Below are positions 1 through 64,000 of a DNA stretch of 64,000 nucleotides, one piece after another. Every line of letters starts with the position of its first letter. Within the stretch, counting starts at the first letter, position 1. Made by a program: the position numbers and the translations under genes. Below the pieces are notes generated by a model, which was not told the DNA's origin, did no database searches, and saw only the letters and a list, made by a program, of their open reading frames with translations. This DNA comes from Pseudovibrio ascidiaceicola. GTDB taxonomy: Bacteria > Pseudomonadota > Alphaproteobacteria > Rhizobiales > Stappiaceae. Location of the stretch: assembly GCF_900114245.1 (NCBI RefSeq), contig NZ_FOSK01000001.1, forward strand, positions 682,001 to 746,000. Reading direction: 5' to 3'.

Positions 1-1371
1 TTGCTTTACCCGATAGCGTACTGATTCCGCTGAGTGCGATTCACCGCCCTCAGAAGAGGCGATTGCAGCAGAAAAAAAGTATTTCAGCTCGAAAATACCT
101 CGTGGTGTGGCGATATATTTATTGGATGTCACACGACTAACGGTGGATTCATGCATGCCAATGGCGTCTGCCACAACGCGCAGGTTCATTGGTCGAAGAT
201 GCTGGACACCATAAGTGAGAAAACCGTCTTGTTGACGAACAATTTCAGAGGACACCTTCAGGATTGTCCGCGCCCGCTGATCAAGGCTTTTGACCAGCCA
301 GTTTGCGGTCTGCAGACTATCGGTGAAGTAAGCCAGTTCCTTATCGTTCTTAGAGCCCTGAGAAATCTCTGAATAGTAGCTCTGGCTAACCAAAACCTTT
401 GGCAGGCTCTCTGTGTTGAGCTCAACGGTCCAGCCACCATCTGAAGCAGGTCGAACAAACGCATCTGGCACAATCGGTTGCGTAATTTCAGTATTGAAAG
501 CAGCGCCAGGCTTCGGATTGAGCTCCTTGATCTCAAGGATCATGTCCTTGAGGTCTTCATCATCCACTTTGCAAATACGTTTGAGCTTTACGAGGTCATG
601 TAAGGCTAGCAACTCAATGTTCTCGACCAGCGCCTGCATGGCAGGGTCGTAGCGGTCTTTCTCTTTGAGTTGCAGTTTTAGGCACTCAGACAAATCACGC
701 GCAAACACACCAACCGGATCAAGCCCCTGCAAAGCAAGAATAACCCGTTCTAGGCCTTGTCCCGAAACTCCGAGGCGTTCAGACATCTCTGCGCCATCAA
801 TGCGCAGATAGCCATTTTCATCAATACAATCGATGAGTTGATGAGCGACCAGAACATCGGCAGGATTTGTAAGCACAAAACCGAGTTGCTCCTGAAGGTG
901 CTCACTCAAGGAGATTTCTGCGGCGACAAACGCTTCAAGATTGTAGTCAGAAGCACCTGATGAGGTGCTGTGGCTTGGTGCCTGCCAGTTATCCGCTTTC
1001 TGCTGAACCGGATCAACTGATTGGTGCTCGCCATTATCATCAGGAAAAACATTGGAGAGTTCAGAATCCAGATTGCTCGAAATTGCTTCCGGAGTTGTCT
1101 CCAACTCGTTATTGAGCCAATCCCCTTCCTGCATCTCTGCAGGACTACTGTCAGCTTCTGGAGTATTTTCAGAGTGAGAAGTTTCTATAGCTGGTCCAGC
1201 GCCATCCGGGCTATCGTCTCGCTCTAGAAAAGGATTGCTTTCCAACTCACTATTAACGTGGGCAATCAGGTCCACATTCGACAGCTGCAACAGCTTGATC
1301 GCCTGCATCAGTTGCGGCGTCATGACAAGCTGTTGGCTTTGTCTGAATTCTAATTTTGGACCGATTGCCAT
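1..1371 (-). CDS. rpoN: RNA polymerase sigma-54 factor RpoN (partial, C-terminus cut by window edge)
   Basis: Alternative sigma factor for -24/-12 promoters that need AAA+ activators. The ATG at 1371 begins MAIGPKLEFRQSQQLVMTPQ, the typical glutamine-rich Region I that contacts core polymerase and activators. It is followed by an acidic linker (about residues 45-130) and then the core-binding domain with RDLSECLKLQL and AFVRP-type motifs. The frame is open for 457 codons to position 1, ending at SVRYRVKQ. The family is usually 480-520 aa, so only the last part (RpoN box) should lie outside the window. It stands next to lptB-lptA-lptC, a neighbourhood conserved in alphaproteobacteria. Identification is secure; the end is simply not in view. 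Confidence 0.97.
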   Translation of the reverse strand, partial: MAIGPKLEFRQSQQLVMTPQLMQAIKLLQLSNVDLIAHVNSELESNPFLERDDSPDGAGPAIETSHSENTPEADSSPAEMQEGDWLNNELETTPEAISSNLDSELSNVFPDDNGEHQSVDPVQQKADNWQAPSHSTSSGASDYNLEAFVAAEISLSEHLQEQLGFVLTNPADVLVAHQLIDCIDENGYLRIDGAEMSERLGVSGQGLERVILALQGLDPVGVFARDLSECLKLQLKEKDRYDPAMQALVENIELLALHDLVKLKRICKVDDEDLKDMILEIKELNPKPGAAFNTEITQPIVPDAFVRPASDGGWTVELNTESLPKVLVSQSYYSEISQGSKNDKELAYFTDSLQTANWLVKSLDQRARTILKVSSEIVRQQDGFLTYGVQHLRPMNLRVVADAIGMHESTVSRVTSNKYIATPRGIFELKYFFSAAIASSEGGESHSAESVRYRVKQ

Positions 1372-1445
1372 AGAGTTGTTTCGTCCTCCAAGTGCTGCAA
1401 GCTAGCCTGCAACACTCTTCTACGCAATTCGGCATAGGTTGGAAA

Positions 1446-2240
1446 TCAAAGAGTGAACTGTTCCCCGAGATACAAACGCCTTACATCTGGATCAGCAACG
1501 ATCTGATGTGGCTTGCCTTCGGTTAGAACTTCACCTGCCGCGATAATATAAGCGCGGTCAATCAGTCCAAGCGTTTCGCGAACGTTGTGGTCTGTAATCA
1601 GCACGCCGATTCCACGCTGGGTCAAATGACGTACGAGTTGCTGAATGTCGCCCACTGCGATCGGGTCAATACCCGCAAACGGCTCATCAAGCAGCATAAA
1701 GGACGGGCGAGTTGCCAAAGCCCGCGCAATCTCTACGCGGCGGCGCTCACCACCACTGAGTGCGATACTTGGCGATTTGCGCAAGTGCGTGACACCAAAT
1801 TCGGTCAGGAGCGAGTCAAGATCTTCCTCACGGCGCTTCTTGTTCGGCTCCACCACTTCCAGCACAGCACGAATGTTGTCTTCAACAGAAAGCCCACGGA
1901 AAATCGAGGCTTCCTGCGGCAGATAGCCAACACCCAAACGCGCACGGCGGTACATTGGCAGCTGTGTCATATCGAAGTTGTCGAGACGAATTGAACCATG
2001 GTCCGGACGAATAAGACCGGTGATCATGTAAAAGCAGGTTGTTTTACCAGCTCCGTTTGGACCCAGCAGCCCCACAGCTTCGCCACGGCGTACATTCAAG
2101 CTAACGTGTTTGACAACCTGACGACGTCCGTAACTCTTGCCGATGCCATCAACTTCCAGCACCGCCTCTGATGGGTCAGCGTACTTGATGCCTTCTGGCT
2201 GGTGCGTTGGGATCTGAGGATCAATTGGGTGTGCACTCAA
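1446..2240 (-). CDS. lptB: LPS export ABC transporter ATP-binding protein LptB
   Basis: Cytoplasmic ATPase that drives LPS extraction by LptFG and transfer through LptC-LptA-LptDE. 264 aa. Walker A GPNGAGKTT at about residues 60-68, Q-loop near 109, signature LSGGE at 161-165, Walker B MLLDE at 182-186, switch histidine H218 in ITDHN. About 28 residues precede the ABC core, more than in E. coli LptB (241 aa), as is common in rhizobia. It lies 19 bp downstream of lptA in the same direction and upstream of rpoN, so lptC-lptA-lptB look co-transcribed. Confidence 0.97.
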   Translation of the reverse strand: MSAHPIDPQIPTHQPEGIKYADPSEAVLEVDGIGKSYGRRQVVKHVSLNVRRGEAVGLLGPNGAGKTTCFYMITGLIRPDHGSIRLDNFDMTQLPMYRRARLGVGYLPQEASIFRGLSVEDNIRAVLEVVEPNKKRREEDLDSLLTEFGVTHLRKSPSIALSGGERRRVEIARALATRPSFMLLDEPFAGIDPIAVGDIQQLVRHLTQRGIGVLITDHNVRETLGLIDRAYIIAAGEVLTEGKPHQIVADPDVRRLYLGEQFTL

Positions 2241-2259
2241 GAGCGTGGCCTATTTTGCT

Positions 2260-2829
2260 TTAGTTCTTATTTTCAAGGCTGTTCGGCTGCAAAAGCATCC
2301 GCACACGGCCAGTGTTACCGCCAGTTTCGCTGGAATCCAGATTTGCTTTGCCTGTCTCCAGATTGATCACAAGGCGCTTGCCAACAATCACGTTCGGTCC
2401 CTGGCTGAGAACAACGCGCTTGCCGGTCATCACAACAACCTGTTTGTCCATATCAAAACTGGCATCGTCACCGGTTGCGACCTGATCCTTGGAGGAAATC
2501 AGTACCTTACCTTTTGCTTCAAGACGGGAAATGGACTGTTGGACGGCTTGGCCATCCGCTGTGCCATTGGCCATGGAGCCAGCATAAAACACGATCAACC
2601 GCTGGGTTTCCAGCTTGGTTTCACCTTGGGTAACAACAACGTTGCCACTGAAGATAGCGCTTTTGTCTTTGTCACGAACCTGAAGGTTAGTCGCTTCAAT
2701 CTCAATAGGTTCTTTATTGTTAGAACCAAACCCGGCAAATGAATCGGAGAACGTTTGTGCGTGGGCCATTCCAGCCAGCCCGTATGCCATAAGACAAGAT
2801 AGAGAGAATATTCTCATCCGGTTAATCAT
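2260..2829 (-). CDS. lptA: LPS transport periplasmic protein LptA (OstA family)
   Basis: Periplasmic bridge protein that passes LPS from LptC to LptDE. 189 aa. A Sec signal peptide is visible (MINRMRIFSLSCLMAYGLAGMAHA, cleavage expected after AHA, about residue 24). The OstA/LptA beta-jellyroll repeats follow, with segments such as EIEATNLQVRDKDKSAIFSGNV, then VVVTQGETKLETQ and SSKDQVATGDDASFD. The start overlaps the end of lptC by 4 bp (2826-2829), which indicates translational coupling. Family and context agree. Confidence 0.93.
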   Translation of the reverse strand: MINRMRIFSLSCLMAYGLAGMAHAQTFSDSFAGFGSNNKEPIEIEATNLQVRDKDKSAIFSGNVVVTQGETKLETQRLIVFYAGSMANGTADGQAVQQSISRLEAKGKVLISSKDQVATGDDASFDMDKQVVVMTGKRVVLSQGPNVIVGKRLVINLETGKANLDSSETGGNTGRVRMLLQPNSLENKN

Positions 2830-3488
2830 TGACCGTTCTCCAGTGCCCAGGGCAGAAGCTTCATTTTGACGCCCCGGCGAAAATTCAAAACATTGTTTTT
2901 CTGATCAAATTCCATAGATCCAGCATCGATATAGCCACCATCTGACATGACATCAACTGTATCGTTGGTCTGGATTGTACCTGTCTTCATATCGATATCG
3001 AGATACTCAAATTCTGCGGAATAACCTTTGCTGTACGCGACCGTAATCCCATTGGTGAGATTCAGGGTTTCCATTTCCGTATCAAACGTCCCGTTTCGCG
3101 AGGTGATACTAACAGTTTCCCCGGGAGCTATTGTGATTTCAGCCACAATATTCTCCAAATCAATCACTTGCGGGTTTGTAATACGCTGAATAGCCCGGTC
3201 GGCCTGAACGTTGTATGAACGGTCGCCATCATTTCCTGACAGATGCGGGTTGGACATGACCAAACCTTCGGTTGTCAGGCTGATATCTCCGATGCTCAGG
3301 CCGGCAAGAATGTTTTGGAAAACGATCATGCCAACCACACCAGCGGCGATCAGTATTCCACCAGCAGGAAGAGCAAATCGGAGGATGCGAACGAGAATGG
3401 AATGTCGACGCGCAGATTTGCGCGCTTTTTCAAGCCGTGTTTGCGCTTCACTCGCAAACTCTTTGGGCATGTTTTCCATTGTTGTCAT
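2826..3488 (-). CDS. lptC: LPS export system protein LptC
   Basis: Bitopic inner-membrane protein that accepts LPS from LptB2FG and hands it to LptA. 220 aa. A basic cytoplasmic N-terminus of about 30 residues is followed by one membrane helix (ILRFALPAGGILIAAGVVGMIVF, about residues 34-57) and a periplasmic LptC domain with ENIVAEITIAPGETV and a C-terminal FDQKNNVLNFRRGVKM region. It is slightly longer than E. coli LptC (191 aa), as usual in alphaproteobacteria. First gene of lptC-lptA-lptB; the 4-bp overlap with lptA supports coupling. Confidence 0.9.
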   Translation of the reverse strand: MTTMENMPKEFASEAQTRLEKARKSARRHSILVRILRFALPAGGILIAAGVVGMIVFQNILAGLSIGDISLTTEGLVMSNPHLSGNDGDRSYNVQADRAIQRITNPQVIDLENIVAEITIAPGETVSITSRNGTFDTEMETLNLTNGITVAYSKGYSAEFEYLDIDMKTGTIQTNDTVDVMSDGGYIDAGSMEFDQKNNVLNFRRGVKMKLLPWALENGQ

Positions 3489-3671
3489 TCATAGTCCTGG
3501 AACATTCTGGACGCGATACAGATAGGGACCGCTGTCCGGTTGCCATTTTCCGGTCTCACTCTCAAGGAGTAACCAGTATCTTACAGGCACAAACCGCTTC
3601 CGTTGATACGCAAATTTTCAGGTAAAAACCCGAAAGGAAGCAGTAAGTACACACTAGCTGCCTAAATGGGG

Positions 3672-3702
3672 GGGCTTCAACAAATTACAAATGCTGAAGC
3701 CC
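3672..3702 (-). terminator. Stem-loop between rnd and lptC
   Basis: Perfect 8-bp arms GGGCTTCA (3672-3679) and TGAAGCCC (3695-3702) with a 15-nt loop, located just after the rnd stop. On the minus strand a C-run rather than a T-run follows, so it is at best a weak terminator. The rest of 3489-3740 shows nothing else recognisable. Confidence 0.4.
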
Positions 3703-3740
3703 ATTAAACCGCAAATACTGGTAGAAAACTCGAGTTTCGC

Positions 3741-4361
3741 TTAAGAATGTGCGAAAATATCGTTCTCAGGCCATCCTGCGAGGTCAAGCTGTGCACGTGT
3801 TGGCAGAAATTCGAAGCACTTCTGTGCAATCTCAGTGCGCTCTTCACGTTCCAGCATAAATTCAAGGCGTTCTTTAAGCTTATGAAGGTGCAAAACATCT
3901 GATGCAGCATAGGCCAACTGTGCATCGGTCAGCTTTTCAGCAGCCCAATCAGAGCTTTGCTGCTGTTTGGAAAGGTCAACACCTATCAACTCGCGGCAAA
4001 GATCTTTCAGTCCGTGGCGGTCTGTGTAAGTTCGCACGAGCTTGGAAGCGATTTTTGTGCACCAAACCGGAGAAACGGAAATGTCCAGATACTCTTTCAA
4101 TATGGCAACATCAAAGCGGGCAAAGTGAAAAATCTTTGGCTTGCTTTCATCTTCAAACAGCGCTTGCAAATTAGGAGCAACCAACTGGCCGCGTTCAATC
4201 TGCACCACGTCAGCAGAGCCGTCGCCAGAGGAAAGCTGCACAACGCACAACCGATCCCGGTGCGGATTCAGACCTAGAGTTTCAGAGTCTACTGCAACGG
4301 CCTCAGCTGAAGCATAGTTGGAAAGGTCTGGAAGATCGTTCTTGTGATATCTGATTGTCAT
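3741..4361 (-). CDS. rnd: Ribonuclease D, short form (DEDDy 3'-5' exonuclease domain only)
   Basis: 3'-5' exoribonuclease for tRNA 3'-end maturation. 206 aa, against 375 aa for E. coli RNase D. Exo I motif VAVDSETLG (D25, E27), Exo II FHFARFDVAIL, and Exo III LAYAASDVLHL with the Tyr-x(3)-Asp that defines DEDDy enzymes. The HRDC repeats of the long form are absent, which is usual for the short alphaproteobacterial enzyme and not a truncation. Convergent with nothing; a tRNA-Leu gene lies just upstream on the same strand. Confidence 0.92.
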   Translation of the reverse strand: MTIRYHKNDLPDLSNYASAEAVAVDSETLGLNPHRDRLCVVQLSSGDGSADVVQIERGQLVAPNLQALFEDESKPKIFHFARFDVAILKEYLDISVSPVWCTKIASKLVRTYTDRHGLKDLCRELIGVDLSKQQQSSDWAAEKLTDAQLAYAASDVLHLHKLKERLEFMLEREERTEIAQKCFEFLPTRAQLDLAGWPENDIFAHS

Positions 4362-4473
4362 TGTTGCTCTCGAAGAATAAGCGCGATTTGGTACATGAGA
4401 CGTGTTTTGTCTCTTCTACACCAAACGGTCAAGTTACTCTGTAATTTTTAGGGAGAGCTTTGTGAAGAAAAGA

Positions 4474-4560
4474 TGGTGCCCAGAAGAGGACTCGAACCTC
4501 CACGCCCTTGCGGGCACTAGCACCTGAAGCTAGCGCGTCTACCAATTCCGCCATCTGGGC
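4474..4560 (-). tRNA. tRNA-Leu (anticodon CAG)
   Basis: Reading the minus strand gives GCCCAGA...TCTGGGC acceptor arms, a D-arm GGCGGAATTGGTAGAC, anticodon arm CTAGC-TTCAGGT-GCTAG (CAG), a long variable arm TGCCCGCAAGGGCG typical of class II tRNAs, and T-arm GGAGGTTCGAGTCC. 3' CCA is encoded (TGG at 4474-4476 on the plus strand). 87 nt including CCA. Confidence 0.97.
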
Positions 4561-4617
4561 ATATCATCTTTTTCTTTCAGAGGGTTGCTGCTTGGCAGCG
4601 CCGCTCTGTGAGGCTGG

Positions 4618-4646
4618 GTTCTAGTGATCCGGGCTAAGATTGTCAA
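4618..4646 (-). promoter_or_regulatory. Sigma-70 type promoter of tRNA-Leu
   Basis: On the minus strand TTGACA (plus-strand 4641-4646), a 17-bp spacer, and TAGAAC (4618-4623). It lies about 57 bp upstream of the mature tRNA 5' end, so a short leader would be removed by RNase P. Confidence 0.65.
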
Positions 4647-4790
4647 TCGCACATTTGCAAAGAGTTTTAATTTCTCCACAGAGTGCCTTCACATCCCAAA
4701 TCCTTGAGCGTATTAACATCCCATGAATTATAGCTTTTTTGAGGGTTATGCGCGCTAATACGCGTACCTGCAAAATTTTGGCAAAGGTGG

Positions 4791-5777
4791 ATGAAAATGG
4801 CGCAAGCGCTTAACGGGAAACTTATAACCGTTTTTGGCGGGTCAGGATTTATTGGTCGTCACGTCATCAGGATATTAGCAGAGCGCGGATACAGCGTCCG
4901 CGCCGCTGTGCGTCATCCTGATCTGGCAGAGCATTTGCAGCCGCTGGGGGCTGTGGGGCAGATCATGCCTGTTGCTGCGAGTGTGCGAAACAAAAAATCT
5001 GTCGAGCGCGCTGTAGAAGGTGCCTGCGCAGTCATCAACCTTGTGGGTATTCTCTATGAGAGCGGTGCTCAGAAGTTTGACAGTGTTCAGGCAAAAGGCC
5101 CGGCAACGGTGGCTGAGGTCTGTAAAGAGCAAGGCATTGAGAAGCTGGTTCACGTTTCTGCAATTGGAGCAGATGAAAACAGCCCGGCTGTTTATGCAAG
5201 AACAAAAGCTGCAGGCGAAAAGGCTGTTCTGAATGCAATGCCAGATGCAGTCATCTTTCGTCCTTCCATCGTTTTCGGTCCAGAAGATGACTTCTTCAAC
5301 CGCTTCGGCAGCATGGCGCAGCTCTTCCCGGTATTGCCTCTGATCGGCGGTGGTCATACTAAGTTCCAGCCTGTTTACGTGGGTGATGTTGCGCTCGCTA
5401 TCGCAAATGCCATCGAAAGCAAGGCTGAAGCTGGCAAAATTTACGAGCTGGGTGGCCCTCAGGTTGCGACCTTTAAAGAATGCTTGCAGCTGCTGATGCA
5501 GGTCATACATCGCAAACGCATGCTGGTTACTTTGCCGTTCCTGATCGCCCGTATTCAGGCAAAATTCATGCAGATGCTGCCAAAGCCAATGTTGACAGTC
5601 GATCAGGTTAATCTGCTGAAGAGCGATAATGTGGTGAGTAAGGAAGCGCAGTCGGAAAAGCGTACGTTTGAGGGACTAGGCATTGAGCCGCACTCCATGG
5701 AAGCAATTCTGCCGACGTATCTTGATAAGTTCCGCCCGCATGGACAGTACGACGCGAAAAGACCCTCGAAGTCATAA
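4791..5777 (+). CDS. Complex I NDUFA9-subunit family protein (atypical SDR, NAD(P)-binding)
   Basis: Atypical short-chain dehydrogenase related to NDUFA9, the NADPH-binding accessory subunit of respiratory complex I. 328 aa. Rossmann motif VFGGSGFIGRH near the N-terminus (TGxxGxxG type), then VINLVGI, HVSAIGAD and YARTKAAGE (the YxxxK pair) and VFRPSIVFGPEDDF. An ATG at 4797 (MAQALNG) has better spacing to the AAAGGTGG ribosome-binding site (4783-4790) than the ATG at 4791, so the protein may be 2 residues shorter. Monocistronic, with an intrinsic terminator after it. The next conserved gene is uppP, as in rhizobia; the 398-aa unknown sits between them. Confidence 0.85.
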   Translation: MKMAQALNGKLITVFGGSGFIGRHVIRILAERGYSVRAAVRHPDLAEHLQPLGAVGQIMPVAASVRNKKSVERAVEGACAVINLVGILYESGAQKFDSVQAKGPATVAEVCKEQGIEKLVHVSAIGADENSPAVYARTKAAGEKAVLNAMPDAVIFRPSIVFGPEDDFFNRFGSMAQLFPVLPLIGGGHTKFQPVYVGDVALAIANAIESKAEAGKIYELGGPQVATFKECLQLLMQVIHRKRMLVTLPFLIARIQAKFMQMLPKPMLTVDQVNLLKSDNVVSKEAQSEKRTFEGLGIEPHSMEAILPTYLDKFRPHGQYDAKRPSKS

Positions 5778-5802
5778 CGATCAAGCAAATGCGAAGACAC
5801 AA

Positions 5803-5830
5803 AACCCCGCTTCAAGCGGGGTTTTTTAAT
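5803..5830 (+). terminator. Intrinsic terminator after the NDUFA9-like gene
   Basis: 8-bp stem AACCCCGC / GCGGGGTT with a 5-nt loop TTCAA, followed by TTTTT. Clear rho-independent terminator. Confidence 0.9.
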
Positions 5831-6003
5831 GCCTGAGGCTACAGTAGCGCGCTCTTTCCATTTTAATCTAAGCTCTCTGACTTGGCATAAGCATATATTC
5901 ACCACCAGCTTCAAAAGCCGTTCCACCTTCATCAGAGTAACGCATATTACTCGATAATGAAGTGTCCTTTTAGATGTAGAGCCTTCAAAGCTGGAAGAAG
6001 ACC

Positions 6004-7200
6004 ATGCCACTGACTGACCTGACCCCAGAAGAGCACCAATGGACGGAGGAGATGTTCAAACTCCTGCGCATCAATGCAGGTGGTGAAGAGGGCGCAGAAG
6101 GAGGCGCAGCAGCGGGGGGCGCTGCATCCGTTGACACACCTGCGGATTTTTCTCAGCTTGAGCATTCAATTTCTGAGCTAAGTACCAAAAGCGATATTCT
6201 GAGAAATTATAAGGCGCTTAGTTCTTCTTTCAAAAAGCTTGATAAAGCAACGCAGTCTGCCCTCAAGGCGGCACTGGCTGCTATCCATGAGAAAGACAAG
6301 CAAGCCGTTGTTTCCGCAGTGTCTGCATTGCAAAAGTGCGTTTCAGAGCATTCTGAACTGATCAGTGATGCCGAAAGAACGCTCTCTGAATTATCAGATG
6401 AAGTTAATGGCTTGCGACAGGAATACAATGAACACGCAGGCCGTAAGGCTGAGTTTGTGAAGCGCGCCTACTTTAGTAAGACCAACGCCAAAAAGCTCAG
6501 CAAATTCTCCTCAGCTTGTGAGGATGTGAGCAAGGAGCTCACCCACGCTGAAGCAAGCGTCCAGGCTCGTAACATTGATGATGTCAACAAAGCTCTCAAA
6601 ACATCCACCAAAAGCCTTCAAAAACTGCGCAAAGAGATGGATTGGCTCGACACTTCAGAAGCAAGCAAGTCCGAAAGCAAACGCATGGGTGATGAAAAAC
6701 TTCAGGGCAATTTGACTTCTGACTATGACAAGAAGAGAGAGAGTTGGCGCCCTCAGGTTTGCTACAACGCTGCAATGAAAGTTGGGGTTATCGAAGGCAA
6801 CCTGCCTGAATTTATGCGAGCAAGTCTGATGGGTGAGAACAAGGTGAATGGCTATCCGGAAGGTTATCCGGAACTGATGGGAATATCTCCTGAAACAATT
6901 GAAAAAGAGTTCGACCACACCAAAGTGGAAGAGTCCGGAGTTCTAAATTTTGTTGATGATAGAACCGGCCATATTTCTCATACAGCGTATCTTCAAAAGA
7001 CGGACAAAGGATCTGTCGAGCTTTATCACACCAATTGTCAAACGCTGGATATGGCCTTGTTAGGTAAAGCGCAGAATATCCCGAAAGCAGGATTGGTGAC
7101 ACATTATGAACTCAGTGATCCCGACACGCAAAACAGGTTCCAGGAATGGTTGAACAAGGGATACAGCTTCAAACACACCCCAGCTTCCGACCTGAAATAA
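6004..7200 (+). CDS. Unrecognised 398-aa protein: helical/coiled-coil front, possible Cys-His hydrolase-like end
   Basis: I do not recognise the family. No signal peptide or membrane segment is seen. Residues 24-42 are a Gly/Ala/Glu-rich linker. Residues 48-240 are strongly helical and charged with heptad-like spacing (for example AALAAIHEKDKQAVVSAVSAL, LSELSDEVNGLRQEYNEHAG, LQKLRKEMDWL). The last 150 residues differ and look globular: a Cys at 253 in RPQVCYNAAM, His at 323/326 in GHISHTAYL and Asn344/Asp349 in HTNCQTLD have the order found in papain-like and NlpC-like hydrolases, which is only a resemblance. Monocistronic, flanked by terminators, in a slot between otherwise syntenic housekeeping genes, so probably acquired. 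Confidence 0.8.
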   Translation: MPLTDLTPEEHQWTEEMFKLLRINAGGEEGAEGGAAAGGAASVDTPADFSQLEHSISELSTKSDILRNYKALSSSFKKLDKATQSALKAALAAIHEKDKQAVVSAVSALQKCVSEHSELISDAERTLSELSDEVNGLRQEYNEHAGRKAEFVKRAYFSKTNAKKLSKFSSACEDVSKELTHAEASVQARNIDDVNKALKTSTKSLQKLRKEMDWLDTSEASKSESKRMGDEKLQGNLTSDYDKKRESWRPQVCYNAAMKVGVIEGNLPEFMRASLMGENKVNGYPEGYPELMGISPETIEKEFDHTKVEESGVLNFVDDRTGHISHTAYLQKTDKGSVELYHTNCQTLDMALLGKAQNIPKAGLVTHYELSDPDTQNRFQEWLNKGYSFKHTPASDLK

Positions 7201-7201
7201 A

Positions 7202-7227
7202 AAAGCGCCGCATATTTGCGACGCTTT
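7202..7227. terminator. Bidirectional terminator between the unknown gene and uppP
   Basis: Stem AAAGCG-C-CGCA / TGCG-A-CGCTTT with a TATT loop and one internal mismatch. It has an A/T tract on both sides and sits between two convergent genes. Confidence 0.8.
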
Positions 7228-7248
7228 GAAGATGAATTGTAGATGCGG

Positions 7249-8058
7249 TTAGCTCTGAGTGAGGATGAGACCTAGTAGTCCAAGCCCGCCTACAATGATG
7301 CGCCACCAGCCGAACAACGCGAAGCCATGTTTGGAGACATAATCAAGCAAGCTGCGTACAACAAAGAAACCGGCAATAAAGGAAGAGACCAGCCCGATGA
7401 TAATCAGGGTCCAGTCATCCTGCCCCAACGCGTCCTTGTTTTTCAGAAAGTCAAAAACAAACGCACCAACCATGGTTGGCATTGCTAGGAAGAATGAAAA
7501 CTCCGCCGCTGACCGTTTGTCAGTGCCCATCAGCAAGGATGCGACAATCGTAGCGCCACTACGAGACACGCCCGGGATCATCGCCATGCACTGTGCAAAG
7601 CCAATCTTGATGTAAAGCGAAAGCGGATAGTCTTCCACGTTGGTATAGCGTGCTTGCAAAGGCATTTTATCAACCAGCAGCATAATGATGCCACCGAAAA
7701 TCAGCGTTACGCAGACCAGAGCGGGAGTTTCAAACAAAACCGCCTTGATAAAATCGTAGGCCAGCGCGCCAATCGCTGCAGCAGGTAGAAACGCAAGCAG
7801 AACACCTATTGTGAAATGCCGGGCTTTTGCACTTGTTGGCAGTGCAACTGCAATTCTTGTGAGCCGTGTGAAGTAGACACTCAGGATTGCTGCGATAGCT
7901 CCAAGCTGGATCATCACCTCAAAGGCGCGACCTTCACTTTTAAACCCGATAAAATGCCCGATCAGCAGCAGATGCCCTGTGGAGGAAACTGGGATGAATT
8001 CAGTCAGGCCTTCAATGATGCCGAGCAGCAATGCGCCGACGATACTTTCAGTTGTCAT
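7249..8058 (-). CDS. uppP: Undecaprenyl-diphosphatase UppP (BacA)
   Basis: Integral membrane phosphatase that recycles undecaprenyl pyrophosphate to the carrier lipid for peptidoglycan and O-antigen synthesis. 269 aa, eight hydrophobic segments. Signature 1 [18 protein letters not shown] (about residues 13-30) carries the catalytic Glu residues. Signature 2 is [10 protein letters not shown] (about 162-171). Length matches the family (about 270 aa). Its linkage with the NDUFA9-like gene, the FzlA-like gene and queG is typical of rhizobia. Confidence 0.96.
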
Positions 8059-8207
8059 TAAACGATGGTCTCCACGAATTTTCCCCAGATGTCATTGGTG
8101 AGGTTGTCCCCGTGTTTTCGTATGGTTTACCGTCTCAAGACTCTTTTGAGACAAATTACGTTTCTATAGCAACCTTTTGGTTACAGGTTTGCTCATAAAT
8201 CAGAACA

Positions 8208-8900
8208 ATGCTCAAGCTCTATCATCATCCTTTCTCTCCTGAATCGCGCTTCGCACGCTTAGCGCTCGGAGAATATGGAACTCCGTTTGAATGTCAGACG
8301 GAGTACCCTTGGGCACGTCGTCACGACTTCCTCATGATGAACCCAGCAGGAACGCTTCCCGTTCTGAAGGAAAATGATGGCCCTGCTGTGTGCGGGCCCA
8401 TGGTTATCATGGAATACTTGGACGAAACTCGCGGCTATGCGATTCCTAACAGCCGCTTGTTGCCAGATCATCCTGAAGCACGTGCAGAAACGCGTCGTCT
8501 CGTCTCTTGGTTTTTGCAAAAATTCCTCGGTGAGGTTATTGGCTACATCGTGCAAGAACGCATTTACAAACAGGAGATGCCGGATAGCCAGGGTGGCGGA
8601 CAGCCAGACTCAAGCATTCTTCGGATCGCACGGGTCAATATGCTGAACCACTTGCGCTACATCGGATACCTTGCCGCGACACGTAAGTGGCTGGCTGGTG
8701 ATCGGCTCACATTCGCTGATCTGGCCGCAGCAAGTCTTCTCTCCTGTGCAGACTATCTTGGTGAAGTTCCATGGTCCGAGGACGAAAACGTGAAGAGCTG
8801 GTACGCGCGGATGAAATCTCGTCCGAGCTTCCGCCCAATTCTGGCGGACAAGATGCTCGGCATGCCAGCGGCGAAGACCTACGCGGATCTGGACTTCTAA
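8208..8900 (+). CDS. GST-fold protein, FzlA-like (FtsZ-binding cell-division family)
   Basis: 230 aa with thioredoxin-like GST N-terminal domain (LYHHPFSPESRFARLALGEYG, MMNPAGTLPVL) and helical C-terminal domain (LAGDRLTFADLAAASLLSCADYLGEVPW). In alphaproteobacteria the single-copy protein of this type next to queG is FzlA, which binds FtsZ and links division to septal wall synthesis; the name is inferred from similarity and context. The position between uppP and queG fits. A general glutathione transferase is the alternative. The end overlaps the only good start codon of queG (see there). Confidence 0.75.
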   Translation: MLKLYHHPFSPESRFARLALGEYGTPFECQTEYPWARRHDFLMMNPAGTLPVLKENDGPAVCGPMVIMEYLDETRGYAIPNSRLLPDHPEARAETRRLVSWFLQKFLGEVIGYIVQERIYKQEMPDSQGGGQPDSSILRIARVNMLNHLRYIGYLAATRKWLAGDRLTFADLAAASLLSCADYLGEVPWSEDENVKSWYARMKSRPSFRPILADKMLGMPAAKTYADLDF

Positions 8901-10054
8901 AACCTCATTCAGACACACAGCTAACGGAAAAGCAGGCTGCTCGCGTTAAAGCAGACCTGATCAAGCGTGCACGTGCAGTTGGGTTCGATGACGTCCGTAT
9001 CACCACGGCTGATGCGATCCCGCTCGCGCCAGAGCGCCTGCATCACTTCATCGAGCAAGGTTATCACGCCACAATGGAATGGATGCCGGAAACAGAAGTC
9101 CGGCGTTCAAGCCCGTTGGAACTGTGGCCGGAAGCCCGCTCTGTTGTTATGCTGGCGATGAATTACGGGCCGGATGTCGACCCGATGGAAATGCGCGACA
9201 AGCCAGATAAGGCGCACATTTCGGTCTATGCTCGTAATCGTGATTACCACGACATAGTCAAAGGCAAAATGAAAGAGCTGGCTAGCTTGTTGGTCTCCAA
9301 AGGTGGTGGGGATGTAAAAGTATTTGTCGACACTGCTCCGGTAATGGAAAAGCCTTTGGCTCATTCCGCTGGGCTTGGCTGGCAAGGCAAACACTCCAAT
9401 CTGGTGTCCAGAGAGCTTGGCTCCTGGTTTTTCCTTGGGGCGATCTTCTCAACCCTGGATTTGCCACTGGATGAGCCTGAAGTCGACCATTGTGGCAACT
9501 GCAAACGCTGCCTCACAGTTTGCCCGACTGAGGCCTTTCCAGCGCCGTATCAAGTGGATGCCAACCGGTGTATTTCTTATCTGACCATCGAGCACCATGG
9601 TCCGATCCCACTGGAATTTCGCAAGCCAATAGGCAACCGCATCTATGGCTGTGATGACTGCCTCTCTGTTTGCCCGTGGAATAAGTTTGCTCAGTCTGCC
9701 AGCGAAGCCAAATTGCAAGCCCGCGAAGACCTGATGGAACCAGCCCTTGCAGATCTGCTGCAAATGGATGATCCAACCTTCCGCAAGTTCTTCTCCGGTT
9801 CTCCGGTAAAACGGATTGGCCGCAACCGCTTCATCCGCAACTGCCTCATCGCAGCAGGCAACAGCGCAGAAGAAAAGCTCATCCCCCAGGTGCTGAACCA
9901 CCTGCGAGACAAAGACGAAACCGTCCGCGCCACCGCAGTCTGGGCCCTAGCCCAACTTGCCTCCACCACCGATTTCGAGAAGCACAAGTCAGTATTGTTG
10001 GTGGATGAACAAAGTGATGTGGTCAAAGCTGAATGGGAACAAGGCATCTCGTAA
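8771..10054 (+). CDS. queG: Epoxyqueuosine reductase QueG
   Basis: Cobalamin- and [4Fe-4S]-dependent enzyme for the last step of queuosine synthesis on tRNA. Conserved protein begins about residue 50 (LTEKQAARVKADLIKRARAVGF) and includes CGNCKRCLTVCP and CDDCLSVCP (the two 4Fe-4S clusters), then a C-terminal HEAT-like stretch (RDKDETVRATAVWALAQLAS). The only ATG/GTG/TTG in frame before the conserved part is ATG 8771, which lies 130 bp inside the preceding gene in another frame and adds about 48 residues that look non-native. The true start is therefore unsettled: a long overlap, a rare start codon near 8925-8950, or a sequence error. Confidence 0.9.
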   Translation: MVRGRKREELVRADEISSELPPNSGGQDARHASGEDLRGSGLLKPHSDTQLTEKQAARVKADLIKRARAVGFDDVRITTADAIPLAPERLHHFIEQGYHATMEWMPETEVRRSSPLELWPEARSVVMLAMNYGPDVDPMEMRDKPDKAHISVYARNRDYHDIVKGKMKELASLLVSKGGGDVKVFVDTAPVMEKPLAHSAGLGWQGKHSNLVSRELGSWFFLGAIFSTLDLPLDEPEVDHCGNCKRCLTVCPTEAFPAPYQVDANRCISYLTIEHHGPIPLEFRKPIGNRIYGCDDCLSVCPWNKFAQSASEAKLQAREDLMEPALADLLQMDDPTFRKFFSGSPVKRIGRNRFIRNCLIAAGNSAEEKLIPQVLNHLRDKDETVRATAVWALAQLASTTDFEKHKSVLLVDEQSDVVKAEWEQGIS

Positions 10055-10197
10055 GGCCGTGGCGCTTAGCTCAAATCGTTAGAGGTACGTACAATCAGCA
10101 CTAATTGTCCCTTTGAAAGTTTAAGGGAAATTTGAAGGCTTTGCCACGAGGCCAATTTATTTACCCTGCACCTAAATAGATTGGTTGGTAGGTGTGG

Positions 10198-10857
10198 ATG
10201 CCCTGTATATTTCTGAATAAACACAAGCTCCTCTTTATACATATACCCAAAACAGGAGGTCGCTATATTACAGAACGCTTTAAAGAAAACCAAGGTTTGC
10301 TCGGAGGCGTGGAGCACTTTGGGTGTTCGACGCATATCTCTCTCAGAAAACTCCAGGTCCATAAAAATTTTCTTGAAAGAGAGATACAGGACTATGAAGC
10401 ATTTTGCGTTGTCCGCAATCCATGGGATCAGGCTGTTTCAATGCATAAGTTCGTGCGGACGGCAGTGCGTCGTAGGGTAAAGGATCGACTGTTGGGTAAA
10501 GAGGTGAAACGCGATACGTCATTATTGGGGGATCTGAATATACTGCGCCAGCGCTACCTTTGTTCATTTGACTACAATGTGAAAGAAAGGATTAGGTATC
10601 AAAGACTGAAAGAAAAGGGGACTTTGCCGCGCCAGCAGTTAGATTGGGTAAAGTCTGATCAGTGCGTAAAGACCCATGTTCTACGATTCGAGAGTTTCTT
10701 GGAAGATATCAAGGTGTTACCCAAAGAAGTAGCAAATTGTTTGAATGGGTTTGTCTCCAAACCTCAGCCTTATCATGATTGGTTTTCTCCCAAATTGGCT
10801 GGAATTATAGAACAGGCTTACAAACCAGATATCGAAGCGCTTGGCTACAAGTTTTAA
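10198..10857 (+). CDS. Sulfotransferase family 2-like protein
   Basis: Predicted PAPS-dependent carbohydrate sulfotransferase, 219 aa. The PAPS 5'-phosphosulfate loop IPKTGG is at residues 16-21 of the ATG-10198 product, and the 3'-phosphate motif VVRNPWDQAVSMHKF follows at about residue 71. ATG 10198 is preferred over the GTG at 10192. The DNA is visibly more AT-rich than its neighbours, and the gene stands alone between queG and a dehydrogenase. That suggests horizontal acquisition, perhaps for modification of a surface glycan. Substrate unknown. Confidence 0.75.
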   Translation: MPCIFLNKHKLLFIHIPKTGGRYITERFKENQGLLGGVEHFGCSTHISLRKLQVHKNFLEREIQDYEAFCVVRNPWDQAVSMHKFVRTAVRRRVKDRLLGKEVKRDTSLLGDLNILRQRYLCSFDYNVKERIRYQRLKEKGTLPRQQLDWVKSDQCVKTHVLRFESFLEDIKVLPKEVANCLNGFVSKPQPYHDWFSPKLAGIIEQAYKPDIEALGYKF

Positions 10858-10926
10858 TTATCCAACCTCTTCATCTCATGAGTGTTAATCAGCGCTTTGT
10901 ACTCCAATGAAGCAGAGTGATGTCAG

Positions 10927-10947
10927 GGCACCTCTTCTTGAGGCGCC
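10927..10947. terminator. Stem-loop between convergent sulfotransferase and SDR genes
   Basis: GGC-A-CCTC / GAGG-C-GCC with loop TTCTT (one mismatch, a G-U pair in the minus-strand RNA). No long T-run; likely shared weak terminator. Confidence 0.45.
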
Positions 10948-10954
10948 TTGTCAA

Positions 10955-11869
10955 TCAGGCAGTGTCGCTTGCCTTCACATACTTAAACTCAGTGAGTTTC
11001 TCAGAGAGTGCCCAGAGTTTTTCCTGAAGCTCTGCATCCACTACTGGGCCAGAAAGTTTCACAGGACTCGGGTTGCCCCATAGCCCGAAGCGTGGTCCCA
11101 GAAAGGCGCATTCCGCAATATCTGGAGCCGTTGCTGCAGCTAATTGTGGGCGACATCCAAACTCAACCGGTCGTGCCAGAAACCGAGACAGCCATCCTCC
11201 CATCCCGATGGACTGCTGACGTTCCGTTGCTGTCAGGCCAGGGTGTGCAGATACTGATTTGGCTGAAGAGCCTGCCGCTTCAAAACGCCGTTGCAATGCA
11301 AACATGAAGAGTAGATTTGCAAGCTTACTATTACCGTAGAACCCCAAGCGAGAATAAGGTCGCTTTTCTGAATGCAAATCTTCAAGATCCAGTTTTGCTG
11401 CTCTGTAACCGCCGCTGGAAACGGTTACGACGCGAGCATTTGGCGTCGCAAGGAGTGTTTCAAACAATAATCCGGTCAGTAAAAAGTGACCCAGATGGTT
11501 GGTTGCCATATGCATTTCCCAACCTTCTTTGGTGTGCATTCGTTGCTCTAGGTTTACGACACCTGCGTTGTTCAGCAGAATATCCAACTGCTGATGCTTT
11601 GTAGTGAAAGCCTTTGCAAACCGGTGAATGCTCTTCCGGTCTGTCAGGTTAAGAGGGAGCACCTCCAGAGAAGCTGAGCTGACCTTCTGGCGGACACGTG
11701 TGATCGCAGTCTCACCCTTTTCGATGGACCTACAAGCAATCACTACATGTGCACCGCGCCTTGCTAGTTCCAACGTGGACTGAAAACCAAGGCCGATGTT
11801 GCCGCCCGTAACCACAGCCGTTTTGCCTGCGAGGTCTTGACTGTTTTTATTATTTGGCTGTTGTTGCAA
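10955..11869 (-). CDS. Short-chain dehydrogenase/reductase (retinol-dehydrogenase-like)
   Basis: NAD(P)-dependent oxidoreductase of classical SDR type. Cofactor loop TGGNIGLG, NNAG motif (LLNNAGV), catalytic Ser in VTVSSGG and YxxxK-like FYGNSKLANLLF. An upstream start at 11938 is possible. A TTG at 11869 is far better placed, 7 nt behind an AGGAG ribosome-binding site (about 11877-11881), and gives 304 aa. The 23 extra residues would have no Rossmann role and would be encoded across the operator region. Divergent from a TetR regulator that probably controls it. Substrate unknown. Confidence 0.85.
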   Translation of the reverse strand: MQQQPNNKNSQDLAGKTAVVTGGNIGLGFQSTLELARRGAHVVIACRSIEKGETAITRVRQKVSSASLEVLPLNLTDRKSIHRFAKAFTTKHQQLDILLNNAGVVNLEQRMHTKEGWEMHMATNHLGHFLLTGLLFETLLATPNARVVTVSSGGYRAAKLDLEDLHSEKRPYSRLGFYGNSKLANLLFMFALQRRFEAAGSSAKSVSAHPGLTATERQQSIGMGGWLSRFLARPVEFGCRPQLAAATAPDIAECAFLGPRFGLWGNPSPVKLSGPVVDAELQEKLWALSEKLTEFKYVKASDTA

Positions 11870-11937
11870 AGTATCTCTCCTGAGATTGTTAAAATAACAG
11901 AACAGCGGTAGTTTATTTGGAGAGTTTGCGAGAGTCA

Positions 11938-11960
11938 ATAAACGACCGATGGTCGTTTAT
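11938..11960. promoter_or_regulatory. 23-bp perfect palindrome, probable TetR operator
   Basis: Arms ATAAACGACC and GGTCGTTTAT are perfect inverted repeats around a 3-bp centre (GAT). The site lies between the divergent SDR and TetR genes, upstream of both favoured start codons (11869 and 11988). Its size and symmetry fit a TetR dimer site and imply joint control of both genes. Confidence 0.75.
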
Positions 11961-11987
11961 GTGCCATGCGGAAGAGTGATTAAGAAT

Positions 11988-12677
11988 ATGAAAGAAAAAT
12001 CAAAAGCTTATCAGCGTGCACGTACAGCAGAACATTTTGCTGAACGAGAGAAGATGATCCTGACGTCAACGCGTATTCTTATGGATAGAGAAGGTATTGA
12101 AAACACGAGCCTTTCCGCTGTCGCTCGGGAAGTTGGTCTCGCAAAATCCAGCCTCTATCGATATTATGAAAGCCGGGAGCAAATTCTGGTAGCATTGCTT
12201 CAGGAGGAGGCAGATCTTATGATCGCTGACTTCAAGAAGTCTCTGAGTGAGCCGAAAAGCAAGCAAGACCTGACAAGCATTGCAAAGCTCTGGGCCAAGG
12301 TTTGCTTCGCGCATCCGCGCCTGTGCTTGTTGGTCAGTCAGCTTTCCCCAATTCTGGAGCACAACCTCTCAACGCAGCGCATTGTGGAAGCCAAACTACA
12401 GTTCCTGCAGCGCCACCACCAGATGGCAAAGATACTGGGCGCTGCCCTACCGTACATCAGTGAGGCAGGGGCTCTTGCTGCAGTTCAGTACGTTTTCACA
12501 ATTGTTGCAGGGCTTTGGCCGATGAAGGCAGAACGCAAACATGCACTGGCAGCGCTAGAACATCCTGAACTGGCTCATTTGAAGACAAACTTTGAGGATA
12601 CGCTGGCCAGCGCAATTGAACTGTGCCTGCTCGGTATTCTGGCGAAAGAGCAGAACTGGGAGCCTATGTTGGAATAA
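11988..12677 (+). CDS. TetR family transcriptional regulator
   Basis: 229 aa from ATG 11988 (MKEKSKAYQRARTAEHF). The ATG at 11949 lies inside the operator palindrome and is unlikely to be used. N-terminal TetR helix-turn-helix with TRILMDREGIENTSLSAVAREVGLAKSSLYRYYESREQIL (about residues 25-65). The C-terminal ligand domain resembles the YfbR/TetR_C groups loosely. Probably represses itself and the divergent SDR gene through the palindrome at 11938-11960. Inducer unknown. Confidence 0.88.
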   Translation: MKEKSKAYQRARTAEHFAEREKMILTSTRILMDREGIENTSLSAVAREVGLAKSSLYRYYESREQILVALLQEEADLMIADFKKSLSEPKSKQDLTSIAKLWAKVCFAHPRLCLLVSQLSPILEHNLSTQRIVEAKLQFLQRHHQMAKILGAALPYISEAGALAAVQYVFTIVAGLWPMKAERKHALAALEHPELAHLKTNFEDTLASAIELCLLGILAKEQNWEPMLE

Positions 12678-12695
12678 CAGCGGCTACTGCCGCTG
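12678..12695. terminator. Small stem-loop between convergent tetR and xre genes
   Basis: CAGCGGC / GCCGCTG with a TACT loop; directly after the tetR stop and overlapping the xre stop. No T-run. Confidence 0.4.
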
Positions 12696-13187
12696 CCTCA
12701 ACCGTTTCTTGATCTGGCGCTTCTCCCAATCACCACCAAATGGATTGATAACCTCAAACACACTCAAACCATGAGCAACGAGGCCGATGCCAAACCCAAA
12801 AGCAACCCACAGGAACCAGAGGTAACCTGGAGAAGTGAGCAGGTTCAGTACCGCCAAAGCTGTGATCACAACGGCGTACTGGATGAGGTTCATGTAAAAG
12901 CTTCGTATATCCCGCACATACTCCATGGCTTCCTGCTCCTTGCCGGAAAGCTCGGGTAAAATTCCATTGGATGCTGAGGGCATGTCCTGTTCCTTCCTGA
13001 GATCACCAAAATCCGTGTCCAGAGCAGAAGCAATGCATTTCAGGGTTTCGGGGCTTGCATTCGCGCCACGTTCAATGCGCTGCAGCGTCCGCGTGCTAAT
13101 ACCTGCCATGTGTGCGAGCTGTTCCTGAGAAAGCCCTTTTTCAATGCGTAATTTTCTGACAATCACGGAAAAAATCCTGTTCTTCAA
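12684..13187 (-). CDS. XRE-type HTH protein with 2TM domain
   Basis: 167 aa. Residues 5-62 form a Cro/C1 helix-turn-helix (RKLRIEKGLSQEQLAHMAGISTRTLQRIERGANASPETLKCIASAL). Residues 85-140 carry the paired hydrophobic helices of the 2TM family (MNLIQYAVVITALAVLNLL, YLWFLWVAFGFGIGLVAHGLSVF) and end in a basic tail. The protein is therefore a membrane-tethered putative regulator. It stands alone, convergent with tetR. Target genes cannot be told from the sequence. Confidence 0.88.
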   Translation of the reverse strand: MKNRIFSVIVRKLRIEKGLSQEQLAHMAGISTRTLQRIERGANASPETLKCIASALDTDFGDLRKEQDMPSASNGILPELSGKEQEAMEYVRDIRSFYMNLIQYAVVITALAVLNLLTSPGYLWFLWVAFGFGIGLVAHGLSVFEVINPFGGDWEKRQIKKRLRQRQ

Positions 13188-13298
13188 CTAGGAACAATCT
13201 GGAAGCTTCTTAAATAAAACACCACGACAAACAGCCGACATGATCACGACACGAGCAGGACATCGCAACCTAATGCCCTGTAAAATAACAGAATTTAT

Positions 13299-14354
13299 TC
13301 AGAGCATTGTCCGAAGCACCTTCACCAATGCGGTGCATTCTTCAGTGGTTCCGATAGAAATACGCAGCCAATCGTTGATCCGTTCTTTCTTAAAGTACCG
13401 AACCAGAATGCCGTGCTCTCGCAAATCTGCATGTATCCGCTCCGCCGGCACATGGGCATGAGAGGCGAAAATGAAGTTCGTTGAAGATGGCAACACCGTA
13501 AAGCCGAGTGTCTGGAGGTTCTCGGTAAGCTTCTCTCTATCAGCAACAATCTGGTCGCGCGTCTTCTCAAACCATTCCGTGTCCTCCCAGGCAGCAAGCG
13601 CGCCTGCAAGCGAAAGCCTGTCGAGCGGGTAGGAGTTGAAGCTGTCCTTGACCCTGTGCAATCCCTCAATCAAGTGCGGCTGCCCTACCGCAAACCCGAC
13701 ACGCATTCCAGCAAGGCTGCGTGACTTCGAGAAGGTCTGCACCACCAGAAGGTTGTCATAGTCCGGCACCAGCTGAACTGCACTTTGCCCGCCAAAATCG
13801 ATGTAAGCCTCATCGACAAGAACCACGACATCCGGATTTGCCTTGAGGATTGCCTCGATATTCTCAAGTGGCATAGCGAGCCCGGTTGGCGCATTCGGAT
13901 TTGCGATGACGACACCACCACAAGCCCCGGAAAAGTCACTCGGATTGATACAGAAGTCACTGTCGAGAGGGGCCAGCTGATACTCAATCGAGTAAAGCTT
14001 ACAATAGGTTGGGTAGAAGGCGTAGGTGATCTCCGGGAAGAGAATCGGTTCTTTCCCACTGAAGAAGGCATGGAACGCATGCGCCAGCACCTCATCACTG
14101 CCATTACCTGCAAAGATATGATCAGAGGTCAGCTGAAGAGAGGATGCAATGCCTGCTCTGAGATCAGAGGCTGATGGGTCGGGATACAACCGTAACGCAT
14201 CGCCTGTGGCAGCAGCAATCGCTTCCAATGCACGTGGAGAGGGACCCCATGGGTTCTCATTGGTATTCAGTTTGATAAAGGTCTGATGCTTCGGCTGTTC
14301 ACCCGGTGTGTAGGGCTCCAGTTTTTGGACAATCGGGCTCCAGAACCTGCTCAT
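13299..14354 (-). CDS. hisC: Histidinol-phosphate aminotransferase HisC
   Basis: PLP-dependent aminotransferase (fold type I) acting on imidazole-acetol phosphate in histidine synthesis. 351 aa. N-terminal LNTNENPWGPSP, IANPNAPTG loop, VDEAYIDFGG (Asp for the pyridine nitrogen), and the PLP lysine in TFSKSRSLAGMRVGFAVG. The arginine near the end (LRISIGT) binds the substrate phosphate/carboxylate. In many alphaproteobacteria a hisC copy also serves aromatic amino-acid transamination. No other his gene is present here. Confidence 0.93.
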   Translation of the reverse strand: MSRFWSPIVQKLEPYTPGEQPKHQTFIKLNTNENPWGPSPRALEAIAAATGDALRLYPDPSASDLRAGIASSLQLTSDHIFAGNGSDEVLAHAFHAFFSGKEPILFPEITYAFYPTYCKLYSIEYQLAPLDSDFCINPSDFSGACGGVVIANPNAPTGLAMPLENIEAILKANPDVVVLVDEAYIDFGGQSAVQLVPDYDNLLVVQTFSKSRSLAGMRVGFAVGQPHLIEGLHRVKDSFNSYPLDRLSLAGALAAWEDTEWFEKTRDQIVADREKLTENLQTLGFTVLPSSTNFIFASHAHVPAERIHADLREHGILVRYFKKERINDWLRISIGTTEECTALVKVLRTML

Positions 14355-14411
14355 ATCTCAATCCAATCTCAGCACATCGCAATCAAGAGTGCATCTTTAA
14401 ACCGGTAGAGC

Positions 14412-14864
14412 CTAAGAGCGCTTGGACAACGCGTCATTCAACACGCATTGCATGCGATAATAGGTTTCCACCTCTTCCTCGGAAAATACCTTCGCGAACT
14501 CTTCTATCCGTTTCATCTCGGCCTTGCGAACTTTTTTAATCAGCGCTTTGCCTGATGGTGTCAAACAATAGAACACGGACCGCTTGTGTCGCGGATTACT
14601 CATTTGTTCCACTTGCTCCTTGTCGAGCAATTCTTTGAGGACCTTGGCCACAAACTGGCGCTTCAGCTGTAGAAAATCAGTCAGTTGCGGTGCTGTTGCC
14701 TGCTCCAAAGCAAGCGCAGCTTCCAGCACAGCACGCTGACCGACAGTAAGATCGGTTCCTTCTAGATCCGCCTCAACCCGATTGCTGATGGTACGGAGCA
14801 ACGGGCGGGTCATCTGTATGCCAGCATAGAGCATTTCAGGTTTGGTTTTTGGTTTTTTAAGCAT
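14412..14864 (-). CDS. MarR family transcriptional regulator
   Basis: 150 aa with a winged helix at about residues 40-105 (LTVGQRAVLEAALALEQATAPQLTDFLQLKRQFVAKVLKELLDKEQVEQMSNPRHKRSVFYCLTPSGKALI), including the basic wing NPRHKRS. No cysteine suited to redox sensing is obvious. Divergent from a DUF1992 gene. A perfect palindrome lies in the shared upstream region, so autoregulation is likely. Confidence 0.88.
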   Translation of the reverse strand: MLKKPKTKPEMLYAGIQMTRPLLRTISNRVEADLEGTDLTVGQRAVLEAALALEQATAPQLTDFLQLKRQFVAKVLKELLDKEQVEQMSNPRHKRSVFYCLTPSGKALIKKVRKAEMKRIEEFAKVFSEEEVETYYRMQCVLNDALSKRS

Positions 14865-14891
14865 CTGAATTACTTGATTTAATTTCCTATA

Positions 14892-14910
14892 TTGTCAATA
14901 AAATTGACAA
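14892..14910. promoter_or_regulatory. 19-bp perfect palindrome, probable MarR operator
   Basis: TTGTCAAT - AAA - ATTGACAA, 28 bp upstream of the marR start and 70 bp upstream of the DUF1992 gene. Size and AT-rich symmetry fit MarR-family sites. Confidence 0.7.
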
Positions 14911-14979
14911 ATACTACATCCTGTCTTATTCCTAACCTACAGATTTTCAAGTGATCTCAAAGGAAAATGAGTACAGATC

Positions 14980-15297
14980 ATGAGTTTTAAAAATCTCGCA
15001 GAGCGTCAGATACTGAAAGCACAAGCAGAAGGGCAACTGGACAATCTTGAGGGAGAGGGCAAACCACTGCCAGCGCGTGCGCCCGGTTCTCTTGATACAG
15101 CTGCAGGCATGAGGATCATGGCTGATGCCGGGGCTGTGCCGCGTGAGATTGAATTGAAGAAAGAGATAGATGCTCAGCGGCTTGTTGTTCAAAAAGCAGA
15201 AGGTACGCCAGACTGGAAAGTCGCAATGGCAAAACTGGCGGACCTGCAACTCCGCCATGCTATTGAACAAGAAGCTCGAAGAAAGTTCTTCACGTGA
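14980..15297 (+). CDS. DUF1992 protein (DnaJC28-type conserved domain)
   Basis: 105 aa, soluble, helical, with the DUF1992 pattern: LAERQILKAQAEGQLDNLEGEGKPL near the N-terminus, then a variable middle and VPREIELKKEIDAQR. The family occurs alone in bacteria and within eukaryotic DNAJC28; molecular function is not established. A palindrome shared with the divergent marR gene suggests MarR control. Confidence 0.85.
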   Translation: MSFKNLAERQILKAQAEGQLDNLEGEGKPLPARAPGSLDTAAGMRIMADAGAVPREIELKKEIDAQRLVVQKAEGTPDWKVAMAKLADLQLRHAIEQEARRKFFT

Positions 15298-15408
15298 GTT
15301 GCTGAGCGCACTCAAAATGAAGGCGCGAAACAGATGTCGATCTCTTACGTTCAGCTAGGAAATTCCCAGACCGGTGAGATTATTCTGTATTGCTGCCTCA
15401 AAGCAGCG

Positions 15409-15909
15409 TCAGGTCGTGAACTCAGAGAACTCCTCAACCACATCAAGATAGACCTGATGCTTGAACGGGATCACGAGACCAGCAAGGTTCTCGGCCTTTT
15501 CCCAGCGCCACTCGCAAAACTCCTGAGCATGCCCATCAGGTGGTGTCAGGATGTTGATTTCGCTGTCATCGCCATCAAAGCGGAATGCAAACCAGCGCTG
15601 TGTTTGGCCACGATACTTAGCCTTACGCACTTGGCGTTGAATTTCCTCAGGAAAATCGTAGGAAAACCAGTCAGGCGCTTCAGCCAGCAGCGTGATGGAC
15701 TTTACAGAAGTCTCTTCATAAAGCTCACGCTTCGCGGCTTCCAGCGGGTCTTCACCCTTGTCCAGACCACCCTGTGGCATCTGCCAGGCAAACTCTTCAG
15801 GAATAGGCAGCTTGTCGCCATAGCGTTTGCCAGCCCAGACAAGCCCATCCCGATTGATAAGCATGATGCCAACGCAAGGACGGAAGGGAAGGGCACTGTA
15901 ATCGGTCAT
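15409..15909 (-). CDS. rppH: RNA pyrophosphohydrolase RppH (Nudix)
   Basis: Removes pyrophosphate from 5'-triphosphorylated RNA to start RNase E-type decay. 166 aa. Starts with FRPCVGIMLINRDGLVWAGKR and has the Nudix box GGLDKGEDPLEAAKRELYEETSV at about residues 44-66 (GX5EX7REUXEEXGU form, with the final G replaced by S). QRWFAFRF and WRWEKAENL are typical of the alphaproteobacterial RppH/IalA (invasion-associated) group. Same strand and order as the deacetylase and ctpA, the usual rhizobial arrangement. Confidence 0.93.
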   Translation of the reverse strand: MTDYSALPFRPCVGIMLINRDGLVWAGKRYGDKLPIPEEFAWQMPQGGLDKGEDPLEAAKRELYEETSVKSITLLAEAPDWFSYDFPEEIQRQVRKAKYRGQTQRWFAFRFDGDDSEINILTPPDGHAQEFCEWRWEKAENLAGLVIPFKHQVYLDVVEEFSEFTT

Positions 15910-16032
15910 GTCTGGTCCAATAAAGAGAGTTAAGAGTATATTCCAGAAACGTGGCTTCGGTTCTCAGATAGGAATACGCGCAAAGTAAAGAGCTGAAGCA
16001 TCATGCGTGACGTTCCATAAATGCGACAGGTT

Positions 16033-17256
16033 CTAGCGCGTGGAATTGATGGCAGAGCTGATTGGAACAAGAGAAAGACCGCGCTCCTCCAGCCGCTGTG
16101 ACCACATCTCCAAAGCATTCAACGTAACAGGAAAAGCAGTCGCGGTTGCGACGGCAATTCCGCGTTGACGGGCAATTGTTTCCAGTTCCAGTAACTGTGT
16201 GCCAATGGCTTCGGCGCTCAGGTTCTGGTCCAGAACCAGGTCAGCCTGCACAAATGGTACTTTCTGTGTTCCGGCAACTTCGCTCGCTCTGGAGCGTGGT
16301 GAAGAACCATCATCAACATACATCAGGCCGCGATCACGAACCTTGCTGAGGAACTCACTCATACGGGTCTCGTTGGAGGTGAAGCGGTCGCCCATGAAGT
16401 TGACAAGTCCAACATAATTGCTGGTCTGCCCGAGAACCCAGGAGAGGCGCTCCTCGTTCTGCTTCCTGTCAAGATTGGTCAGCAGGCTTTGCGGGCCAGC
16501 ATCGTTGTCAGGATAATCAAACGGTTCCATCGGAGCTTGAAGAAGCACTTCGTGCCCGGAAAGACGGGCAGACTTCATCCAGCTGTTGATGTCATCGCCA
16601 TAGGGAGAAAGTCCCAGTGAAATGTCTGCGGGAAGATCCTCAATGGCTTTGAGTGTCATGTCGGAGTTGAGCCCGATACCATTGATCAAAATAGCAATCC
16701 GCGCCTGAGTCAGTGCTGCAGGATTAGGTCGGCGTGCATAGGCATCCAGTGGACGAATACCCTCAGCAGAGATCTTTGGAAGGGAGCCAAACTTATTGGG
16801 CTCAAGCAGTTGATCAATCGGGTCGGTAGAAAGTGACTCGCTTGAGAAACCTCCATCAAGCCCCTCATAGTCAACACGTCGTGCCAGATCGACAATTGAT
16901 GTTGGTCCGCTGGCCTGATCTTGCGCGTTTGTACCTGTCGGGCGAGTCGGGCGATAGTTGCCATCTGGCCCGAAGCCACTGGTATCATACTGGTCAGAGC
17001 CAATCTGGCCCAACTGAGAACCGTCCGGTAGATCAACAATCTCGATATCGCTGGGAGCAACACCATCAAGAGCGCTGGAAAGCTCGATGGTCGCCATTGG
17101 CTCACCACCGTTAGGGTCATCAACAATGCCGATCCAGATAAAGCCGGTGGTGAAAATAACAGTCATGATGGCGACACCAATCAGGCCGAGCGGCAATCGC
17201 CCGATGCTCCGACGCTTGTTCATTCCAAGCGGAGCTGTCAAATCGCTCCTAACCAT
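16033..17256 (-). CDS. Divergent polysaccharide deacetylase family protein (YibQ/DUF610)
   Basis: 407 aa from ATG 17256, which has GGTGGGGG just upstream; a GTG at 17268 is the alternative. An N-terminal membrane anchor (LPLGLIGVAIMTVIFTTGFIWIGIV, about residues 20-44) is followed by a low-complexity linker and a C-terminal NodB-like barrel. Segments ARIAILINGIGLN, SLGLSPYGDDINSWMKSARLSGHEVLLQAPMEP and LMYVDDGSSPRS mark the divergent family, in which the usual metal-binding residues are altered. Probably periplasmic, with a role in envelope maintenance. It follows ctpA and precedes rppH on the same strand. Confidence 0.87.
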   Translation of the reverse strand: MVRSDLTAPLGMNKRRSIGRLPLGLIGVAIMTVIFTTGFIWIGIVDDPNGGEPMATIELSSALDGVAPSDIEIVDLPDGSQLGQIGSDQYDTSGFGPDGNYRPTRPTGTNAQDQASGPTSIVDLARRVDYEGLDGGFSSESLSTDPIDQLLEPNKFGSLPKISAEGIRPLDAYARRPNPAALTQARIAILINGIGLNSDMTLKAIEDLPADISLGLSPYGDDINSWMKSARLSGHEVLLQAPMEPFDYPDNDAGPQSLLTNLDRKQNEERLSWVLGQTSNYVGLVNFMGDRFTSNETRMSEFLSKVRDRGLMYVDDGSSPRSRASEVAGTQKVPFVQADLVLDQNLSAEAIGTQLLELETIARQRGIAVATATAFPVTLNALEMWSQRLEERGLSLVPISSAINSTR

Positions 17257-17283
17257 TGGTGCCCCCACCCTGTCATAAAATTC

Positions 17284-17313
17284 CGCCGCGCCAAACGAAG
17301 GTTTAGCGCGGCG
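17284..17313 (-). terminator. Terminator-like hairpin after ctpA
   Basis: CGCCGCGC-C-AAAC / GTTT-A-GCGCGGCG with loop GAAG, one mismatch. On the minus strand GGAATTTTATG follows, giving a short T-run. It separates ctpA from the downstream deacetylase gene. Confidence 0.6.
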
Positions 17314-17330
17314 TCCTTAATCACTTTATA

Positions 17331-17375
17331 GCATATCCCCGAAATGTAGCTACCGGTTTTCGGAGAGGTATATGC
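17331..17375. repeat. Palindromic intergenic repeat, copy 1
   Basis: Imperfect dyad: outer arms GCATAT / ATATGC, inner CCCCGAAA / TTTTCGG, centre containing CTACCGG. A related element lies at 27287-27343. The layout recalls the short palindromic intergenic repeats common in rhizobial genomes. Confidence 0.55.
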
Positions 17376-17431
17376 CTGAAAACAAATAGATAGAAATCGA
17401 GCGCTCCGGATGAAGCGCTCGATACTCTGAA

Positions 17432-18766
17432 TTATTTGGATTCGTTTGCTGCACTGTCTGCACTTGGCGGGAAGGCGGCATCAGTCTTCTCGCCGCGGAG
17501 CAAGGATTTTGCCAAGTTCAGCTGTACGTCTTTGTCTTTGTCCTGTGGCACGTAAGCCTGACTACCAGAACCTTCATCGCCTTCTTCAGCCTGAAGGTGA
17601 CCACGCAGACCCGCTTCACCTTTGGTTTCAGCACGGCCTTTCAGCTCATCAGGCAGTTCCTGCAAGGAAATGATGTCAGGGCGGATACCCTTAGCCTGAA
17701 TAGAGTTGCCAGACGGCGTGTAATAACGGGCAGTTGTCAGACGGATCGCACCATTTGCACCAAGTGGAATGATGGTCTGGACAGAACCTTTACCGAAGGA
17801 GCGTGTACCCAAAATAGTTGCGCGGCGATGATCCTGCAGAGCACCGGCTACAATCTCGGAAGCCGACGCAGAACCGCCATTCACCAGAACGATCACAGGC
17901 GCACCTTCAGTCAAGTCACCATTACGAGCGTTATAGCGCTGGGTCTCTTCAGCATTACGGCCACGGGTAGAAACAATTTCACCACGGTTCAGGAACGCAT
18001 CAGAAACAGCAATCGCCTGATCCAGCAAACCACCTGGGTTGTTGCGCAGATCCAGCACAAAGCCTTTCAGGTTATCTTCACCGATTTCAGCAGTCAGCTC
18101 ATCAACAGCGTTTTCCAGGCCATCAAAGGTCTGTTCGTTGAATTGCGTGATGCGGATGTAACCGATGTCGTCTTCTTTGTTCCAGCGAACAGAGCGAATG
18201 CGGATCACATCACGGGTGATGGTGATATCGGTCGGTTCGTTGATACCTTCACGACGCACTGTAATGACGATGTCTGTATTGACCAGACCGCGCATTTTCT
18301 CGACAGCCTCATTCAAGGTAAGGCCCATAACCTGTTCCCCATCAAGATGGGTAATCAGGTCGCCTGCCTGTACGCCTGCTTTGAAAGCGGGAGTGTCGTC
18401 AATCGGAGCAACAACCTTCACAAGGCCGTCTTCCATGGTCACTTCAATGCCAAGGCCACCAAACTCGCCGCGGGTTTGCACCTGCATGTCGCGGAAGCTT
18501 TTTGGAGGCAGATAGCTGGAGTGCGGATCAAGGCTGGTGAGCATGCCGTTGATAGCGGTCTCGATCAGCTTGGAGTCAGCTGGCTCCTCTACATAATCAG
18601 AGCGGACACGTTCAAACACGTCGCCAAACAGATTGAGCTGATTGTATGTATCAGGAGACGCAGCAGAAGCTGGTTCAGCAAATCTGAATGGTGCCTGAGA
18701 ATATGTTACGACCGCCGTAGCCCCCATGACTACGCCAACCAACAAAAGCGATGCTTTCCGTATCAT
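17432..18766 (-). CDS. ctpA: C-terminal processing peptidase CtpA, S41 family
   Basis: Periplasmic serine protease with Ser-Lys dyad. 444 aa from ATG 18766 (MIRKASLLLVGVVMGA), which overlaps the stop of the EnvC-like gene as ATGA. The start at 18802 would add a basic tail overlapping that gene and is less likely. Signal/anchor at residues 1-25; PDZ domain at about 85-170 (GLGIEVTMEDGLVKVVAPIDDTPAFKAGVQAGD). Catalytic Ser in VNGGSASASEIVAGALQDH and Lys in TRSFGKGSVQT. In this context it probably trims lipoproteins or wall hydrolases together with the EnvC-like partner. Confidence 0.94.
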   Translation of the reverse strand: MIRKASLLLVGVVMGATAVVTYSQAPFRFAEPASAASPDTYNQLNLFGDVFERVRSDYVEEPADSKLIETAINGMLTSLDPHSSYLPPKSFRDMQVQTRGEFGGLGIEVTMEDGLVKVVAPIDDTPAFKAGVQAGDLITHLDGEQVMGLTLNEAVEKMRGLVNTDIVITVRREGINEPTDITITRDVIRIRSVRWNKEDDIGYIRITQFNEQTFDGLENAVDELTAEIGEDNLKGFVLDLRNNPGGLLDQAIAVSDAFLNRGEIVSTRGRNAEETQRYNARNGDLTEGAPVIVLVNGGSASASEIVAGALQDHRRATILGTRSFGKGSVQTIIPLGANGAIRLTTARYYTPSGNSIQAKGIRPDIISLQELPDELKGRAETKGEAGLRGHLQAEEGDEGSGSQAYVPQDKDKDVQLNLAKSLLRGEKTDAAFPPSADSAANESK

Positions 18767-20151
18767 CCGCGAACCTTTTCGTTTTCGGCGCGTGACCACC
18801 ATGGGTTGGGGTCGATTGCAGTGCCGTCTTTCCTGAATTCTACATATAAAACTGGCTGGTCCAAACTAAAATTAAGGTTATTAGCGCTTGCGAGGCGCGT
18901 TTCTCCCATTTTAGCAATTGGCTCTCCAGCAAGAATAAACTGCCCTAACTCCACCATGACATCGTCCAGCCCGGACATAAGGACATGGTATCCGCCGCCT
19001 GCATTAACAATTACCATCTGCCCGTAAGACCGGAAATCCCCTGCATACACCACCCAACCATCAGTGGGGGAGGTGACTTGGGCATTCGGGCGTGTTGCAA
19101 TGGATTGGCCAGTGGTTACGTTGCCAAATCCATCTGCAACCCCAAAGTCTTGCAGGAGTGTTCCGGACACCGGATCAGGCAAAAGCCCAAGGGTCTCCGA
19201 AAAAGCAACAACCGGTTTCAATCGGCTCGGATCAGCAAACGGATCACCAGAGGCGATCCGGTTTTGCCGCTCAATGTCCGCAAGTCGCGCTGCTTCCGCT
19301 GCACGACGGCTGCTCTTCACTTCTCGCTCAAGGGTAGCAAGCAACTCTTTCAAAGAGGTTGCCTTTTCGGCAAGTTCCTTGGCGCGAGCCTTCTCGGCTT
19401 CCAGCGCTGCAAGGCTTTCCTGCCGTGCTGCCTTCTTCTTTTCCAAAAGCAATTCAACACGATGACGCTCTTCCGCCATCTGTATTGCACCACTTCGAAC
19501 CCGGTTGCGCTCTGCTTCAATTTTTGCTCGAAGCCGAGACAGTTCAGCAAGATCACTCGCTAGCGCTTCTGCTTCAATCCGCACTTCCGGCATGATTGAG
19601 TTGAGCAGGATCGCACTGCGTACCGCACCAAGAGCATCCTGAGGACGCACGACCATAGCTGGCGGTGGGCGATGACCGATCCTTTGCAAAGCGCTTAAAA
19701 CTTCAGCTAAAACATCTTTACGTTCATTCAATGACGCCCGGACAGATTGCTCATTTTTTCTGTGTCGGCCTAACCGTGCTTCAGTGGCTTCCAGCTGGTT
19801 TTCGAGTTTTTTCATGCGCTCACCCGTGCGGATTAACTCTCCGCTCAGGCTCTCACCATCGCGCTCCAACGCACGAATGGACCGTTGAATTTCTTCACGC
19901 TTCTCTTTGGAAAGGGAGATGTTTTCATTCAAGCTGCGAAGTTCTTTTTCCCGCTCCTGCTTCTGGAGCAGAGCAAGTGCAGCCGGGTCTTCGGGATCAA
20001 TCTTGCCATCTTCAATTTTAAAGGAGACGTTCGTCAGTTTTTGCGCAGTACTTTGCAGCGGCAGAACAAGCGCAACCGCAAAAAACAAGGCAAAGCTTGT
20101 CACCGATCGGAGGATCAGGTTTCCCCTAAAACGCAACAACTGAACTCCCAA
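18763..20151 (-). CDS. EnvC-like murein hydrolase activator (degenerate M23/LytM)
   Basis: 462 aa. N-terminal signal sequence (VTSFALFFAVALVLPLQSTAQ, about residues 17-38), a long coiled coil at about 55-285, and a C-terminal LytM domain from about 330. Active M23 enzymes carry an H-x(3)-D motif and an HxH pair. Here the first is replaced by a GQSIATRPNAQ stretch and the HxH position reads LYVEFR; only YHVL keeps a His. Zinc binding is therefore unlikely, and an activator role like E. coli EnvC fits. Translationally coupled to ctpA (ATGA overlap). Confidence 0.87.
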   Translation of the reverse strand: MGVQLLRFRGNLILRSVTSFALFFAVALVLPLQSTAQKLTNVSFKIEDGKIDPEDPAALALLQKQEREKELRSLNENISLSKEKREEIQRSIRALERDGESLSGELIRTGERMKKLENQLEATEARLGRHRKNEQSVRASLNERKDVLAEVLSALQRIGHRPPPAMVVRPQDALGAVRSAILLNSIMPEVRIEAEALASDLAELSRLRAKIEAERNRVRSGAIQMAEERHRVELLLEKKKAARQESLAALEAEKARAKELAEKATSLKELLATLEREVKSSRRAAEAARLADIERQNRIASGDPFADPSRLKPVVAFSETLGLLPDPVSGTLLQDFGVADGFGNVTTGQSIATRPNAQVTSPTDGWVVYAGDFRSYGQMVIVNAGGGYHVLMSGLDDVMVELGQFILAGEPIAKMGETRLASANNLNFSLDQPVLYVEFRKDGTAIDPNPWWSRAENEKVRG

Positions 20152-20435
20152 AGTACAGCAACCGACTGAACCGCTGACCTTAATACTAAAATATCGACGC
20201 AGACCAACCCTGCTAAAACACAGGAACGCAGCCCCAAAGTTAACGCCGAGGATAATGCTCCTAACAGCGTTAAGGAAGTGTCAACCACGTTGCAGGCTTA
20301 CCGACTTCCAGCAAAAACATCAATATCTGCAATTGATTTGTAATATTCAGCTGTACCTATCAGGTGCTTTGTAGTGAAGAAGCAAAAGGAAGGACGAAAT
20401 AGGGTAGCTTCTGAATTAACACCAGTCCTCAGTAC

Positions 20436-21617
20436 TTATGAAAGTTCAGGTGTCTTGGTCTTGTCAGAAAATGCCGCATCACAAGCATTGCGAAGGTCTT
20501 CGTGCAAAGTATGTTTGCTTTCGTCAACCGGCCCAATTTCATCTCGATCTGTCTTCCAGCTCGTACTAATAGCATTGAAATGGCAGAGTGTTGCTGACCG
20601 CAAAAACGGTTTTAGGCGCGTAAAAAATGGGTGTAGCCAAGCAGCGTGTTTCGGCTCGGGCCGAACGCCGTGGGCCTTGAACTGAATACTCTGGGGAATC
20701 CGCGAAGGAACTGCCACCCATTTTCGATGTGTCGCCGTTGGTGGATTGGTTGTGTGCAAAAACATATTATGGCGACGATCATCAAGAGATTTGAGCTCAT
20801 TGATACTTGCATTAGTCACTGGCTCGATCCAAACCCCGGGAATAAGGAAATAACCCAAAAAGCTATCTTTTAAACCGGAAAATATAGATACGCCTTTTTC
20901 ACAAATGACAAACTCATCGACATCGCAAAACAGAAGTGCGTCAGAAGTTTGAACATATTTCCAACGAAGTATTTGAAGTATTGAGCGTTGTAGGAATTTG
21001 ATGTCACGCATCTGAGGCGGTCCATACGGGAAAGGCGCGTGGACCACTTCAAATTCAATATCGAGGCCGGATTGCTCAAGCGCCTGATAAATTTCCTGTA
21101 CGCGTTGAACACCCTGGCTGTTTTCAAAGAGAACGAGCGCGTTCACGCCGTGGTTCACTACGTTAAACTTGATCCAGTCGAGGATCCAGCACACAGGGGT
21201 CTCTTTGCATAGTGTAGAGAGTGTACGTTTACCTTCAAACCGCTTTGCAGCGCTCGCGCTCACGTTGATCTGGGCTCGGACACCGTTTAGCGTCATATCC
21301 ACCGTATCGATAACTTGGTCAGGTGCTACTTTGATCCAGATTTCGTGAATCTGCTTTAGTTTTCGATGTTTAGTGCGAAGTTTCCTATCGCTTATCGAGA
21401 ACGTCGCTTTTGCAAGTTCTTTCTCAAAACCCAATGGTTTAGGACCAACGAGAATTATGTTCTTGCCATCAAAGGACCTGAAGCAATCATAGAATAAGGT
21501 CGATGAGTCAAACTTGTCTTGGAAATCTTCTTCTCTATGCTTTTTGCTTGCTGGAAAAATACGTTTTAGGCCAAATGTTTCCAGCTGTACTGCGCTGTCG
21601 GTAAGATACGTCAACAT
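20436..21617 (-). CDS. Glycosyltransferase-like protein (GT92/Glyco_tranf_2_4 type)
   Basis: 393 aa, no membrane segment. The central region resembles the GT-A fold of GT92/'glycosyl transferase family 2_4': WILDWIKFNVVNHGVNALVLFENS, then VQEIYQALEQSGLDIEFEVVHAPFPYGPP, then the DxD-like DALLFCDVDEFVI. The C-terminus has GVWIEPVTNASINELKS and KWVAVPSRIPQSIQFKAHG. The gene is AT-richer than its neighbours and splits the usual rlmH-to-envC stretch, so it is probably acquired. Substrate unknown, likely a surface polysaccharide. Confidence 0.75.
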   Translation of the reverse strand: MLTYLTDSAVQLETFGLKRIFPASKKHREEDFQDKFDSSTLFYDCFRSFDGKNIILVGPKPLGFEKELAKATFSISDRKLRTKHRKLKQIHEIWIKVAPDQVIDTVDMTLNGVRAQINVSASAAKRFEGKRTLSTLCKETPVCWILDWIKFNVVNHGVNALVLFENSQGVQRVQEIYQALEQSGLDIEFEVVHAPFPYGPPQMRDIKFLQRSILQILRWKYVQTSDALLFCDVDEFVICEKGVSIFSGLKDSFLGYFLIPGVWIEPVTNASINELKSLDDRRHNMFLHTTNPPTATHRKWVAVPSRIPQSIQFKAHGVRPEPKHAAWLHPFFTRLKPFLRSATLCHFNAISTSWKTDRDEIGPVDESKHTLHEDLRNACDAAFSDKTKTPELS

Positions 21618-21805
21618 AGAGAAATCTTTAAGTCTATAGAAAGGATTGAGCTTGGTTCGTTCTACCTGTGCTCTAGCCTGTTAGATAGATAGGTTTTCTC
21701 TGATCAATCTTGTGTCAGTCACTAAGATAAATACTGTTGCACTATTACCAGTTGTTCGCTCGATAATCGGTTTTCGCAAAGGAGTTTGTGCAACCTCCAC
21801 ATCAC

Positions 21806-22288
21806 TCACGCCCGGTGATACGGATGTCCTGTCAGTATCGTGATGGCGCGGTAGATTTGCTCGCCGCAGAGGATCCGGACGAGTTGGTGAGGCCATGTCA
21901 TGGAGCCGAGAGCGAGCTTCAGGTCTGCGCGTTGCAGCAGCGCCTGGCCATGGCCGTCGGCACCGCCAATGGCGAGCACCATGTCTGAAACACCCTGATC
22001 GGCCCAACCGCCAACCTTTTTGGCAAAGACTTCGCTGGAAAGTGCCTTGCCGTGCTCATCCAGTGCAATCAGGATCGCACCGGAAGGAAGCGCATTGAGC
22101 AGCAGTTGCGCCTCTTCGTCTTTTCGATCATTTGTGCGGGAGGCTCGGCTCTCTGAAAATTCCACCACGGACACAGAAGTAATGCCAACGGAACGGCCAG
22201 CTTTGCGGGCTCGGTCCAGATAGCGTTCAAGCATGTCCTTTTCCGCGCCAGCTTTCATTTTGCCGACGCAGGCAATCGTGACTTTCAT
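21806..22288 (-). CDS. rlmH: 23S rRNA (pseudouridine-1915-N3)-methyltransferase RlmH
   Basis: SPOUT-class methyltransferase that modifies helix 69 of 23S rRNA in assembled 70S ribosomes. 160 aa (E. coli 155). N-terminus MKVTIACVGKMKAG, middle ILIALDEHGKALSSEVFAKKV, knot region MVLAIGGADGHG and C-terminal LGSMTWPHQLVRILCGEQIYRAITILTGHPYHR, all diagnostic. The rsfS-rlmH pair is conserved across bacteria and is present here. Confidence 0.97.
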   Translation of the reverse strand: MKVTIACVGKMKAGAEKDMLERYLDRARKAGRSVGITSVSVVEFSESRASRTNDRKDEEAQLLLNALPSGAILIALDEHGKALSSEVFAKKVGGWADQGVSDMVLAIGGADGHGQALLQRADLKLALGSMTWPHQLVRILCGEQIYRAITILTGHPYHRA

Positions 22289-22420
22289 GAAGTCTCCGGG
22301 ATTAGATCGTCGTGACCCGCAAAAAAGATCTCATGCAGATGGAGCAGCACCTGCATCAGCGGCATTTGCCCAGACTCTCTCAATCCCCCAAAGGGGCAGA
22401 GAATTGACTGGTGTAATAGT

Positions 22421-22441
22421 CAGTGCTTCAAAGAAGCACTG
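22421..22441 (-). terminator. Perfect hairpin between rsfS and rlmH
   Basis: CAGTGCTTC / GAAGCACTG, 9 bp, loop AAA. It lies directly after the rsfS stop. Only a weak T-rich tail on the minus strand, so it may act as partial terminator or RNA-stabilising element inside the operon. Confidence 0.5.
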
Positions 22442-22444
22442 ATA

Positions 22445-22852
22445 CTATCCGATGAACTGCGTCGGTGCAGAGCTATCCGCAGACCACATTTTTTCTACAT
22501 TGTAGAAACTGCGGACTTCTGGGCGGAAAATGTGAATGATTGCATCACCGATGTCGATGAGCACCCAATCACAATGCGGCATGCCCTCAACGCGAGCGTT
22601 ACCGTAGCCAGCATCTTTCAGATCACGCAGCAGGTAATCAGCAACAGCACCCACATGGCGATGAGAGCGGCCAGAAGCCACAACCATGTGATCAGCCAGA
22701 GCAGATTTGCCTGTAAGATCTAGAGATACGATATCCTCAGCCTTGGAATTTTCCAGGCTGTTGAGGATCAGTGCAAGCACGTCCCCCTCATTAGTGGGAT
22801 CATGCGGTTGAAGAGGAGCGATGGTGTCCGTCCCTTCATGTTGAGTTGTCAT
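22445..22852 (-). CDS. rsfS: Ribosomal silencing factor RsfS
   Basis: Binds ribosomal protein L14 and blocks 30S-50S joining in stationary or starved cells. 135 aa from ATG 22852 (MTTQHEGTD). Longer starts at 22876 and 22942 exist without better ribosome-binding sites. Family signature: VLALILNSLENSKAEDIVSLDLTGKSALADHMVVASGRS, then VEGMPHCDWVLIDIGDAIIHIFRPEVRSFYNVEKMW. It follows nadD, the usual order. Confidence 0.94.
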   Translation of the reverse strand: MTTQHEGTDTIAPLQPHDPTNEGDVLALILNSLENSKAEDIVSLDLTGKSALADHMVVASGRSHRHVGAVADYLLRDLKDAGYGNARVEGMPHCDWVLIDIGDAIIHIFRPEVRSFYNVEKMWSADSSAPTQFIG

Positions 22853-23002
22853 GGTCAGCTTAAGAGCCCTCGCCATGGTTAGAGAAAGCAGTACTCTGCC
22901 GGTCGAAAAGCCTGAAATGCACAAACTCAAGCCTTCCGTCAAGAAGAATACTCAGGTCCCTATGGCAATTTCAAGACACTACTTGCCGCAAAAAGCGTAA
23001 AG

Positions 23003-23668
23003 TTACCCTAGGGTGTGTCCTCTATTCCTCAGGAGGGTGGAAGAGGTTTCATCCAGCGGACCACGTAAAATGGTCCAGCACGGGGCTTTGCACTCAGGCA
23101 GTTGGTCTGCACTTTTTTCTTTTAATTGAGCAAAGGCATACCTTTGACAAACTTGAGCGGAAAGAGACGAAAGGGTCGCTTTAGGCCGGTCAACAATTGC
23201 CACAGGCACCCCTTCTATAATGCTCTGCCAGTTTTGCCAATGGTGAAAATTGGAGAGATTGTCTGCACCCATAACCCAGACAAAATTCAGATGCGGTCTG
23301 CGCAGCTTTAATTGCTCCACCGTACTTGCCGTGTAAGAGGTGCCAAGCACCTTCTCATAGGCCGTCACCTTCATGCGTGGATGCCGTGCCAAAGCCTGCG
23401 CGGCGGCAACACGTTCTTCCAAGGGCGCGAGGTTTCGGTGGCACTTCAGCGGATTTCCGGGCGTGACCAGCCACCAGATCTGATGCAGGTTTAGGCGCCG
23501 CAACGCTGTCTCTGCCACCATGAGATGGCCGGGATGTGGGGGATTAAACGACCCGCCAAACAAACCAATGCGATTGCCCGGAGCAGCATAGGGAAGGCGC
23601 ATCCAGTCTGGTTGCACAATCCCAAGCTTGCCGTGGCTATCGCCCATTTTGGGGTCGGGGTTCGTCAT
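23003..23668 (-). CDS. nadD: Nicotinate-nucleotide adenylyltransferase NadD
   Basis: Transfers AMP to nicotinate mononucleotide in NAD synthesis. 221 aa. Nucleotidyltransferase motif [15 protein letters not shown] at about residues 36-50, [11 protein letters not shown], and [15 protein letters not shown]. The TxxxSSTxxR-like C-terminal motif appears as SSTLLRN. The ATG overlaps the proA stop by 4 bp, so translation is probably coupled. Confidence 0.95.
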
Positions 23669-24966
23669 GGACGCGTTTGGCCATTCCCGCGGACAACGTA
23701 TTTAAAGCTGGTCAGCTGTTCCACGCCAACGGGCCCACGTGCGTGCATGCGGCCAGTCGCGATGCCGATTTCAGCACCCATGCCAAATTCACCACCATCC
23801 GCAAACTGTGTGGATGCATTGTGAAGAACGATAGCCGAATCCACTTCTGCAAGGAACTTGCGGGCCGCAATCTGGTCTTCTGTGATGATGCAGTCCGTGT
23901 GATTAGAACCGTATGTCCCTATGTGCTCAATCGCATCTTCCAGACCGCCAACAATCTTCACAGAGATGATCGCGTCCAGATATTCCGTAGACCAGTCGTC
24001 ATCATTCGCCTCAGAAGCGGTCGGACACAGCATCATGACCTCTTCATCGCCGCGAATCTGACAGCCCTTTTGTTGAAGAGCAGCAAGAATTGGCGGCAAA
24101 ATAGTTGCTGCAACAGCTTCATCAACCAGCAGCGTTTCAGCAGCACCACAAATGCCCGTCCGGCGCATCTTGGAATTGACGGTGATTTCAATCGCCTTAT
24201 CCAGATCAGCCTTTTTGTCGATGAAGATGTGAACCAGCCCCTCAAGGTGCGCAAAAACAGGCACACGCGCCTCATCCTGAACGCGTGCAACAAGGCTCTT
24301 GCCACCACGCGGAATGATCACATCAAGATTGCCGTCCAGGCCTTTCAGCATTTCACCAACAGCAGCACGGTCTTTCACCGGTACAATCTGGATTGCATCA
24401 ACTGGCAGTCCAGCATCTGCAAGGCCAGTTTGCAAAGCTTTATAGATAGCAAGGTTGGAGTTGATGGTGTCAGAACCGCCGCGCAGCACAACAGCATTAC
24501 CAGCCTTCAGGCACAGTGCTCCTGCATCCGCAGTCACGTTCGGGCGGCTCTCATAGATAACGCCGATCACACCAAGAGGCGTGCGAACACGAGAGATGTC
24601 CAGACCGTTCGGGCGTTTCCAGTCTGCAATTGTGGAGCCGACAGGGTCATCCAGCTTGGCAATGTCTTCCAATGCGCAGGCAATGGCCTCAATGCGCTCT
24701 TCGTTCAATGTGCCGCGATCAATAAAGGATGTCAGCTGGCCATTGGCCTGCATGCTCTCCAGATCAATCGCATTCGCTTTGAGGATCTCAGGGGTTGCAG
24801 AGCGAACGGCAGCTGCCATCGCTTCCAGACCTTTGTTCTTCTGGCTTGTGGGGGCAATCGCAAGAGTACGTGCAGCAGCGCGTGCCTTCTTGCCAAGAGT
24901 TGCCATCAAGTCGCGAACATCGGTGTTGTCCGCATTTGCCACTTCAGAAGTATTCAGCATCTGCAA
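23665..24966 (-). CDS. proA: Gamma-glutamyl phosphate reductase ProA
   Basis: NADPH-dependent reduction of glutamyl-5-phosphate to the semialdehyde, second step of proline synthesis. 433 aa. Features: [49 protein letters not shown], and the catalytic Cys region [16 protein letters not shown]. The C-terminal [27 protein letters not shown] is also diagnostic. It lies 46 bp after proB and is coupled to nadD. Confidence 0.97.
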
Positions 24967-25012
24967 AACCCTTAAGTCATCACTGGTTGAACTTGGTCAA
25001 CCTAAACAGTTT

Positions 25013-27240
<2,228 letters not shown>

Positions 27241-27286
27241 CTATTGCGCTCCCGCCAAGGGCGGAACGGCAAATCTGGCTAATTTT

Positions 27287-27343
27287 ATTGCTTAAGCGTG
27301 TTCCCGAAAAGTGTCTAGCGCTTTCCGGAAAAGAATAAGCAAT
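27287..27343. repeat. Palindromic intergenic repeat, copy 2
   Basis: Outer arms ATTGCTTA (27287-27294) and TAAGCAAT (27336-27343) are perfect. Inside are TTCCCGAAAAG and CTTTCCGGAA. Compare TCCCCGAAATG...CGGTTTTCGG at 17331-17375. It lies upstream of obgE in the gap to the next acetyltransferase gene. Confidence 0.55.
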
Positions 27344-27465
27344 CTGGTTTATGGTTTGCTGCCTTGAACAGCCAAAAGGCTCACGAACATCAATTCGCAA
27401 GCCTTTCAATAATCAGATGCGCAAGAACAGATCTCTAAAGACAATTTGCTTTGGAGACTGAAACG

Positions 27466-28011
27466 TCAGGCGGCAATCGCCTGCATTGACGTCCATCTGT
27501 CCCGGGTCAGCGTAACTGTGGTGTAATCCATTTCGAGGTCACCACGTGCGCGGTTCTTCTCTTTGGTCTCGCCAGTCACCTCAAACCCGTTCTTCTGAAG
27601 CACATTCAGAGACTTTGGATTGATGGTGAACAGGCCAGTGTTCATCGCAGCCGCATTCAGCCGGTTGAATACATAATCGCAAACCAGATTGGTTGCTTCA
27701 CTGGCATAACCTTTACCCCATTGGGATTTAGCTAGCCAGTAACCGAGGTGAGGTGTTGTCGAGACATTGCGGATGCCGATAACGCCGACAAGGCCTTCGC
27801 CATTGTCGATCACCCAGTTGATCTCTTCGCAGTGAGGTGTCGTGCGGCAATGGTCGAACCACCAGTCACCATCATCCTTTGTATAAGGATGCGGAACGAC
27901 AGTCAGCATCTTGCTCACATCGAAATCGTTCAAAGACGCGTTATGAATATCAAAATCACCTTCGCGAAAATCGCGTAGGATCAAGCGCTCGGATTGTAAC
28001 TCCGGGAACAT
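27466..28011 (-). CDS. GNAT N-acetyltransferase, RimJ/RimL type (cluster member 9)
   Basis: 181 aa, a single GNAT domain. N-terminal strand FPELQSERLILRDFREGDFD, then VSKMLTVVPHPYTKDDGDWWFDH, acetyl-CoA loop GYWLAKSQWGKGYASEATNLV, and C-terminal SLNVLQKNGFEVTGET. The family acetylates protein N-termini, amino sugars or antibiotics; substrate here unknown. It is separated from the seven-gene array by cspA and the TetR-OsmC-CPBP cassette. It is closest in sequence feel to the 31573-32118 copy (both have VSKMLTVVP(H/Y)PYTK). Directly upstream of obgE, probably the ancestral position of such a gene. Confidence 0.88.
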   Translation of the reverse strand: MFPELQSERLILRDFREGDFDIHNASLNDFDVSKMLTVVPHPYTKDDGDWWFDHCRTTPHCEEINWVIDNGEGLVGVIGIRNVSTTPHLGYWLAKSQWGKGYASEATNLVCDYVFNRLNAAAMNTGLFTINPKSLNVLQKNGFEVTGETKEKNRARGDLEMDYTTVTLTRDRWTSMQAIAA

Positions 28012-28868
28012 GACAATCTCTTCTTATTCTTCTTGGAGCGCTTGGCTTATTGTCGCTGGCGCTCTTTCTCTTAAGTACACGAAGATAGCGTCAAACCCGT
28101 CGAACCATATGCTCGCAACGCGCCGGTGCTATCCAACCCTTGCTTTTGGTTCCTGAGATCTCAAGTGAAACTCTGCCACGAGTGCTGGGTGCAATCACAA
28201 AGGGACGAGGGAGCTAAAGGCTGTTGCCGCAACCTTGCTCAAAGACCCTATCCTGCCATCTGCTGAAAGTCGCGGAACGCATAAACAGTCGCGCCAGCCA
28301 GATCAGAAGAGCAGGACCCATCTTTCATTGCCCGATAAACACACACATATCGGAGAATCAAAGGTGATCGACGCCTGCACCTTTATTCACAGGGGGAACA
28401 AAGTAAGCAGGCAACAGCATCTTGGAGGTTTCAAAATCCGAGAGGAACTTAAAAGCTTGGGGGCGGTCACTATCTCGGACCACTCCCCATTGCAAGCGCT
28501 TAGAGCATATCCGTGGAATTTTTTTCACATAGTGAGGAATATTCGCACGAATATCGACAAATCCTGCAATGCAACCGCTAGGTGGCCTAACATCGGGTTT
28601 TCCCTCAATTTTTATGGGTTTTGTGAAAACATCAGGGAATAAGTTAGGATTTGACTCAGTAAAAACACAGAGAATTTAAAAAAATTGGTTCTACAGGCAT
28701 CAAATGGAAAGCTGGATCTTTACTTATCAGTCAATATGTGGAATGCCGTCTCTACGTTAAGACTGTCGACCCTGTCTCCTTTTTAGGCGTCAGTGCACTC
28801 GATTTCGCCCTGACGCAACAAATCGCCATCTGCATGTCGCAGCGGCACACTAACTAGGAGATATCACG
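28012..28868. other. 857-bp region without a recognisable gene
   Basis: Lies between a minus-strand GNAT gene and cspA, so it holds two divergent promoters. A 135-codon open frame at 28235-28642 has atypical composition, no family pattern and no good ribosome-binding site; I do not call it. A candidate -35 (TTGACT, 28651-28656) with an AT-rich stretch 18 bp later could start a cspA transcript with a 5' leader of nearly 200 nt. A structured small RNA cannot be excluded. Confidence 0.5.
28787..28816 (+). promoter_or_regulatory. Hairpin in the cspA 5' leader
   Basis: GCGTCAG (28787-28793) pairs with CTGACGC (28810-28816), ending 52 bp before the cspA start. Cold-shock genes commonly have long, temperature-responsive structured leaders; this element would lie in it. 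Confidence 0.45.
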
Positions 28869-29075
28869 ATGGCTAAAGGCACCGTGAAATGGTTCAACAG
28901 CACTAAAGGTTTCGGTTTTATTGCACCTGAAGATGGAAGCAAAGACGTATTTGTTCACATCTCTGCAGTAGAGCGCTCCGGTCTGTCTACTCTGGCTGAT
29001 GGCCAGGACGTAACTTACGAACTGGAAGCTGGTCGTGATGGCCGTCAGAGCGCTGTAAACCTCGAAACCGTATAA
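28869..29075 (+). CDS. cspA: Cold-shock protein, CspA family
   Basis: 68-aa single-stranded nucleic-acid-binding OB-fold protein and RNA chaperone. RNP1 motif KGFGFIAPE and RNP2 VFVHISAVE are intact, preceded by [13 protein letters not shown] 28869 follows TAGGAGATATCACG (strong ribosome-binding site). Monocistronic, with its own strong terminator. Alphaproteobacteria carry several csp paralogues, so the symbol denotes the family. Confidence 0.95.
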
Positions 29076-29092
29076 TTCGAGCTGTTTCAGTG

Positions 29093-29124
29093 AAAAAGAG
29101 CGCAGCAATGCGCTCTTTTTTTTT
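29093..29124 (+). terminator. Intrinsic terminator of cspA
   Basis: AAAAAGAGCGCA / TGCGCTCTTTTT, 12-bp stem with GCAA loop, followed by further T residues. Very strong. Confidence 0.93.
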
Positions 29125-29320
29125 GTCTGGAGTTTGGCCCAGACACAGATAAACCAACAATGAGAGAGCCAACGGGCCACCATTCAGCCAAAACGCCCCC
29201 CTTACAAAATACCCTCTCCCAAAACCAGCACTCACATCATGCTTTGCTGTGATGTCAGCTGACCGTTTTCACATTCCATTCCCTTGCAATCTTGTTTCTC
29301 CTCACCAAACTTACTAGAGC

Positions 29321-29349
29321 TTAGTGTAAGATACGGTATCGTACCCACG
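29321..29349. promoter_or_regulatory. Operator O1 upstream of tetR (imperfect copy)
   Basis: TTAGTGTAAGATAC-G-GTATCGTACCCACG has the same 14+1+14 layout and core GATAC-N-GTATCGTAC as the perfect palindrome at 30062-30090. It ends 19 bp before the TetR start, so autorepression is likely. Confidence 0.7.
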
Positions 29350-29368
29350 TGAGAGACGGAAAACCTGT

Positions 29369-30001
29369 ATGGAATCAGAGAAAAAGGTATCGCGCGGCGA
29401 AAAGCGGAAACAAGAGCTTTTGGAAATCGCAGCTGACGCCATCATTGAGCTTGGCTATGCCAACACCTCAATGGATGAGATCGTCAGACGCGCCCGTGCC
29501 TCCAAAACCACAGTCTACAGGCACTTCAAAAATAAAGAAGCAATGCTGGCGGAGATTGTCAGCAACCTGTCTGAGGGGCCAGTCCTCTCCATCAAGCCTC
29601 TCGACTCAAATGCAGATGGCGGGTCCCGTCAGGAACTCGAAGAGATTCTCTTTATCTTCGGCAAGGCTGTTCTAACCCTCATCTATGATGACAGAACTCT
29701 GGGCCTTTGGCGCATGTTGATAGGCGAGGGCAGTCGCGCTCCGCATATTACCAAATCATTTTTCCAGCTTGGTCCCAAACGGGCAACTTCCAGCATTGCA
29801 CAGCAGCTTCAGCTTGCGAGCGACCTTGGCATCGTTGCCATTGAACATCCTGAAAACGCAGCGGCCATATTCATGGGTATGTTGCGAGAGGACACTCATC
29901 TCGCTCTTCTGTTGGGCGTTCAAACCGCGCCGAATGAACAGGAAGTCTCAGAGCATGTCCGCCAGTGTGTGCGTGATTTCATGAAGGCATATGGGGTCTG
30001 A
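29369..30001 (+). CDS. TetR family transcriptional regulator
   Basis: 210 aa. HTH at about residues 12-58: RKQELLEIAADAIIELGYANTSMDEIVRRARASKTTVYRHFKNKEAML. The C-terminal domain resembles the AefR-type group (LYDDRTLGLWRMLIGEGSRAPHITKSFFQLGP), only loosely. It probably binds both O1 and the perfect palindrome ahead of the OsmC gene, coupling its own level to that of OsmC and perhaps the CPBP gene. Inducer unknown; the OsmC target suggests organic peroxides or other electrophiles. Confidence 0.9.
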   Translation: MESEKKVSRGEKRKQELLEIAADAIIELGYANTSMDEIVRRARASKTTVYRHFKNKEAMLAEIVSNLSEGPVLSIKPLDSNADGGSRQELEEILFIFGKAVLTLIYDDRTLGLWRMLIGEGSRAPHITKSFFQLGPKRATSSIAQQLQLASDLGIVAIEHPENAAAIFMGMLREDTHLALLLGVQTAPNEQEVSEHVRQCVRDFMKAYGV

Positions 30002-30061
30002 CACCAACCAGCGGGGACCCATAGAAAACTGCCCAGCTTGACGAAGGCGATTCATATCTGC

Positions 30062-30090
30062 TAAGTGTACGATACAGTATCGTACACTTA
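30062..30090. promoter_or_regulatory. Operator O2: perfect 29-bp palindrome ahead of the osmC-like gene
   Basis: TAAGTGTACGATAC-A-GTATCGTACACTTA: 14-bp arms with no mismatch around one base, 11 bp upstream of the OsmC start. It abuts the ribosome-binding site GGAGG (30092-30096), so a bound repressor would block initiation directly. The core repeats at 29321-29349. Confidence 0.85.
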
Positions 30091-30101
30091 TGGAGGTAGA
30101 G

Positions 30102-30689
30102 ATGCTTGACAATAACACTGTGACACACCCCATCGTGACCCGGGCAGCAGCCATGCCAACGCCCCAGCACATCAGCTTAAACAAAATCAAAAAGTCAAAA
30201 GACGGTATGGAGCTTGAGGTTGATTTCATCGCTGAGCTCACCGGCGAGGGCTTGGTCAAGACCGGCGTGGTTCAGCCCAATGTTCCCGGCTTTGGTGCTT
30301 TTGAAGTGCTCTGCGATGAAGGCTCATCCATCGGCGGAACAGATACAGCTCCGGCGCCTCTGTCCTACCTGGCTGCTGGCATAGGCTTCTGCCTGCTGAC
30401 GCATGTGCATGGGTTGGCCCAGTCTCGCAGGCTGAACATCTCCTCCATCAAACTGGAGCAGAAGATGAAGTTCCAATCCAGAATTCCGGGAATGACCGCA
30501 GAACAAGGCACGGAAATGCTCGGTGTTTCAAAAGGCGTCGAGACAGTCATCATCATCGAATCGCAAGAGGATCCTTCTCTGATCGCATCTTTGGTGGAGG
30601 CAAGTGAGAAAGCCTGCATGGCGCTTCAAACCGTCGTAAATGCGATCCCGGCATCGACCACAATCATCAACAACGGCCAGAAACTCTGA
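30102..30689 (+). CDS. OsmC family protein
   Basis: 195 aa from ATG 30102, six bases after GGAGG. The ATG at 30090 lies in the operator and is rejected. OsmC/Ohr fold with ISLNKIKKSKDGMELEVDF, GTDTAPAPLSYLAAGIGFCLLTHVHGLAQ (helix with the reactive-Cys position, C at about residue 101) and a C-terminal helix EASEKACMALQTVVNA. Such proteins reduce organic hydroperoxides using two cysteines. Here the partner Cys would be in SEKAC rather than in the usual place, so the activity is uncertain. Located between tetR and the CPBP gene. Confidence 0.82.
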   Translation: MLDNNTVTHPIVTRAAAMPTPQHISLNKIKKSKDGMELEVDFIAELTGEGLVKTGVVQPNVPGFGAFEVLCDEGSSIGGTDTAPAPLSYLAAGIGFCLLTHVHGLAQSRRLNISSIKLEQKMKFQSRIPGMTAEQGTEMLGVSKGVETVIIIESQEDPSLIASLVEASEKACMALQTVVNAIPASTTIINNGQKL

Positions 30690-30798
30690 GCCGGAATTGA
30701 TGCGCAGGGCAGCCTCTCAAGCGAAACAGTTTAAGAAGTTGCCCTCTTTTCCAATTCACCTTCTCAACAATGACTCCGAGAAGGGCGGAGGAAATACA

Positions 30799-31524
30799 AT
30801 GACATCCTCAACCCAAAACCACTATTTCCCCATCACATTCCGCAATCAGCTTATGGCAACAATTGTCTGGGCTCAGGTTTTTGTTCTCTACTGCATCGCG
30901 CTTCTGATCTTCACCAAACAGAATGAAAGCCAGATCTTCTGGGCAGACCCGTTTATCAAGATTGTACCAATCTACGTCTCAACCTGGCTCATTATTCTCA
31001 CCTCTTTGCTTTTAGGGTGGTCCTGCTTCATCAAGCTCGGTTGGGCAGGATTGATAAAACACACACCAGGTTTGCAGATCGTGAGCGGTGTAAGCACAGC
31101 AATCATAATAACCTGCATCATCTGGGCGTTCTTTGGGAGTGATCTGCCTGACTTTGTCCCGGCAGAAGAAAGCTCACGGCCCGGCTATCTATTTGGTATG
31201 GTCGCTGGATATGGTGAAGAGCTCGTATTCCGTATGATACTGAGCGCACTGGTTTTCTTCGCAATGTTCAAGCTGCTGTCAGGCGTTGAGTACAGATATC
31301 GCGTGTTTTGGTCTGCTGGCACTGCAATCCTCATAGCAGCACTTGCTTTTGTCTTTCTGCATGAGCTTGGAGAAGTCGATAGCGTCCTGCTGTGGAACTT
31401 GGTCGCCACGCGCATTCTCGTTCCCGGCATCATAATGGGGAGCTTGTTTTTTCTGGTCGGTCCGGGCTTTCTCATCTTCATGCACAGCGCAATGCACATC
31501 ATGATACCGCTGCTGTTCGACTGA
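30799..31524 (+). CDS. CPBP-family intramembrane protease-like protein
   Basis: 241 aa from ATG 30799, well spaced from GGAGG; the longer frame from 30640 overlaps the osmC end. About 6-7 hydrophobic segments. CPBP/Abi motifs are present: EELVFR (EExxxR form, in GYGEELVFRMILSALVF), FVFLH (FxxxH), and a C-terminal MHSAMHIM with two His. The family contains CAAX-prenyl endopeptidases and bacterial self-immunity proteins. It may be co-transcribed with osmC (109-bp gap). The partner substrate is unknown. Confidence 0.75.
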   Translation: MTSSTQNHYFPITFRNQLMATIVWAQVFVLYCIALLIFTKQNESQIFWADPFIKIVPIYVSTWLIILTSLLLGWSCFIKLGWAGLIKHTPGLQIVSGVSTAIIITCIIWAFFGSDLPDFVPAEESSRPGYLFGMVAGYGEELVFRMILSALVFFAMFKLLSGVEYRYRVFWSAGTAILIAALAFVFLHELGEVDSVLLWNLVATRILVPGIIMGSLFFLVGPGFLIFMHSAMHIMIPLLFD

Positions 31525-31532
31525 TCTCAAAA

Positions 31533-31562
31533 CTTGTCGCGCGCCCAACGGCACGCGACAAG
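31533..31562. terminator. Bidirectional terminator between CPBP gene and GNAT array
   Basis: CTTGTCGCG-C-GCC / GGC-A-CGCGACAAG with loop CAAC; a 12-bp stem with one mismatch between convergent genes. Confidence 0.75.
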
Positions 31563-31572
31563 CTAATCATGC

Positions 31573-32118
31573 TTAAACCGTCACCGCCCGCATGGCTTCC
31601 CACAAATGCCGGGTGAGCTCCACGTTGATGAGAGTGACTTCTTCTCCGCGAGCGCGACTTTTTTCTGGTTGCGAGCCGATCATCTGAAAACCGTTCTTCG
31701 CCAGCACATTCAGGGACCCGTCATTTTCTTCAAACGCGCCGGAGGTCACTTTGGTGGAGCCCAGTACCTCAAAGCAGTAATTGACCACCGCCTCAGTTGC
31801 TTCACTCATATAACCTTTGCCCCAGAATGGTTGCCCCAACCAGTAGCCAATGCGGGGGAAGCCATCTTCTGGGATGCGTATTCCAATGACGCCTGAGAAA
31901 CCGTGTTCGGATTCAATAACCCAGTTGGTCGCTTCATTTTGAGGCGTTTCACGGATGTGGTTCAACCACCATTCCCCATCTGCTTTTGTGTAAGGGTAGG
32001 GCACCACAGTCAGCATCTTGCTGACTTCAAAATTGCTGATGTACTCACAGATCGGCTCCAGATCATCCTGCTGAAACTGGCGGAGTGTCAGGCGATTTGT
32101 TTTGAGTTCAGGAAACAT
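31573..32118 (-). CDS. GNAT N-acetyltransferase, RimJ/RimL type (member 8)
   Basis: 181 aa from ATG 32118 (MFPELKTNRLTLRQFQQDDLEP); the in-frame ATGs at 32121 and 32220 are less fitting, the latter running into the previous gene. GNAT motifs: VSKMLTVVPYPYTKADGEWWLNH, acetyl-CoA loop GYWLGQPFWGKGYMSEATEAV, and SLNVLAKNGFQMIGSQPEKSRARGEE. Last gene of the array, 74 bp from member 7. Substrate unknown. Closely resembles member 9. Confidence 0.88.
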   Translation of the reverse strand: MFPELKTNRLTLRQFQQDDLEPICEYISNFEVSKMLTVVPYPYTKADGEWWLNHIRETPQNEATNWVIESEHGFSGVIGIRIPEDGFPRIGYWLGQPFWGKGYMSEATEAVVNYCFEVLGSTKVTSGAFEENDGSLNVLAKNGFQMIGSQPEKSRARGEEVTLINVELTRHLWEAMRAVTV

Positions 32119-32192
32119 CATTAGTCCAACTTGTTGCATTTTGGAGTACTCGGTCAGTGCACCGCAAGTACTCTGTAATTCCATAATGGTCG

Positions 32193-32738
32193 TTAGGCAG
32201 GGGCATGCCGTGCAGCCCACTGTTCCCGCGTTAAACTAAGAGAAATATTCGGCAGCTTCTCTTCTGGCCGGGAACGCGGAGTTGAAAAGCCTCTTCCAAT
32301 CTCCTGAAAGCCCAGTTTGCTCAGAACACGCAAGCTTCCGGGGTTCTCTTCAAGTGCAGAGGTATAAATCGTGGGCAGGCCAAGTACCTCAAATCCATAT
32401 GTAGTAATGGCCTGAGCAGCCTCACTCATATAGCCTTTGCCCCAAAGATGCTCAGCAAGCCAGTACCCAAGAATTGGCTTGCCGCTTTGAAGCTTCATCA
32501 GAGTGATCGAGCCGGAAAAGCCTGCAGGCCCCTCAATTACCCAGGCGATCTTTTCAGAAAGTGGCGTGTTCAGGCAGTAGTTGATCCACCATTCTCCGTC
32601 TGCTTTGGAATAAGGGTAAGGCACCTCAGAGAGTGTTTTGCTTACTGCGAAGTTATTGGTGTGCATGCAAAGCGGCTCCAGATCCGTGTGCTTGAACTGG
32701 CGCAGTATCAACCTGTCTGTTTTTAGGTCAGGAAACAT
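32193..32738 (-). CDS. GNAT N-acetyltransferase, RimJ/RimL type (member 7)
   Basis: 181 aa. FPDLKTDRLILRQFKHTDLEPL, VSKTLSEVPYPYSKADGEWWINY, loop GYWLAEHLWGKGYMSEAAQAI, C-terminal SLRVLSKLGFQEIGRGFSTPRSRPEE. The start is 9 bp from the end of member 6. It is the member most like number 8, as expected for a recent neighbouring duplication. Confidence 0.88.
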   Translation of the reverse strand: MFPDLKTDRLILRQFKHTDLEPLCMHTNNFAVSKTLSEVPYPYSKADGEWWINYCLNTPLSEKIAWVIEGPAGFSGSITLMKLQSGKPILGYWLAEHLWGKGYMSEAAQAITTYGFEVLGLPTIYTSALEENPGSLRVLSKLGFQEIGRGFSTPRSRPEEKLPNISLSLTREQWAARHAPA

Positions 32739-32747
32739 CTTGAATAC

Positions 32748-33314
32748 TCACGAAATCACGTCTGAATTAGTCAGTCGAAGAAAGTCATTGCCGGTCACTT
32801 GCAGCTGGATCTCATCGAGCTCCACATTGCCCCGCGCGCGGCAGACGTGCTTGGCCTCACCAGTAATCTTGAAACCCAACTTGGTCAGCACTCGCAAAGA
32901 GGCAGGGTTTTCTTTAAAAACCCCCGTGCGCACGACAAACAGCTCTCGGTCCTCAAAAAGGTAGGTAAGGACAGCACGCAAAGCCTCGCTCATCAGGCCT
33001 TTGCCCCAATACTCCTGCCCAAGCCAATAGCCAACGCTCGCAGCACCTTGCAGTTCCTTAGCTTTAAGCCCGCCAATAAATTGTCCATCAAGCTCAATCG
33101 CCCAGGTCACATTCTCAGCTGTGTTGTTTGCAAGAGCCTGCTCAATATAATCCCGCCCGTCTGTTTCCAAAAACGGATGCGGTTGACTGCTCAGAGATTT
33201 AGAGACCTCAAAATCCCCTAGGTACGCACAAAGCTTCTCCAAGTCGGTTTCCCGCATCTCCCGCAAAACAAGCCGCTCGCTGCGAAGAGCGGGGAAGGTG
33301 TTTAGTGTTGTCAT
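32748..33314 (-). CDS. GNAT N-acetyltransferase, RimJ/RimL type (member 6)
   Basis: 188 aa from ATG 33314 (MTTLNTFPALRSERLVLREM); TTG 33323 is an alternative that would overlap the previous gene by 4 bp. Loop GYWLGQEYWGKGLMSEALRAV, LFVVRTGVFKENPASLRVLTKLGFKITGE. The segment HPFLETDGRDYIEQAL replaces the WW pair of members 7-9, so its substrate pocket probably differs. Confidence 0.87.
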   Translation of the reverse strand: MTTLNTFPALRSERLVLREMRETDLEKLCAYLGDFEVSKSLSSQPHPFLETDGRDYIEQALANNTAENVTWAIELDGQFIGGLKAKELQGAASVGYWLGQEYWGKGLMSEALRAVLTYLFEDRELFVVRTGVFKENPASLRVLTKLGFKITGEAKHVCRARGNVELDEIQLQVTGNDFLRLTNSDVIS

Positions 33315-33319
33315 GGCGC

Positions 33320-33868
33320 TCAACCTTCCGCTTCTGCAAGGTCCACAAAATCGGCCTTAGGCAATGCAAGCCGAACATGTGGAACCATGGTATCACCGCG
33401 GCCTTTGGAGGGGATAGTTTCTTCACCAACTTTGCTGAAGCCCATCTTATCCAACAGGTGAGAGGAGGCGGGATTGTCTGCAAACACGCCAGCCTCAAAG
33501 CTCCTGATGGAGTGCTGTTCAAACCCGAAACGCAAAACTGCGCGAAGCGCTTCGCTCATGTAACCACGCCCCCAATAAGGCTCACCCATCCAATAACCGG
33601 TCCAGCCAGTTACATCCTCAAACTTTGCCCAGATACAGCCAATTAGACCAGTCCCGTCGTCAATGGCCCACAACACCACACTCTCAGGATCATTGGTCTT
33701 GCCGCGATGGATGTAGAACCTGCCAGTCTCTTCCGTGAACGGATGCGGCATGCCCGAAAGCATGCTCGCAATTGCATAAGAGTTTGCCAGCTGGACAAGG
33801 CGCTCCAGATCACCGTCTTCAATCATGCGCAATCGAAGGCGGTCTGTTTTCAGCTCTGGAAAAACCAT
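33320..33868 (-). CDS. GNAT N-acetyltransferase, RimJ/RimL type (member 5)
   Basis: 182 aa. FPELKTDRLRLRMIEDGDLERL, ASMLSGMPHPFTEETGRFYIHR, loop GYWMGEPYWGRGYMSEALRAV, SSHLLDKMGFSKVGEETIPSKGRGD. One base separates its start from the stop of member 4. Confidence 0.87.
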   Translation of the reverse strand: MVFPELKTDRLRLRMIEDGDLERLVQLANSYAIASMLSGMPHPFTEETGRFYIHRGKTNDPESVVLWAIDDGTGLIGCIWAKFEDVTGWTGYWMGEPYWGRGYMSEALRAVLRFGFEQHSIRSFEAGVFADNPASSHLLDKMGFSKVGEETIPSKGRGDTMVPHVRLALPKADFVDLAEAEG

Positions 33869-33869
33869 C

Positions 33870-34430
33870 CTATCTTATCCCCGCCACCGCAAACTGTGAT
33901 TGCTCCGCAGACTGCGCCAGCTTGAGCTCGAAATTCTGGGTCTCTATTTCATCGGCCTCTCTGGAAACGCAGGAGTGCGTGCAGACAGAGGTTGGAACGA
34001 AGCCATTCTTCATAAGAACGCGGAATGACGCAGGATTCTCCAAAAAAACGCACGCATCAACGTTTTCAACGCAACGCTCATTTTGTAGATAGTTTACAAC
34101 GGCTTGCACAGCTTCACTCATATAACCCCGCCGCCAGTAGTATTTTCCAAGCGCATAGCCCATAGAAGCGGATTTACCGATCCTGTGCGCACCAATGGAC
34201 CCGATGAAGCCGGTACCATTGTCAATTGCCCACACCACATCCGTGCTCAGATCATTAGAATGGTTACGAGTGATAAACTCATGCGCCCACTCATCAGTGA
34301 TCGGATGCGGAAAACTGGCAGTCATCCGCGCCACATCAAAGTCAGAGAACAGGAACCGCAGCCGCGGATAGTCGTCCGGCTGAAGTGCTCTTAAAATCAA
34401 CCGGTTGGTCTGTAATTCCGGAAAGATCAT
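33870..34430 (-). CDS. GNAT N-acetyltransferase, RimJ/RimL type (member 4)
   Basis: 186 aa. FPELQTNRLILRALQPDDYPRL, ARMTASFPHPITDEWAHEFITR, loop GYALGKYYWRRGYMSEAVQAV, SFRVLMKNGFVPTSVCTHSCVSREADE. Overlaps member 3 by 4 bp. The cysteine-containing tail (CTHSC) is absent from the other members. Confidence 0.86.
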   Translation of the reverse strand: MIFPELQTNRLILRALQPDDYPRLRFLFSDFDVARMTASFPHPITDEWAHEFITRNHSNDLSTDVVWAIDNGTGFIGSIGAHRIGKSASMGYALGKYYWRRGYMSEAVQAVVNYLQNERCVENVDACVFLENPASFRVLMKNGFVPTSVCTHSCVSREADEIETQNFELKLAQSAEQSQFAVAGIR

Positions 34431-34993
34431 TGCGCTACCTCCTGCGCTCTGGCTTGTTGTGCGCCGATAAAATCGAGGGGGGAAATAAGGAACTCTTCTG
34501 TCGGATAATTTCCGGCGAGACGAGCTCGACTTCGCCCTTCATTCTGTCCAGTATGAACAAACCCAAGCTTTCGGATCAGCGCCTGAGAGCCTGCGTTGTC
34601 GCTAAACGCATCGGCAAAGATAGAAGGCAGCTCACGCTCCAGCAGTAAGTAGCGAAGAACCTCGCTAACCGCTTCATACATAATGCCTTTTTTCCAATGA
34701 TCTTCCGCAAGCCAAAAGGCGAGCTCTGGCTTTCTGGAAAGATGACCAGCACCAACGCCGCCAACCACTTCCCCCTGAAGCTCGACAGCCCAGTTCACTC
34801 CATGGCCAAGGTCGCCGGGCATAAACCTTTGCAGAAAGACCTCAGCATCCGCTTTGGTATAAGGATGCGGAGCACTCGCCAGCATACGCGTAACATTCTG
34901 ATTTTGCAGCAATTCCACAATGCGCGGCGCATCCGTCTCTCTCCATTCCCGAAGTGTCAGGCTGGCTGTTCTCAAACGAGGAAAAGTGGTCAT
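34427..34993 (-). CDS. GNAT N-acetyltransferase, RimJ/RimL type (member 3)
   Basis: 188 aa. FPRLRTASLTLREWRETDAPRI, TRMLASAPHPYTKADAEVFLQRF, loop AFWLAEDHWKKGIMYEAVSEV and SQALIRKLGFVHTGQNEGRSRARL. The acetyl-CoA loop is less canonical (KKGIM in place of GKGYM). Overlaps both neighbours by 4 bp, so translation is coupled. Confidence 0.85.
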   Translation of the reverse strand: MTTFPRLRTASLTLREWRETDAPRIVELLQNQNVTRMLASAPHPYTKADAEVFLQRFMPGDLGHGVNWAVELQGEVVGGVGAGHLSRKPELAFWLAEDHWKKGIMYEAVSEVLRYLLLERELPSIFADAFSDNAGSQALIRKLGFVHTGQNEGRSRARLAGNYPTEEFLISPLDFIGAQQARAQEVAQ

Positions 34994-35580
34994 AGTATTG
35001 CTCCCATCATCACATGCGCATCACCATGCAGTGCCTCAAACCGATCCCGCGGCAGATGCATGATGATATTCTCAATGTCTTGTTGCAAAGGTTTAGAGTA
35101 CCGAAGGCAAACACCAGCAGGCTCAAAGCCTAGCTTTTTCAATACCTTCTGTGAAGGATAGTTCGTCGCAAATACACGAGCAGCGAAGGTGTCACATGCA
35201 GCGCGCGCAAAGCCCCAATGCAGCGCAGCAACACATGCTTCAGTGATATAGCCTTGGCCATGTGCAGCTTCGGAAAGCCAATAGCCAATGGTTGGCAGTT
35301 CCGGGAACTCTTTGAGATCACCGGGTTTTTGGACTTCAACGCCACCTATAAGCTGTCCGTTACAGTCGATGGCAAACGGAAATGAGTCCGTTTTAGCATT
35401 TGCAAGGCGCGCTTGTTCCACAAAGGCTTCGGCTTCCATCATGATTGGAGGCCACGTTAACCCGGTGAGCCAGCGTGCTATTTCATAGTTAGAAGGTCCG
35501 ATCTCCCAAAAGCGAGGGAGATCGTCAGATTGGAACGGGCGCAGTTGCAGCCTTTGGGTATCTATAGTTGTAGTGAGCAT
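34990..35580 (-). CDS. GNAT N-acetyltransferase, RimJ/RimL type (member 2)
   Basis: 196 aa, probable first gene of the seven-gene run. IDTQRLQLRPFQSDDLPRF, LTGLTWPPIMMEAEAFVEQA, loop GYWLSEAAHGQGYITEACVAAL, SQKVLKKLGFEPAGVCLRYSKPLQQD. It is the most divergent of the run in the substrate segment. A 233-bp gap before it holds a perfect hairpin (35774-35800) and its likely promoter. Confidence 0.85.
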   Translation of the reverse strand: MLTTTIDTQRLQLRPFQSDDLPRFWEIGPSNYEIARWLTGLTWPPIMMEAEAFVEQARLANAKTDSFPFAIDCNGQLIGGVEVQKPGDLKEFPELPTIGYWLSEAAHGQGYITEACVAALHWGFARAACDTFAARVFATNYPSQKVLKKLGFEPAGVCLRYSKPLQQDIENIIMHLPRDRFEALHGDAHVMMGAIL

Positions 35581-35773
35581 TGTAAAAGGCCTTGTAAATC
35601 AAACTCATATTTCTCTAATCGTTCGTTGGAGTAGGTAAGTGAGGGTAAAACGCAGCATGCCCCGATGATCCGGATTGCAGACAGAGCGACTGCATCAGGA
35701 TCACATTAAAGCCCGCTGGTTTTATGTGGTTGAGGGTAAGCCGTTACAGCCAAACAACAATCACGCTGCCGAA

Positions 35774-35800
35774 AGCAGGTTGCTGTCATTGCAACCTGCT
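35774..35800 (-). terminator. Perfect hairpin after GNAT member 1
   Basis: AGCAGGTTGC (35774-35783) / GCAACCTGCT (35791-35800), 10 bp, loop of 7. It is 13 bp past the stop of the 35814-36419 gene. On the minus strand it is followed by TTTC. Likely terminator between member 1 and the seven-gene array. Confidence 0.65.
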
Positions 35801-35813
35801 GATCTGGCATCAC

Positions 35814-36419
35814 TTAACCAGCAGAGCCCCATCGCGTATTCGCGATCCATTGGCTGCGGGTCAGTGTAAAGCGTGTGGCATCCACCACGGCCATAGCGCC
35901 GAGAGAATGCAGCTTTGTCGTTCCGTCCTGCTTAAAGCCGCACTTGGTCAGCACGCGGTGCGAGGCAGGATTGCTCACGCGGCAAGAAGCGGAGAGCTCC
36001 TTAACACCGTTAGCAAACGCAAATTCGATAACAGACTGAACAGCTTCTGTCGCATATCCCTGGTTCCAGAATGGTTCGCCTACCCAATAACCCAGGTGCA
36101 CAGCACCAAAGTCTTCGGCAAGCGGATTGAACCCGATAGCGCCAATAATACGGCCAGTGTTCTTCATGCGGATCGCGAATGTCGCTTGAGACGGCAACTG
36201 CACATCACACCGTTTCACGAGCGCTTTAGCGTCTTCATACGTGAATGGATGCGGCATGTTCGTCAGCTTCTCAGCGATCCGACGGTTGTTGGCTAAAAAC
36301 AGGATGTCAGCCAAATCATCCTTGCGCGCTCGGTCGATGACGAGACGCGCGGTGTCCTGCGGCGACCCGGCCGCAACGCAACTGCTTTCTTCTGGGATTT
36401 CTTCGTATTCAACTACCAT
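35814..36419 (-). CDS. GNAT N-acetyltransferase, RimJ/RimL type (member 1)
   Basis: 201 aa with about 25 residues before the domain (MVVEYEEIPEESSCVAAGSPQ), which the others lack. ARLVIDRARKDDLADI, NMPHPFTYEDAKALVKR, loop GYWVGEPFWNQGYATEAVQSV, SHRVLTKCGFKQDGTTKLHSLGA. It sits directly after rpmA, across a terminator-like hairpin. This is the place where many alphaproteobacteria have a single acetyltransferase gene, so it may be the older copy. Confidence 0.86.
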   Translation of the reverse strand: MVVEYEEIPEESSCVAAGSPQDTARLVIDRARKDDLADILFLANNRRIAEKLTNMPHPFTYEDAKALVKRCDVQLPSQATFAIRMKNTGRIIGAIGFNPLAEDFGAVHLGYWVGEPFWNQGYATEAVQSVIEFAFANGVKELSASCRVSNPASHRVLTKCGFKQDGTTKLHSLGAMAVVDATRFTLTRSQWIANTRWGSAG

Positions 36420-36459
36420 GGTTTTAACTCCGGTCTACTGCCCATCCCACTGGGCAAAG

Positions 36460-36493
36460 AAAAAGGGAAGATGGCGTCCCATCTCCCCTTTTT
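36460..36493 (-). terminator. Terminator after rpmA
   Basis: AAAAAGGG-A-AGATGG / CCATCT-C-CCCTTTTT, 14-bp stem with one mismatch and a CGTC loop. T-rich on both sides. It closes the rplU-rpmA unit before GNAT member 1. Confidence 0.8.
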
Positions 36494-36575
36494 CTGATCT
36501 TTCGATCTGAACCGGATTTTTCCAAATCCGTCGGGGTCTGATGAGACGCCGACGATTTGGATTATCACGTCAGCG

Positions 36576-36845
36576 TTACTCGGCGGCGAGTGCCACCGGC
36601 ATCACATTAATAAATGTTCGGCCATTGCGTTTTTCTTCGAATGCAACTTTGCCTTCGACGGTCGCAAAAATGGTATGGTCTTTACCAATGCCAACACCTG
36701 CGCCTGGGTGCCACTTAGTGCCACGCTGACGTGCAATGATGTTGCCAGGAATCACGGCTTCGCCGCCGAACTTCTTGATACCAAGGCGACGACCAGCTGA
36801 GTCGCGACCGTTGCGGGATGAACCGCCAGCTTTTTTATGAGCCAT
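36576..36845 (-). CDS. rpmA: 50S ribosomal protein L27
   Basis: 89 aa. The N-terminus [24 protein letters not shown] reaches the peptidyl-transferase centre in the ribosome. [35 protein letters not shown] is the L27 signature. Second gene of rplU-rpmA, 46 bp after rplU. No N-terminal processing extension of the Firmicutes type. Confidence 0.98.
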
Positions 36846-36891
36846 AACGAAGTACTCCTCGTTTAATCTCTAGGACAGAAACTTGCGCGAA

Positions 36892-37467
36892 TTACTTCGC
36901 TGCGAGTTCCTTAGCCTGTGCAACCCAGTTATCACGTTCGAAGCGGCCTTTAGTGCCAGTTTCTTCTTCAACGCGGGCGATGTCTTCAGCAGAAAGAGCT
37001 GCGATCTGTGCATAGGTAGAAATACCTGCAGCGTTCAGCTTTTTCTCAATTGCTGGGCCAAGACCCTGCAATTTTTTCAGATCGTCGGAGCCTTCAGCAG
37101 CTGGTGCAGCGGCAGCTTTCTTAGGAGCAGCGGCTTTTTTAGCTGGCTTAGCACCACTGGTCAGGATGTCGGTGATTTTCACAGTAGTGAAAGCCTGACG
37201 ATGACCATTACGACGACGGGAGTTCTGACGACGACGTTTTTTGAAGATGATGATCTTACGATCACGACCCTGCTCAACAACCTCAGCTACAACAGAAGCG
37301 CCTTCAACGGTTGGTGCACCGATGGTGGTTTCAGCATCTGAACCAACCATGAGAACTTCGTCAAAAGTTACTGTTTCACCAGCTTCGGCAGAAACTTTTT
37401 CGATCTTCAGAAGATCGTCAGCAGCAACAGTGTACTGTTTACCGCCTGTTTTGATGACTGCGAACAT
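36892..37467 (-). CDS. rplU: 50S ribosomal protein L21 with C-terminal helix-hairpin-helix extension
   Basis: 191 aa from ATG 37467, seven bases after AAGGA; the ATG at 37473 is too close to it. L21 proper is residues 1-102 ([38 protein letters not shown]). An Ala/Lys/Pro-rich linker follows, then a helix-hairpin-helix-like domain ([29 protein letters not shown]). This extension is known from alphaproteobacterial L21. First gene of the rplU-rpmA unit. Confidence 0.96.
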
Positions 37468-38050
37468 GCGCATGTCCTTCTTATCTAAGCGCACCCTTTG
37501 GCGTCGCAGCAAACTGCGAACTTTGTCGACCGTTTCCTTTATGCTCTAGGAACGTCCCGTTTCGGGGAGATCGACCGCAAACTCTGAAAAAACCAGAAGG
37601 CGGTTTCGATGTCTTGCCTCGGACAGCGCGAAAACACGGGTTTCCCCGCAATTTATGAGCTGCTGGAATATACGCAGGCATTCTGGAATGTCAACGCAGA
37701 ATCTCGCCATTTATATTAGAAATACGAGAGGTGAGATTTATATCACGAATACTCAACTGTCAAAGAACGCTCCTATGCAGGAGTGATTCGCGCTATGGTT
37801 GCGCTGTCAGATTTATACCTACGATCTAATTGTTACGTTCAAATACCTATTACGCTGCGTTTTAAGGTTCATTCTATGATTGTTTTAAGGATCGATAAAC
37901 CTTCGCCAGCCAACAATAGCGCAAAGAGATTTGTGCATGTTCCATACAAGTGCTTAGGGGAGAAATGAGCGCCGAATATGGAATGTATGTGACAATCTCG
38001 CGATCATTATCATCCAATGAATTAAACCGCATACGTGCGGGGGGCATAAA
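37468..38050. other. 583-bp intergenic region between rplU and the chemoreceptor gene
   Basis: Contains the rplU promoter (37667-37694) and its leader of roughly 190 nt, which includes a small CCCG-AAA-CGGG hairpin near 37555. The part nearest the chemoreceptor gene holds only its ribosome-binding site (GGGGGG before ATG 38051). No gene seen. Confidence 0.55.
37667..37694 (-). promoter_or_regulatory. Sigma-70 promoter of rplU-rpmA
   Basis: On the minus strand TTGACA (37689-37694), 16-bp spacer, TATATT (37667-37672). Near-consensus; predicts a long 5' leader of about 190 nt before rplU. Confidence 0.7.
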
Positions 38051-40045
38051 ATGCGCATTCCAAAGTTCGCCTGGATACATTCCGTCGTAACTCGAGTTAT
38101 GGCTCTTGGGTTGTTGCCGATACTTGTGCTGGGTGGGGCACTGATTTTTCTCTCCCAAATGAATAGCCAGAATGCTGAGTTTCAAAGAAATACGCAGACT
38201 TATAACCTGCTGATGCAAAACGCACAGGCGATCAGCGCTGCAGTTGATCGTATGCGCGCAATTGGTGGAGAGTTTCTACTTCACCCGAAAGTAGAAGCAT
38301 CTGACATTGCAGCAAACGCACGCGAACGCGTTGTTGTACTGGTTGAAGAAACACGCGCACTAAGCGTTCCGGGCATTGAAGACGAGCTCTATGATAATCT
38401 GGAAGGCTATGCCTACGGATTTTCTGAGACATTTGGCGCTGTGGTTGAAGCGACACTAGAGCGTGGAACCAGCTCAGATGGAGGTCTCATTTCAGTCCTC
38501 CAGGGTGCTAGTTCCACAATGCAGCTCGAAATCAACAAGGCTCGTCGGCAACTGAACGTCAGCAAAGACACGCATCGTGTTGCTGGTTTGCTAAAAGATC
38601 TTCAGGCCATGGAATGGACCATTGGCGTTGACGGATATGAAATTGAAAAGAGCACCTTCAAAAGTCGCATTGAGCAGTTTGGCATGGTCATTCAAACAGC
38701 GAAAATGCCAGAAGAAACATCTCAGGTAGTAAGCGAACTCTGGGCAACCTACACAGAGACGCTGGAGCAGATTGAAACTCTGAATGCTGACATTCAGGAA
38801 GAAATGGTCTTCGCTCTGGAGCAGTTGGACGAAATGATCCCAGCTGCGCAACAGCTTAATGATATTGGTATAGCGGGTGAGACCGAAGCAAGGGCACTTC
38901 ACAACGATGCATCAGCTGCAAGCATGCAGCGCTTCTTGTTGCAGGCTGCTGCGATGGGCATTGTCGGCCTGATGATTGCTGGCTACATCGCATGGCGTAT
39001 CTCCCGCCCTCTCGCAAACCTGCATACAGCCATGGGCGTGTTGGCAAACGGGGATGTCTCAATCAACATTGAAGGCACCAAAGGCCGGGATGAATTCGCG
39101 AAAATGGCGAAGATCCTCGAAGTGTTTCGTGCCAACGCCATTGAGCGAAATCAGCTGAACGATGAACGTGATGAAGACAACAAGCGCCGCCAGGAGCGTG
39201 AGCAAAAAGTTGCGCTTCTTGTGCGTGAGTTCGAGAAAGCAGCAACGGCTGCAGGTGACGGTTTCAACTCCGCAATCCAGTCATTGCATGAAGCCTCCTT
39301 CGCTCTGAACGTCACAGTCGAAAGCGTCTCTGATAAAGCTGGTAAAGCAGGTGATGCGGTAAGCCACGCATCTACATCAGTGGCAACTGTTGCATCTGCC
39401 AGTGAGGAAATGTCTCTTTCCATTAAGGAAGTCGCGTCTGAAGCCGTAAACTCCAAAGATGTTGCGGATGAAGTTGGCGGGCTTGTCATCAACACGTCCA
39501 AGACAATTCAGGAGCTGGCTGAAACTGCCTCCCGTATTGGAAAAGTTGTCAGTCTGATCAAGGATATTGCAGACCAGACCAACCTTCTTGCTCTTAACGC
39601 CACCATTGAGGCGGCGCGTGCTGGTGAGATGGGCAAAGGCTTTGCGGTTGTGGCCTCCGAGGTGAAACACCTGGCAAACCAGACCACCACGGCGACGGAA
39701 GAAATCTCGCAGCAGATTCATGCGATCCAACAGGTGTCTACTGATGCCGTTGGTTCCATTGAGAAAGTGACGAGCATGATGGAGAAGTTGTCCACCAGCT
39801 CTTCAGCAGTGGCAGCAGCTGTAGAACAGCAGTCTGTAACTGTTGGCGAAATCGCGCGTTCTGTGACCGATGCTTCTGATCAGTCTCGTATTGGTGAGTC
39901 CGAAATGGGGGAAGTTGCCAGCACTATTGAGAACTCCACCAAAACGGCAGAAGACATTAACAATCAGGCCGACAGCATCTCTGAAGAAGCTGATCAGTTT
40001 AATCGCTCGATCAAAGCCTTCCTTGAAAACGTTCAAGCCGCATAA
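38051..40045 (+). CDS. Methyl-accepting chemotaxis protein
   Basis: 664 aa transmembrane chemoreceptor. TM1 about residues 13-35 (VVTRVMALGLLPILVLGGALIFL), a helical periplasmic sensor of about 255 residues, TM2 about 293-312 (LLQAAAMGIVGLMIAGYIAW). HAMP follows (RISRPLANLHTAMGVLANGD, about 314-366), then the MA signalling domain. The hairpin tip reads IGKVVSLIKDIADQTNLLALNATIEAARAGEMGKGFAVVASEVKHLA. No C-terminal CheR pentapeptide. Stand-alone gene with its own terminator; ligand unknown. Confidence 0.95.
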   Translation: MRIPKFAWIHSVVTRVMALGLLPILVLGGALIFLSQMNSQNAEFQRNTQTYNLLMQNAQAISAAVDRMRAIGGEFLLHPKVEASDIAANARERVVVLVEETRALSVPGIEDELYDNLEGYAYGFSETFGAVVEATLERGTSSDGGLISVLQGASSTMQLEINKARRQLNVSKDTHRVAGLLKDLQAMEWTIGVDGYEIEKSTFKSRIEQFGMVIQTAKMPEETSQVVSELWATYTETLEQIETLNADIQEEMVFALEQLDEMIPAAQQLNDIGIAGETEARALHNDASAASMQRFLLQAAAMGIVGLMIAGYIAWRISRPLANLHTAMGVLANGDVSINIEGTKGRDEFAKMAKILEVFRANAIERNQLNDERDEDNKRRQEREQKVALLVREFEKAATAAGDGFNSAIQSLHEASFALNVTVESVSDKAGKAGDAVSHASTSVATVASASEEMSLSIKEVASEAVNSKDVADEVGGLVINTSKTIQELAETASRIGKVVSLIKDIADQTNLLALNATIEAARAGEMGKGFAVVASEVKHLANQTTTATEEISQQIHAIQQVSTDAVGSIEKVTSMMEKLSTSSSAVAAAVEQQSVTVGEIARSVTDASDQSRIGESEMGEVASTIENSTKTAEDINNQADSISEEADQFNRSIKAFLENVQAA

Positions 40046-40070
40046 TTCTCCAGAAATGGACAGTCATTTC

Positions 40071-40100
40071 AACGCAGTGAGTTCGCTCACTGCGTTTTTT
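40071..40100 (+). terminator. Intrinsic terminator of the chemoreceptor gene
   Basis: AACGCAGTGAG / CTCACTGCGTT, 11 bp with a stable TTCG loop, then TTTT. Confidence 0.93.
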
Positions 40101-40212
40101 ATTGGGAGGTGATGCGTGAGCTGTGAGTTATCTGCGGCATAGCGGTCGCAGGGCTTGCCGAAGGGAAAGCTTCTTTATATGGTCCGGCAATCCTCACCAC
40201 GAGGATCAATTA

Positions 40213-40302
40213 GGAGAGTTGCCGGAGTGGTCGAACGGGGCGGTCTCGAAAACCGTTGAGCACGCAAGTGTTCCGAGGGTTCGAATCCCTCACTCTCCGC
40301 CA
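40213..40302 (+). tRNA. tRNA-Ser (anticodon CGA)
   Basis: Class II tRNA, 90 nt with encoded CCA. Acceptor GGAGAGT / ACTCTCC, anticodon arm GCGGT-CTCGAAA-ACCGT (CGA), long variable arm TGAGCACGCAAGTGTTC, T-arm GAGGGTTCGAATCCC. tRNA-Ser genes are frequent integration sites; an AT-rich foreign-looking gene starts 48 bp later. Confidence 0.97.
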
Positions 40303-40349
40303 TTGTATATTTACATAAAACCTTACTATAATTATGTTTTTTTCTGGAA

Positions 40350-41744
40350 ATGTATTCAATGAGCTGCCTGCCCGACAACAGATTTTCTGAAGCCTATAAA
40401 AAGTTCACTGAACTTGAACGCACAAGTGGATTGTTCGATTTGCGCGTTGGTAATGTTTGCGCTTGGCGCCTTGTTCGTGGGGAGCTATTTCTGTCTTATA
40501 TGCGACAGAGAGATATATTAAATGACACACAGCGTGTACGCGTGACGCGGATGCAAAAGCTGAAACGCAAATCATCAAAATATCTAAGAAATTTCAAACG
40601 GCGAGTAAAGTTTCCATTTAATCTGTTGACAGCTACCTTTCTAACTTTCGCTCCGAATCGAAAGCCGGTTTTAGTTTTGGCATTTGGTCGCAAGTCTATT
40701 GCTAGTCAGAGGTTCACGTTACCGATTGAACAGCATTATGGCGGGTCAGCGTTGCGATTAGGTGAAACATCTGCCACGATGTTTCCGTTTCCACAAGTCG
40801 ATACCGCGTCAATTGATTGGATCTCTAAGTTCTTCTCTTACAGTATTCCTGAGCAGGAAATTGTAGCCTTTAGCAAACTTGTATCGGAAACTTATGAGAT
40901 CCCAGAAGAAAATATTTCAAAGCTAGTTAGGCACCAAGTAAGTAGTTTTGCAAAAAATAAAGCGTTCTTTAAGTTTTTGTTAGCTCGCAAGAAAACGCAT
41001 TCGGTATATGTTTGTTGGAATAAGCACTATTATGCGTTGCTTGCAGCCTGCGAGGATCTGGGTGTCCCCACCAGCGAGTTCCAGCACGGAATTATCGGAC
41101 ATTATCATAGTCAATATGCACTTCCTGAAATAGCGTCAGTACCATACTTCCCAGATCGACTTTTAACATTTGGTCCCGGCTGGGAAAAAGAAGTTCATCT
41201 TCCTGAAGATGCGAAAATGGTTTCTGTAGGATCAACGCGTATGCAGGCAATGTTGGACAAGCACAAGCATATCAAGAAACAAGATAATCTGGTTGTTGCC
41301 TTTTCGCAGAAAGTGATAAGTTTTGTCTTGTTTGAGTTTGTTATTGAAACAGCATTGAAGCGTCCAGACTTATTATTCCAGTACAAAATGCATCCATTTG
41401 AACAACCTCAGCGATTATTAGCCAATTATGTAGGTCGCATTCCAGAAAATGTGGAGGTTGTCGATAAGGACACCAGCAGTTACGCATTAATGGCGAAGGC
41501 TTCATATGTAATGGGTGTTGCAAGCACTACATTGGTTGAGAGTTTGGGGTTTGGGGCAAAAACGTTAGTGGTTCCATTTGCTGGCTGGGAGCTGTTGGAA
41601 AGCTTTATACATCGTAGGGAAATGAAACGAATTGACAGCCCGCAAGAAGCTGCAGATGCTTTTGATGAACTGGAAGTGTCGGAGACGAGCTACGAATCCT
41701 ATTTCTCATCCCCTGATGACACCAATCTTCTTCAAGTTTTCTAA
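40350..41744 (+). CDS. Unrecognised glycan-synthesis-like protein (GT-B-like)
   Basis: 464 aa, AT-rich and unlike its neighbours in codon use. No signal peptide. The middle has VPTSEFQHGIIGHYHSQYALP, and later FPDRLLTFGPGWEKE, VAFSQKVISFVLFEFVIETALKRPDLLFQYKMHPFEQPQ and ASYVMGVASTTLVESLGFGAKTLVVPFAGWELL. These recall GT-B proteins of the CDP-glycerol/capsule-polysaccharide type (QHG, KxHP, and the ExLxxG-like nucleotide-binding end). Specific function unknown. It lies between tRNA-Ser and a methyltransferase remnant, so it is probably a horizontally acquired cargo gene. Confidence 0.7.
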   Translation: MYSMSCLPDNRFSEAYKKFTELERTSGLFDLRVGNVCAWRLVRGELFLSYMRQRDILNDTQRVRVTRMQKLKRKSSKYLRNFKRRVKFPFNLLTATFLTFAPNRKPVLVLAFGRKSIASQRFTLPIEQHYGGSALRLGETSATMFPFPQVDTASIDWISKFFSYSIPEQEIVAFSKLVSETYEIPEENISKLVRHQVSSFAKNKAFFKFLLARKKTHSVYVCWNKHYYALLAACEDLGVPTSEFQHGIIGHYHSQYALPEIASVPYFPDRLLTFGPGWEKEVHLPEDAKMVSVGSTRMQAMLDKHKHIKKQDNLVVAFSQKVISFVLFEFVIETALKRPDLLFQYKMHPFEQPQRLLANYVGRIPENVEVVDKDTSSYALMAKASYVMGVASTTLVESLGFGAKTLVVPFAGWELLESFIHRREMKRIDSPQEAADAFDELEVSETSYESYFSSPDDTNLLQVF

Positions 41745-41872
41745 CCCAGCCTCCCTTGCTGTTCATCTACAGTGAAGGGAATTTCCTCCATGTCCAGATG
41801 CAACGTACGCTCGATAAAGCTCTCTGCATTTTCCTCATAATAGGCTCGAGTGGTCTCTGATGAGTTCGGCAT
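41741..41872 (-). pseudogene. Remnant of a SAM-dependent methyltransferase (N-terminal 43 codons)
   Basis: On the minus strand, ATG 41872 opens a 43-codon frame whose first 30 residues (including RAYYEENAESFIERTLHLDM) match the usual start of small class I methyltransferases of the 'YxxNAxxFxxRTLxxDM' kind. An AGAGAGG ribosome-binding site lies upstream. The frame then ends at a stop overlapping the 3' end of the preceding plus-strand gene by 4 bp. No SAM-binding motif remains. It is best read as the 5' end of a gene cut off by arrival of the 40350-41744 gene. Confidence 0.5.
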
Positions 41873-42060
41873 AAGAGCTACAAACCTCTCTTAGGTCAGC
41901 AACAAATCAGTCTAGATTTTGAAGCAGTTTCTTTGAAATGGCCAACACTTTTGCAAAAGAGTATTTGCAATTAACGATCACAAACTTAATGATCCTACAG
42001 GTTCTGGTGGTGCTGATGCGCTAACCGATATCTGCGCCTGAGAAATATGGAGAATGCATA
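41873..42060. other. Intergenic region before the Gfo/Idh gene
   Basis: Divergent space between the methyltransferase remnant and the 42061 gene; AT-rich, no gene or clear regulatory motif seen. Confidence 0.4.
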
Positions 42061-43257
42061 ATGACCGTTGAAGCAGCTGAACCACAACAAGTTTTGGATA
42101 CTCCGAAAAAACTGGGGCGTAGGCTGCGTCTGGGAATGATCGGCGGTGGTCAGGGAGCATTCATCGGTGCAGTTCACCGCATCGCTTCGCGTTTGGATGA
42201 TCGCTATGAACTTGTTGCCGGTGCCCTTTCTTCTGATCCTGAGCGAGCAAAGGCATCAGCCGAAGAACTCTATATCCCAGCTGATCGGGCCTATACATCC
42301 TTTGAAGAAATGGCACAAAAAGAGCCGCTTCGGGATGATCCGGTCGACGTAGTTGCAATCGTCACACCTAACCATATGCACTATCCGGCAGCATGCATGA
42401 TGCTGGAAGCTGGTATCCATGTCATCTGCGATAAGCCGATGACCACCACCAGTGAAGAAAGTGAGAAACTTGTTCAACTGGTCGAGGAAACTGGCAAACT
42501 TTTCCTTTTGACGCACAATTACACCGGATACCCGATGGTCCGGCAGGCAAAAGCTATGATTGAGGAGGGCGAACTCGGGAGAATTCGTCTGATTCAAGTG
42601 GAGTATCCGCAAGATTGGCTGACGGAGCCGATTGAGCAATCAGGCCAAAAGCAAGCCAGCTGGCGCACTGATCCAAAACGATCTGGAGCAGGCGGCTGTA
42701 TCGGAGATATTGGCACGCACGCTTACAATCTTGCCTCCTTCGTATCCGGCATGAAAGCAACAGAAGTGCTGGCGGAACTAACAAGCTTTGTAGAGGGCAG
42801 AGTGCTGGATGATGATGTGCAGATGCTGCTGCGCTACGAAAATGGTGCCAAAGGAATGTTATGGGCGTCACAGGTTGCTCCGGGCAACGAAAATGGATTG
42901 AGACTGCGCGTTTATGGAGACAAAGGCGGCGTTGAATGGGTGCAGGCTGACCCGAACCATTTGGTATATTCACCCTATGGAAAGTCAAGTTATCGCATCA
43001 CACGCGGCGGTCCAGATGCAAGAGAGGCCGCTAATGCAGTCTCTCGCATCCCAGGTGGTCATCCTGAAGGGTATCTGGAAGCTTTCGCAACGATCTATAA
43101 CGAATTTGCGGATGTTTTGACTGCGCGCATTTTAGGCCAGTCAGCACCAGACTGCAGCAAGCTGCTTCCAACTGTAGCTGATGGACTGGATGGATTGAAC
43201 TTCATCGAAACAGCTGTGAAAAGCTCCCAAAGCGGCAGTTCATGGCGGAAACTATAA
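42061..43257 (+). CDS. Gfo/Idh/MocA family oxidoreductase
   Basis: 398 aa NAD(P)-dependent sugar- or inositol-type dehydrogenase. The Rossmann start LRLGMIGGGQGAFIGAVHR begins after a 20-residue lead. VAIVTPNHMHYPAACMMLEAGIHVICDKPMTTT contains the family lysine (EKP-type motif as DKP). The C-terminal sheet domain has GAGGCIGDIGTHAYNLASFVSG with the catalytic Asp/His pair (D...H). Monocistronic, with a terminator shared with the next, convergent operon. Substrate unknown. Confidence 0.88.
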   Translation: MTVEAAEPQQVLDTPKKLGRRLRLGMIGGGQGAFIGAVHRIASRLDDRYELVAGALSSDPERAKASAEELYIPADRAYTSFEEMAQKEPLRDDPVDVVAIVTPNHMHYPAACMMLEAGIHVICDKPMTTTSEESEKLVQLVEETGKLFLLTHNYTGYPMVRQAKAMIEEGELGRIRLIQVEYPQDWLTEPIEQSGQKQASWRTDPKRSGAGGCIGDIGTHAYNLASFVSGMKATEVLAELTSFVEGRVLDDDVQMLLRYENGAKGMLWASQVAPGNENGLRLRVYGDKGGVEWVQADPNHLVYSPYGKSSYRITRGGPDAREAANAVSRIPGGHPEGYLEAFATIYNEFADVLTARILGQSAPDCSKLLPTVADGLDGLNFIETAVKSSQSGSSWRKL

Positions 43258-43262
43258 GAGGC

Positions 43263-43302
43263 ACTCCCCTCGCTGTAGCGGAACGGCGAGGGGAGTTTCT
43301 TT
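43263..43302. terminator. Bidirectional terminator between Gfo/Idh gene and NCS2 permease
   Basis: ACTCCCCTCGC (43263-43273) / GCGAGGGGAGT (43286-43296), perfect 11 bp, then TTCTTT; it touches the NCS2 stop codon. Confidence 0.88.
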
Positions 43303-44746
43303 AGGCTTGGGAACCTGCTGGTTTTAGTGGTGCATCCTCTTGTGAGGCCAGGCCACCTGAAACTTCTTCCGTTGCTTCGGCGGAAAGCTCCTCTGGCAAT
43401 ACAAGATTGAGCACAATTGCGATCAGGGCTGCAGGAAGCAAGCCACTCGTCATCAAAATGCGTAGTGTGTCAGGCAGATACTGAACAGCTTTTGGATCCA
43501 GCTGCAAACCAAGGCCGATTGATAACGCAATCGCGAAGATCACCATGTTCCGGCGGTTCCAATTGACATCGGAGAGCATGGAGACACCGGCAGCGACCAC
43601 CATGCCAAACATAACGATGACACCGCCGCCGAGCACCTCAATAGGAATTGTGCGAATGATCGCTCCAACCTTGGGTATCAGTCCACACACGATGAGGAAC
43701 AAGGCACCAATGGTCACCACATGGCGGCTCATCACGCCTGTCATGGCAATCAAACCCACATTCTGGCTGAAGGATGTGTTCGGCAAACCGCCAAAAACAC
43801 CGGCTATAGCTGTGCCAAAACCATCGGCATATGTCGCGCCTTGAATTTCCTTGTCTGTCGCCTCTCGTCCTGCGCCGCCTTTTGTGATGCCAGAGACATC
43901 GCCAACCGTTTCAACAGCACTCACAAATGCCATGAGACAGAAGCCAACCACAGCAGCAAGGCTGAAATCAAAACCATAGGCAAACGGCATCGGCAGGGCA
44001 AAAGATGCAGAGCGGCCAACGCTTGCGGCAATACCGTCCACGGTCACCATGCCAACCATCATTGCGTAAAGGTATCCTGCAAGGATCCCAATTACCACGG
44101 CGGATACAGCTAAGATCCCGCGGGCATAAAATTTCAAGCCAAGGGTGACGAGAATGACAATGAGCGCAGCAGACCAGTTGAGCATGCTTCCATACTCAGG
44201 CTTGCTAATAGCAGGCACACCGCCCGCAGCATACTGAATGCCCACTTTCACCAGCGCCAGACCGATCATGGTTACGACAAGGCCAGTCACCAGCGGTGGC
44301 AAAGCAAAGCGAATGCGACCAATAAACATCCCAAGGATGGCATGGAACAAACCACCAATGAGCACGCCTCCAAACAGAGCTGGTAAGGCCTCAACACCTT
44401 TACCAGCAACGAGTGGGATCATGATGGGTATGAAAGCAAAACTAGTGCCTTGCACAATCGGCAAGCGGGCGCCGACTGCCCCCATTCCGATTGTTTGAAA
44501 AAGCGTTGCTATTCCGGCAAATAGCATGGACATCTGGATCATGTATGTCATGTCCGGGAAGCCTTGTGCCCCGGCATCAGAGCCAAATCCAAATCCGGCA
44601 GCACCGGCAATAATGATCGCCGGAGTAACGTTTGAGACGAACATGGCAAGCACATGCTGAATGCCAAGTGGAACCGCCTTATGTAAGGCAGGTGTGTAGT
44701 TCGGGTCATGCAGTTGTTCTGGTGTCCCGATGGAATTGCTGGTCAT
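43301..44746 (-). CDS. NCS2 family purine/uric acid permease
   Basis: 481 aa, about 14 hydrophobic segments. Begins LHKAVPLGIQHVLAMFVSNVTPAIII, has the NCS2 signature FSFVQGTSF-like IVQGTSFAFIP, and EVLGGGVIVMFGMVVAAGVSML with the family NxG-type loop. In many bacteria such a gene beside ureide genes imports urate, xanthine or allantoin. Third gene of the operon after the aminohydrolase and lyase genes. Exact substrate not determined from sequence. Confidence 0.88.
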   Translation of the reverse strand: MTSNSIGTPEQLHDPNYTPALHKAVPLGIQHVLAMFVSNVTPAIIIAGAAGFGFGSDAGAQGFPDMTYMIQMSMLFAGIATLFQTIGMGAVGARLPIVQGTSFAFIPIMIPLVAGKGVEALPALFGGVLIGGLFHAILGMFIGRIRFALPPLVTGLVVTMIGLALVKVGIQYAAGGVPAISKPEYGSMLNWSAALIVILVTLGLKFYARGILAVSAVVIGILAGYLYAMMVGMVTVDGIAASVGRSASFALPMPFAYGFDFSLAAVVGFCLMAFVSAVETVGDVSGITKGGAGREATDKEIQGATYADGFGTAIAGVFGGLPNTSFSQNVGLIAMTGVMSRHVVTIGALFLIVCGLIPKVGAIIRTIPIEVLGGGVIVMFGMVVAAGVSMLSDVNWNRRNMVIFAIALSIGLGLQLDPKAVQYLPDTLRILMTSGLLPAALIAIVLNLVLPEELSAEATEEVSGGLASQEDAPLKPAGSQA

Positions 44747-44776
44747 TTAGTCCCCTCCTACTAATGACGCACAGTG

Positions 44777-45283
44777 TTATTCCGTTATGAGGTAGGCCTC
44801 CTTCAGCCAGTGTTCTTCTAGGTTATTTCCGTCCCCAATCCGGTCGACAACAGCGAACAGTCCTGACCCGTTGATGGGAGTCAGAACGCCGTGCCATGTG
44901 TTCCGTTTGATATTGATGGACTGGGTTGAACTCGCCATAAACGCACGTGGTGTTGAAGGCCGTCCACCTTCATCTGCGGCGACTATGACAAGATATTCTG
45001 ATTGGTTCATCGGAATGAAGCATTGCGATCCCAATGGATGGCGCTCCAACATCGTCAGCGTGTGCGGAAGACGGCGAAGTTCTGCTTGAAACAGGCTTAC
45101 GCCGGCGCGACCACCAATAAACTCAACACCAGCCAAATCAGAAAAACGCTCACACCGACCTTCATTGATTACGATAGGCGATGTCCCACCGGTCTCAATC
45201 AGTTCACCAAACGGCATAAAAACCTCAGAGGTGAGTTTCTCAATCCGTATTGTGCGCTGCTCTGTCGTGGCTCGATTACCCAT
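44777..45283 (-). CDS. allA: Ureidoglycolate lyase AllA
   Basis: Cleaves (S)-ureidoglycolate to glyoxylate and urea. 168 aa. Family features EVFMPFGELIETGG, INEGRCERFSDLAGVEF, LTMLERHPLGSQCFIPMNQSEYLVIVA and INIKRNTWHGVLTPI (active-site region). It lies 6 bp after the aminohydrolase gene, so the two are certainly in one operon. Together they cover the late steps from ureidoglycine to glyoxylate. Confidence 0.95.
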   Translation of the reverse strand: MGNRATTEQRTIRIEKLTSEVFMPFGELIETGGTSPIVINEGRCERFSDLAGVEFIGGRAGVSLFQAELRRLPHTLTMLERHPLGSQCFIPMNQSEYLVIVAADEGGRPSTPRAFMASSTQSINIKRNTWHGVLTPINGSGLFAVVDRIGDGNNLEEHWLKEAYLITE

Positions 45284-45289
45284 ACCTAA

Positions 45290-46174
45290 TCACCTCTGGA
45301 ACGAGCCAAGTTGGGCATGTCGATTGACGTCTTTGTAAAGCAAGTACCGGAAACGGCCAGGGCCGCCTGCATAGCAAGCTTGCGGGCAAAAAGCGCGCAG
45401 CCACATAAAGTCGCCGGCTTCCACCTCAACCCAATCGTTGTTCAGTCGGTATACTGCTTTCCCTTCCAAAACATACAAACCATGTTCCATCACGTGGGTC
45501 TCAGCAAACGGTATGCAGCCACCGGGCTCAAAGTTCACGATGTTCACGTGCATGTCGTGCCGCATATCACTGGGGTCGACAAAGCGGGTCGTCGTCCAGG
45601 CTCCATTGGTATCTGGCATGGGAGCAACCACAGCATTCTTTTCATGGGTAAACAGGGCGTCGGGCTTTGCAATGCCTTCGACAGCCTCATAGCGCTTTCG
45701 AACCCAATGGAAAGTGGCAGCTAATGAGCTATTGTTGCGGACTTCATATTGGGCACCAGCAGGCAGATAGGCGTAGCCACCTTCGGTAAGTGTGAAAGCC
45801 TCATTGCCCATTGTGATCGTAATCTCACCTTGAACAACGAACATCACGCCCTGCGCTTCAGGATCTGGCTCAGGTTTAAGAGAGCCACCATCTGGCTGAA
45901 CTTCCATGATGTACTGCGAAAACGTCTCAGCAAACCCGGAGAGTGGCCGGGCAATAATCCAGGCACGCGTCTTTTCCCAGAAAGGTAGATTTGAGGTCAC
46001 GATGTCCCGCATCACGCCTTTGGGAATAACGGCATACGCATTAGTAAACACTGCCCGGTCTGTCATTACTTGTGTTTGTGGAGGCAAGCCTCCCGAAGGT
46101 GCGTAGAAAGAAGAAGGTGATATGCCCTCAGAAGGTGCATCAAAGATGCGGGGTGGCAGTGTTTGAGTACTCAT
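45290..46174 (-). CDS. allE: (S)-ureidoglycine aminohydrolase (AllE-type, bicupin)
   Basis: Manganese enzyme that releases ammonia from ureidoglycine, yielding ureidoglycolate. 294 aa from ATG 46174 (MSTQTLPPRIFDAPSEG); the GTG at 46201 is upstream. Two cupin domains: the first has GEITITMGNEAFTLTEGGYAYLPAGAQYEVRN, the second has the metal-binding ETHVMEHGLYVLEGKAVYRLNNDWVEVEAGDFMWL (His/Glu ligands). Feeds AllA directly downstream. Some homologues are annotated as bifunctional with allantoicase; only the cupin part is seen here. Confidence 0.9.
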   Translation of the reverse strand: MSTQTLPPRIFDAPSEGISPSSFYAPSGGLPPQTQVMTDRAVFTNAYAVIPKGVMRDIVTSNLPFWEKTRAWIIARPLSGFAETFSQYIMEVQPDGGSLKPEPDPEAQGVMFVVQGEITITMGNEAFTLTEGGYAYLPAGAQYEVRNNSSLAATFHWVRKRYEAVEGIAKPDALFTHEKNAVVAPMPDTNGAWTTTRFVDPSDMRHDMHVNIVNFEPGGCIPFAETHVMEHGLYVLEGKAVYRLNNDWVEVEAGDFMWLRAFCPQACYAGGPGRFRYLLYKDVNRHAQLGSFQR

Positions 46175-46488
46175 ATGTAAGTTTACTTCCTTGTACGACA
46201 CTCACGCAATTGCAGTCCGCGTAAGTGCAGCAACCCGAATTAAGTTGAATTCCTTGCCGGGGAGGTGCACTCGTCGAATTAGGGATCGACGAGGCACTGT
46301 TCGAAACACTGGGCAAATGTGCTGGTATCAACCGTGTCCTTAAAGCTCGTCAGCTGGCAGGGCCACCAAACTCCTCCCATTTATCAGTTTAGCCTAATAA
46401 ATGAGTTGGATTATCAAAATTATTTTGAAAGTGTTTTGCGAATAACTGGAAAAAGAAACAGGTATATAAACGACTTTTCAGTCGGGAA
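46175..46488. other. 314-bp leader region between the LysR gene and allE
   Basis: Both flanking genes read on the minus strand, so this should hold the ureide-operon promoter. It contains a strong inverted repeat (46265-46297, separate entry). It also has a 33-codon minus-strand frame with three cysteines ending about 46279; I have no support that this is a gene. Confidence 0.5.
46265..46297. promoter_or_regulatory. Long bulged hairpin in the ureide-operon leader
   Basis: GTGC-(A)-CTCGTCGA pairs with TCGACGAG-GCAC around an 8-nt loop: 12 bp with one bulged base. It lies about 90 bp upstream of allE. Could be an operator (dyad for the nearby LysR protein) or an RNA structure; no T-run follows on either strand. 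Confidence 0.5.
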
Positions 46489-47430
46489 TTACTTGTTTTG
46501 AAGGTGACTAGAGTATTGATAACTCTTGTCTTTTAAATACGCCTTCAACCGCTCACTGATGAAATTCAGAAAAAGCCGGATCTTAGGATCTTGATAGCGT
46601 TTGTGCGGAAAAAGACATGCCAAATGCACATCAGCGGGAGGGGTAGCAGTGCAGACGGCGATAAGGTTTCCACTGAGCAAATGGTCGACAACATCAAACA
46701 AGGGTGCATTGATGAGGCCGTGATGGCCGAGTGCCCAGTTCACCAACACATCGCCGTCATCAGAGGTGAAAGGTCCACCAACTGTGAAGCTCTGTAAGCC
46801 CTCAGAAGTTTGAAGCGTCCATCGGCTTTCAGAGGAACCGGGAAACTGGAGCAGAAGACAATCATGCTTTCCATGCTGGAGATCGGCCCCTTGCAGTGGC
46901 TCACCACGCTGCTTCAAATAGTCAGGGGATGCACACAGTACCCGAGGACAGTCCAGCAGGTTTTTCAGCCTCATTTCAGAGTTTGGTAACTGTCCCAGGA
47001 TGAAAGCCAGATCCAACCCTTCTCCCGTAATGTTGAGAGGACGATCTGAAAGCCTGAGGCGAACATGAATTTCAGGATAAGCATCGTGGAATTCAGGAAT
47101 AAGCGGTGCGATCAAACGCCGCCCTATCCCGAGTGGAGCAGAAACAAAGATTGAGCCGCGTGGAGTGTGCGTCACCTCCTGCACAGCTGCCTCAGCCTCT
47201 TCCATTGCTTCCAGCATCTTACGGGCACCGGGGTAAAAAATGCTACCTTGCTCAGTAGGTTGGATGGTGCGAGTGGTGCGGTTAAACAAGCGAATGCCCA
47301 GGTGCTTCTCAAGCTCTCCAATACGGAAGGAAGCAACCGCAGGAGAAACATGCATGTCTCTTGCCGCGGCAGACATGCTGCCAAGCTCAAACACGCGCAC
47401 AAACATCCTGACATTGTTGATGTAAGACAT
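46489..47430 (-). CDS. LysR family transcriptional regulator
   Basis: 313 aa. N-terminal winged HTH MFVRVFELGSMSAAARDMHVSPAVASFRIGELEKHLGIRLFNRTTRTI (about residues 9-56), then the periplasmic-binding-like co-inducer domain (GSIFVSAPLGIGRRLIAPLIPEF, CASPDYLKQRG). It sits between the minus-strand ureide operon and the divergent nar operon and could control either. The crgA/dmlR-like group is the closest resemblance. Inducer unknown. Confidence 0.9.
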   Translation of the reverse strand: MSYINNVRMFVRVFELGSMSAAARDMHVSPAVASFRIGELEKHLGIRLFNRTTRTIQPTEQGSIFYPGARKMLEAMEEAEAAVQEVTHTPRGSIFVSAPLGIGRRLIAPLIPEFHDAYPEIHVRLRLSDRPLNITGEGLDLAFILGQLPNSEMRLKNLLDCPRVLCASPDYLKQRGEPLQGADLQHGKHDCLLLQFPGSSESRWTLQTSEGLQSFTVGGPFTSDDGDVLVNWALGHHGLINAPLFDVVDHLLSGNLIAVCTATPPADVHLACLFPHKRYQDPKIRLFLNFISERLKAYLKDKSYQYSSHLQNK

Positions 47431-47515
47431 TGCTTTAACTTTGAAATCCCCGCCTCTACACGAAACATACCAGCATCAAAGTAGTCTGGATAGGTGTTTT
47501 TCATTGCGTCGTGAG

Positions 47516-47543
47516 TTGGAAATAAAACATAGTTTTACTCCAA
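47516..47543. promoter_or_regulatory. Dyad in the lysR-narK1 divergent region
   Basis: TTGG (47516-47519) ... TAAAAC-ATA-GTTTTA (47523-47537) ... CCAA (47540-47543): a perfect 6-bp core plus outer arms with small loops. Candidate operator between the two divergent genes. No clear FNR box (TTGAT-N4-ATCAA) was found in the same interval. Confidence 0.4.
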
Positions 47544-47665
47544 GTTGTATTTCAATTTTACTCGTTTAATCCTGTTCTTTCTATGAGTTGCTCTACTTTT
47601 GGGTGCTAAAGCTCCTGAGATTCTATGTGGACTGTCTTACCTGCTAGAATTCAGGATCAAATACT

Positions 47666-49012
47666 ATGCATTCACTTGAGGGTGTTACTCGCTCCGATCA
47701 ATATAGGGCATTGGGTCTCAGCACCTTTGCTTTTACTATCTGTTTTGCAGTTTGGACCATTTTTTCCATCATCGGTGTGCGCATTAAAGGCGAACTTGGG
47801 TTGTCCGATACTCAGTTCGGTTTATTGGTCGCCACACCAGTGCTCACCGGTTCTGTGAGCAGAATTTTCCTTGGAGTATGGACAGAGCAGTTTGGTGGAC
47901 GAATTATGTTCCCACTGCAGATGCTCATTACAGCAGTCTGTGTCTGGTTGCTCACCTCAGTACAAACCTATGAAGTGTTTCTGTTAGCTGCCTTGGGCCT
48001 TGGATTGGCGGGCGGCTCTTTTATTATCGGCGTAGCCTATGTCTCCCAGTGGTTTGAAAAAGAAAAACAAGGCACTGCACTCGGCATTTTTGGTGCCGGT
48101 AATGTCGGCGCAGCTGTTACCAACTTCGTAGCGCCATTTCTGGTAGTCGCAGTTGGCTGGGAAGGTACAGCTCGCGTTTACGCAATTGTTTTGGCAGTCA
48201 CAGCCGTTCTGTTTTATCTGCTCAGTAAAGATGATCCGTCTCAGCAGGAGCGTAAGAAAGAAGGCAAGCAAGCTGTGTCTACAGCAGAACAGCTCGCTCC
48301 GTTGAAGAATCTGCAAGTTTGGCGTTTTGCGACCTACTACTTCTTCGTCTTTGGCGCCTTTGTTGCGCTCGCGTCATTCCTACCGCGATACTACACCGGG
48401 GCGTACGGATTGGAGCTGACAACGGCTGGCGTTTTCGCTGGCCTTTATTCACTACCCGGGTCTGTTTTCAGAGCGCTGGGTGGTTGGATGTCAGACAGAT
48501 GGGGTGCACGCTTTGTCATGTACCTCACATTTTTTGTCTCTCTTCTTTGCCTCTTCCTGCTGAGCTATCCAGAAACCTCATATATTGTCAGCGGTATTGA
48601 CGGCCCAATCGAGTTTAACTTCGGCCTCGGCGTGGGCGCTTTCGTTTCCGTTACCGTCGTCCTTGGATTTGTCATGAGCCTTGGTAAAGCGGCAGTCTAC
48701 AAGCACATCCCGGTTTATTACCCCTACCATGTTGGTGCTGTCGGAGGCCTCGTAGGCATGATTGGCGGCCTTGGCGGTTTCTTCCTGCCAATTGCCTTTG
48801 GAGTTCTGCTCGACTGGACTGGCGTTTGGACAGCGCCCTTCATGCTTCTCTTCATCATCGTTGCGGTTTCAACTGTGTGGATGCACGTCGCAATCCGCAG
48901 GATGGAGCGCAAGCGTTATCCAGAATTGCAAGACGAAACAGATCTTTCTGATCTCCCGGACGAGCCGGTTGAAGGTCCGGACGGACCTGCAGGCGCAGAA
49001 AAGTATCCGTAA
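47666..49012 (+). CDS. narK: Nitrate/nitrite MFS transporter NarK1-type
   Basis: 448 aa, 12 membrane segments. Nitrate-signature-like stretches: LAGGSFIIGVAYVSQWFEKEKQGTALGIFGAGNVGAAVTNFVAPFLV (first) and LGFVMSLGKAAVYKHIPVYYPYHVGAVGGLVGMIGGLGGFFLP (second), with the conserved arginine in TGSVSRIFLGVWTEQFGG. Type 1 NarK proteins are nitrate/proton symporters. It heads narK1-narK2-narGHJI, with 62 bp to narK2. In Paracoccus the two NarK units are fused in one protein; here they are separate. Confidence 0.9.
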   Translation: MHSLEGVTRSDQYRALGLSTFAFTICFAVWTIFSIIGVRIKGELGLSDTQFGLLVATPVLTGSVSRIFLGVWTEQFGGRIMFPLQMLITAVCVWLLTSVQTYEVFLLAALGLGLAGGSFIIGVAYVSQWFEKEKQGTALGIFGAGNVGAAVTNFVAPFLVVAVGWEGTARVYAIVLAVTAVLFYLLSKDDPSQQERKKEGKQAVSTAEQLAPLKNLQVWRFATYYFFVFGAFVALASFLPRYYTGAYGLELTTAGVFAGLYSLPGSVFRALGGWMSDRWGARFVMYLTFFVSLLCLFLLSYPETSYIVSGIDGPIEFNFGLGVGAFVSVTVVLGFVMSLGKAAVYKHIPVYYPYHVGAVGGLVGMIGGLGGFFLPIAFGVLLDWTGVWTAPFMLLFIIVAVSTVWMHVAIRRMERKRYPELQDETDLSDLPDEPVEGPDGPAGAEKYP

Positions 49013-49074
49013 CCAGCGAAGCCCTTTCTGGACATTCGGTCTGGGGAGGGCATGTAGCCAAAAGGAATGAATGT

Positions 49075-50460
49075 ATGTCTGATAACAATACTCAAAAAGG
49101 GCACACACTAGTTGAATGGCGACCGGATGATCCGGAATTCTGGGAAACCAAAGGGAAGGCGATTGCCTCTCGGAACCTTTGGATCTCTATTCCGGCACTT
49201 TTGCTTGCTTTCTCAGTGTGGCTGGTCTGGAGTGTTGTTGTCGCACGGCTACCTGCCATTGGCTTTGATTACACAACAGACCAGCTCTTCTTGCTGGCGG
49301 CCTTGCCGGGTCTTTCTGGCGCGACGCTTAGGATCTTTTATTCCTTCATGGTCCCGATCTTTGGCGGTCGCCTTTGGACAACCCTAACCACAGCATCGCT
49401 ACTTCTTCCGGCTTTGGGCATCGGGTACGCAGTTCAAGACCCCACCACGCCTTACAGCATATTCCTTCTGTTAGCTCTGCTCTGTGGCTTTGGTGGTGGT
49501 AACTTCGCTTCTTCAATGGCGAACATCGCGTTCTTCTACCCAAAGAAAGAAAAAGGGAATGCGCTTGCGCTCAATGCAGGCCTCGGAAACCTCGGGGTTT
49601 CCGTCATGCAGTTTGTCGTACCACTTGTCATCACGGCAGGTGTCTTCGGCGCGATCGGTGGCGCTCCCCAAATCCTTGAAGACGGATCGCAGCTTTGGAT
49701 CCAGAATGCTGGCTTTGTTTGGGTTCCATTCCTCATTATCGCCACGCTGGCTGCATGGCTCGGCATGAACGATATAGCTGATGCCAAAGCGAGCTTTAAA
49801 GAGCAATCCATCATCTTCTCAAGAGCGCACAACTGGATCATGTGCATTCTTTATACTGGGACTTTCGGAAGCTTTATCGGCTACTCCGCAGGCTTCCCGT
49901 TGCTCATGAAAACACAGTTTCCGGAAGTAAACGCACTCACCTTCGCATTCCTTGGACCTCTCGTTGGCGCACTCTCCCGCGCTGGCACCGGTTGGGTCTC
50001 AGATAAATATGGTGGTGGCCGCGTAACGTTCTGGACCTTCTTGTTCATGGCTGTTGCTGTTGGCGGTGTGCTGTTCTTCTTGTCCATCAAAACAGAGCCG
50101 GGGGCTTTCTGGGGCTTCTTTGCCTGCTTCATGGCACTGTTCTTCCTGACAGGCGTAGGCAACGCCTCTACGTTCCAGATGATTCCGACCATCATGCGCC
50201 AACAGGTCGGCCTCTTGATGCCAGAGCTGGATGCAACAGCTCACCTGCGTCAGTCAGAACGTGAAAGTGCGGCCATCATCGCCTTCACTTCTGCAATCGC
50301 AGCCTACGGTGCCTTCTTCATCCCCAAAGCCTACGGAACTTCTATCGCCTACACAGGTGGTCCGGATGCCGCGCTTTGGGCCTTCGGCATCTTCTACGTG
50401 ATCTGTCTGGTGATCACGTGGTTCTTCTACACCCGCAAGGGTGCATCCGTTCCGTGCTAA
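49075..50460 (+). CDS. narK2: Nitrate/nitrite antiporter NarK2-type
   Basis: 461 aa, 12 membrane segments. Carries FGGGNFASSMANIAFFYPKKEKGNALALNAGLGNLGVSVMQFVVPLVI and GVGNASTFQMIPTIM, the NarK2/NasA-like nitrate signatures, with SGATLRIFYSFMVPIFGGR for the first-half arginine. Type 2 proteins exchange nitrate for nitrite, which removes toxic nitrite during respiration. It lies 25 bp before narG. Confidence 0.92.
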   Translation: MSDNNTQKGHTLVEWRPDDPEFWETKGKAIASRNLWISIPALLLAFSVWLVWSVVVARLPAIGFDYTTDQLFLLAALPGLSGATLRIFYSFMVPIFGGRLWTTLTTASLLLPALGIGYAVQDPTTPYSIFLLLALLCGFGGGNFASSMANIAFFYPKKEKGNALALNAGLGNLGVSVMQFVVPLVITAGVFGAIGGAPQILEDGSQLWIQNAGFVWVPFLIIATLAAWLGMNDIADAKASFKEQSIIFSRAHNWIMCILYTGTFGSFIGYSAGFPLLMKTQFPEVNALTFAFLGPLVGALSRAGTGWVSDKYGGGRVTFWTFLFMAVAVGGVLFFLSIKTEPGAFWGFFACFMALFFLTGVGNASTFQMIPTIMRQQVGLLMPELDATAHLRQSERESAAIIAFTSAIAAYGAFFIPKAYGTSIAYTGGPDAALWAFGIFYVICLVITWFFYTRKGASVPC

Positions 50461-50485
50461 GCAAATAACGTGAAGGGCATTTCAG

Positions 50486-53400
50486 ATGTCTCTACTACTC
50501 GATAAACTGAACTTCTTCGCAAAACAGGACACTGGTACCTTTGCAAACGGGCACGGTGTTACAACCAATGAGAACCGAAATTGGGAAGACAGCTATCGAA
50601 AGCGATGGCAGTACGACAAAATCGTACGCTCGACCCATGGTGTGAACTGCACTGGTTCCTGTTCCTGGAAGATCTACGTCAAAGGCGGAATTGTCACTTG
50701 GGAAACCCAGCAGACAGACTATCCGCGCACTCGCCCGGATTTGCCAAATCATGAGCCACGTGGTTGCTCCCGTGGTGCCAGCTACAGCTGGTACATGTAC
50801 TCAGCAAACCGCGTGAAGCATCCACTCATGCGCTCCCGCCTGCTTAAGTTATGGCGCAAAGAACGCACGGTGAAATCTCCCGTCGCTGCGTGGTCAGCTA
50901 TTCAGGAAGATCCTGCTAAACGTTCGGACTATATAAAAGTTCGCGGCCATGGCGGGTTCGTCAGAGCGACATGGGAAGAGGTCAACGAAATCATCGCAGC
51001 GGCGAATGCTTATACCGCTAAGAAATGGGGTCCTGACCGCGTTGTTGGCTTTTCACCAATTCCGGCCATGTCTATGATCTCTTATGCAGCTGGCACGCGT
51101 TACTTGTCCTTACTTGGCGGTACATGCATGTCATTCTACGACTGGTACTGCGATCTCCCTCCTGCATCGCCGCAAACTTGGGGAGAGCAGACAGATGTCC
51201 CAGAGTCCGCAGATTGGTATAACGCTGGTTTCCTGATGCTGTGGGGCTCCAACGTTCCGCAAACGCGTACACCGGATGCACACTTCTACACCGAGGTACG
51301 CTACAAAGGCACTAAGTCAGTTGTTGTCTGTCCGGATTACTCGGAAGCGGCCAAGTTCTCTGATCTCTGGCTCCATCCAAAGCAAGGCACTGATGCCGCA
51401 CTGGCAATGGCCATGGGCCACGTTATCCTTCGCGAATACCATTTGGACAGGCAAGCAGAGTACTTTGAGGACTACTGTCGCAAATACTCCGACATGCCCT
51501 TGTTGGTTCGCCTCGTCAAAAAAGATGGAAAATACATCCCGGAACGTCTCCTGCGCGCCTCCGAGTTCGCAGACAAGCTGGGTGAAGAAAACAACCCGGA
51601 ATGGAAAACTGTCGCCTTAGACCGCAAGTCGAAAAAGATTGTGGTTCCGCATGGCTCCATCGGCTTCCGCTGGGGTGAAAAAGGAAAGTGGAATCTCGAA
51701 GAGAGGGACGGTGCAGGCAAAGACACCGACCTCGCCATGACCTTCATTGATAAAGCTGATCATGATGAAGTTGCTGAAGTTGCTTTCCCGTATTTCGGCA
51801 ATCGCGAGCATGATCATTTTGCAGGAACCAACCATGAAAGCGTGATGCTACGCAAAGTCCCTGCAAAGAAAGTGAAGCTGGCAGAAGGTGAAGCGCTTGT
51901 TGCATCTGTCTTCGACCTCTTCATCGCAAACTACGGTCTGGATCGCGGATTGGATGATCCAAACTCGGCCAAGTCTTATGATGAGGAGCTGCCTTACACA
52001 CCTGCATGGGCAGAGCAAATCACAGGTGTTCCCAAGGACCATATCATCACGACAGCCCGTGAGTTTGCGACCAATGCTGAAAAGACCAACGGACGCTCCA
52101 TGGTCATCCTCGGTGCTGGTCTGAATCACTGGTACCACATGGATATGAACTACCGCGGCATTATCAATCTACTGGTGATGTGCGGCTGCGTTGGTCAATC
52201 CGGCGGTGGCTGGAGCCACTATGTTGGGCAGGAAAAACTCCGCCCACAAACTGGGTGGACAGCTCTTGCCTTCGCACTGGATTGGACACGCCCTCCAAGG
52301 CATATGAACTCCACTTCGTTCTTCTATGCCCACACCGATCAGTGGCGTTATGAGACGCTCAAGGTAGATGAAATCTTGTCGCCAACCGCCCCTGATGGGG
52401 ATTGGGATGCATCGCTGATTGATTACAACATCCGCGCAGAGCGTATGGGGTGGTTGCCATCAGCACCGCAACTTGAGACCAACTCGCTTCAAGTTGCTAA
52501 AGCGATAGAAGAGAGCGGCAAAGAAGCTAAAGACTACATTGCTCAGGAGCTGAAGTCTGGTGGCCTCAAACTGTCTTGTGAGGACCCCGACAACGAAGTC
52601 AACTGGCCTCGCAACCTTTTCGTCTGGCGCTCCAACCTGCTTGGGTCTTCCGGTAAAGGCCATGAATACTTCCTCCGCCATCTGCTTGGTACTGAGCATG
52701 GTGTACTTGGCAAAGACCTCGGTGAAGAAGGCCGTCAGCGTGCAAAAGAAGCTGTCTGGCATGACAATGCGCCCGAAGGAAAACTCGATCTGCTCGTCAC
52801 GCTCGACTTCCGTATGTCCACCACCTGCGTGTATTCGGATATCGTTCTGCCAACAGCTACATGGTACGAGAAAAACGACCTCAACACTTCGGATATGCAT
52901 CCCTTCATTCACCCGCTCTCCAGCGCAGCAGATCCTGCATGGGAAGCTCGCAGTGACTGGGAGATCTTCAAGGGAATTGCCAAGTCCTTTTCTGAGGTAT
53001 CTCAGGAAGTTCTCGGCAAGGAAAAGGACGTTGTTCTTGTCCCAATCCTGCACGATACCGCAGGCGAAATCGCCCAGCCATTCGACGTTGCTGATTGGAA
53101 GAAAGGCGATATCGACCCGCAACCCGGTAAGACAATGCCGAACGTTGTGGTTGTTGAGCGCGATTATCCAAACATCTACAAGTGCTTCACAGCTCTTGGC
53201 CCGTTGATGAATAAACTCGGCAACGGAGGCAAAGGCATCAGTTGGAATACCGAACACGAAGTAGACCTTCTCAAAGGCCTCAATGGTGAGGTCCTTGAAG
53301 ACGGACTGACAAAAGGCTTCGCGAGGATCGAAACGGACATCGACGCGACCGAAGTGGTCTTGTCACTTGCCCCGGAAACCAACGGCGAAGTCGCTGTGAA

Positions 53401-54235
53401 AGCATGGGCTGCTCTCTCTGAGTTCACCGGCAGAGACCACACCCATCTCGCGATACCGAAGGAAGAGGAGAAAATCCGCTTTCGCGATATTGTCGCTCAG
53501 CCACGCAAGATTATCTCGTCACCAACGTGGTCTGGCATTGAGTCCGAGCATGTTTGCTACAACGCAGGCTACACCAACGTGCATGAGCTGATCCCATGGC
53601 GCACCATCTCTGGTCGCCAGCAGCTCTATCAGGATCATCTCTGGATGCGAGCATTTGGCGAAGGTTTCTGCGTGTACAGGCCGCCGATAGACACCAAAGG
53701 CGTCAAACCGGTGATTGACGATAAGTCTCTCGGCAGAAAGCAGTTGGTCCTCAACTTCATCACCCCACACCAAAAGTGGGGCATCCACTCCACATACACC
53801 GACAACCTGTTGATGCTCACGCTCAACCGCGGTGGTCCGGTGGTCTGGATTTCAGAAGTCGATGCGCAGAAGGCTGATATCGAAGACAATGACTGGGTTG
53901 AAGTCTTCAACATCAACGGTGCGCTTGTTGCTCGTGCGGTGGTCTCGCAGCGCATGAAGGAAGGCACGATCTACATGTATCACGCTCAGGAAAAGATCGT
54001 GAATACACCGGGATCAGAGCTCACCGGACAACGCGGTGGTATCCATAACTCGGTGACCAGAACCGTCACCAAACCAACGCATATGATTGGTGGATACGCA
54101 CAACAATCCTACGGCTTTAACTACTATGGAACGGTTGGCTCCAACCGCGATGAGTTCGTTGTGGTTCACAAACTGGAAGAAGTGAACTGGATGGAAGAAC
54201 CACTGGATGACAGTGGTCAGGAGGCAGCAGAATGA
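50486..54235 (+). CDS. narG: Respiratory nitrate reductase alpha subunit NarG
   Basis: Catalytic Mo-bis-MGD subunit on the cytoplasmic side; reduces nitrate to nitrite. 1249 aa (E. coli 1247). FS0 cluster ligands are seen as H51-x3-C55-x3-C59...C94 (HGVNCTGSC, PRGCSRG); the His in place of Cys is typical. The molybdenum ligand is Asp223 in FYDWYCDLPPASPQ (E. coli Asp222). Near-identical blocks with E. coli run throughout. No Tat signal is needed. Overlaps narH by 4 bp. Confidence 0.98.
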   Translation: MSLLLDKLNFFAKQDTGTFANGHGVTTNENRNWEDSYRKRWQYDKIVRSTHGVNCTGSCSWKIYVKGGIVTWETQQTDYPRTRPDLPNHEPRGCSRGASYSWYMYSANRVKHPLMRSRLLKLWRKERTVKSPVAAWSAIQEDPAKRSDYIKVRGHGGFVRATWEEVNEIIAAANAYTAKKWGPDRVVGFSPIPAMSMISYAAGTRYLSLLGGTCMSFYDWYCDLPPASPQTWGEQTDVPESADWYNAGFLMLWGSNVPQTRTPDAHFYTEVRYKGTKSVVVCPDYSEAAKFSDLWLHPKQGTDAALAMAMGHVILREYHLDRQAEYFEDYCRKYSDMPLLVRLVKKDGKYIPERLLRASEFADKLGEENNPEWKTVALDRKSKKIVVPHGSIGFRWGEKGKWNLEERDGAGKDTDLAMTFIDKADHDEVAEVAFPYFGNREHDHFAGTNHESVMLRKVPAKKVKLAEGEALVASVFDLFIANYGLDRGLDDPNSAKSYDEELPYTPAWAEQITGVPKDHIITTAREFATNAEKTNGRSMVILGAGLNHWYHMDMNYRGIINLLVMCGCVGQSGGGWSHYVGQEKLRPQTGWTALAFALDWTRPPRHMNSTSFFYAHTDQWRYETLKVDEILSPTAPDGDWDASLIDYNIRAERMGWLPSAPQLETNSLQVAKAIEESGKEAKDYIAQELKSGGLKLSCEDPDNEVNWPRNLFVWRSNLLGSSGKGHEYFLRHLLGTEHGVLGKDLGEEGRQRAKEAVWHDNAPEGKLDLLVTLDFRMSTTCVYSDIVLPTATWYEKNDLNTSDMHPFIHPLSSAADPAWEARSDWEIFKGIAKSFSEVSQEVLGKEKDVVLVPILHDTAGEIAQPFDVADWKKGDIDPQPGKTMPNVVVVERDYPNIYKCFTALGPLMNKLGNGGKGISWNTEHEVDLLKGLNGEVLEDGLTKGFARIETDIDATEVVLSLAPETNGEVAVKAWAALSEFTGRDHTHLAIPKEEEKIRFRDIVAQPRKIISSPTWSGIESEHVCYNAGYTNVHELIPWRTISGRQQLYQDHLWMRAFGEGFCVYRPPIDTKGVKPVIDDKSLGRKQLVLNFITPHQKWGIHSTYTDNLLMLTLNRGGPVVWISEVDAQKADIEDNDWVEVFNINGALVARAVVSQRMKEGTIYMYHAQEKIVNTPGSELTGQRGGIHNSVTRTVTKPTHMIGGYAQQSYGFNYYGTVGSNRDEFVVVHKLEEVNWMEEPLDDSGQEAAE

Positions 54236-55773
54236 AAGTCCGCGCACAAGTTGGAATGGTGCTGAATCTGGATAAATGCATTGGCTGCCACACCTGTTCA
54301 GTGACCTGTAAAAACGTTTGGACCAACCGAGAAGGTGTTGAATACGCTTGGTTCAACAACGTGGAAACCAAACCCGGCATTGGTTACCCCAAAGACTGGG
54401 AAAACCAAAAGAAATGGAACGGCGGCTGGGTTCGTAAGCGCAACGGTAAGATTATTCCCAAGATGGGTGCTAAGTGGCGCATTCTTGCGAAGATCTTCGC
54501 TAACCCTGATCTGCCGGAAATCGACGACTACTACGAGCCGTTTGATTACGACTACGAGCATCTGCAGGGCGCTCCTGAAAGCGCTCAGTTCCCAACAGCT
54601 CGACCCAAATCGGCGATCACTGGAGAGCGTATCGAAAAAATCGAATGGGGACCAAACTGGGAAGAAATTCTCGGGGGTGAGTTCTCCAAGCGCTCAAAGG
54701 ATTACAACTTCGAAGGCGTCGAGAAGGAAATCTACGGCGAATTCGAAAACACCTTCATGATGTATTTGCCGCGCCTGTGTGAGCACTGTCTCAATCCAAC
54801 ATGCGTTGCAGCTTGTCCATCAGGCGCTATCTACAAGCGCGAAGATGACGGTATCGTTTTGATTGATCAGGAAAAGTGCCGTGGCTGGCGCATGTGCGTC
54901 TCTGGCTGTCCTTACAAGAAGATCTACTTCAACTGGTCTTCAGGCAAGTCAGAAAAATGCATCTTCTGCTATCCGCGCATTGAATCCGGACAGCCAACAG
55001 TCTGCTCAGAAACCTGCGTAGGCCGCATCCGCTATCTGGGTGTAATCCTGTACGATGCAGACAAGATTGAGGAAGCCGCTTCTACAAAGGATGAAAAGGA
55101 CCTCTACGAAGAGCAACTAAAGGTTTTCCTTGATCCGCATGATCCAAAAGTGATTGAGCAGGCCCGCAAGGATGGTGTTCCTGAGGATTGGCTCAAAGCT
55201 GCCAAGGCTTCGCCAATCTATAAGATGGCCATCGACTGGAAAGTGGCTTTCCCACTTCACCCAGAGTACCGCACGCTTCCGATGGTCTGGTACATCCCAC
55301 CTCTCTCGCCAATCCAGAATGCCGCTGAAGCTGGCAAGATTGGATGGGACGGTGAGCTACCGGATGTCCGGAGCATGCGTATCCCGGTTCGATACCTCTC
55401 CAACCTGCTTACTGCAGGCAAAGATCAGCCCGTCGTCTCGGCGCTAGAACGCATGCTAGCCATGCGCTCTTATATGCGCTCCAAGAGCATTGATGGTGTG
55501 GTCAATGAGGAGATTGCAAAGCAAGTTGGCCTTACACCAGAACTGATTGAAGACATGTACAAGATCATGGCGATTGCCAACTATGAGGATCGCTTCGTCA
55601 TTCCAACCACACACCGTGAAGTTTCCGAGGATGCCTATGATGTTCGTGGCTCTTGCGGCTTCTCCTTCGGCAATGGTTGTTCAGGCGGCAGTGATGGAAC
55701 CGACCTGTTCGGTGGATCCCGTAAGAAAACCGTCGAAACACCAACGGATATTTTTAAGGAGATGCGCGGATGA
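54232..55773 (+). CDS. narH: Respiratory nitrate reductase beta subunit NarH
   Basis: Electron-transfer subunit with three [4Fe-4S] and one [3Fe-4S] cluster. 513 aa. First motif C16-IG-C19-HT-C22-SVT-C26. The second group is CEHCLNPTCVAACPSG. The third has CRGWRMCVSGCP, where Trp replaces Cys and makes the 3Fe cluster. The last is CIFCYPRIESGQPTVCSETCVGR. Overlaps narG at its start and narJ at its end (ATGA), so all are coupled. Confidence 0.98.
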   Translation: MKVRAQVGMVLNLDKCIGCHTCSVTCKNVWTNREGVEYAWFNNVETKPGIGYPKDWENQKKWNGGWVRKRNGKIIPKMGAKWRILAKIFANPDLPEIDDYYEPFDYDYEHLQGAPESAQFPTARPKSAITGERIEKIEWGPNWEEILGGEFSKRSKDYNFEGVEKEIYGEFENTFMMYLPRLCEHCLNPTCVAACPSGAIYKREDDGIVLIDQEKCRGWRMCVSGCPYKKIYFNWSSGKSEKCIFCYPRIESGQPTVCSETCVGRIRYLGVILYDADKIEEAASTKDEKDLYEEQLKVFLDPHDPKVIEQARKDGVPEDWLKAAKASPIYKMAIDWKVAFPLHPEYRTLPMVWYIPPLSPIQNAAEAGKIGWDGELPDVRSMRIPVRYLSNLLTAGKDQPVVSALERMLAMRSYMRSKSIDGVVNEEIAKQVGLTPELIEDMYKIMAIANYEDRFVIPTTHREVSEDAYDVRGSCGFSFGNGCSGGSDGTDLFGGSRKKTVETPTDIFKEMRG

Positions 55774-56492
55774 TAGTCTCCTTAAAAACCCTCTCTCTTC
55801 TGCTCAATTACCCGACGCAAGAGTTTTTAGATGACCTGCCGGCGTTGAAAGACGCAGTAAACTCAGACCGTTTGCTCTCTGCAAAAGGTCAAAAAATGAT
55901 CTGCACTCTTTGCGATGATCTGGCTGGTAAAGATCTCTACGAGGTACAGGAACAGTACGTATTCCTGTTCGATCGGACGCGTTCACATTCACTGCACTTG
56001 TTTGAGCATGTGCATGGTGAGAGTAGGGATCGCGGACAAGCACTCGTCGATCTGCGTGAGATGTATCTGACAAACGGTTTCGCAGTAGAAACCACGGAAC
56101 TCCCAGACTACATCCCGCTATTCCTCGAATACTTGGCGCATCAGCCTTTTATTGAGGCGCAGGAACTGCTTGGTCAAACCGCGCATATCTTCGAAGCCCT
56201 TCGTTTGCGTCTCAAAAAGAAAGGCTCAATCTACGCCAATGCATTTGGGGCTGTTGCTGAAATCAGCAAAGCGTCACCTTCCAAGGAGCTCCTCTCAAAC
56301 ATTCTTGCAGAGCCCGAAGATGATCCAAATGATCTCGAGGCCATGGATCGCATTTGGCAAGAAGAGGTCGTCAAATTTGGTGGCAATGTAGGAGAAGGCA
56401 GCTGCGGCCCTGATCGCTTAAGAATGCAAATGAGAGCTGCGGACAGACGTCCCTCTGATCCAACGCCACAGAACATCCAAGGGGAGACCTAG
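55770..56492 (+). CDS. narJ: Nitrate reductase molybdenum cofactor assembly chaperone NarJ
   Basis: Cytoplasmic chaperone that holds NarG until Mo-cofactor and FS0 are inserted. 240 aa, all-helical. LSLLLNYPTQEFLDDLPALK and YVFLFDRTRSHSLHLFEHVHGESRDRGQALVDL are characteristic, with LPDYIPLFLEYLAHQP following. Overlaps narH by 4 bp and lies 2 bp before narI. Confidence 0.97.
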   Translation: MIVSLKTLSLLLNYPTQEFLDDLPALKDAVNSDRLLSAKGQKMICTLCDDLAGKDLYEVQEQYVFLFDRTRSHSLHLFEHVHGESRDRGQALVDLREMYLTNGFAVETTELPDYIPLFLEYLAHQPFIEAQELLGQTAHIFEALRLRLKKKGSIYANAFGAVAEISKASPSKELLSNILAEPEDDPNDLEAMDRIWQEEVVKFGGNVGEGSCGPDRLRMQMRAADRRPSDPTPQNIQGET

Positions 56493-56494
56493 AA

Positions 56495-57208
56495 ATGTCT
56501 GGCTTCTTCAACACGTTGTTCTTCGGAATATATCCATACATCGCCCTATCGGTTTTGATTGTAGGCACAATCATCCGTTATGACCGTGAGCCTTACAGCT
56601 GGCGTGCTGGTTCAAGCCAGCTCCTCCGCCGTAAACAATTGGTCTGGGGGTCGGTACTCTTCCATGTGGGCGTACTCGTCATCTTCCTTGGCCATTTCTT
56701 TGGAATGCTCACACCAATCGCAATCTTCGAAATGCTCGGCATCAGCCATGGCGCAAAGCAGGTATTAGCGATTGTTGTTGGTGGCATAGCGGGGTTGATG
56801 GCAATTGTTGGAGCTGGATTGCTCATTCACCGCAGGCTCTACGATGCGCGGGTGAGGGCAGCCTCCAGTGCCATGGATACCTTCATCATCTGCCTTCTCG
56901 GTTTCCAGCTCTTGTTGGGTCTGGCAACTATTCCGATTTCCTTGCAGCATCTGGATGGTGAGGAGATGGTCAAACTGATGACATGGGCACAAGGCATCTT
57001 CACGTTCCGCGGTGATGCAGCAACCTATGTCGCTGATGCTTCCTGGATCTTCAAGTTGCACCTGTTTGTGGGATTGTCGATCTTGCTCATCTTCCCGTTC
57101 ACGCGCTTGGTGCACATGCTCAGCGTTCCGGCAAGATACTTGTGGCGTCCTGGTTACCAGATCGTGCGTGAGCGCAACTCCACCAATTCACGAAATCCTG
57201 CTGAGTGA
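56495..57208 (+). CDS. narI: Respiratory nitrate reductase gamma subunit NarI (cytochrome b)
   Basis: Membrane subunit that oxidises quinol and holds two b hemes. 237 aa with five membrane helices. Starts FNTLFFGIYPYIALSVLIVGTIIRYDREPYSWRAGSSQLL. Heme-ligand histidines are in SVLFHVGVLVIFLGHFFGM and in the C-terminal IFKLHLFVGLSILLIFPFTRLVHMLS. Follows narJ directly; the parvulin gene starts 6 bp later. Confidence 0.97.
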   Translation: MSGFFNTLFFGIYPYIALSVLIVGTIIRYDREPYSWRAGSSQLLRRKQLVWGSVLFHVGVLVIFLGHFFGMLTPIAIFEMLGISHGAKQVLAIVVGGIAGLMAIVGAGLLIHRRLYDARVRAASSAMDTFIICLLGFQLLLGLATIPISLQHLDGEEMVKLMTWAQGIFTFRGDAATYVADASWIFKLHLFVGLSILLIFPFTRLVHMLSVPARYLWRPGYQIVRERNSTNSRNPAE

Positions 57209-57214
57209 GGTGAA

Positions 57215-58102
57215 ATGGCCAATCTCTACACCAACCCAAACCTGAGTGAGGGGGCTCCGGCAGACGTGGATCTGCCGAGCACCAAGGTGCCGCCTAAAAG
57301 CAAGCCGATCATCACGGATGTGTCGGTTAACGGCGTTCAGATCTCAGAGCAGAATATTCTGGCAGAAGCCCAAAACCATCCAGCTGAGAACCCTGGTCAA
57401 GCCGTGCAAGCTGCCGCCAGAGCGTTAGTCGTCCGAGAGTTGCTGTTGCAGCAAGCCAGGTCTTTGAACATTCAGGCGGCACCAGAACAGATGAATGACG
57501 GAAGTGAGACACCTGAGGATGCAGCGATCAGAGAGCTGATTGAGCAAGAAGTCGATATCCCGTCAGCCGCCACGGATGAGTGCCAGCGCTACTATGAAAA
57601 CAACAAGAACCGCTTCAGCTCAGAGCCAATCTTCGAGGCCAGCCATATCCTGTTTGCAGCTGGGCCAGACCAACACACTGCCCGTAGCATAGCCAAAGCG
57701 CGAGCTCACGATGTAATCAAACTACTTCAGGATAAACCAGAGGCCTTTGCAGATCTGGCGCTGGAATATTCCGCTTGCCCTTCAAAAGAAACCGGCGGAA
57801 ATCTGGGCCAACTGACAAAGGGTAGCACAGTAACTGAGTTTGAAAAAGCACTCCAATCGATGCAAGCAGGCCAGATGACAGGGGAACCTGTTGAGACCAA
57901 ATTTGGCTACCACATCATTTTCCTGAACAGGAAGATTGAAGGGAACACCCTGCCATTTGAGCATGTTGAGGAAACCATCCGAGCATGGCTAGAAGCTGCA
58001 AGCTGGTCTAAAGCAGTCTCTCAATACATCAGTATTCTGGCAGGATCTGCTGAGATTAAAGGTATTGATTTACTTGGTTCTGACAGCCCGTTGGTTCAGT
58101 AA
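57215..58102 (+). CDS. Parvulin-type peptidyl-prolyl isomerase (NifM-like) of the nar operon
   Basis: 295 aa, no signal peptide, so cytoplasmic. N-terminal helical chaperone part, then a PpiC domain at about residues 137-240: FEASHILFAAGPDQHTARSIAKARAHDVIKLLQDKPEAFADLALEYSACPSKETGGNLGQLTKGSTVTEFEKAL and ETKFGYHIIFL. Pseudomonas-type nar operons carry a similar 'nifM-like' gene directly after narI. It probably helps fold or assemble the reductase. Six bp after narI, last gene of the operon. Confidence 0.9.
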   Translation: MANLYTNPNLSEGAPADVDLPSTKVPPKSKPIITDVSVNGVQISEQNILAEAQNHPAENPGQAVQAAARALVVRELLLQQARSLNIQAAPEQMNDGSETPEDAAIRELIEQEVDIPSAATDECQRYYENNKNRFSSEPIFEASHILFAAGPDQHTARSIAKARAHDVIKLLQDKPEAFADLALEYSACPSKETGGNLGQLTKGSTVTEFEKALQSMQAGQMTGEPVETKFGYHIIFLNRKIEGNTLPFEHVEETIRAWLEAASWSKAVSQYISILAGSAEIKGIDLLGSDSPLVQ

Positions 58103-58119
58103 AATTGTAAGTACTTAGC

Positions 58120-58138
58120 AAAGAGTACCTGCTCTTTT
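58120..58138 (+). terminator. Weak terminator after the nar operon
   Basis: AAAGAG / CTCTTT with a 6-nt loop followed by TA. Short stem; likely but not certain. Confidence 0.4.
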
Positions 58139-58265
58139 ATCGATAAACTTGGATAAGCAGTAAGCTATTGATCTCCGGTATTTTCTCCTTCCTTAAATGT
58201 GATTAGGGTTATTTCTGGAGTTCTTCCCGTGATGTTCTCGGGATCCTGTGTTCTGGAGAAAAACA

Positions 58266-59258
58266 ATGTCGAAACTGAACTGGGGCTTTCTCGGAACAAG
58301 CTTCATCTCGCTGACAATGGCAGACGCTATACAAGCGGAAGGATCGACGCGGATACATTCCGTGGCAGGCCGGTCAGAAGTGCCTCTGAAAGTCTTCGCA
58401 GAAAAGTACGATGTTGAGCATACCTTTGATGATTTCAACGAGCTGATTGAAGACGAAGCCGTTGATATCATTTACATCGCTCTCCCAAACCATATTCACC
58501 ATGAGTATGTGATCAAGGCAGCAAATGCGGGGAAGGCAATCCTCTGCGAAAAGTCGCTGTCTATCGACATGGAAAAAACCGATCAGGCGCTGAAAGCGGT
58601 TGCTGAGAACGGTGTGTTTTTCGTGGAAGGATTGATGTACCTGAACCACCCGTTTGCAGCAGCTATTCGCGATGTGGTTGCCTCTGGTGAGTTGGGTGAG
58701 ATCCAGTCGATTACAGCTCAGTACTGCGCATCAATTGCCAGGTTCGTGAACCCGCACAGCAAGGGAGCACTTTATAACCTTGGCTGTTACCCAACCTCAC
58801 TAATGCATCTTCTTTTACAGACCGCATTCCCAACTCATATTTTTGAGAACTATAACATTTCGGCGATGGGTCGACGCGGTGCGGACGGGAATATCTGCGA
58901 GTCTGCAGCGACGTTACGGTTGAATAACGGTGTTGTCTGCCAGCTTCACACGGCAGAAGACTACGGTCTGCATGCTGGCTTTACAGTGCTTGGTTCCAAG
59001 GCAAGTCTGGTGTTGAATTCCAACCCATGGCTACCGGAAGCTGAGGGGAATATCTTCACGGTTACCCCATACGAAAAGCCGGGAGATACGCGCACAATCA
59101 CAGCAGACGGCAATGCCTTTGTCTATCAGGTCAGAGCGATCCGGGAAGCAATTGAAGCTGGCAAAAAGGTGCTGGAAAGTCCGGCTCCAAGTGTTGAGGA
59201 CAGCCGTCAGATTATGCAGATCCTAACCGATTGGGAAGCTGCAACCGTGACTGCTTAA
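58266..59258 (+). CDS. Gfo/Idh/MocA family oxidoreductase
   Basis: 330 aa from ATG 58266, behind TGGAGAA; the GTG at 58248 is a weaker upstream choice. Rossmann WGFLGTSFISLTMADAI, LPNHIHHEYVIKAANAGKAILCEKSLSIDMEKT (EKP-type motif read as EKS), VEGLMYLNHPFAAAIRDVV and GALYNLGCYPTSLMHLL. The last holds the catalytic region of the family, with the usual Asp/His pair changed. It differs clearly from the Gfo/Idh gene at 42061. Substrate unknown. Confidence 0.86.
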   Translation: MSKLNWGFLGTSFISLTMADAIQAEGSTRIHSVAGRSEVPLKVFAEKYDVEHTFDDFNELIEDEAVDIIYIALPNHIHHEYVIKAANAGKAILCEKSLSIDMEKTDQALKAVAENGVFFVEGLMYLNHPFAAAIRDVVASGELGEIQSITAQYCASIARFVNPHSKGALYNLGCYPTSLMHLLLQTAFPTHIFENYNISAMGRRGADGNICESAATLRLNNGVVCQLHTAEDYGLHAGFTVLGSKASLVLNSNPWLPEAEGNIFTVTPYEKPGDTRTITADGNAFVYQVRAIREAIEAGKKVLESPAPSVEDSRQIMQILTDWEAATVTA

Positions 59259-59278
59259 GCTACACCATATCACAATGT

Positions 59279-59300
59279 GAGGGGTGCGATTGCACTCCTC
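59279..59300 (+). terminator. Terminator-like hairpin after the Gfo/Idh gene
   Basis: GAGGGGTGC / GCACTCCTC, 9 bp with one G-U pair and loop GATT, 21 bp past the stop. No T-run. Confidence 0.5.
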
Positions 59301-59816
59301 CGGGTAGCGCAAGAAACCCATTCAAGCGCTCGTAAATACAATAATTCCCAAATTTTTCTCAGTGATCCGTTACAGTTCCTCTTGCACACTCTATAAGCAG
59401 CAAGCGCTAATTCCTGCATGAAATCAGCCTGCTACATGTGTGCAATTTAGGCAAATAGAGCATTCATTAGGCGATGTGAGCTATTTTTCAATCTATGGAA
59501 AATATTGCAAAATAATATTGATTGAAATTATTTGACCGAAAAGTAAAATTTCATAATGTTGCTTCGATTCGAGTGTTTTATCGTCGCTTGGCTCAATCCA
59601 CAGCCATATAGTGGTTAAATAATATTTATAAAGTCGATAAATAGCTGAATACCATAAGAAAAGTACTGTGTGATCTGCATTGATTTACGTGCCGTCATGC
59701 AAAAAATACTTCTGAGGCATCTAGTCATTAGCCGCTTTGTCTCGTATACAGCCATTTTTAATGCCTTCGTCCTGCTCAGGACCTTTTCACTTAAAATGCG
59801 AGATAGGGCAGATTGC

Positions 59817-59838
59817 GGCTGCAGTCTGATCTGCAGCC
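59817..59838 (+). promoter_or_regulatory. Perfect hairpin in the BMP-transporter leader
   Basis: GGCTGCAG / CTGCAGCC around loop TCTGAT, 31 bp before the substrate-binding-protein start. Could be a leader structure or an operator dyad. Confidence 0.45.
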
Positions 59839-59868
59839 CTGCACAATTATTGATTTCAGGGGGTGTGC

Positions 59869-60879
59869 ATGTTTGCGACACGTTTGAACGGTTTGGTGAG
59901 ACGCCATGTTCTCGCAGCCGTAGCTGCTTTTGCGGCCATAATCGCGGTTTATTCTCCAGCAAAAGTTTTAGCTGCCGAACCTCTCAAGGTTGCAGCGATT
60001 TACACCGTTCCTGTTGAGCAACAATGGGTTGGCCGCATCCACCAAGCGCTCAATGCAGCGGCGGAGCGTGGTGACATCACCTACGTCTACTCCGAGAACA
60101 CAGCCAACACCGACTACGAACGGGTGATGCGTGAATACGCCGAAGCAGGCCATCAGCTCATTGTTGGCGAGGCGTTTGCAGTAGAGCGCGCAGCCCGTAA
60201 CGTGGCTGCAGAATACCCTGAAACAGCCTTCCTCATGGGCTCTTCTTTCCCGGCTGCTGAGCCAAATTTTGCTGTATTCGACAACTTCATCCACGAACCA
60301 TCTTACCTCTCCGGTATGATCGCAGGCGCGAAGTCCAAGTCAGGCAAAATCGGCATGATCGGCGGCTTCGCCATTCCGGAAGTGAACCGCCTGATGCACG
60401 CATTCATGAATGGCGCTAAGGCAACCAATCCGGACGTAACCTTCACCGTCAACTTCATCAACTCCTGGTACGATCCGCCAAAAGCGAAAGAAACCGCTTA
60501 CGCTATGATCGATGCTGGTGCGGATGTGTTGTATGCAGAACGCTTTGGTGTGTCTGATGCTGCGATGGAAAAAGGCATCTTCGCGATTGGCAATGTGATC
60601 GACACCGCTGCCGACTATCCAAACACCATCCTCGCCTCAGCAATCTGGCATATGGAGCCAACGGTCGATACTGCGATAGCGGCTGTAAAGGCGAATAACT
60701 TCAAGGCTGAAGACTACGGCAAGTACTCCTTCATGGGCCATGGTGGTGGTTCGCTGGTCGTTGATGAAACGCTGGTGGATGCGGACCTTCTTGGCAAGGT
60801 TAAAGCTGTCGAAGCGAGCATTCTGGATGGGTCCTTTATCGTTGAGATCAACGACGAAGAGCCAAAGTCCTCCAATTAA
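59869..60879 (+). CDS. BMP family ABC transporter substrate-binding protein
   Basis: Periplasmic binding protein, 336 aa. Sec signal peptide with cleavage expected after VLAAEP's first Ala pair (about residue 34), so it is not a lipoprotein, unlike many BMP proteins. Core: LKVAAIYTVPVEQQWVGRIHQALNAAAERG, ADVLYAERFGVSDAAMEKGIFAIGNV and GKYSFMGHGGGSLVVDE. The family binds purine nucleosides or related compounds. First gene of the transporter; ATG 59869 preferred over GTG 59863. Confidence 0.9.
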   Translation: MFATRLNGLVRRHVLAAVAAFAAIIAVYSPAKVLAAEPLKVAAIYTVPVEQQWVGRIHQALNAAAERGDITYVYSENTANTDYERVMREYAEAGHQLIVGEAFAVERAARNVAAEYPETAFLMGSSFPAAEPNFAVFDNFIHEPSYLSGMIAGAKSKSGKIGMIGGFAIPEVNRLMHAFMNGAKATNPDVTFTVNFINSWYDPPKAKETAYAMIDAGADVLYAERFGVSDAAMEKGIFAIGNVIDTAADYPNTILASAIWHMEPTVDTAIAAVKANNFKAEDYGKYSFMGHGGGSLVVDETLVDADLLGKVKAVEASILDGSFIVEINDEEPKSSN

Positions 60880-60959
60880 CGCTGATCGGGCCGGGGGGAT
60901 AACCTGGCCCGCCTTCTCCGCCTGCCGCGCGCATAACCTCTTCAGTCTAAGGGTATCCC

Positions 60960-62507
60960 ATGCCAGAAACTGAGAGCGGGCATCCGCTTTTATCTCTTCA
61001 AAACATAACCAAGATCTTCGGTGATCTGGTTGCCAACGGAAACGTCAATCTGGACCTGCATGCCGGGGAAATCGTTGCATTGTTGGGTGAGAACGGAGCG
61101 GGGAAAACCACGCTCATGAATATCCTGTTCGGTCATTATGTGGCTGATCAAGGACGTGTCATGGTACGTCACGCCTCTGGTATTCTGGTAGATCTGGAGC
61201 CCGGCGCTCCTCAGGCGGCCCTTGAAGCGGGGATAGGTATGGTTCACCAGCACTTCACGCTGGCCGAGAACCTGACAGGTCTTGAGAACATCGTTCTGGG
61301 CACAGAGAGCCTGTTCGCACGCCGTTTCAGCCGCTCCAAAGCGCGGGCAAAACTCCAGGAGCTGATGCAGAGTTCTGGCCTCGAAGTCGATCTGGATCTG
61401 CGCGTCTCAAAGTTGGCAGTGGGGGAACGACAGCGCGTCGAAATCCTCAAAGCGCTCTACCGCGATGCCCGTATTCTGGTGCTGGACGAACCCACCGCGG
61501 TTCTCACGCCACAGGAATCCGATAGTCTTTTCAAAACCTTGAAGCTGCTCGCCGCCAAAGGCATGGCAATCATCTTCATCTCCCATAAGATGGCTGAGGT
61601 GCTGGGCGCATCTGATCGTGTTGCGGTGTTGAGAGGGGGAAAGATTGTTGCGGATCTGCCAACATCGCAGTGTGATCGCCATCAACTGGCTGAAGTGATG
61701 GTCGGGCATTCAGTCCAGAGCGCAAAACGCAAACCCGGCTATCCGGAAGACGAAACGCTGGTTTTTGCTGGTGTCAGTGCAGGAGAGGGCCGTGAGCAGA
61801 TTGAGAACGTCAATCTCGCCCTCCGTAAGGGGGAAATCATCGGCCTCGCAGGTGTCTCTGGCAACGGTCAAAGCACCTTGGCAAAGGTTGTCTCCGGCTT
61901 GGAAGAACCAACGGCTGGAACCGTCTCCCTTCATGGCAATCCGCTGAAGCCAAATGCTGCTGCGGTGATCCGCTCCGGCATCGCCCGCATTCCGGAAGAC
62001 CGCCATCATGACGGCATCGTTGGCGCCATGTCGGTGGAGGAAAACCTCGTTCTGGAAGAGATCCGCAAGCCTGCCTATCAGCGCTTTGGCCTCCTCCGCT
62101 TTAACGAAATTCGCAAGCGTGCCCAAGAGGCTATCAAGGCCTATGACATCCGTTGTTCTGGCCCGCTTGCCGTCTCTCGCCTGCTGTCCGGCGGGAACAT
62201 CCAGAAAATCGTCCTCGCCAGAACGCTGGACCAGCAACCCGATATCGTGCTTGCCGCACAGCCTTCCCGAGGGCTGGATGTAGGCGCAACAGCTGATGTG
62301 CACCGCCGCCTGCAAGAGGCGCGGGACAGAGGCGCTGGCGTCCTTCTCATCTCTGAGGATCTGGATGAGCTCTTCCAGTTGTCCGACCGGATTGCCGTGA
62401 TCCACCGCGGGCATATCTGCGAGCCAATGGAGACGGAAAAGCTGGATAAGAAACAGGTTGGCCTGATGATGGCAGGACATTCCGCAAAAGGGGAACAAGC
62501 AGCATGA
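60960..62507 (+). CDS. ABC transporter ATPase with two nucleotide-binding domains (nucleoside/BMP type)
   Basis: 515 aa. The first ABC half has Walker A GENGAGKTT, Q-loop GMVHQHFTL, signature-like LAVGERQRVEILKAL and Walker B ILVLDEPTAVLTP. The second half has GVSGNGQSTLAK (Walker A with GNGQST), LSGGNIQKIVLARTL and a degenerate Walker B ending in AQPSRGLD. Such duplicated ATPases serve nucleoside (YufO/NupO-like) and ribose-type importers. Overlaps the next gene by 4 bp. Confidence 0.93.
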   Translation: MPETESGHPLLSLQNITKIFGDLVANGNVNLDLHAGEIVALLGENGAGKTTLMNILFGHYVADQGRVMVRHASGILVDLEPGAPQAALEAGIGMVHQHFTLAENLTGLENIVLGTESLFARRFSRSKARAKLQELMQSSGLEVDLDLRVSKLAVGERQRVEILKALYRDARILVLDEPTAVLTPQESDSLFKTLKLLAAKGMAIIFISHKMAEVLGASDRVAVLRGGKIVADLPTSQCDRHQLAEVMVGHSVQSAKRKPGYPEDETLVFAGVSAGEGREQIENVNLALRKGEIIGLAGVSGNGQSTLAKVVSGLEEPTAGTVSLHGNPLKPNAAAVIRSGIARIPEDRHHDGIVGAMSVEENLVLEEIRKPAYQRFGLLRFNEIRKRAQEAIKAYDIRCSGPLAVSRLLSGGNIQKIVLARTLDQQPDIVLAAQPSRGLDVGATADVHRRLQEARDRGAGVLLISEDLDELFQLSDRIAVIHRGHICEPMETEKLDKKQVGLMMAGHSAKGEQAA

Positions 62508-63595
62508 TCCGGTTTGAACCTCGTAGCAACGTTTCTTCTCTCTTTGCGTTTGCCCTGCCAATTATTGCAGGAATCACCGCGCTTGTGCTTGCGGCGATCC
62601 CCATTGCAGCCGCAGGGGGAGAAGTTTTCGCCGCCTACGGGCACATCTTCAAAGGCGCATTCGGCTCAAAGTTCGCATTATCTGAGCTTCTGGCCCGCGC
62701 AACCCCGCTCATTTTCACGGGTCTGGCCGTCAGTGTTGCCTTTCGCGCAAAGCTCTGGAACATCGGGGCAGAAGGCCAGCTCTATGTGGGTGCGCTCGCA
62801 GCCGTTGCCATCGGCTCCGGCGCAATCTCTGCGCCCTCTTACATCATGATCCCGTTGATTATACTGGCAGGCATGATCGCAGGCGGCACCTTGATGCTGG
62901 TGCCAACCCTGCTGAAAACGAAGCTAGGCGCGGATGAAGTGGTCACCACACTGCTGCTCAACTTCGTCGTGCTGCTGTTTGTGCAGATGATGCTGGAAGG
63001 CCCGATGAAAGACCCGATGGGCATGGGCTGGCCGCAGTCAGAACCTATGACCAGCGCCGCCACACTGCCCAAAATGTTCGCCCGCATGCGCATCCACTGG
63101 GGCCTCGTGATCGCACTGGTCTCCGCATTAATCATCTACATCATGATGAAGCGCAGCGTCTGGGGTTTTGAAATCCGCGCAACGGGCGAAAACGTCTCTG
63201 CCGCAAAACATGCTGGCATCCCGGTCACCTCCACATTCATCAAAGTCGGCTTGATCTCCGGCGCACTTGCAGGCCTTGCTGGCGTCAGCGAAGTAGCTGG
63301 CCTCAAAGGGTATTTGACTGCCGATATCTCCCCGGGCTTTGGCTACACTGGTGTTGTGGTCGCCATGCTCGCGGGTCTCTCACCCGTTGGTGTGGTTGTG
63401 GCTGCTGTCTTTATCGCCGCAGTCTTTGTAGGGGCAGACAGTATGAGCCGTGCCATGGGCGTTTCCAGCTACATTGCTGATCTTGTGGTCGCAATGTCTC
63501 TGATCTGTGTGTTGGTCTCCAGCCTATTCGTGTGTTTCAAAATCCGCTTTGTCAGGCCTAAAAAGACACCACTTGTCGCCAAAGGGGAGGCATAA
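62504..63595 (+). CDS. ABC transporter permease (nucleoside type), first subunit
   Basis: 363 aa, 8-10 membrane segments, BPD_transp_2 family. LSELLARATPLIFTGLAVSVAFRAKLWNIGAEGQLYVGALAAVAIG is the hallmark start of the YufP/NupP-like permeases. A later segment is IRATGENVSAAKHAGIPVTSTFIKVGLISGALAGLAGVSEVAGL. Coupled to the ATPase gene. Confidence 0.93.
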   Translation: MIRFEPRSNVSSLFAFALPIIAGITALVLAAIPIAAAGGEVFAAYGHIFKGAFGSKFALSELLARATPLIFTGLAVSVAFRAKLWNIGAEGQLYVGALAAVAIGSGAISAPSYIMIPLIILAGMIAGGTLMLVPTLLKTKLGADEVVTTLLLNFVVLLFVQMMLEGPMKDPMGMGWPQSEPMTSAATLPKMFARMRIHWGLVIALVSALIIYIMMKRSVWGFEIRATGENVSAAKHAGIPVTSTFIKVGLISGALAGLAGVSEVAGLKGYLTADISPGFGYTGVVVAMLAGLSPVGVVVAAVFIAAVFVGADSMSRAMGVSSYIADLVVAMSLICVLVSSLFVCFKIRFVRPKKTPLVAKGEA

Positions 63596-63598
63596 GCC

Positions 63599-64000
63599 AT
63601 GGAATATATTGATATTCTTCTCTCCGCCAACTTCTGGGCCGCTGCCATCCGCATCGCAACCCCACTCATCTTCGGTGTGCTGGGCGCATTGGTCTGCGAG
63701 CGGGCAGGGGTGCTCAACCTCGGTATCGAGGGCATCTTTGTCGTTGGGGCCATGTGTGGGTGGATGGCCGTTTGGCTCGGCGCTGGCCTCTGGGGCGGCA
63801 TCCTTATCGCGGCACTGGCCGGGGCCTTCTTCGGCTTGCTTCATGGCATCCTCACGGTGCCGCTGGGCCTATCGCAGCACGTCTCCGGCCTTGGCATAAC
63901 CATGTTTGCAACTTCGGTCAGCTACTTCACCTACCGTACAGCCCTGCCAAAGGTGTCTAGTCCACCTCGTATTGAGGCGTTCCAACCGCTTGATATTCCG
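63599..64000 (+). CDS. ABC transporter permease (nucleoside type), second subunit, partial
   Basis: The ATG at 63599 follows GGGGAGG. 134 codons run to the window end without a stop. Begins MEYIDILLSANFWAAAIRIA and continues TPLIFGVLGALVCERAGVLNLGIEGIFVVGAMCGWM, the YufQ/NupQ-like signature. Completes the importer with the preceding permease. Confidence 0.93.
   Translation, partial: MEYIDILLSANFWAAAIRIATPLIFGVLGALVCERAGVLNLGIEGIFVVGAMCGWMAVWLGAGLWGGILIAALAGAFFGLLHGILTVPLGLSQHVSGLGITMFATSVSYFTYRTALPKVSSPPRIEAFQPLDIP

What the first reader, a model, noticed from the sequence alone, without database searches (positions are those of the whole stretch)
27466..36419. Nine-member RimJ/RimL-type GNAT array wedged between rpmA and obgE
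Nine related acetyltransferases (181-201 aa) lie between two ribosome-associated housekeeping genes that are normally adjacent or have one or two GNAT genes between them. Seven (31573-35580) form one tight unit with gaps of 1-74 bp or 4-bp overlaps. They keep the fold blocks (FPEL-x-T-x-RL at the start, GYW-x5-WGKGYMSEA for acetyl-CoA, SLRVL-x-K-x-GF at the end) but differ in the segment after the first strand. That segment is where substrate contacts are expected (WW pair in 7-9; other residues in 2-6). This looks like tandem duplication with substrate diversification. Options: N-terminal acetylation of different ribosomal proteins, detoxification of a family of amines or antibiotics, or modification of a natural product. 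I know of no described system of this shape; novelty is inference.
Basis: partly seen in the sequence, partly recalled or inferred. Interest (0 to 1): 0.75.

Follow-up and report, generated by a model that had tools for sequence, protein, structure and literature searches.

The report
Diversifying acetyltransferase gene array
Next to two core ribosome-linked genes, a marine bacterium carries nine side-by-side copies of an acetyl-transferring enzyme gene that keep the same catalytic residue but differ in their likely substrate pocket; what they act on is not known.

Summary
Confirmed: nine same-strand GNAT genes (T1-T9 in transcription order) lie between rpmA and obgE of a Pseudovibrio; seven form a tight unit, and T9 lies beyond an opposite-strand insert. 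Each has its best own-genome match inside the array. Fifteen Pseudovibrio carry 3-11 full-length copies; 89 other linked alphaproteobacterial loci carry 0-4. The RimJ/RimL label fails: NCBIfam cut-offs are missed by far and the RimL/MccE catalytic Glu is absent, though the catalytic Ser is invariant. Gene-wide selection is purifying; T1 and T9 are about as constrained as obgE. A second GNAT array, between rho and mnmE, consists of PA3944 homologues and has 2-7 full copies in the nine genomes with at least seven copies of the first array, one in the other six. S5, L12 and L27 N-termini hardly vary with copy number; S18 does somewhat. Best reading: a birth-and-death array of substrate-specialised N-acetyltransferases, probably inactivating amine-bearing toxic compounds. 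Substrates are inferred. No structure prediction was available.

The parts
36892..37467 (-). rplU (L21), upstream flank, with C-terminal helix-hairpin-helix match
   Evidence: PF00829, PF14520
36576..36845 (-). rpmA (L27), upstream flank
35814..36419 (-). T1 GNAT, 201 aa; lowest mean dN of the nine; groups with the first GNAT after rpmA in other genera and families
34990..35580 (-). T2 GNAT, 196 aa
34427..34993 (-). T3 GNAT, 188 aa; 4-nt overlap with T2
33870..34430 (-). T4 GNAT, 186 aa; 4-nt overlap with T3
33320..33868 (-). T5 GNAT, 182 aa
32748..33311 (-). T6 GNAT, 187 aa from the ATG at 33311 (start chosen by me; the ORF list begins it upstream)
32193..32738 (-). T7 GNAT, 181 aa; WW pair
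31573..32118 (-). T8 GNAT, 181 aa (start chosen by me; the ORF list begins it upstream); WW pair; last of the tight seven-gene unit
29369..31524 (+). opposite-strand insert: TetR regulator 29369-30001, OsmC-related protein 30090-30689, membrane protein 30796-31524 (start chosen by me); probably not part of the system
27466..28011 (-). T9 GNAT, 181 aa; WW pair; lowest dN/dS of the nine
26143..27189 (-). obgE, downstream flank (start chosen by me)

Best explanation
A birth-and-death array of substrate-specialised acetyl-CoA-dependent N-acetyltransferases. Shown: repeated tandem duplication within the rpmA-obgE gap, most strongly in one group of Pseudovibrio; absent and broken copies in some genomes; an invariant catalytic Ser; gene-wide purifying selection; different residues, largely constant within orthologous groups, at columns matching a known enzyme's docked acceptor site. 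Inferred: each copy acetylates a different amine acceptor, probably toxic peptides or other amine-bearing compounds of the invertebrate-associated habitat, which this inactivates. T1 and perhaps T9 keep an older, more constant task. The Ser may act as nucleophile, as proposed for PA3944, because the RimL/MccE general base is missing. The parallel amplification of a PA3944-type array between rho and mnmE points the same way.
For: Paralogy. Full-length copies 3-11 in 15 Pseudovibrio against 0-4 GNATs in 89 other linked loci. Orthologous groups, gains and losses. Purifying selection with T1 and T9 like obgE. Ser invariant in the aligned orthologous groups of T1-T9 (76 proteins) and in 53 aligned proteins. 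Acceptor-site columns: six side-chain contact columns have mean mutual information 2.19 against 1.55 for all 180 columns (random sets as high: 0.004) and lower variation within groups (0.25 against 0.45 bits; random sets as low: 0.037); with two backbone contacts added 2.00 (0.023). Second array: PA3944 homologues (E 2.4e-47 for the one tested); between rho and mnmE in 17 of 17 loci read; 2-7 full copies in nine Pseudovibrio genomes, 1 in the six others and in two of other genera. PA3944 acetylates polymyxin B and colistin, with Ser148 essential (PMC8072286; passages and sections 24 and 28 seen).
Against: No substrate, expression or phenotype is known. PA3944 residue E102 is kept only in T3 of the first array, so polymyxin itself is not predicted for the others. 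The nine expanded genomes look like one group by obgE identity (90-99% against 81-90%; no species tree was made), so the co-expansion may be one or two events. The match of the two arrays is not graded: G011 and G013 have 6 copies of the first array but 1 of the second. In six genomes compared, GNATs outside the arrays also differ (12-14 against 5-8 PF13302 matches, subtraction), so a general GNAT gain is part of it. No PADLOC family matched. S18 N-termini differ between expanded and other genomes, which a Rim-like role could use. The residue mapping rests on alignment at low identity, on docking and not on a bound structure.
Confidence: 0.45

Rival explanations
1. The copies are N-terminal (or lysine) acetyltransferases for different native proteins, ribosomal ones included, as RimI/RimJ/RimL are; the locus between rpmA and obgE reflects this.
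For: Same Pfam family as RimJ/RimL (recalled) with weak hits of the RimJ and RimL models; conserved neighbours rplU, rpmA, obgE, also in a Sinorhizobium record; T1 and T9 about as constrained as obgE; S18 N-termini differ between expanded and other genomes.
Against: RimL Glu160 equivalent absent. S5 and L12 N-termini (13 Pseudovibrio genomes) and L27 (15 genomes) nearly constant while the array has 3-11 full copies. Broken and absent copies suit a dispensable role.
Confidence: 0.22
2. The copies modify small metabolites (polyamines, amino sugars, amino acids, a natural product) as part of metabolism rather than defence.
For: Spermidine acetyltransferases are among the weak profile and structure-sequence matches; GNATs with this Ser serve many amine substrates (PMC8072286 section 28).
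Against: Between rpmA and obgE the only other genes recognised are the TetR, OsmC-like and membrane-protein insert; SpeG cut-off missed (28.6 against 218 bits).
Confidence: 0.22
3. The copies are redundant products of neutral tandem duplication, kept for dosage or drifting to loss.
For: Broken copies (split frames) in G003, G005, G006 and G011; higher dN/dS in T5-T7.
Against: Gene-wide dN/dS 0.05-0.25 in all groups; invariant Ser; acceptor-site columns differ between groups and are largely constant within them.
Confidence: 0.1

Closest known systems
PA3944 of Pseudomonas aeruginosa (polymyxin-acetylating GNAT)
   Same: Ser at the S148 position and no equivalent of MccE E572. The second array (rho-mnmE) is a clear homologue: its four copies in the window's genome are 42-47% identical to PA3944, with E102 and S148 in 4 of 4.
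   Different: The nine-member array is only distantly similar (profile E 2.2e-13), keeps E102 only in T3, and has other residues at the docking contacts F89, F140, H167 (H only in T4 and T6) and H179 (H only in T5).
RimJ/RimL ribosomal-protein N-acetyltransferases
   Same: Weak profile similarity; NxxS serine kept.
   Different: Far under NCBIfam cut-offs; general-base Glu absent; many copies per genome.
MccE microcin C7 acetyltransferase
   Same: Best solved-structure match of T1 (E 2.1e-9); Ser kept; aromatic or His residues in most copies at the columns of MccE's two adenine-stacking residues.
   Different: E572 equivalent absent.
GNAT genes between rpmA and obgE in other Hyphomicrobiales
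   Same: Same locus, and same strand as obgE in all 50 loci with hits; other genera of the family carry 1-4.
   Different: Not amplified to 6-11 as in eleven of fifteen Pseudovibrio; no description found in the listings.

Membership tests
Acetyltransf_3 GNAT (PF13302) | score over Pfam gathering cut-off | tested here: met
   all nine over the cut-off; 9 of 9 matched at E <= 0.001
RimJ / RimL (NF008072, NF007539) | NCBIfam equivalog cut-off | tested here: not met
   best 36.0 of 190 and 35.3 of 184 bits among the nine
RimJ / RimL | catalytic Ser (RimL S141) | tested here: met
   Ser in 9 of 9 and invariant in 76 aligned orthologues
RimJ / RimL | general-base Glu (RimL E160) | tested here: not met
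   no Glu or Asp at Ser+19 in 114 Pseudovibrio proteins (115 examined) and 58 of 58 of other genera of the family; 1 Asp among 18 in the order (19 examined); 11 fragments left out. Position inferred from the Ser-Glu distance of 19 that follows from PMC4964394
RimJ / RimL | acetylates S5 or L12 N-terminus | not testable with these tools
   no assay
MccE | E572 general base | tested here: not met
   same position
MccE | two residues stacking on adenine (453 and F466) | tested here: inconclusive
   columns read HWYHHHYYH and LFFFYYWWW for T1-T9; PMC4964394 prints T453, while the chain shows Trp at the place that I take for 453
PA3944-like | nucleophilic Ser148 | tested here: met
   SSSSSSSSS in T1-T9; the residue, not its role
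PA3944-like | E102 specificity residue | tested here: not met
   HTESWSIRH in T1-T9: only T3; second array 4 of 4 Glu in the window's genome
Spermidine acetyltransferase SpeG (NF011709) | NCBIfam cut-off | tested here: not met
   best 28.6 of 218 bits
Known anti-phage defence protein | PADLOC model match | tested here: not met
   0 of 9 members matched at E <= 0.001
GNAT toxin of a toxin-antitoxin pair | adjacent DUF1778-type antitoxin | not tested
   no dedicated search was made

The most novel reading that the evidence does not exclude
One Pseudovibrio group evolved two independent, co-amplified acetyltransferase arsenals, one between rpmA and obgE and one between rho and mnmE. Duplicated copies are re-tooled at the acceptor site while chemistry and fold stay fixed, giving a modular, fast-turnover detoxification repertoire against host or competitor peptides and amines. 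This would be a bacterial counterpart of the detoxification-gene clusters of animals.
Probability: 0.27. Interest if true: 0.75.

Novelty: new variant of a known kind. Interest (0 to 1): 0.55.

Why it matters
GNAT substrates are hard to predict from sequence. A natural series of nine co-located paralogues with one catalytic scaffold, aligned acceptor-site differences and 3-11 copies across related genomes is a ready test system for how GNAT specificity evolves. If the detoxification reading holds, these invertebrate-associated bacteria carry a diversified amine-inactivating repertoire in plain sight beside housekeeping genes.

Tried and rejected
Deep coalescence of the interior genes: dS of T3-T8 against G002 and G004 is 0.25-0.68, above obgE, T1, T2 and T9 (0.10-0.22). 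The control is mixed: the downstream housekeeping genes and rplU are low (0.04-0.21), but the TetR and OsmC genes inside the region (0.39-0.44) and the chemotaxis gene outside it (0.40-0.42) are as high as the array. Low dS of highly constrained genes is the simpler account; recombination is not excluded.

Positive selection: gene-wide dN/dS stays under 1 in all groups. Saturated dS values were left out of the means, which inflates the ratio for T5-T7. No site-level test was run.

Hypervariable segment after the first strand: not enriched. A regional rate scan, with secondary structure assigned by eye, gave weak peaks in alpha-2 and the C-terminus only (0.04-0.05 of circular shifts).

Mobile origin: with T6 as query, phage matches under 34% identity in 8 records; plasmid matches under 60% identity in all 189 records, several of the 15 listed on chromosome-sized records. 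No sign of mobility in this test of one gene.

Terminators and promoters: 13 terminator-like sites against 11.3 expected and 3 promoter-like sites against 7.6 expected; uninformative.

Array monophyly: the quick tree puts the 12 background GNATs on one side (support only 35). In the careful tree of 44 rows one long-branched background row (bg_L098) falls inside the array with low support, and 8% of bootstrap trees separate the two groups fully. Three long-branched background rows were left out of that tree. I therefore rely on BLAST margins, not on the deep tree.

First residue mapping: PA3944 was numbered two residues off (the paper's numbers are the chain index minus two), and its columns showed no such picture. 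The corrected mapping is; a second alignment method gave the same residues.
Full report
OBSERVATION. Between rpmA (36576-36845, -) and obgE (start taken at 27189, -) the window holds nine GNAT genes, all on the - strand, 181-201 aa. I number them T1 (35814-36419) to T9 (27466-28011) in the direction of transcription. T2-T8 are separated by two 4-nt overlaps and gaps of 1, 8, 9 and 74 nt. T1 lies 233 nt upstream of T2. T9 lies beyond a + strand insert of a TetR regulator, an OsmC-related protein and a membrane protein without a Pfam or NCBIfam match. All nine are PF13302.

PARALOGY. Identity is 22-52%, highest at the T6-T9 end: T7-T8 52%, T8-T9 50%. Against 26 of the 27 PF13302 matches of the genome, 9 of 9 have their best hit in the array (72.8-193 bits) with the best outsider at 44-57 bits. 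Deep monophyly is not resolved: the careful tree needs two changes instead of one, with a long-branched outsider inside the array.

DISTRIBUTION. One search examined 61 genomes; I read the rpmA-obgE stretch of all 15 same-genus relatives, all 21 genomes of other genera of the family and 19 of 24 of the order. One search found rpmA in 119 of 121 genomes, mostly of the order; I read 40 new ones. One search found rpmA in 54 of 58 genomes of the class; I read 20. A copy counts as full-length if at least 130 profile positions are matched. Pseudovibrio, window included: 15 linked (G009 broke at a contig end). Full-length copies: G000 9, G001 4, G002 11, G003 7, G004 10, G005 9, G006 11, G007 10, G008 3, G010 11, G011 6, G012 4, G013 6, G014 4, G015 10; G003, G005, G006 and G011 hold two further pieces each. 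Other genera of the family: 1-4 hits in 21 of 21 (one with a fragment among them). Order, first sample: 17 of 19 linked, 0-4 hits (two with fragments). Order, second sample: 31 of 40 linked, with 0 in 5, 1 in 13, 2 in 11, 3 in 2. Class: 20 of 20 linked, 0 in 16, 1 in 3, 3 in 1. So 89 linked loci outside Pseudovibrio hold at most 4. In the 50 loci with hits all hits are on the obgE strand.

HISTORY. The quick tree (148 rows: 115 Pseudovibrio, 15 of five other genomes of the family, 6 of the order, 12 background) puts T1 with the first GNAT after rpmA of other genera and families (support 89-97), so T1 is the old resident; the careful tree agrees. T2 also has relatives in the family (97). T3-T9 sit in Pseudovibrio-only supported groups, but single long-branched rows of the order lie beside T3 and T4 in the careful tree, and their place is unsure. 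Within the expanded group (G000, G002-G007, G010, G015) the content differs even where obgE is 99% identical: G002 has no T7 and two copies each in the T3, T6 and T8 groups; the window has one T3 copy where G004 has two; G005 and G007 have T7 and T8 in swapped order (read).

SELECTION. Pooled dN/dS (Nei-Gojobori, 7-9 genomes per group): T1 0.09, T2 0.15, T3 0.13, T4 0.11, T5 0.17, T6 0.25, T7 0.25, T8 0.07, T9 0.05, obgE 0.05, rpmA 0.04. Mean dN: T1 0.036, T9 0.054, obgE 0.043; T2-T8 0.12-0.30. Saturated dS pairs were dropped from the dS means, so T5-T7 ratios are too high. Gene-wide selection is purifying; T1 and T9 behave like housekeeping genes. Flanking controls for dS are mixed (see Tried and rejected).

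CATALYSIS AND LABEL. Where NCBIfam RimJ, RimL and SpeG models hit the nine, they score 19-36 bits against cut-offs of 184-218. RimL uses S141 and E160, MccE S553 and E572, both 19 residues apart, as proposed general acid and base (PMC4964394, sections 10 and 17 read). The array keeps the Ser: 9 of 9, and the column is invariant in 76 orthologues. At Ser+19 there is no Glu or Asp in 114 testable Pseudovibrio proteins (115 examined, one without the motif), none in 58 of 58 of other genera of the family, and one Asp among 18 testable of 19 in the order; 11 fragments were left out. PA3944 also lacks that Glu, and its Ser148 is proposed as nucleophile (PMC8072286, passages and sections 24 and 28).

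ACCEPTOR SITE. PMC8072286 section 24 names docking contacts F44, F89, E102, F140, H167 and H179, and backbone contacts at F43, I103 and F140. Mapped by alignment, consensus residues for T1-T9 are: F44 LLLTLLLLL, F89 NQGHKKMRR, E102 HTESWSIRH, F140 SRDCGGSGG, S148 SSSSSSSSS, H167 LRGHIHSEE, H179 ANTTHENLY; a second alignment method agrees. Residues are largely constant within orthologous groups: at E102, T1 and T9 are all H, T5 all W, T8 all R, T2 and T4 have one exception each, while T3, T6 and T7 vary. Mean mutual information between group and residue is 2.19 for the six contact columns against 1.55 for 180 columns (random sets as high 0.004); with F43 and I103 added it is 2.00 (0.023). F44 itself is nearly invariant (Leu) and lowers the mean. 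Variation within groups is lower than average (0.25 against 0.45 bits). Limits: low identity to PA3944, an indel before H167, docking instead of a ligand structure, and no structure prediction available.

SECOND ARRAY. The same genome holds four tandem PF13302 genes between rho and mnmE (L054; rho and mnmE named by me from sequence). They are 42-47% identical to PA3944 (phmmer E 2.4e-47 for the one tested), with E102 and S148 kept in 4 of 4. Of 17 loci read (window genome, 14 Pseudovibrio relatives, 2 of other genera), all have such GNATs between the two flanking genes. Full copies: G000 4, G002 4, G003 2, G004 4, G005 2, G006 4, G007 2, G010 4, G015 7; 1 each in G001, G008, G011-G014, G019, G021; broken pieces in G004, G006, G015. 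The literal string EIGW around E102 is found in 34 of the 41 full copies (counted). G009, seen with five pieces on two contigs, was not read. The nine genomes with 2-7 copies are the nine with at least 7 full copies of the first array; the other six have 3-6 of the first and 1 of the second, so G011 and G013 (6 and 1) show that the match is not graded. In six genomes compared, PF13302 matches outside both arrays are 13, 14 and 12 (G000, G010, G015) against 5, 8 and 5 (G001, G008, G014) (subtraction), so the gain is not confined to the arrays. By obgE identity the expanded genomes look like one group, hence few independent events; no species tree was made.

ROLE. S5 N-termini (first 14 residues) differ by one E/D change among 13 Pseudovibrio genomes; L12 differs at residues 5 and 13; L27 is the same over 25 residues but for two single changes among 15 genomes. 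S18 is less uniform: nine expanded genomes and G009 start M(A/S)ESSSAGRR, the four others read differ from that and from each other. Growth of the array is thus not matched by new S5, L12 or L27 N-termini; S18 leaves some room for the Rim-like rival. No PADLOC match. In a Sinorhizobium meliloti record the locus reads rplU-rpmA-GNAT-GNAT-obgE-proB and a glutamate-5-semialdehyde dehydrogenase gene. A published transposon screen in that species links RimI- and RimJ/L-like genes (SMc02449, SMc00075) to sensitivity to a host antimicrobial peptide (PMC5539429, passages); I did not establish whether they lie at this locus. I take substrate-specialised N-acetyltransferases, most likely for detoxification, as the best reading at 0.45; the substrate class is inference.

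LITERATURE. Ten searches of the held open-access library: none of the titles and abstract starts listed, and no passage that I opened, describes a GNAT array between rpmA and obgE or GNAT arrays in Pseudovibrio. Several listings were capped (20 of 49, 15 of 66, 15 of 144). The main text of the genus-wide Pseudovibrio comparison PMC5959193 has no occurrence of 'acetyltransferase' or 'GNAT' (passages only).

Noticed in passing
L054 4307-6634 (same genome, contig C31, between rho and mnmE): Second tandem array of four PA3944-type GNATs, amplified in the same Pseudovibrio genomes as the first array.
   Followed up: yes
window 29369-31524 (+): TetR (AefR-like), OsmC-related (seleno)protein model match and a membrane protein with no Pfam or NCBIfam hit that looks CAAX-protease-like by eye (recalled motif), inserted between T8 and T9; the T8-T9 gap differs in length between species.
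   Followed up: partly
window 36892-37467 (-): L21 carries an alanine/lysine-rich linker and a helix-hairpin-helix match at its C-terminus.
   Followed up: no
L041, L043, L044, L049 (first array); L237, L242, L247 (second array): Broken GNAT copies, seen as split or partial reading frames, inside the arrays: signs of ongoing gene death.
   Followed up: partly
L043 and L045 (G005, G007): T7-type and T8-type copies occur in the opposite order to the other expanded genomes that have both, and T5-T7 are only 45-61% identical to the window's.
   Followed up: partly
L216 (CP090106.1): A 3.7-Mb Sinorhizobium meliloti record labelled pSymB holds rplU-rpmA-obgE-proB, so the label looks wrong or the record is a chromosome.
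   Followed up: no
G008:C1:815417-816483: A further pair of neighbouring PF13302 GNATs in a Pseudovibrio with the small arrays.
   Followed up: no
S18 gene loci L174, L177, L178, L181 against L180, L182-L189: S18 N-termini differ between Pseudovibrio with small arrays and those with large ones.
   Followed up: no
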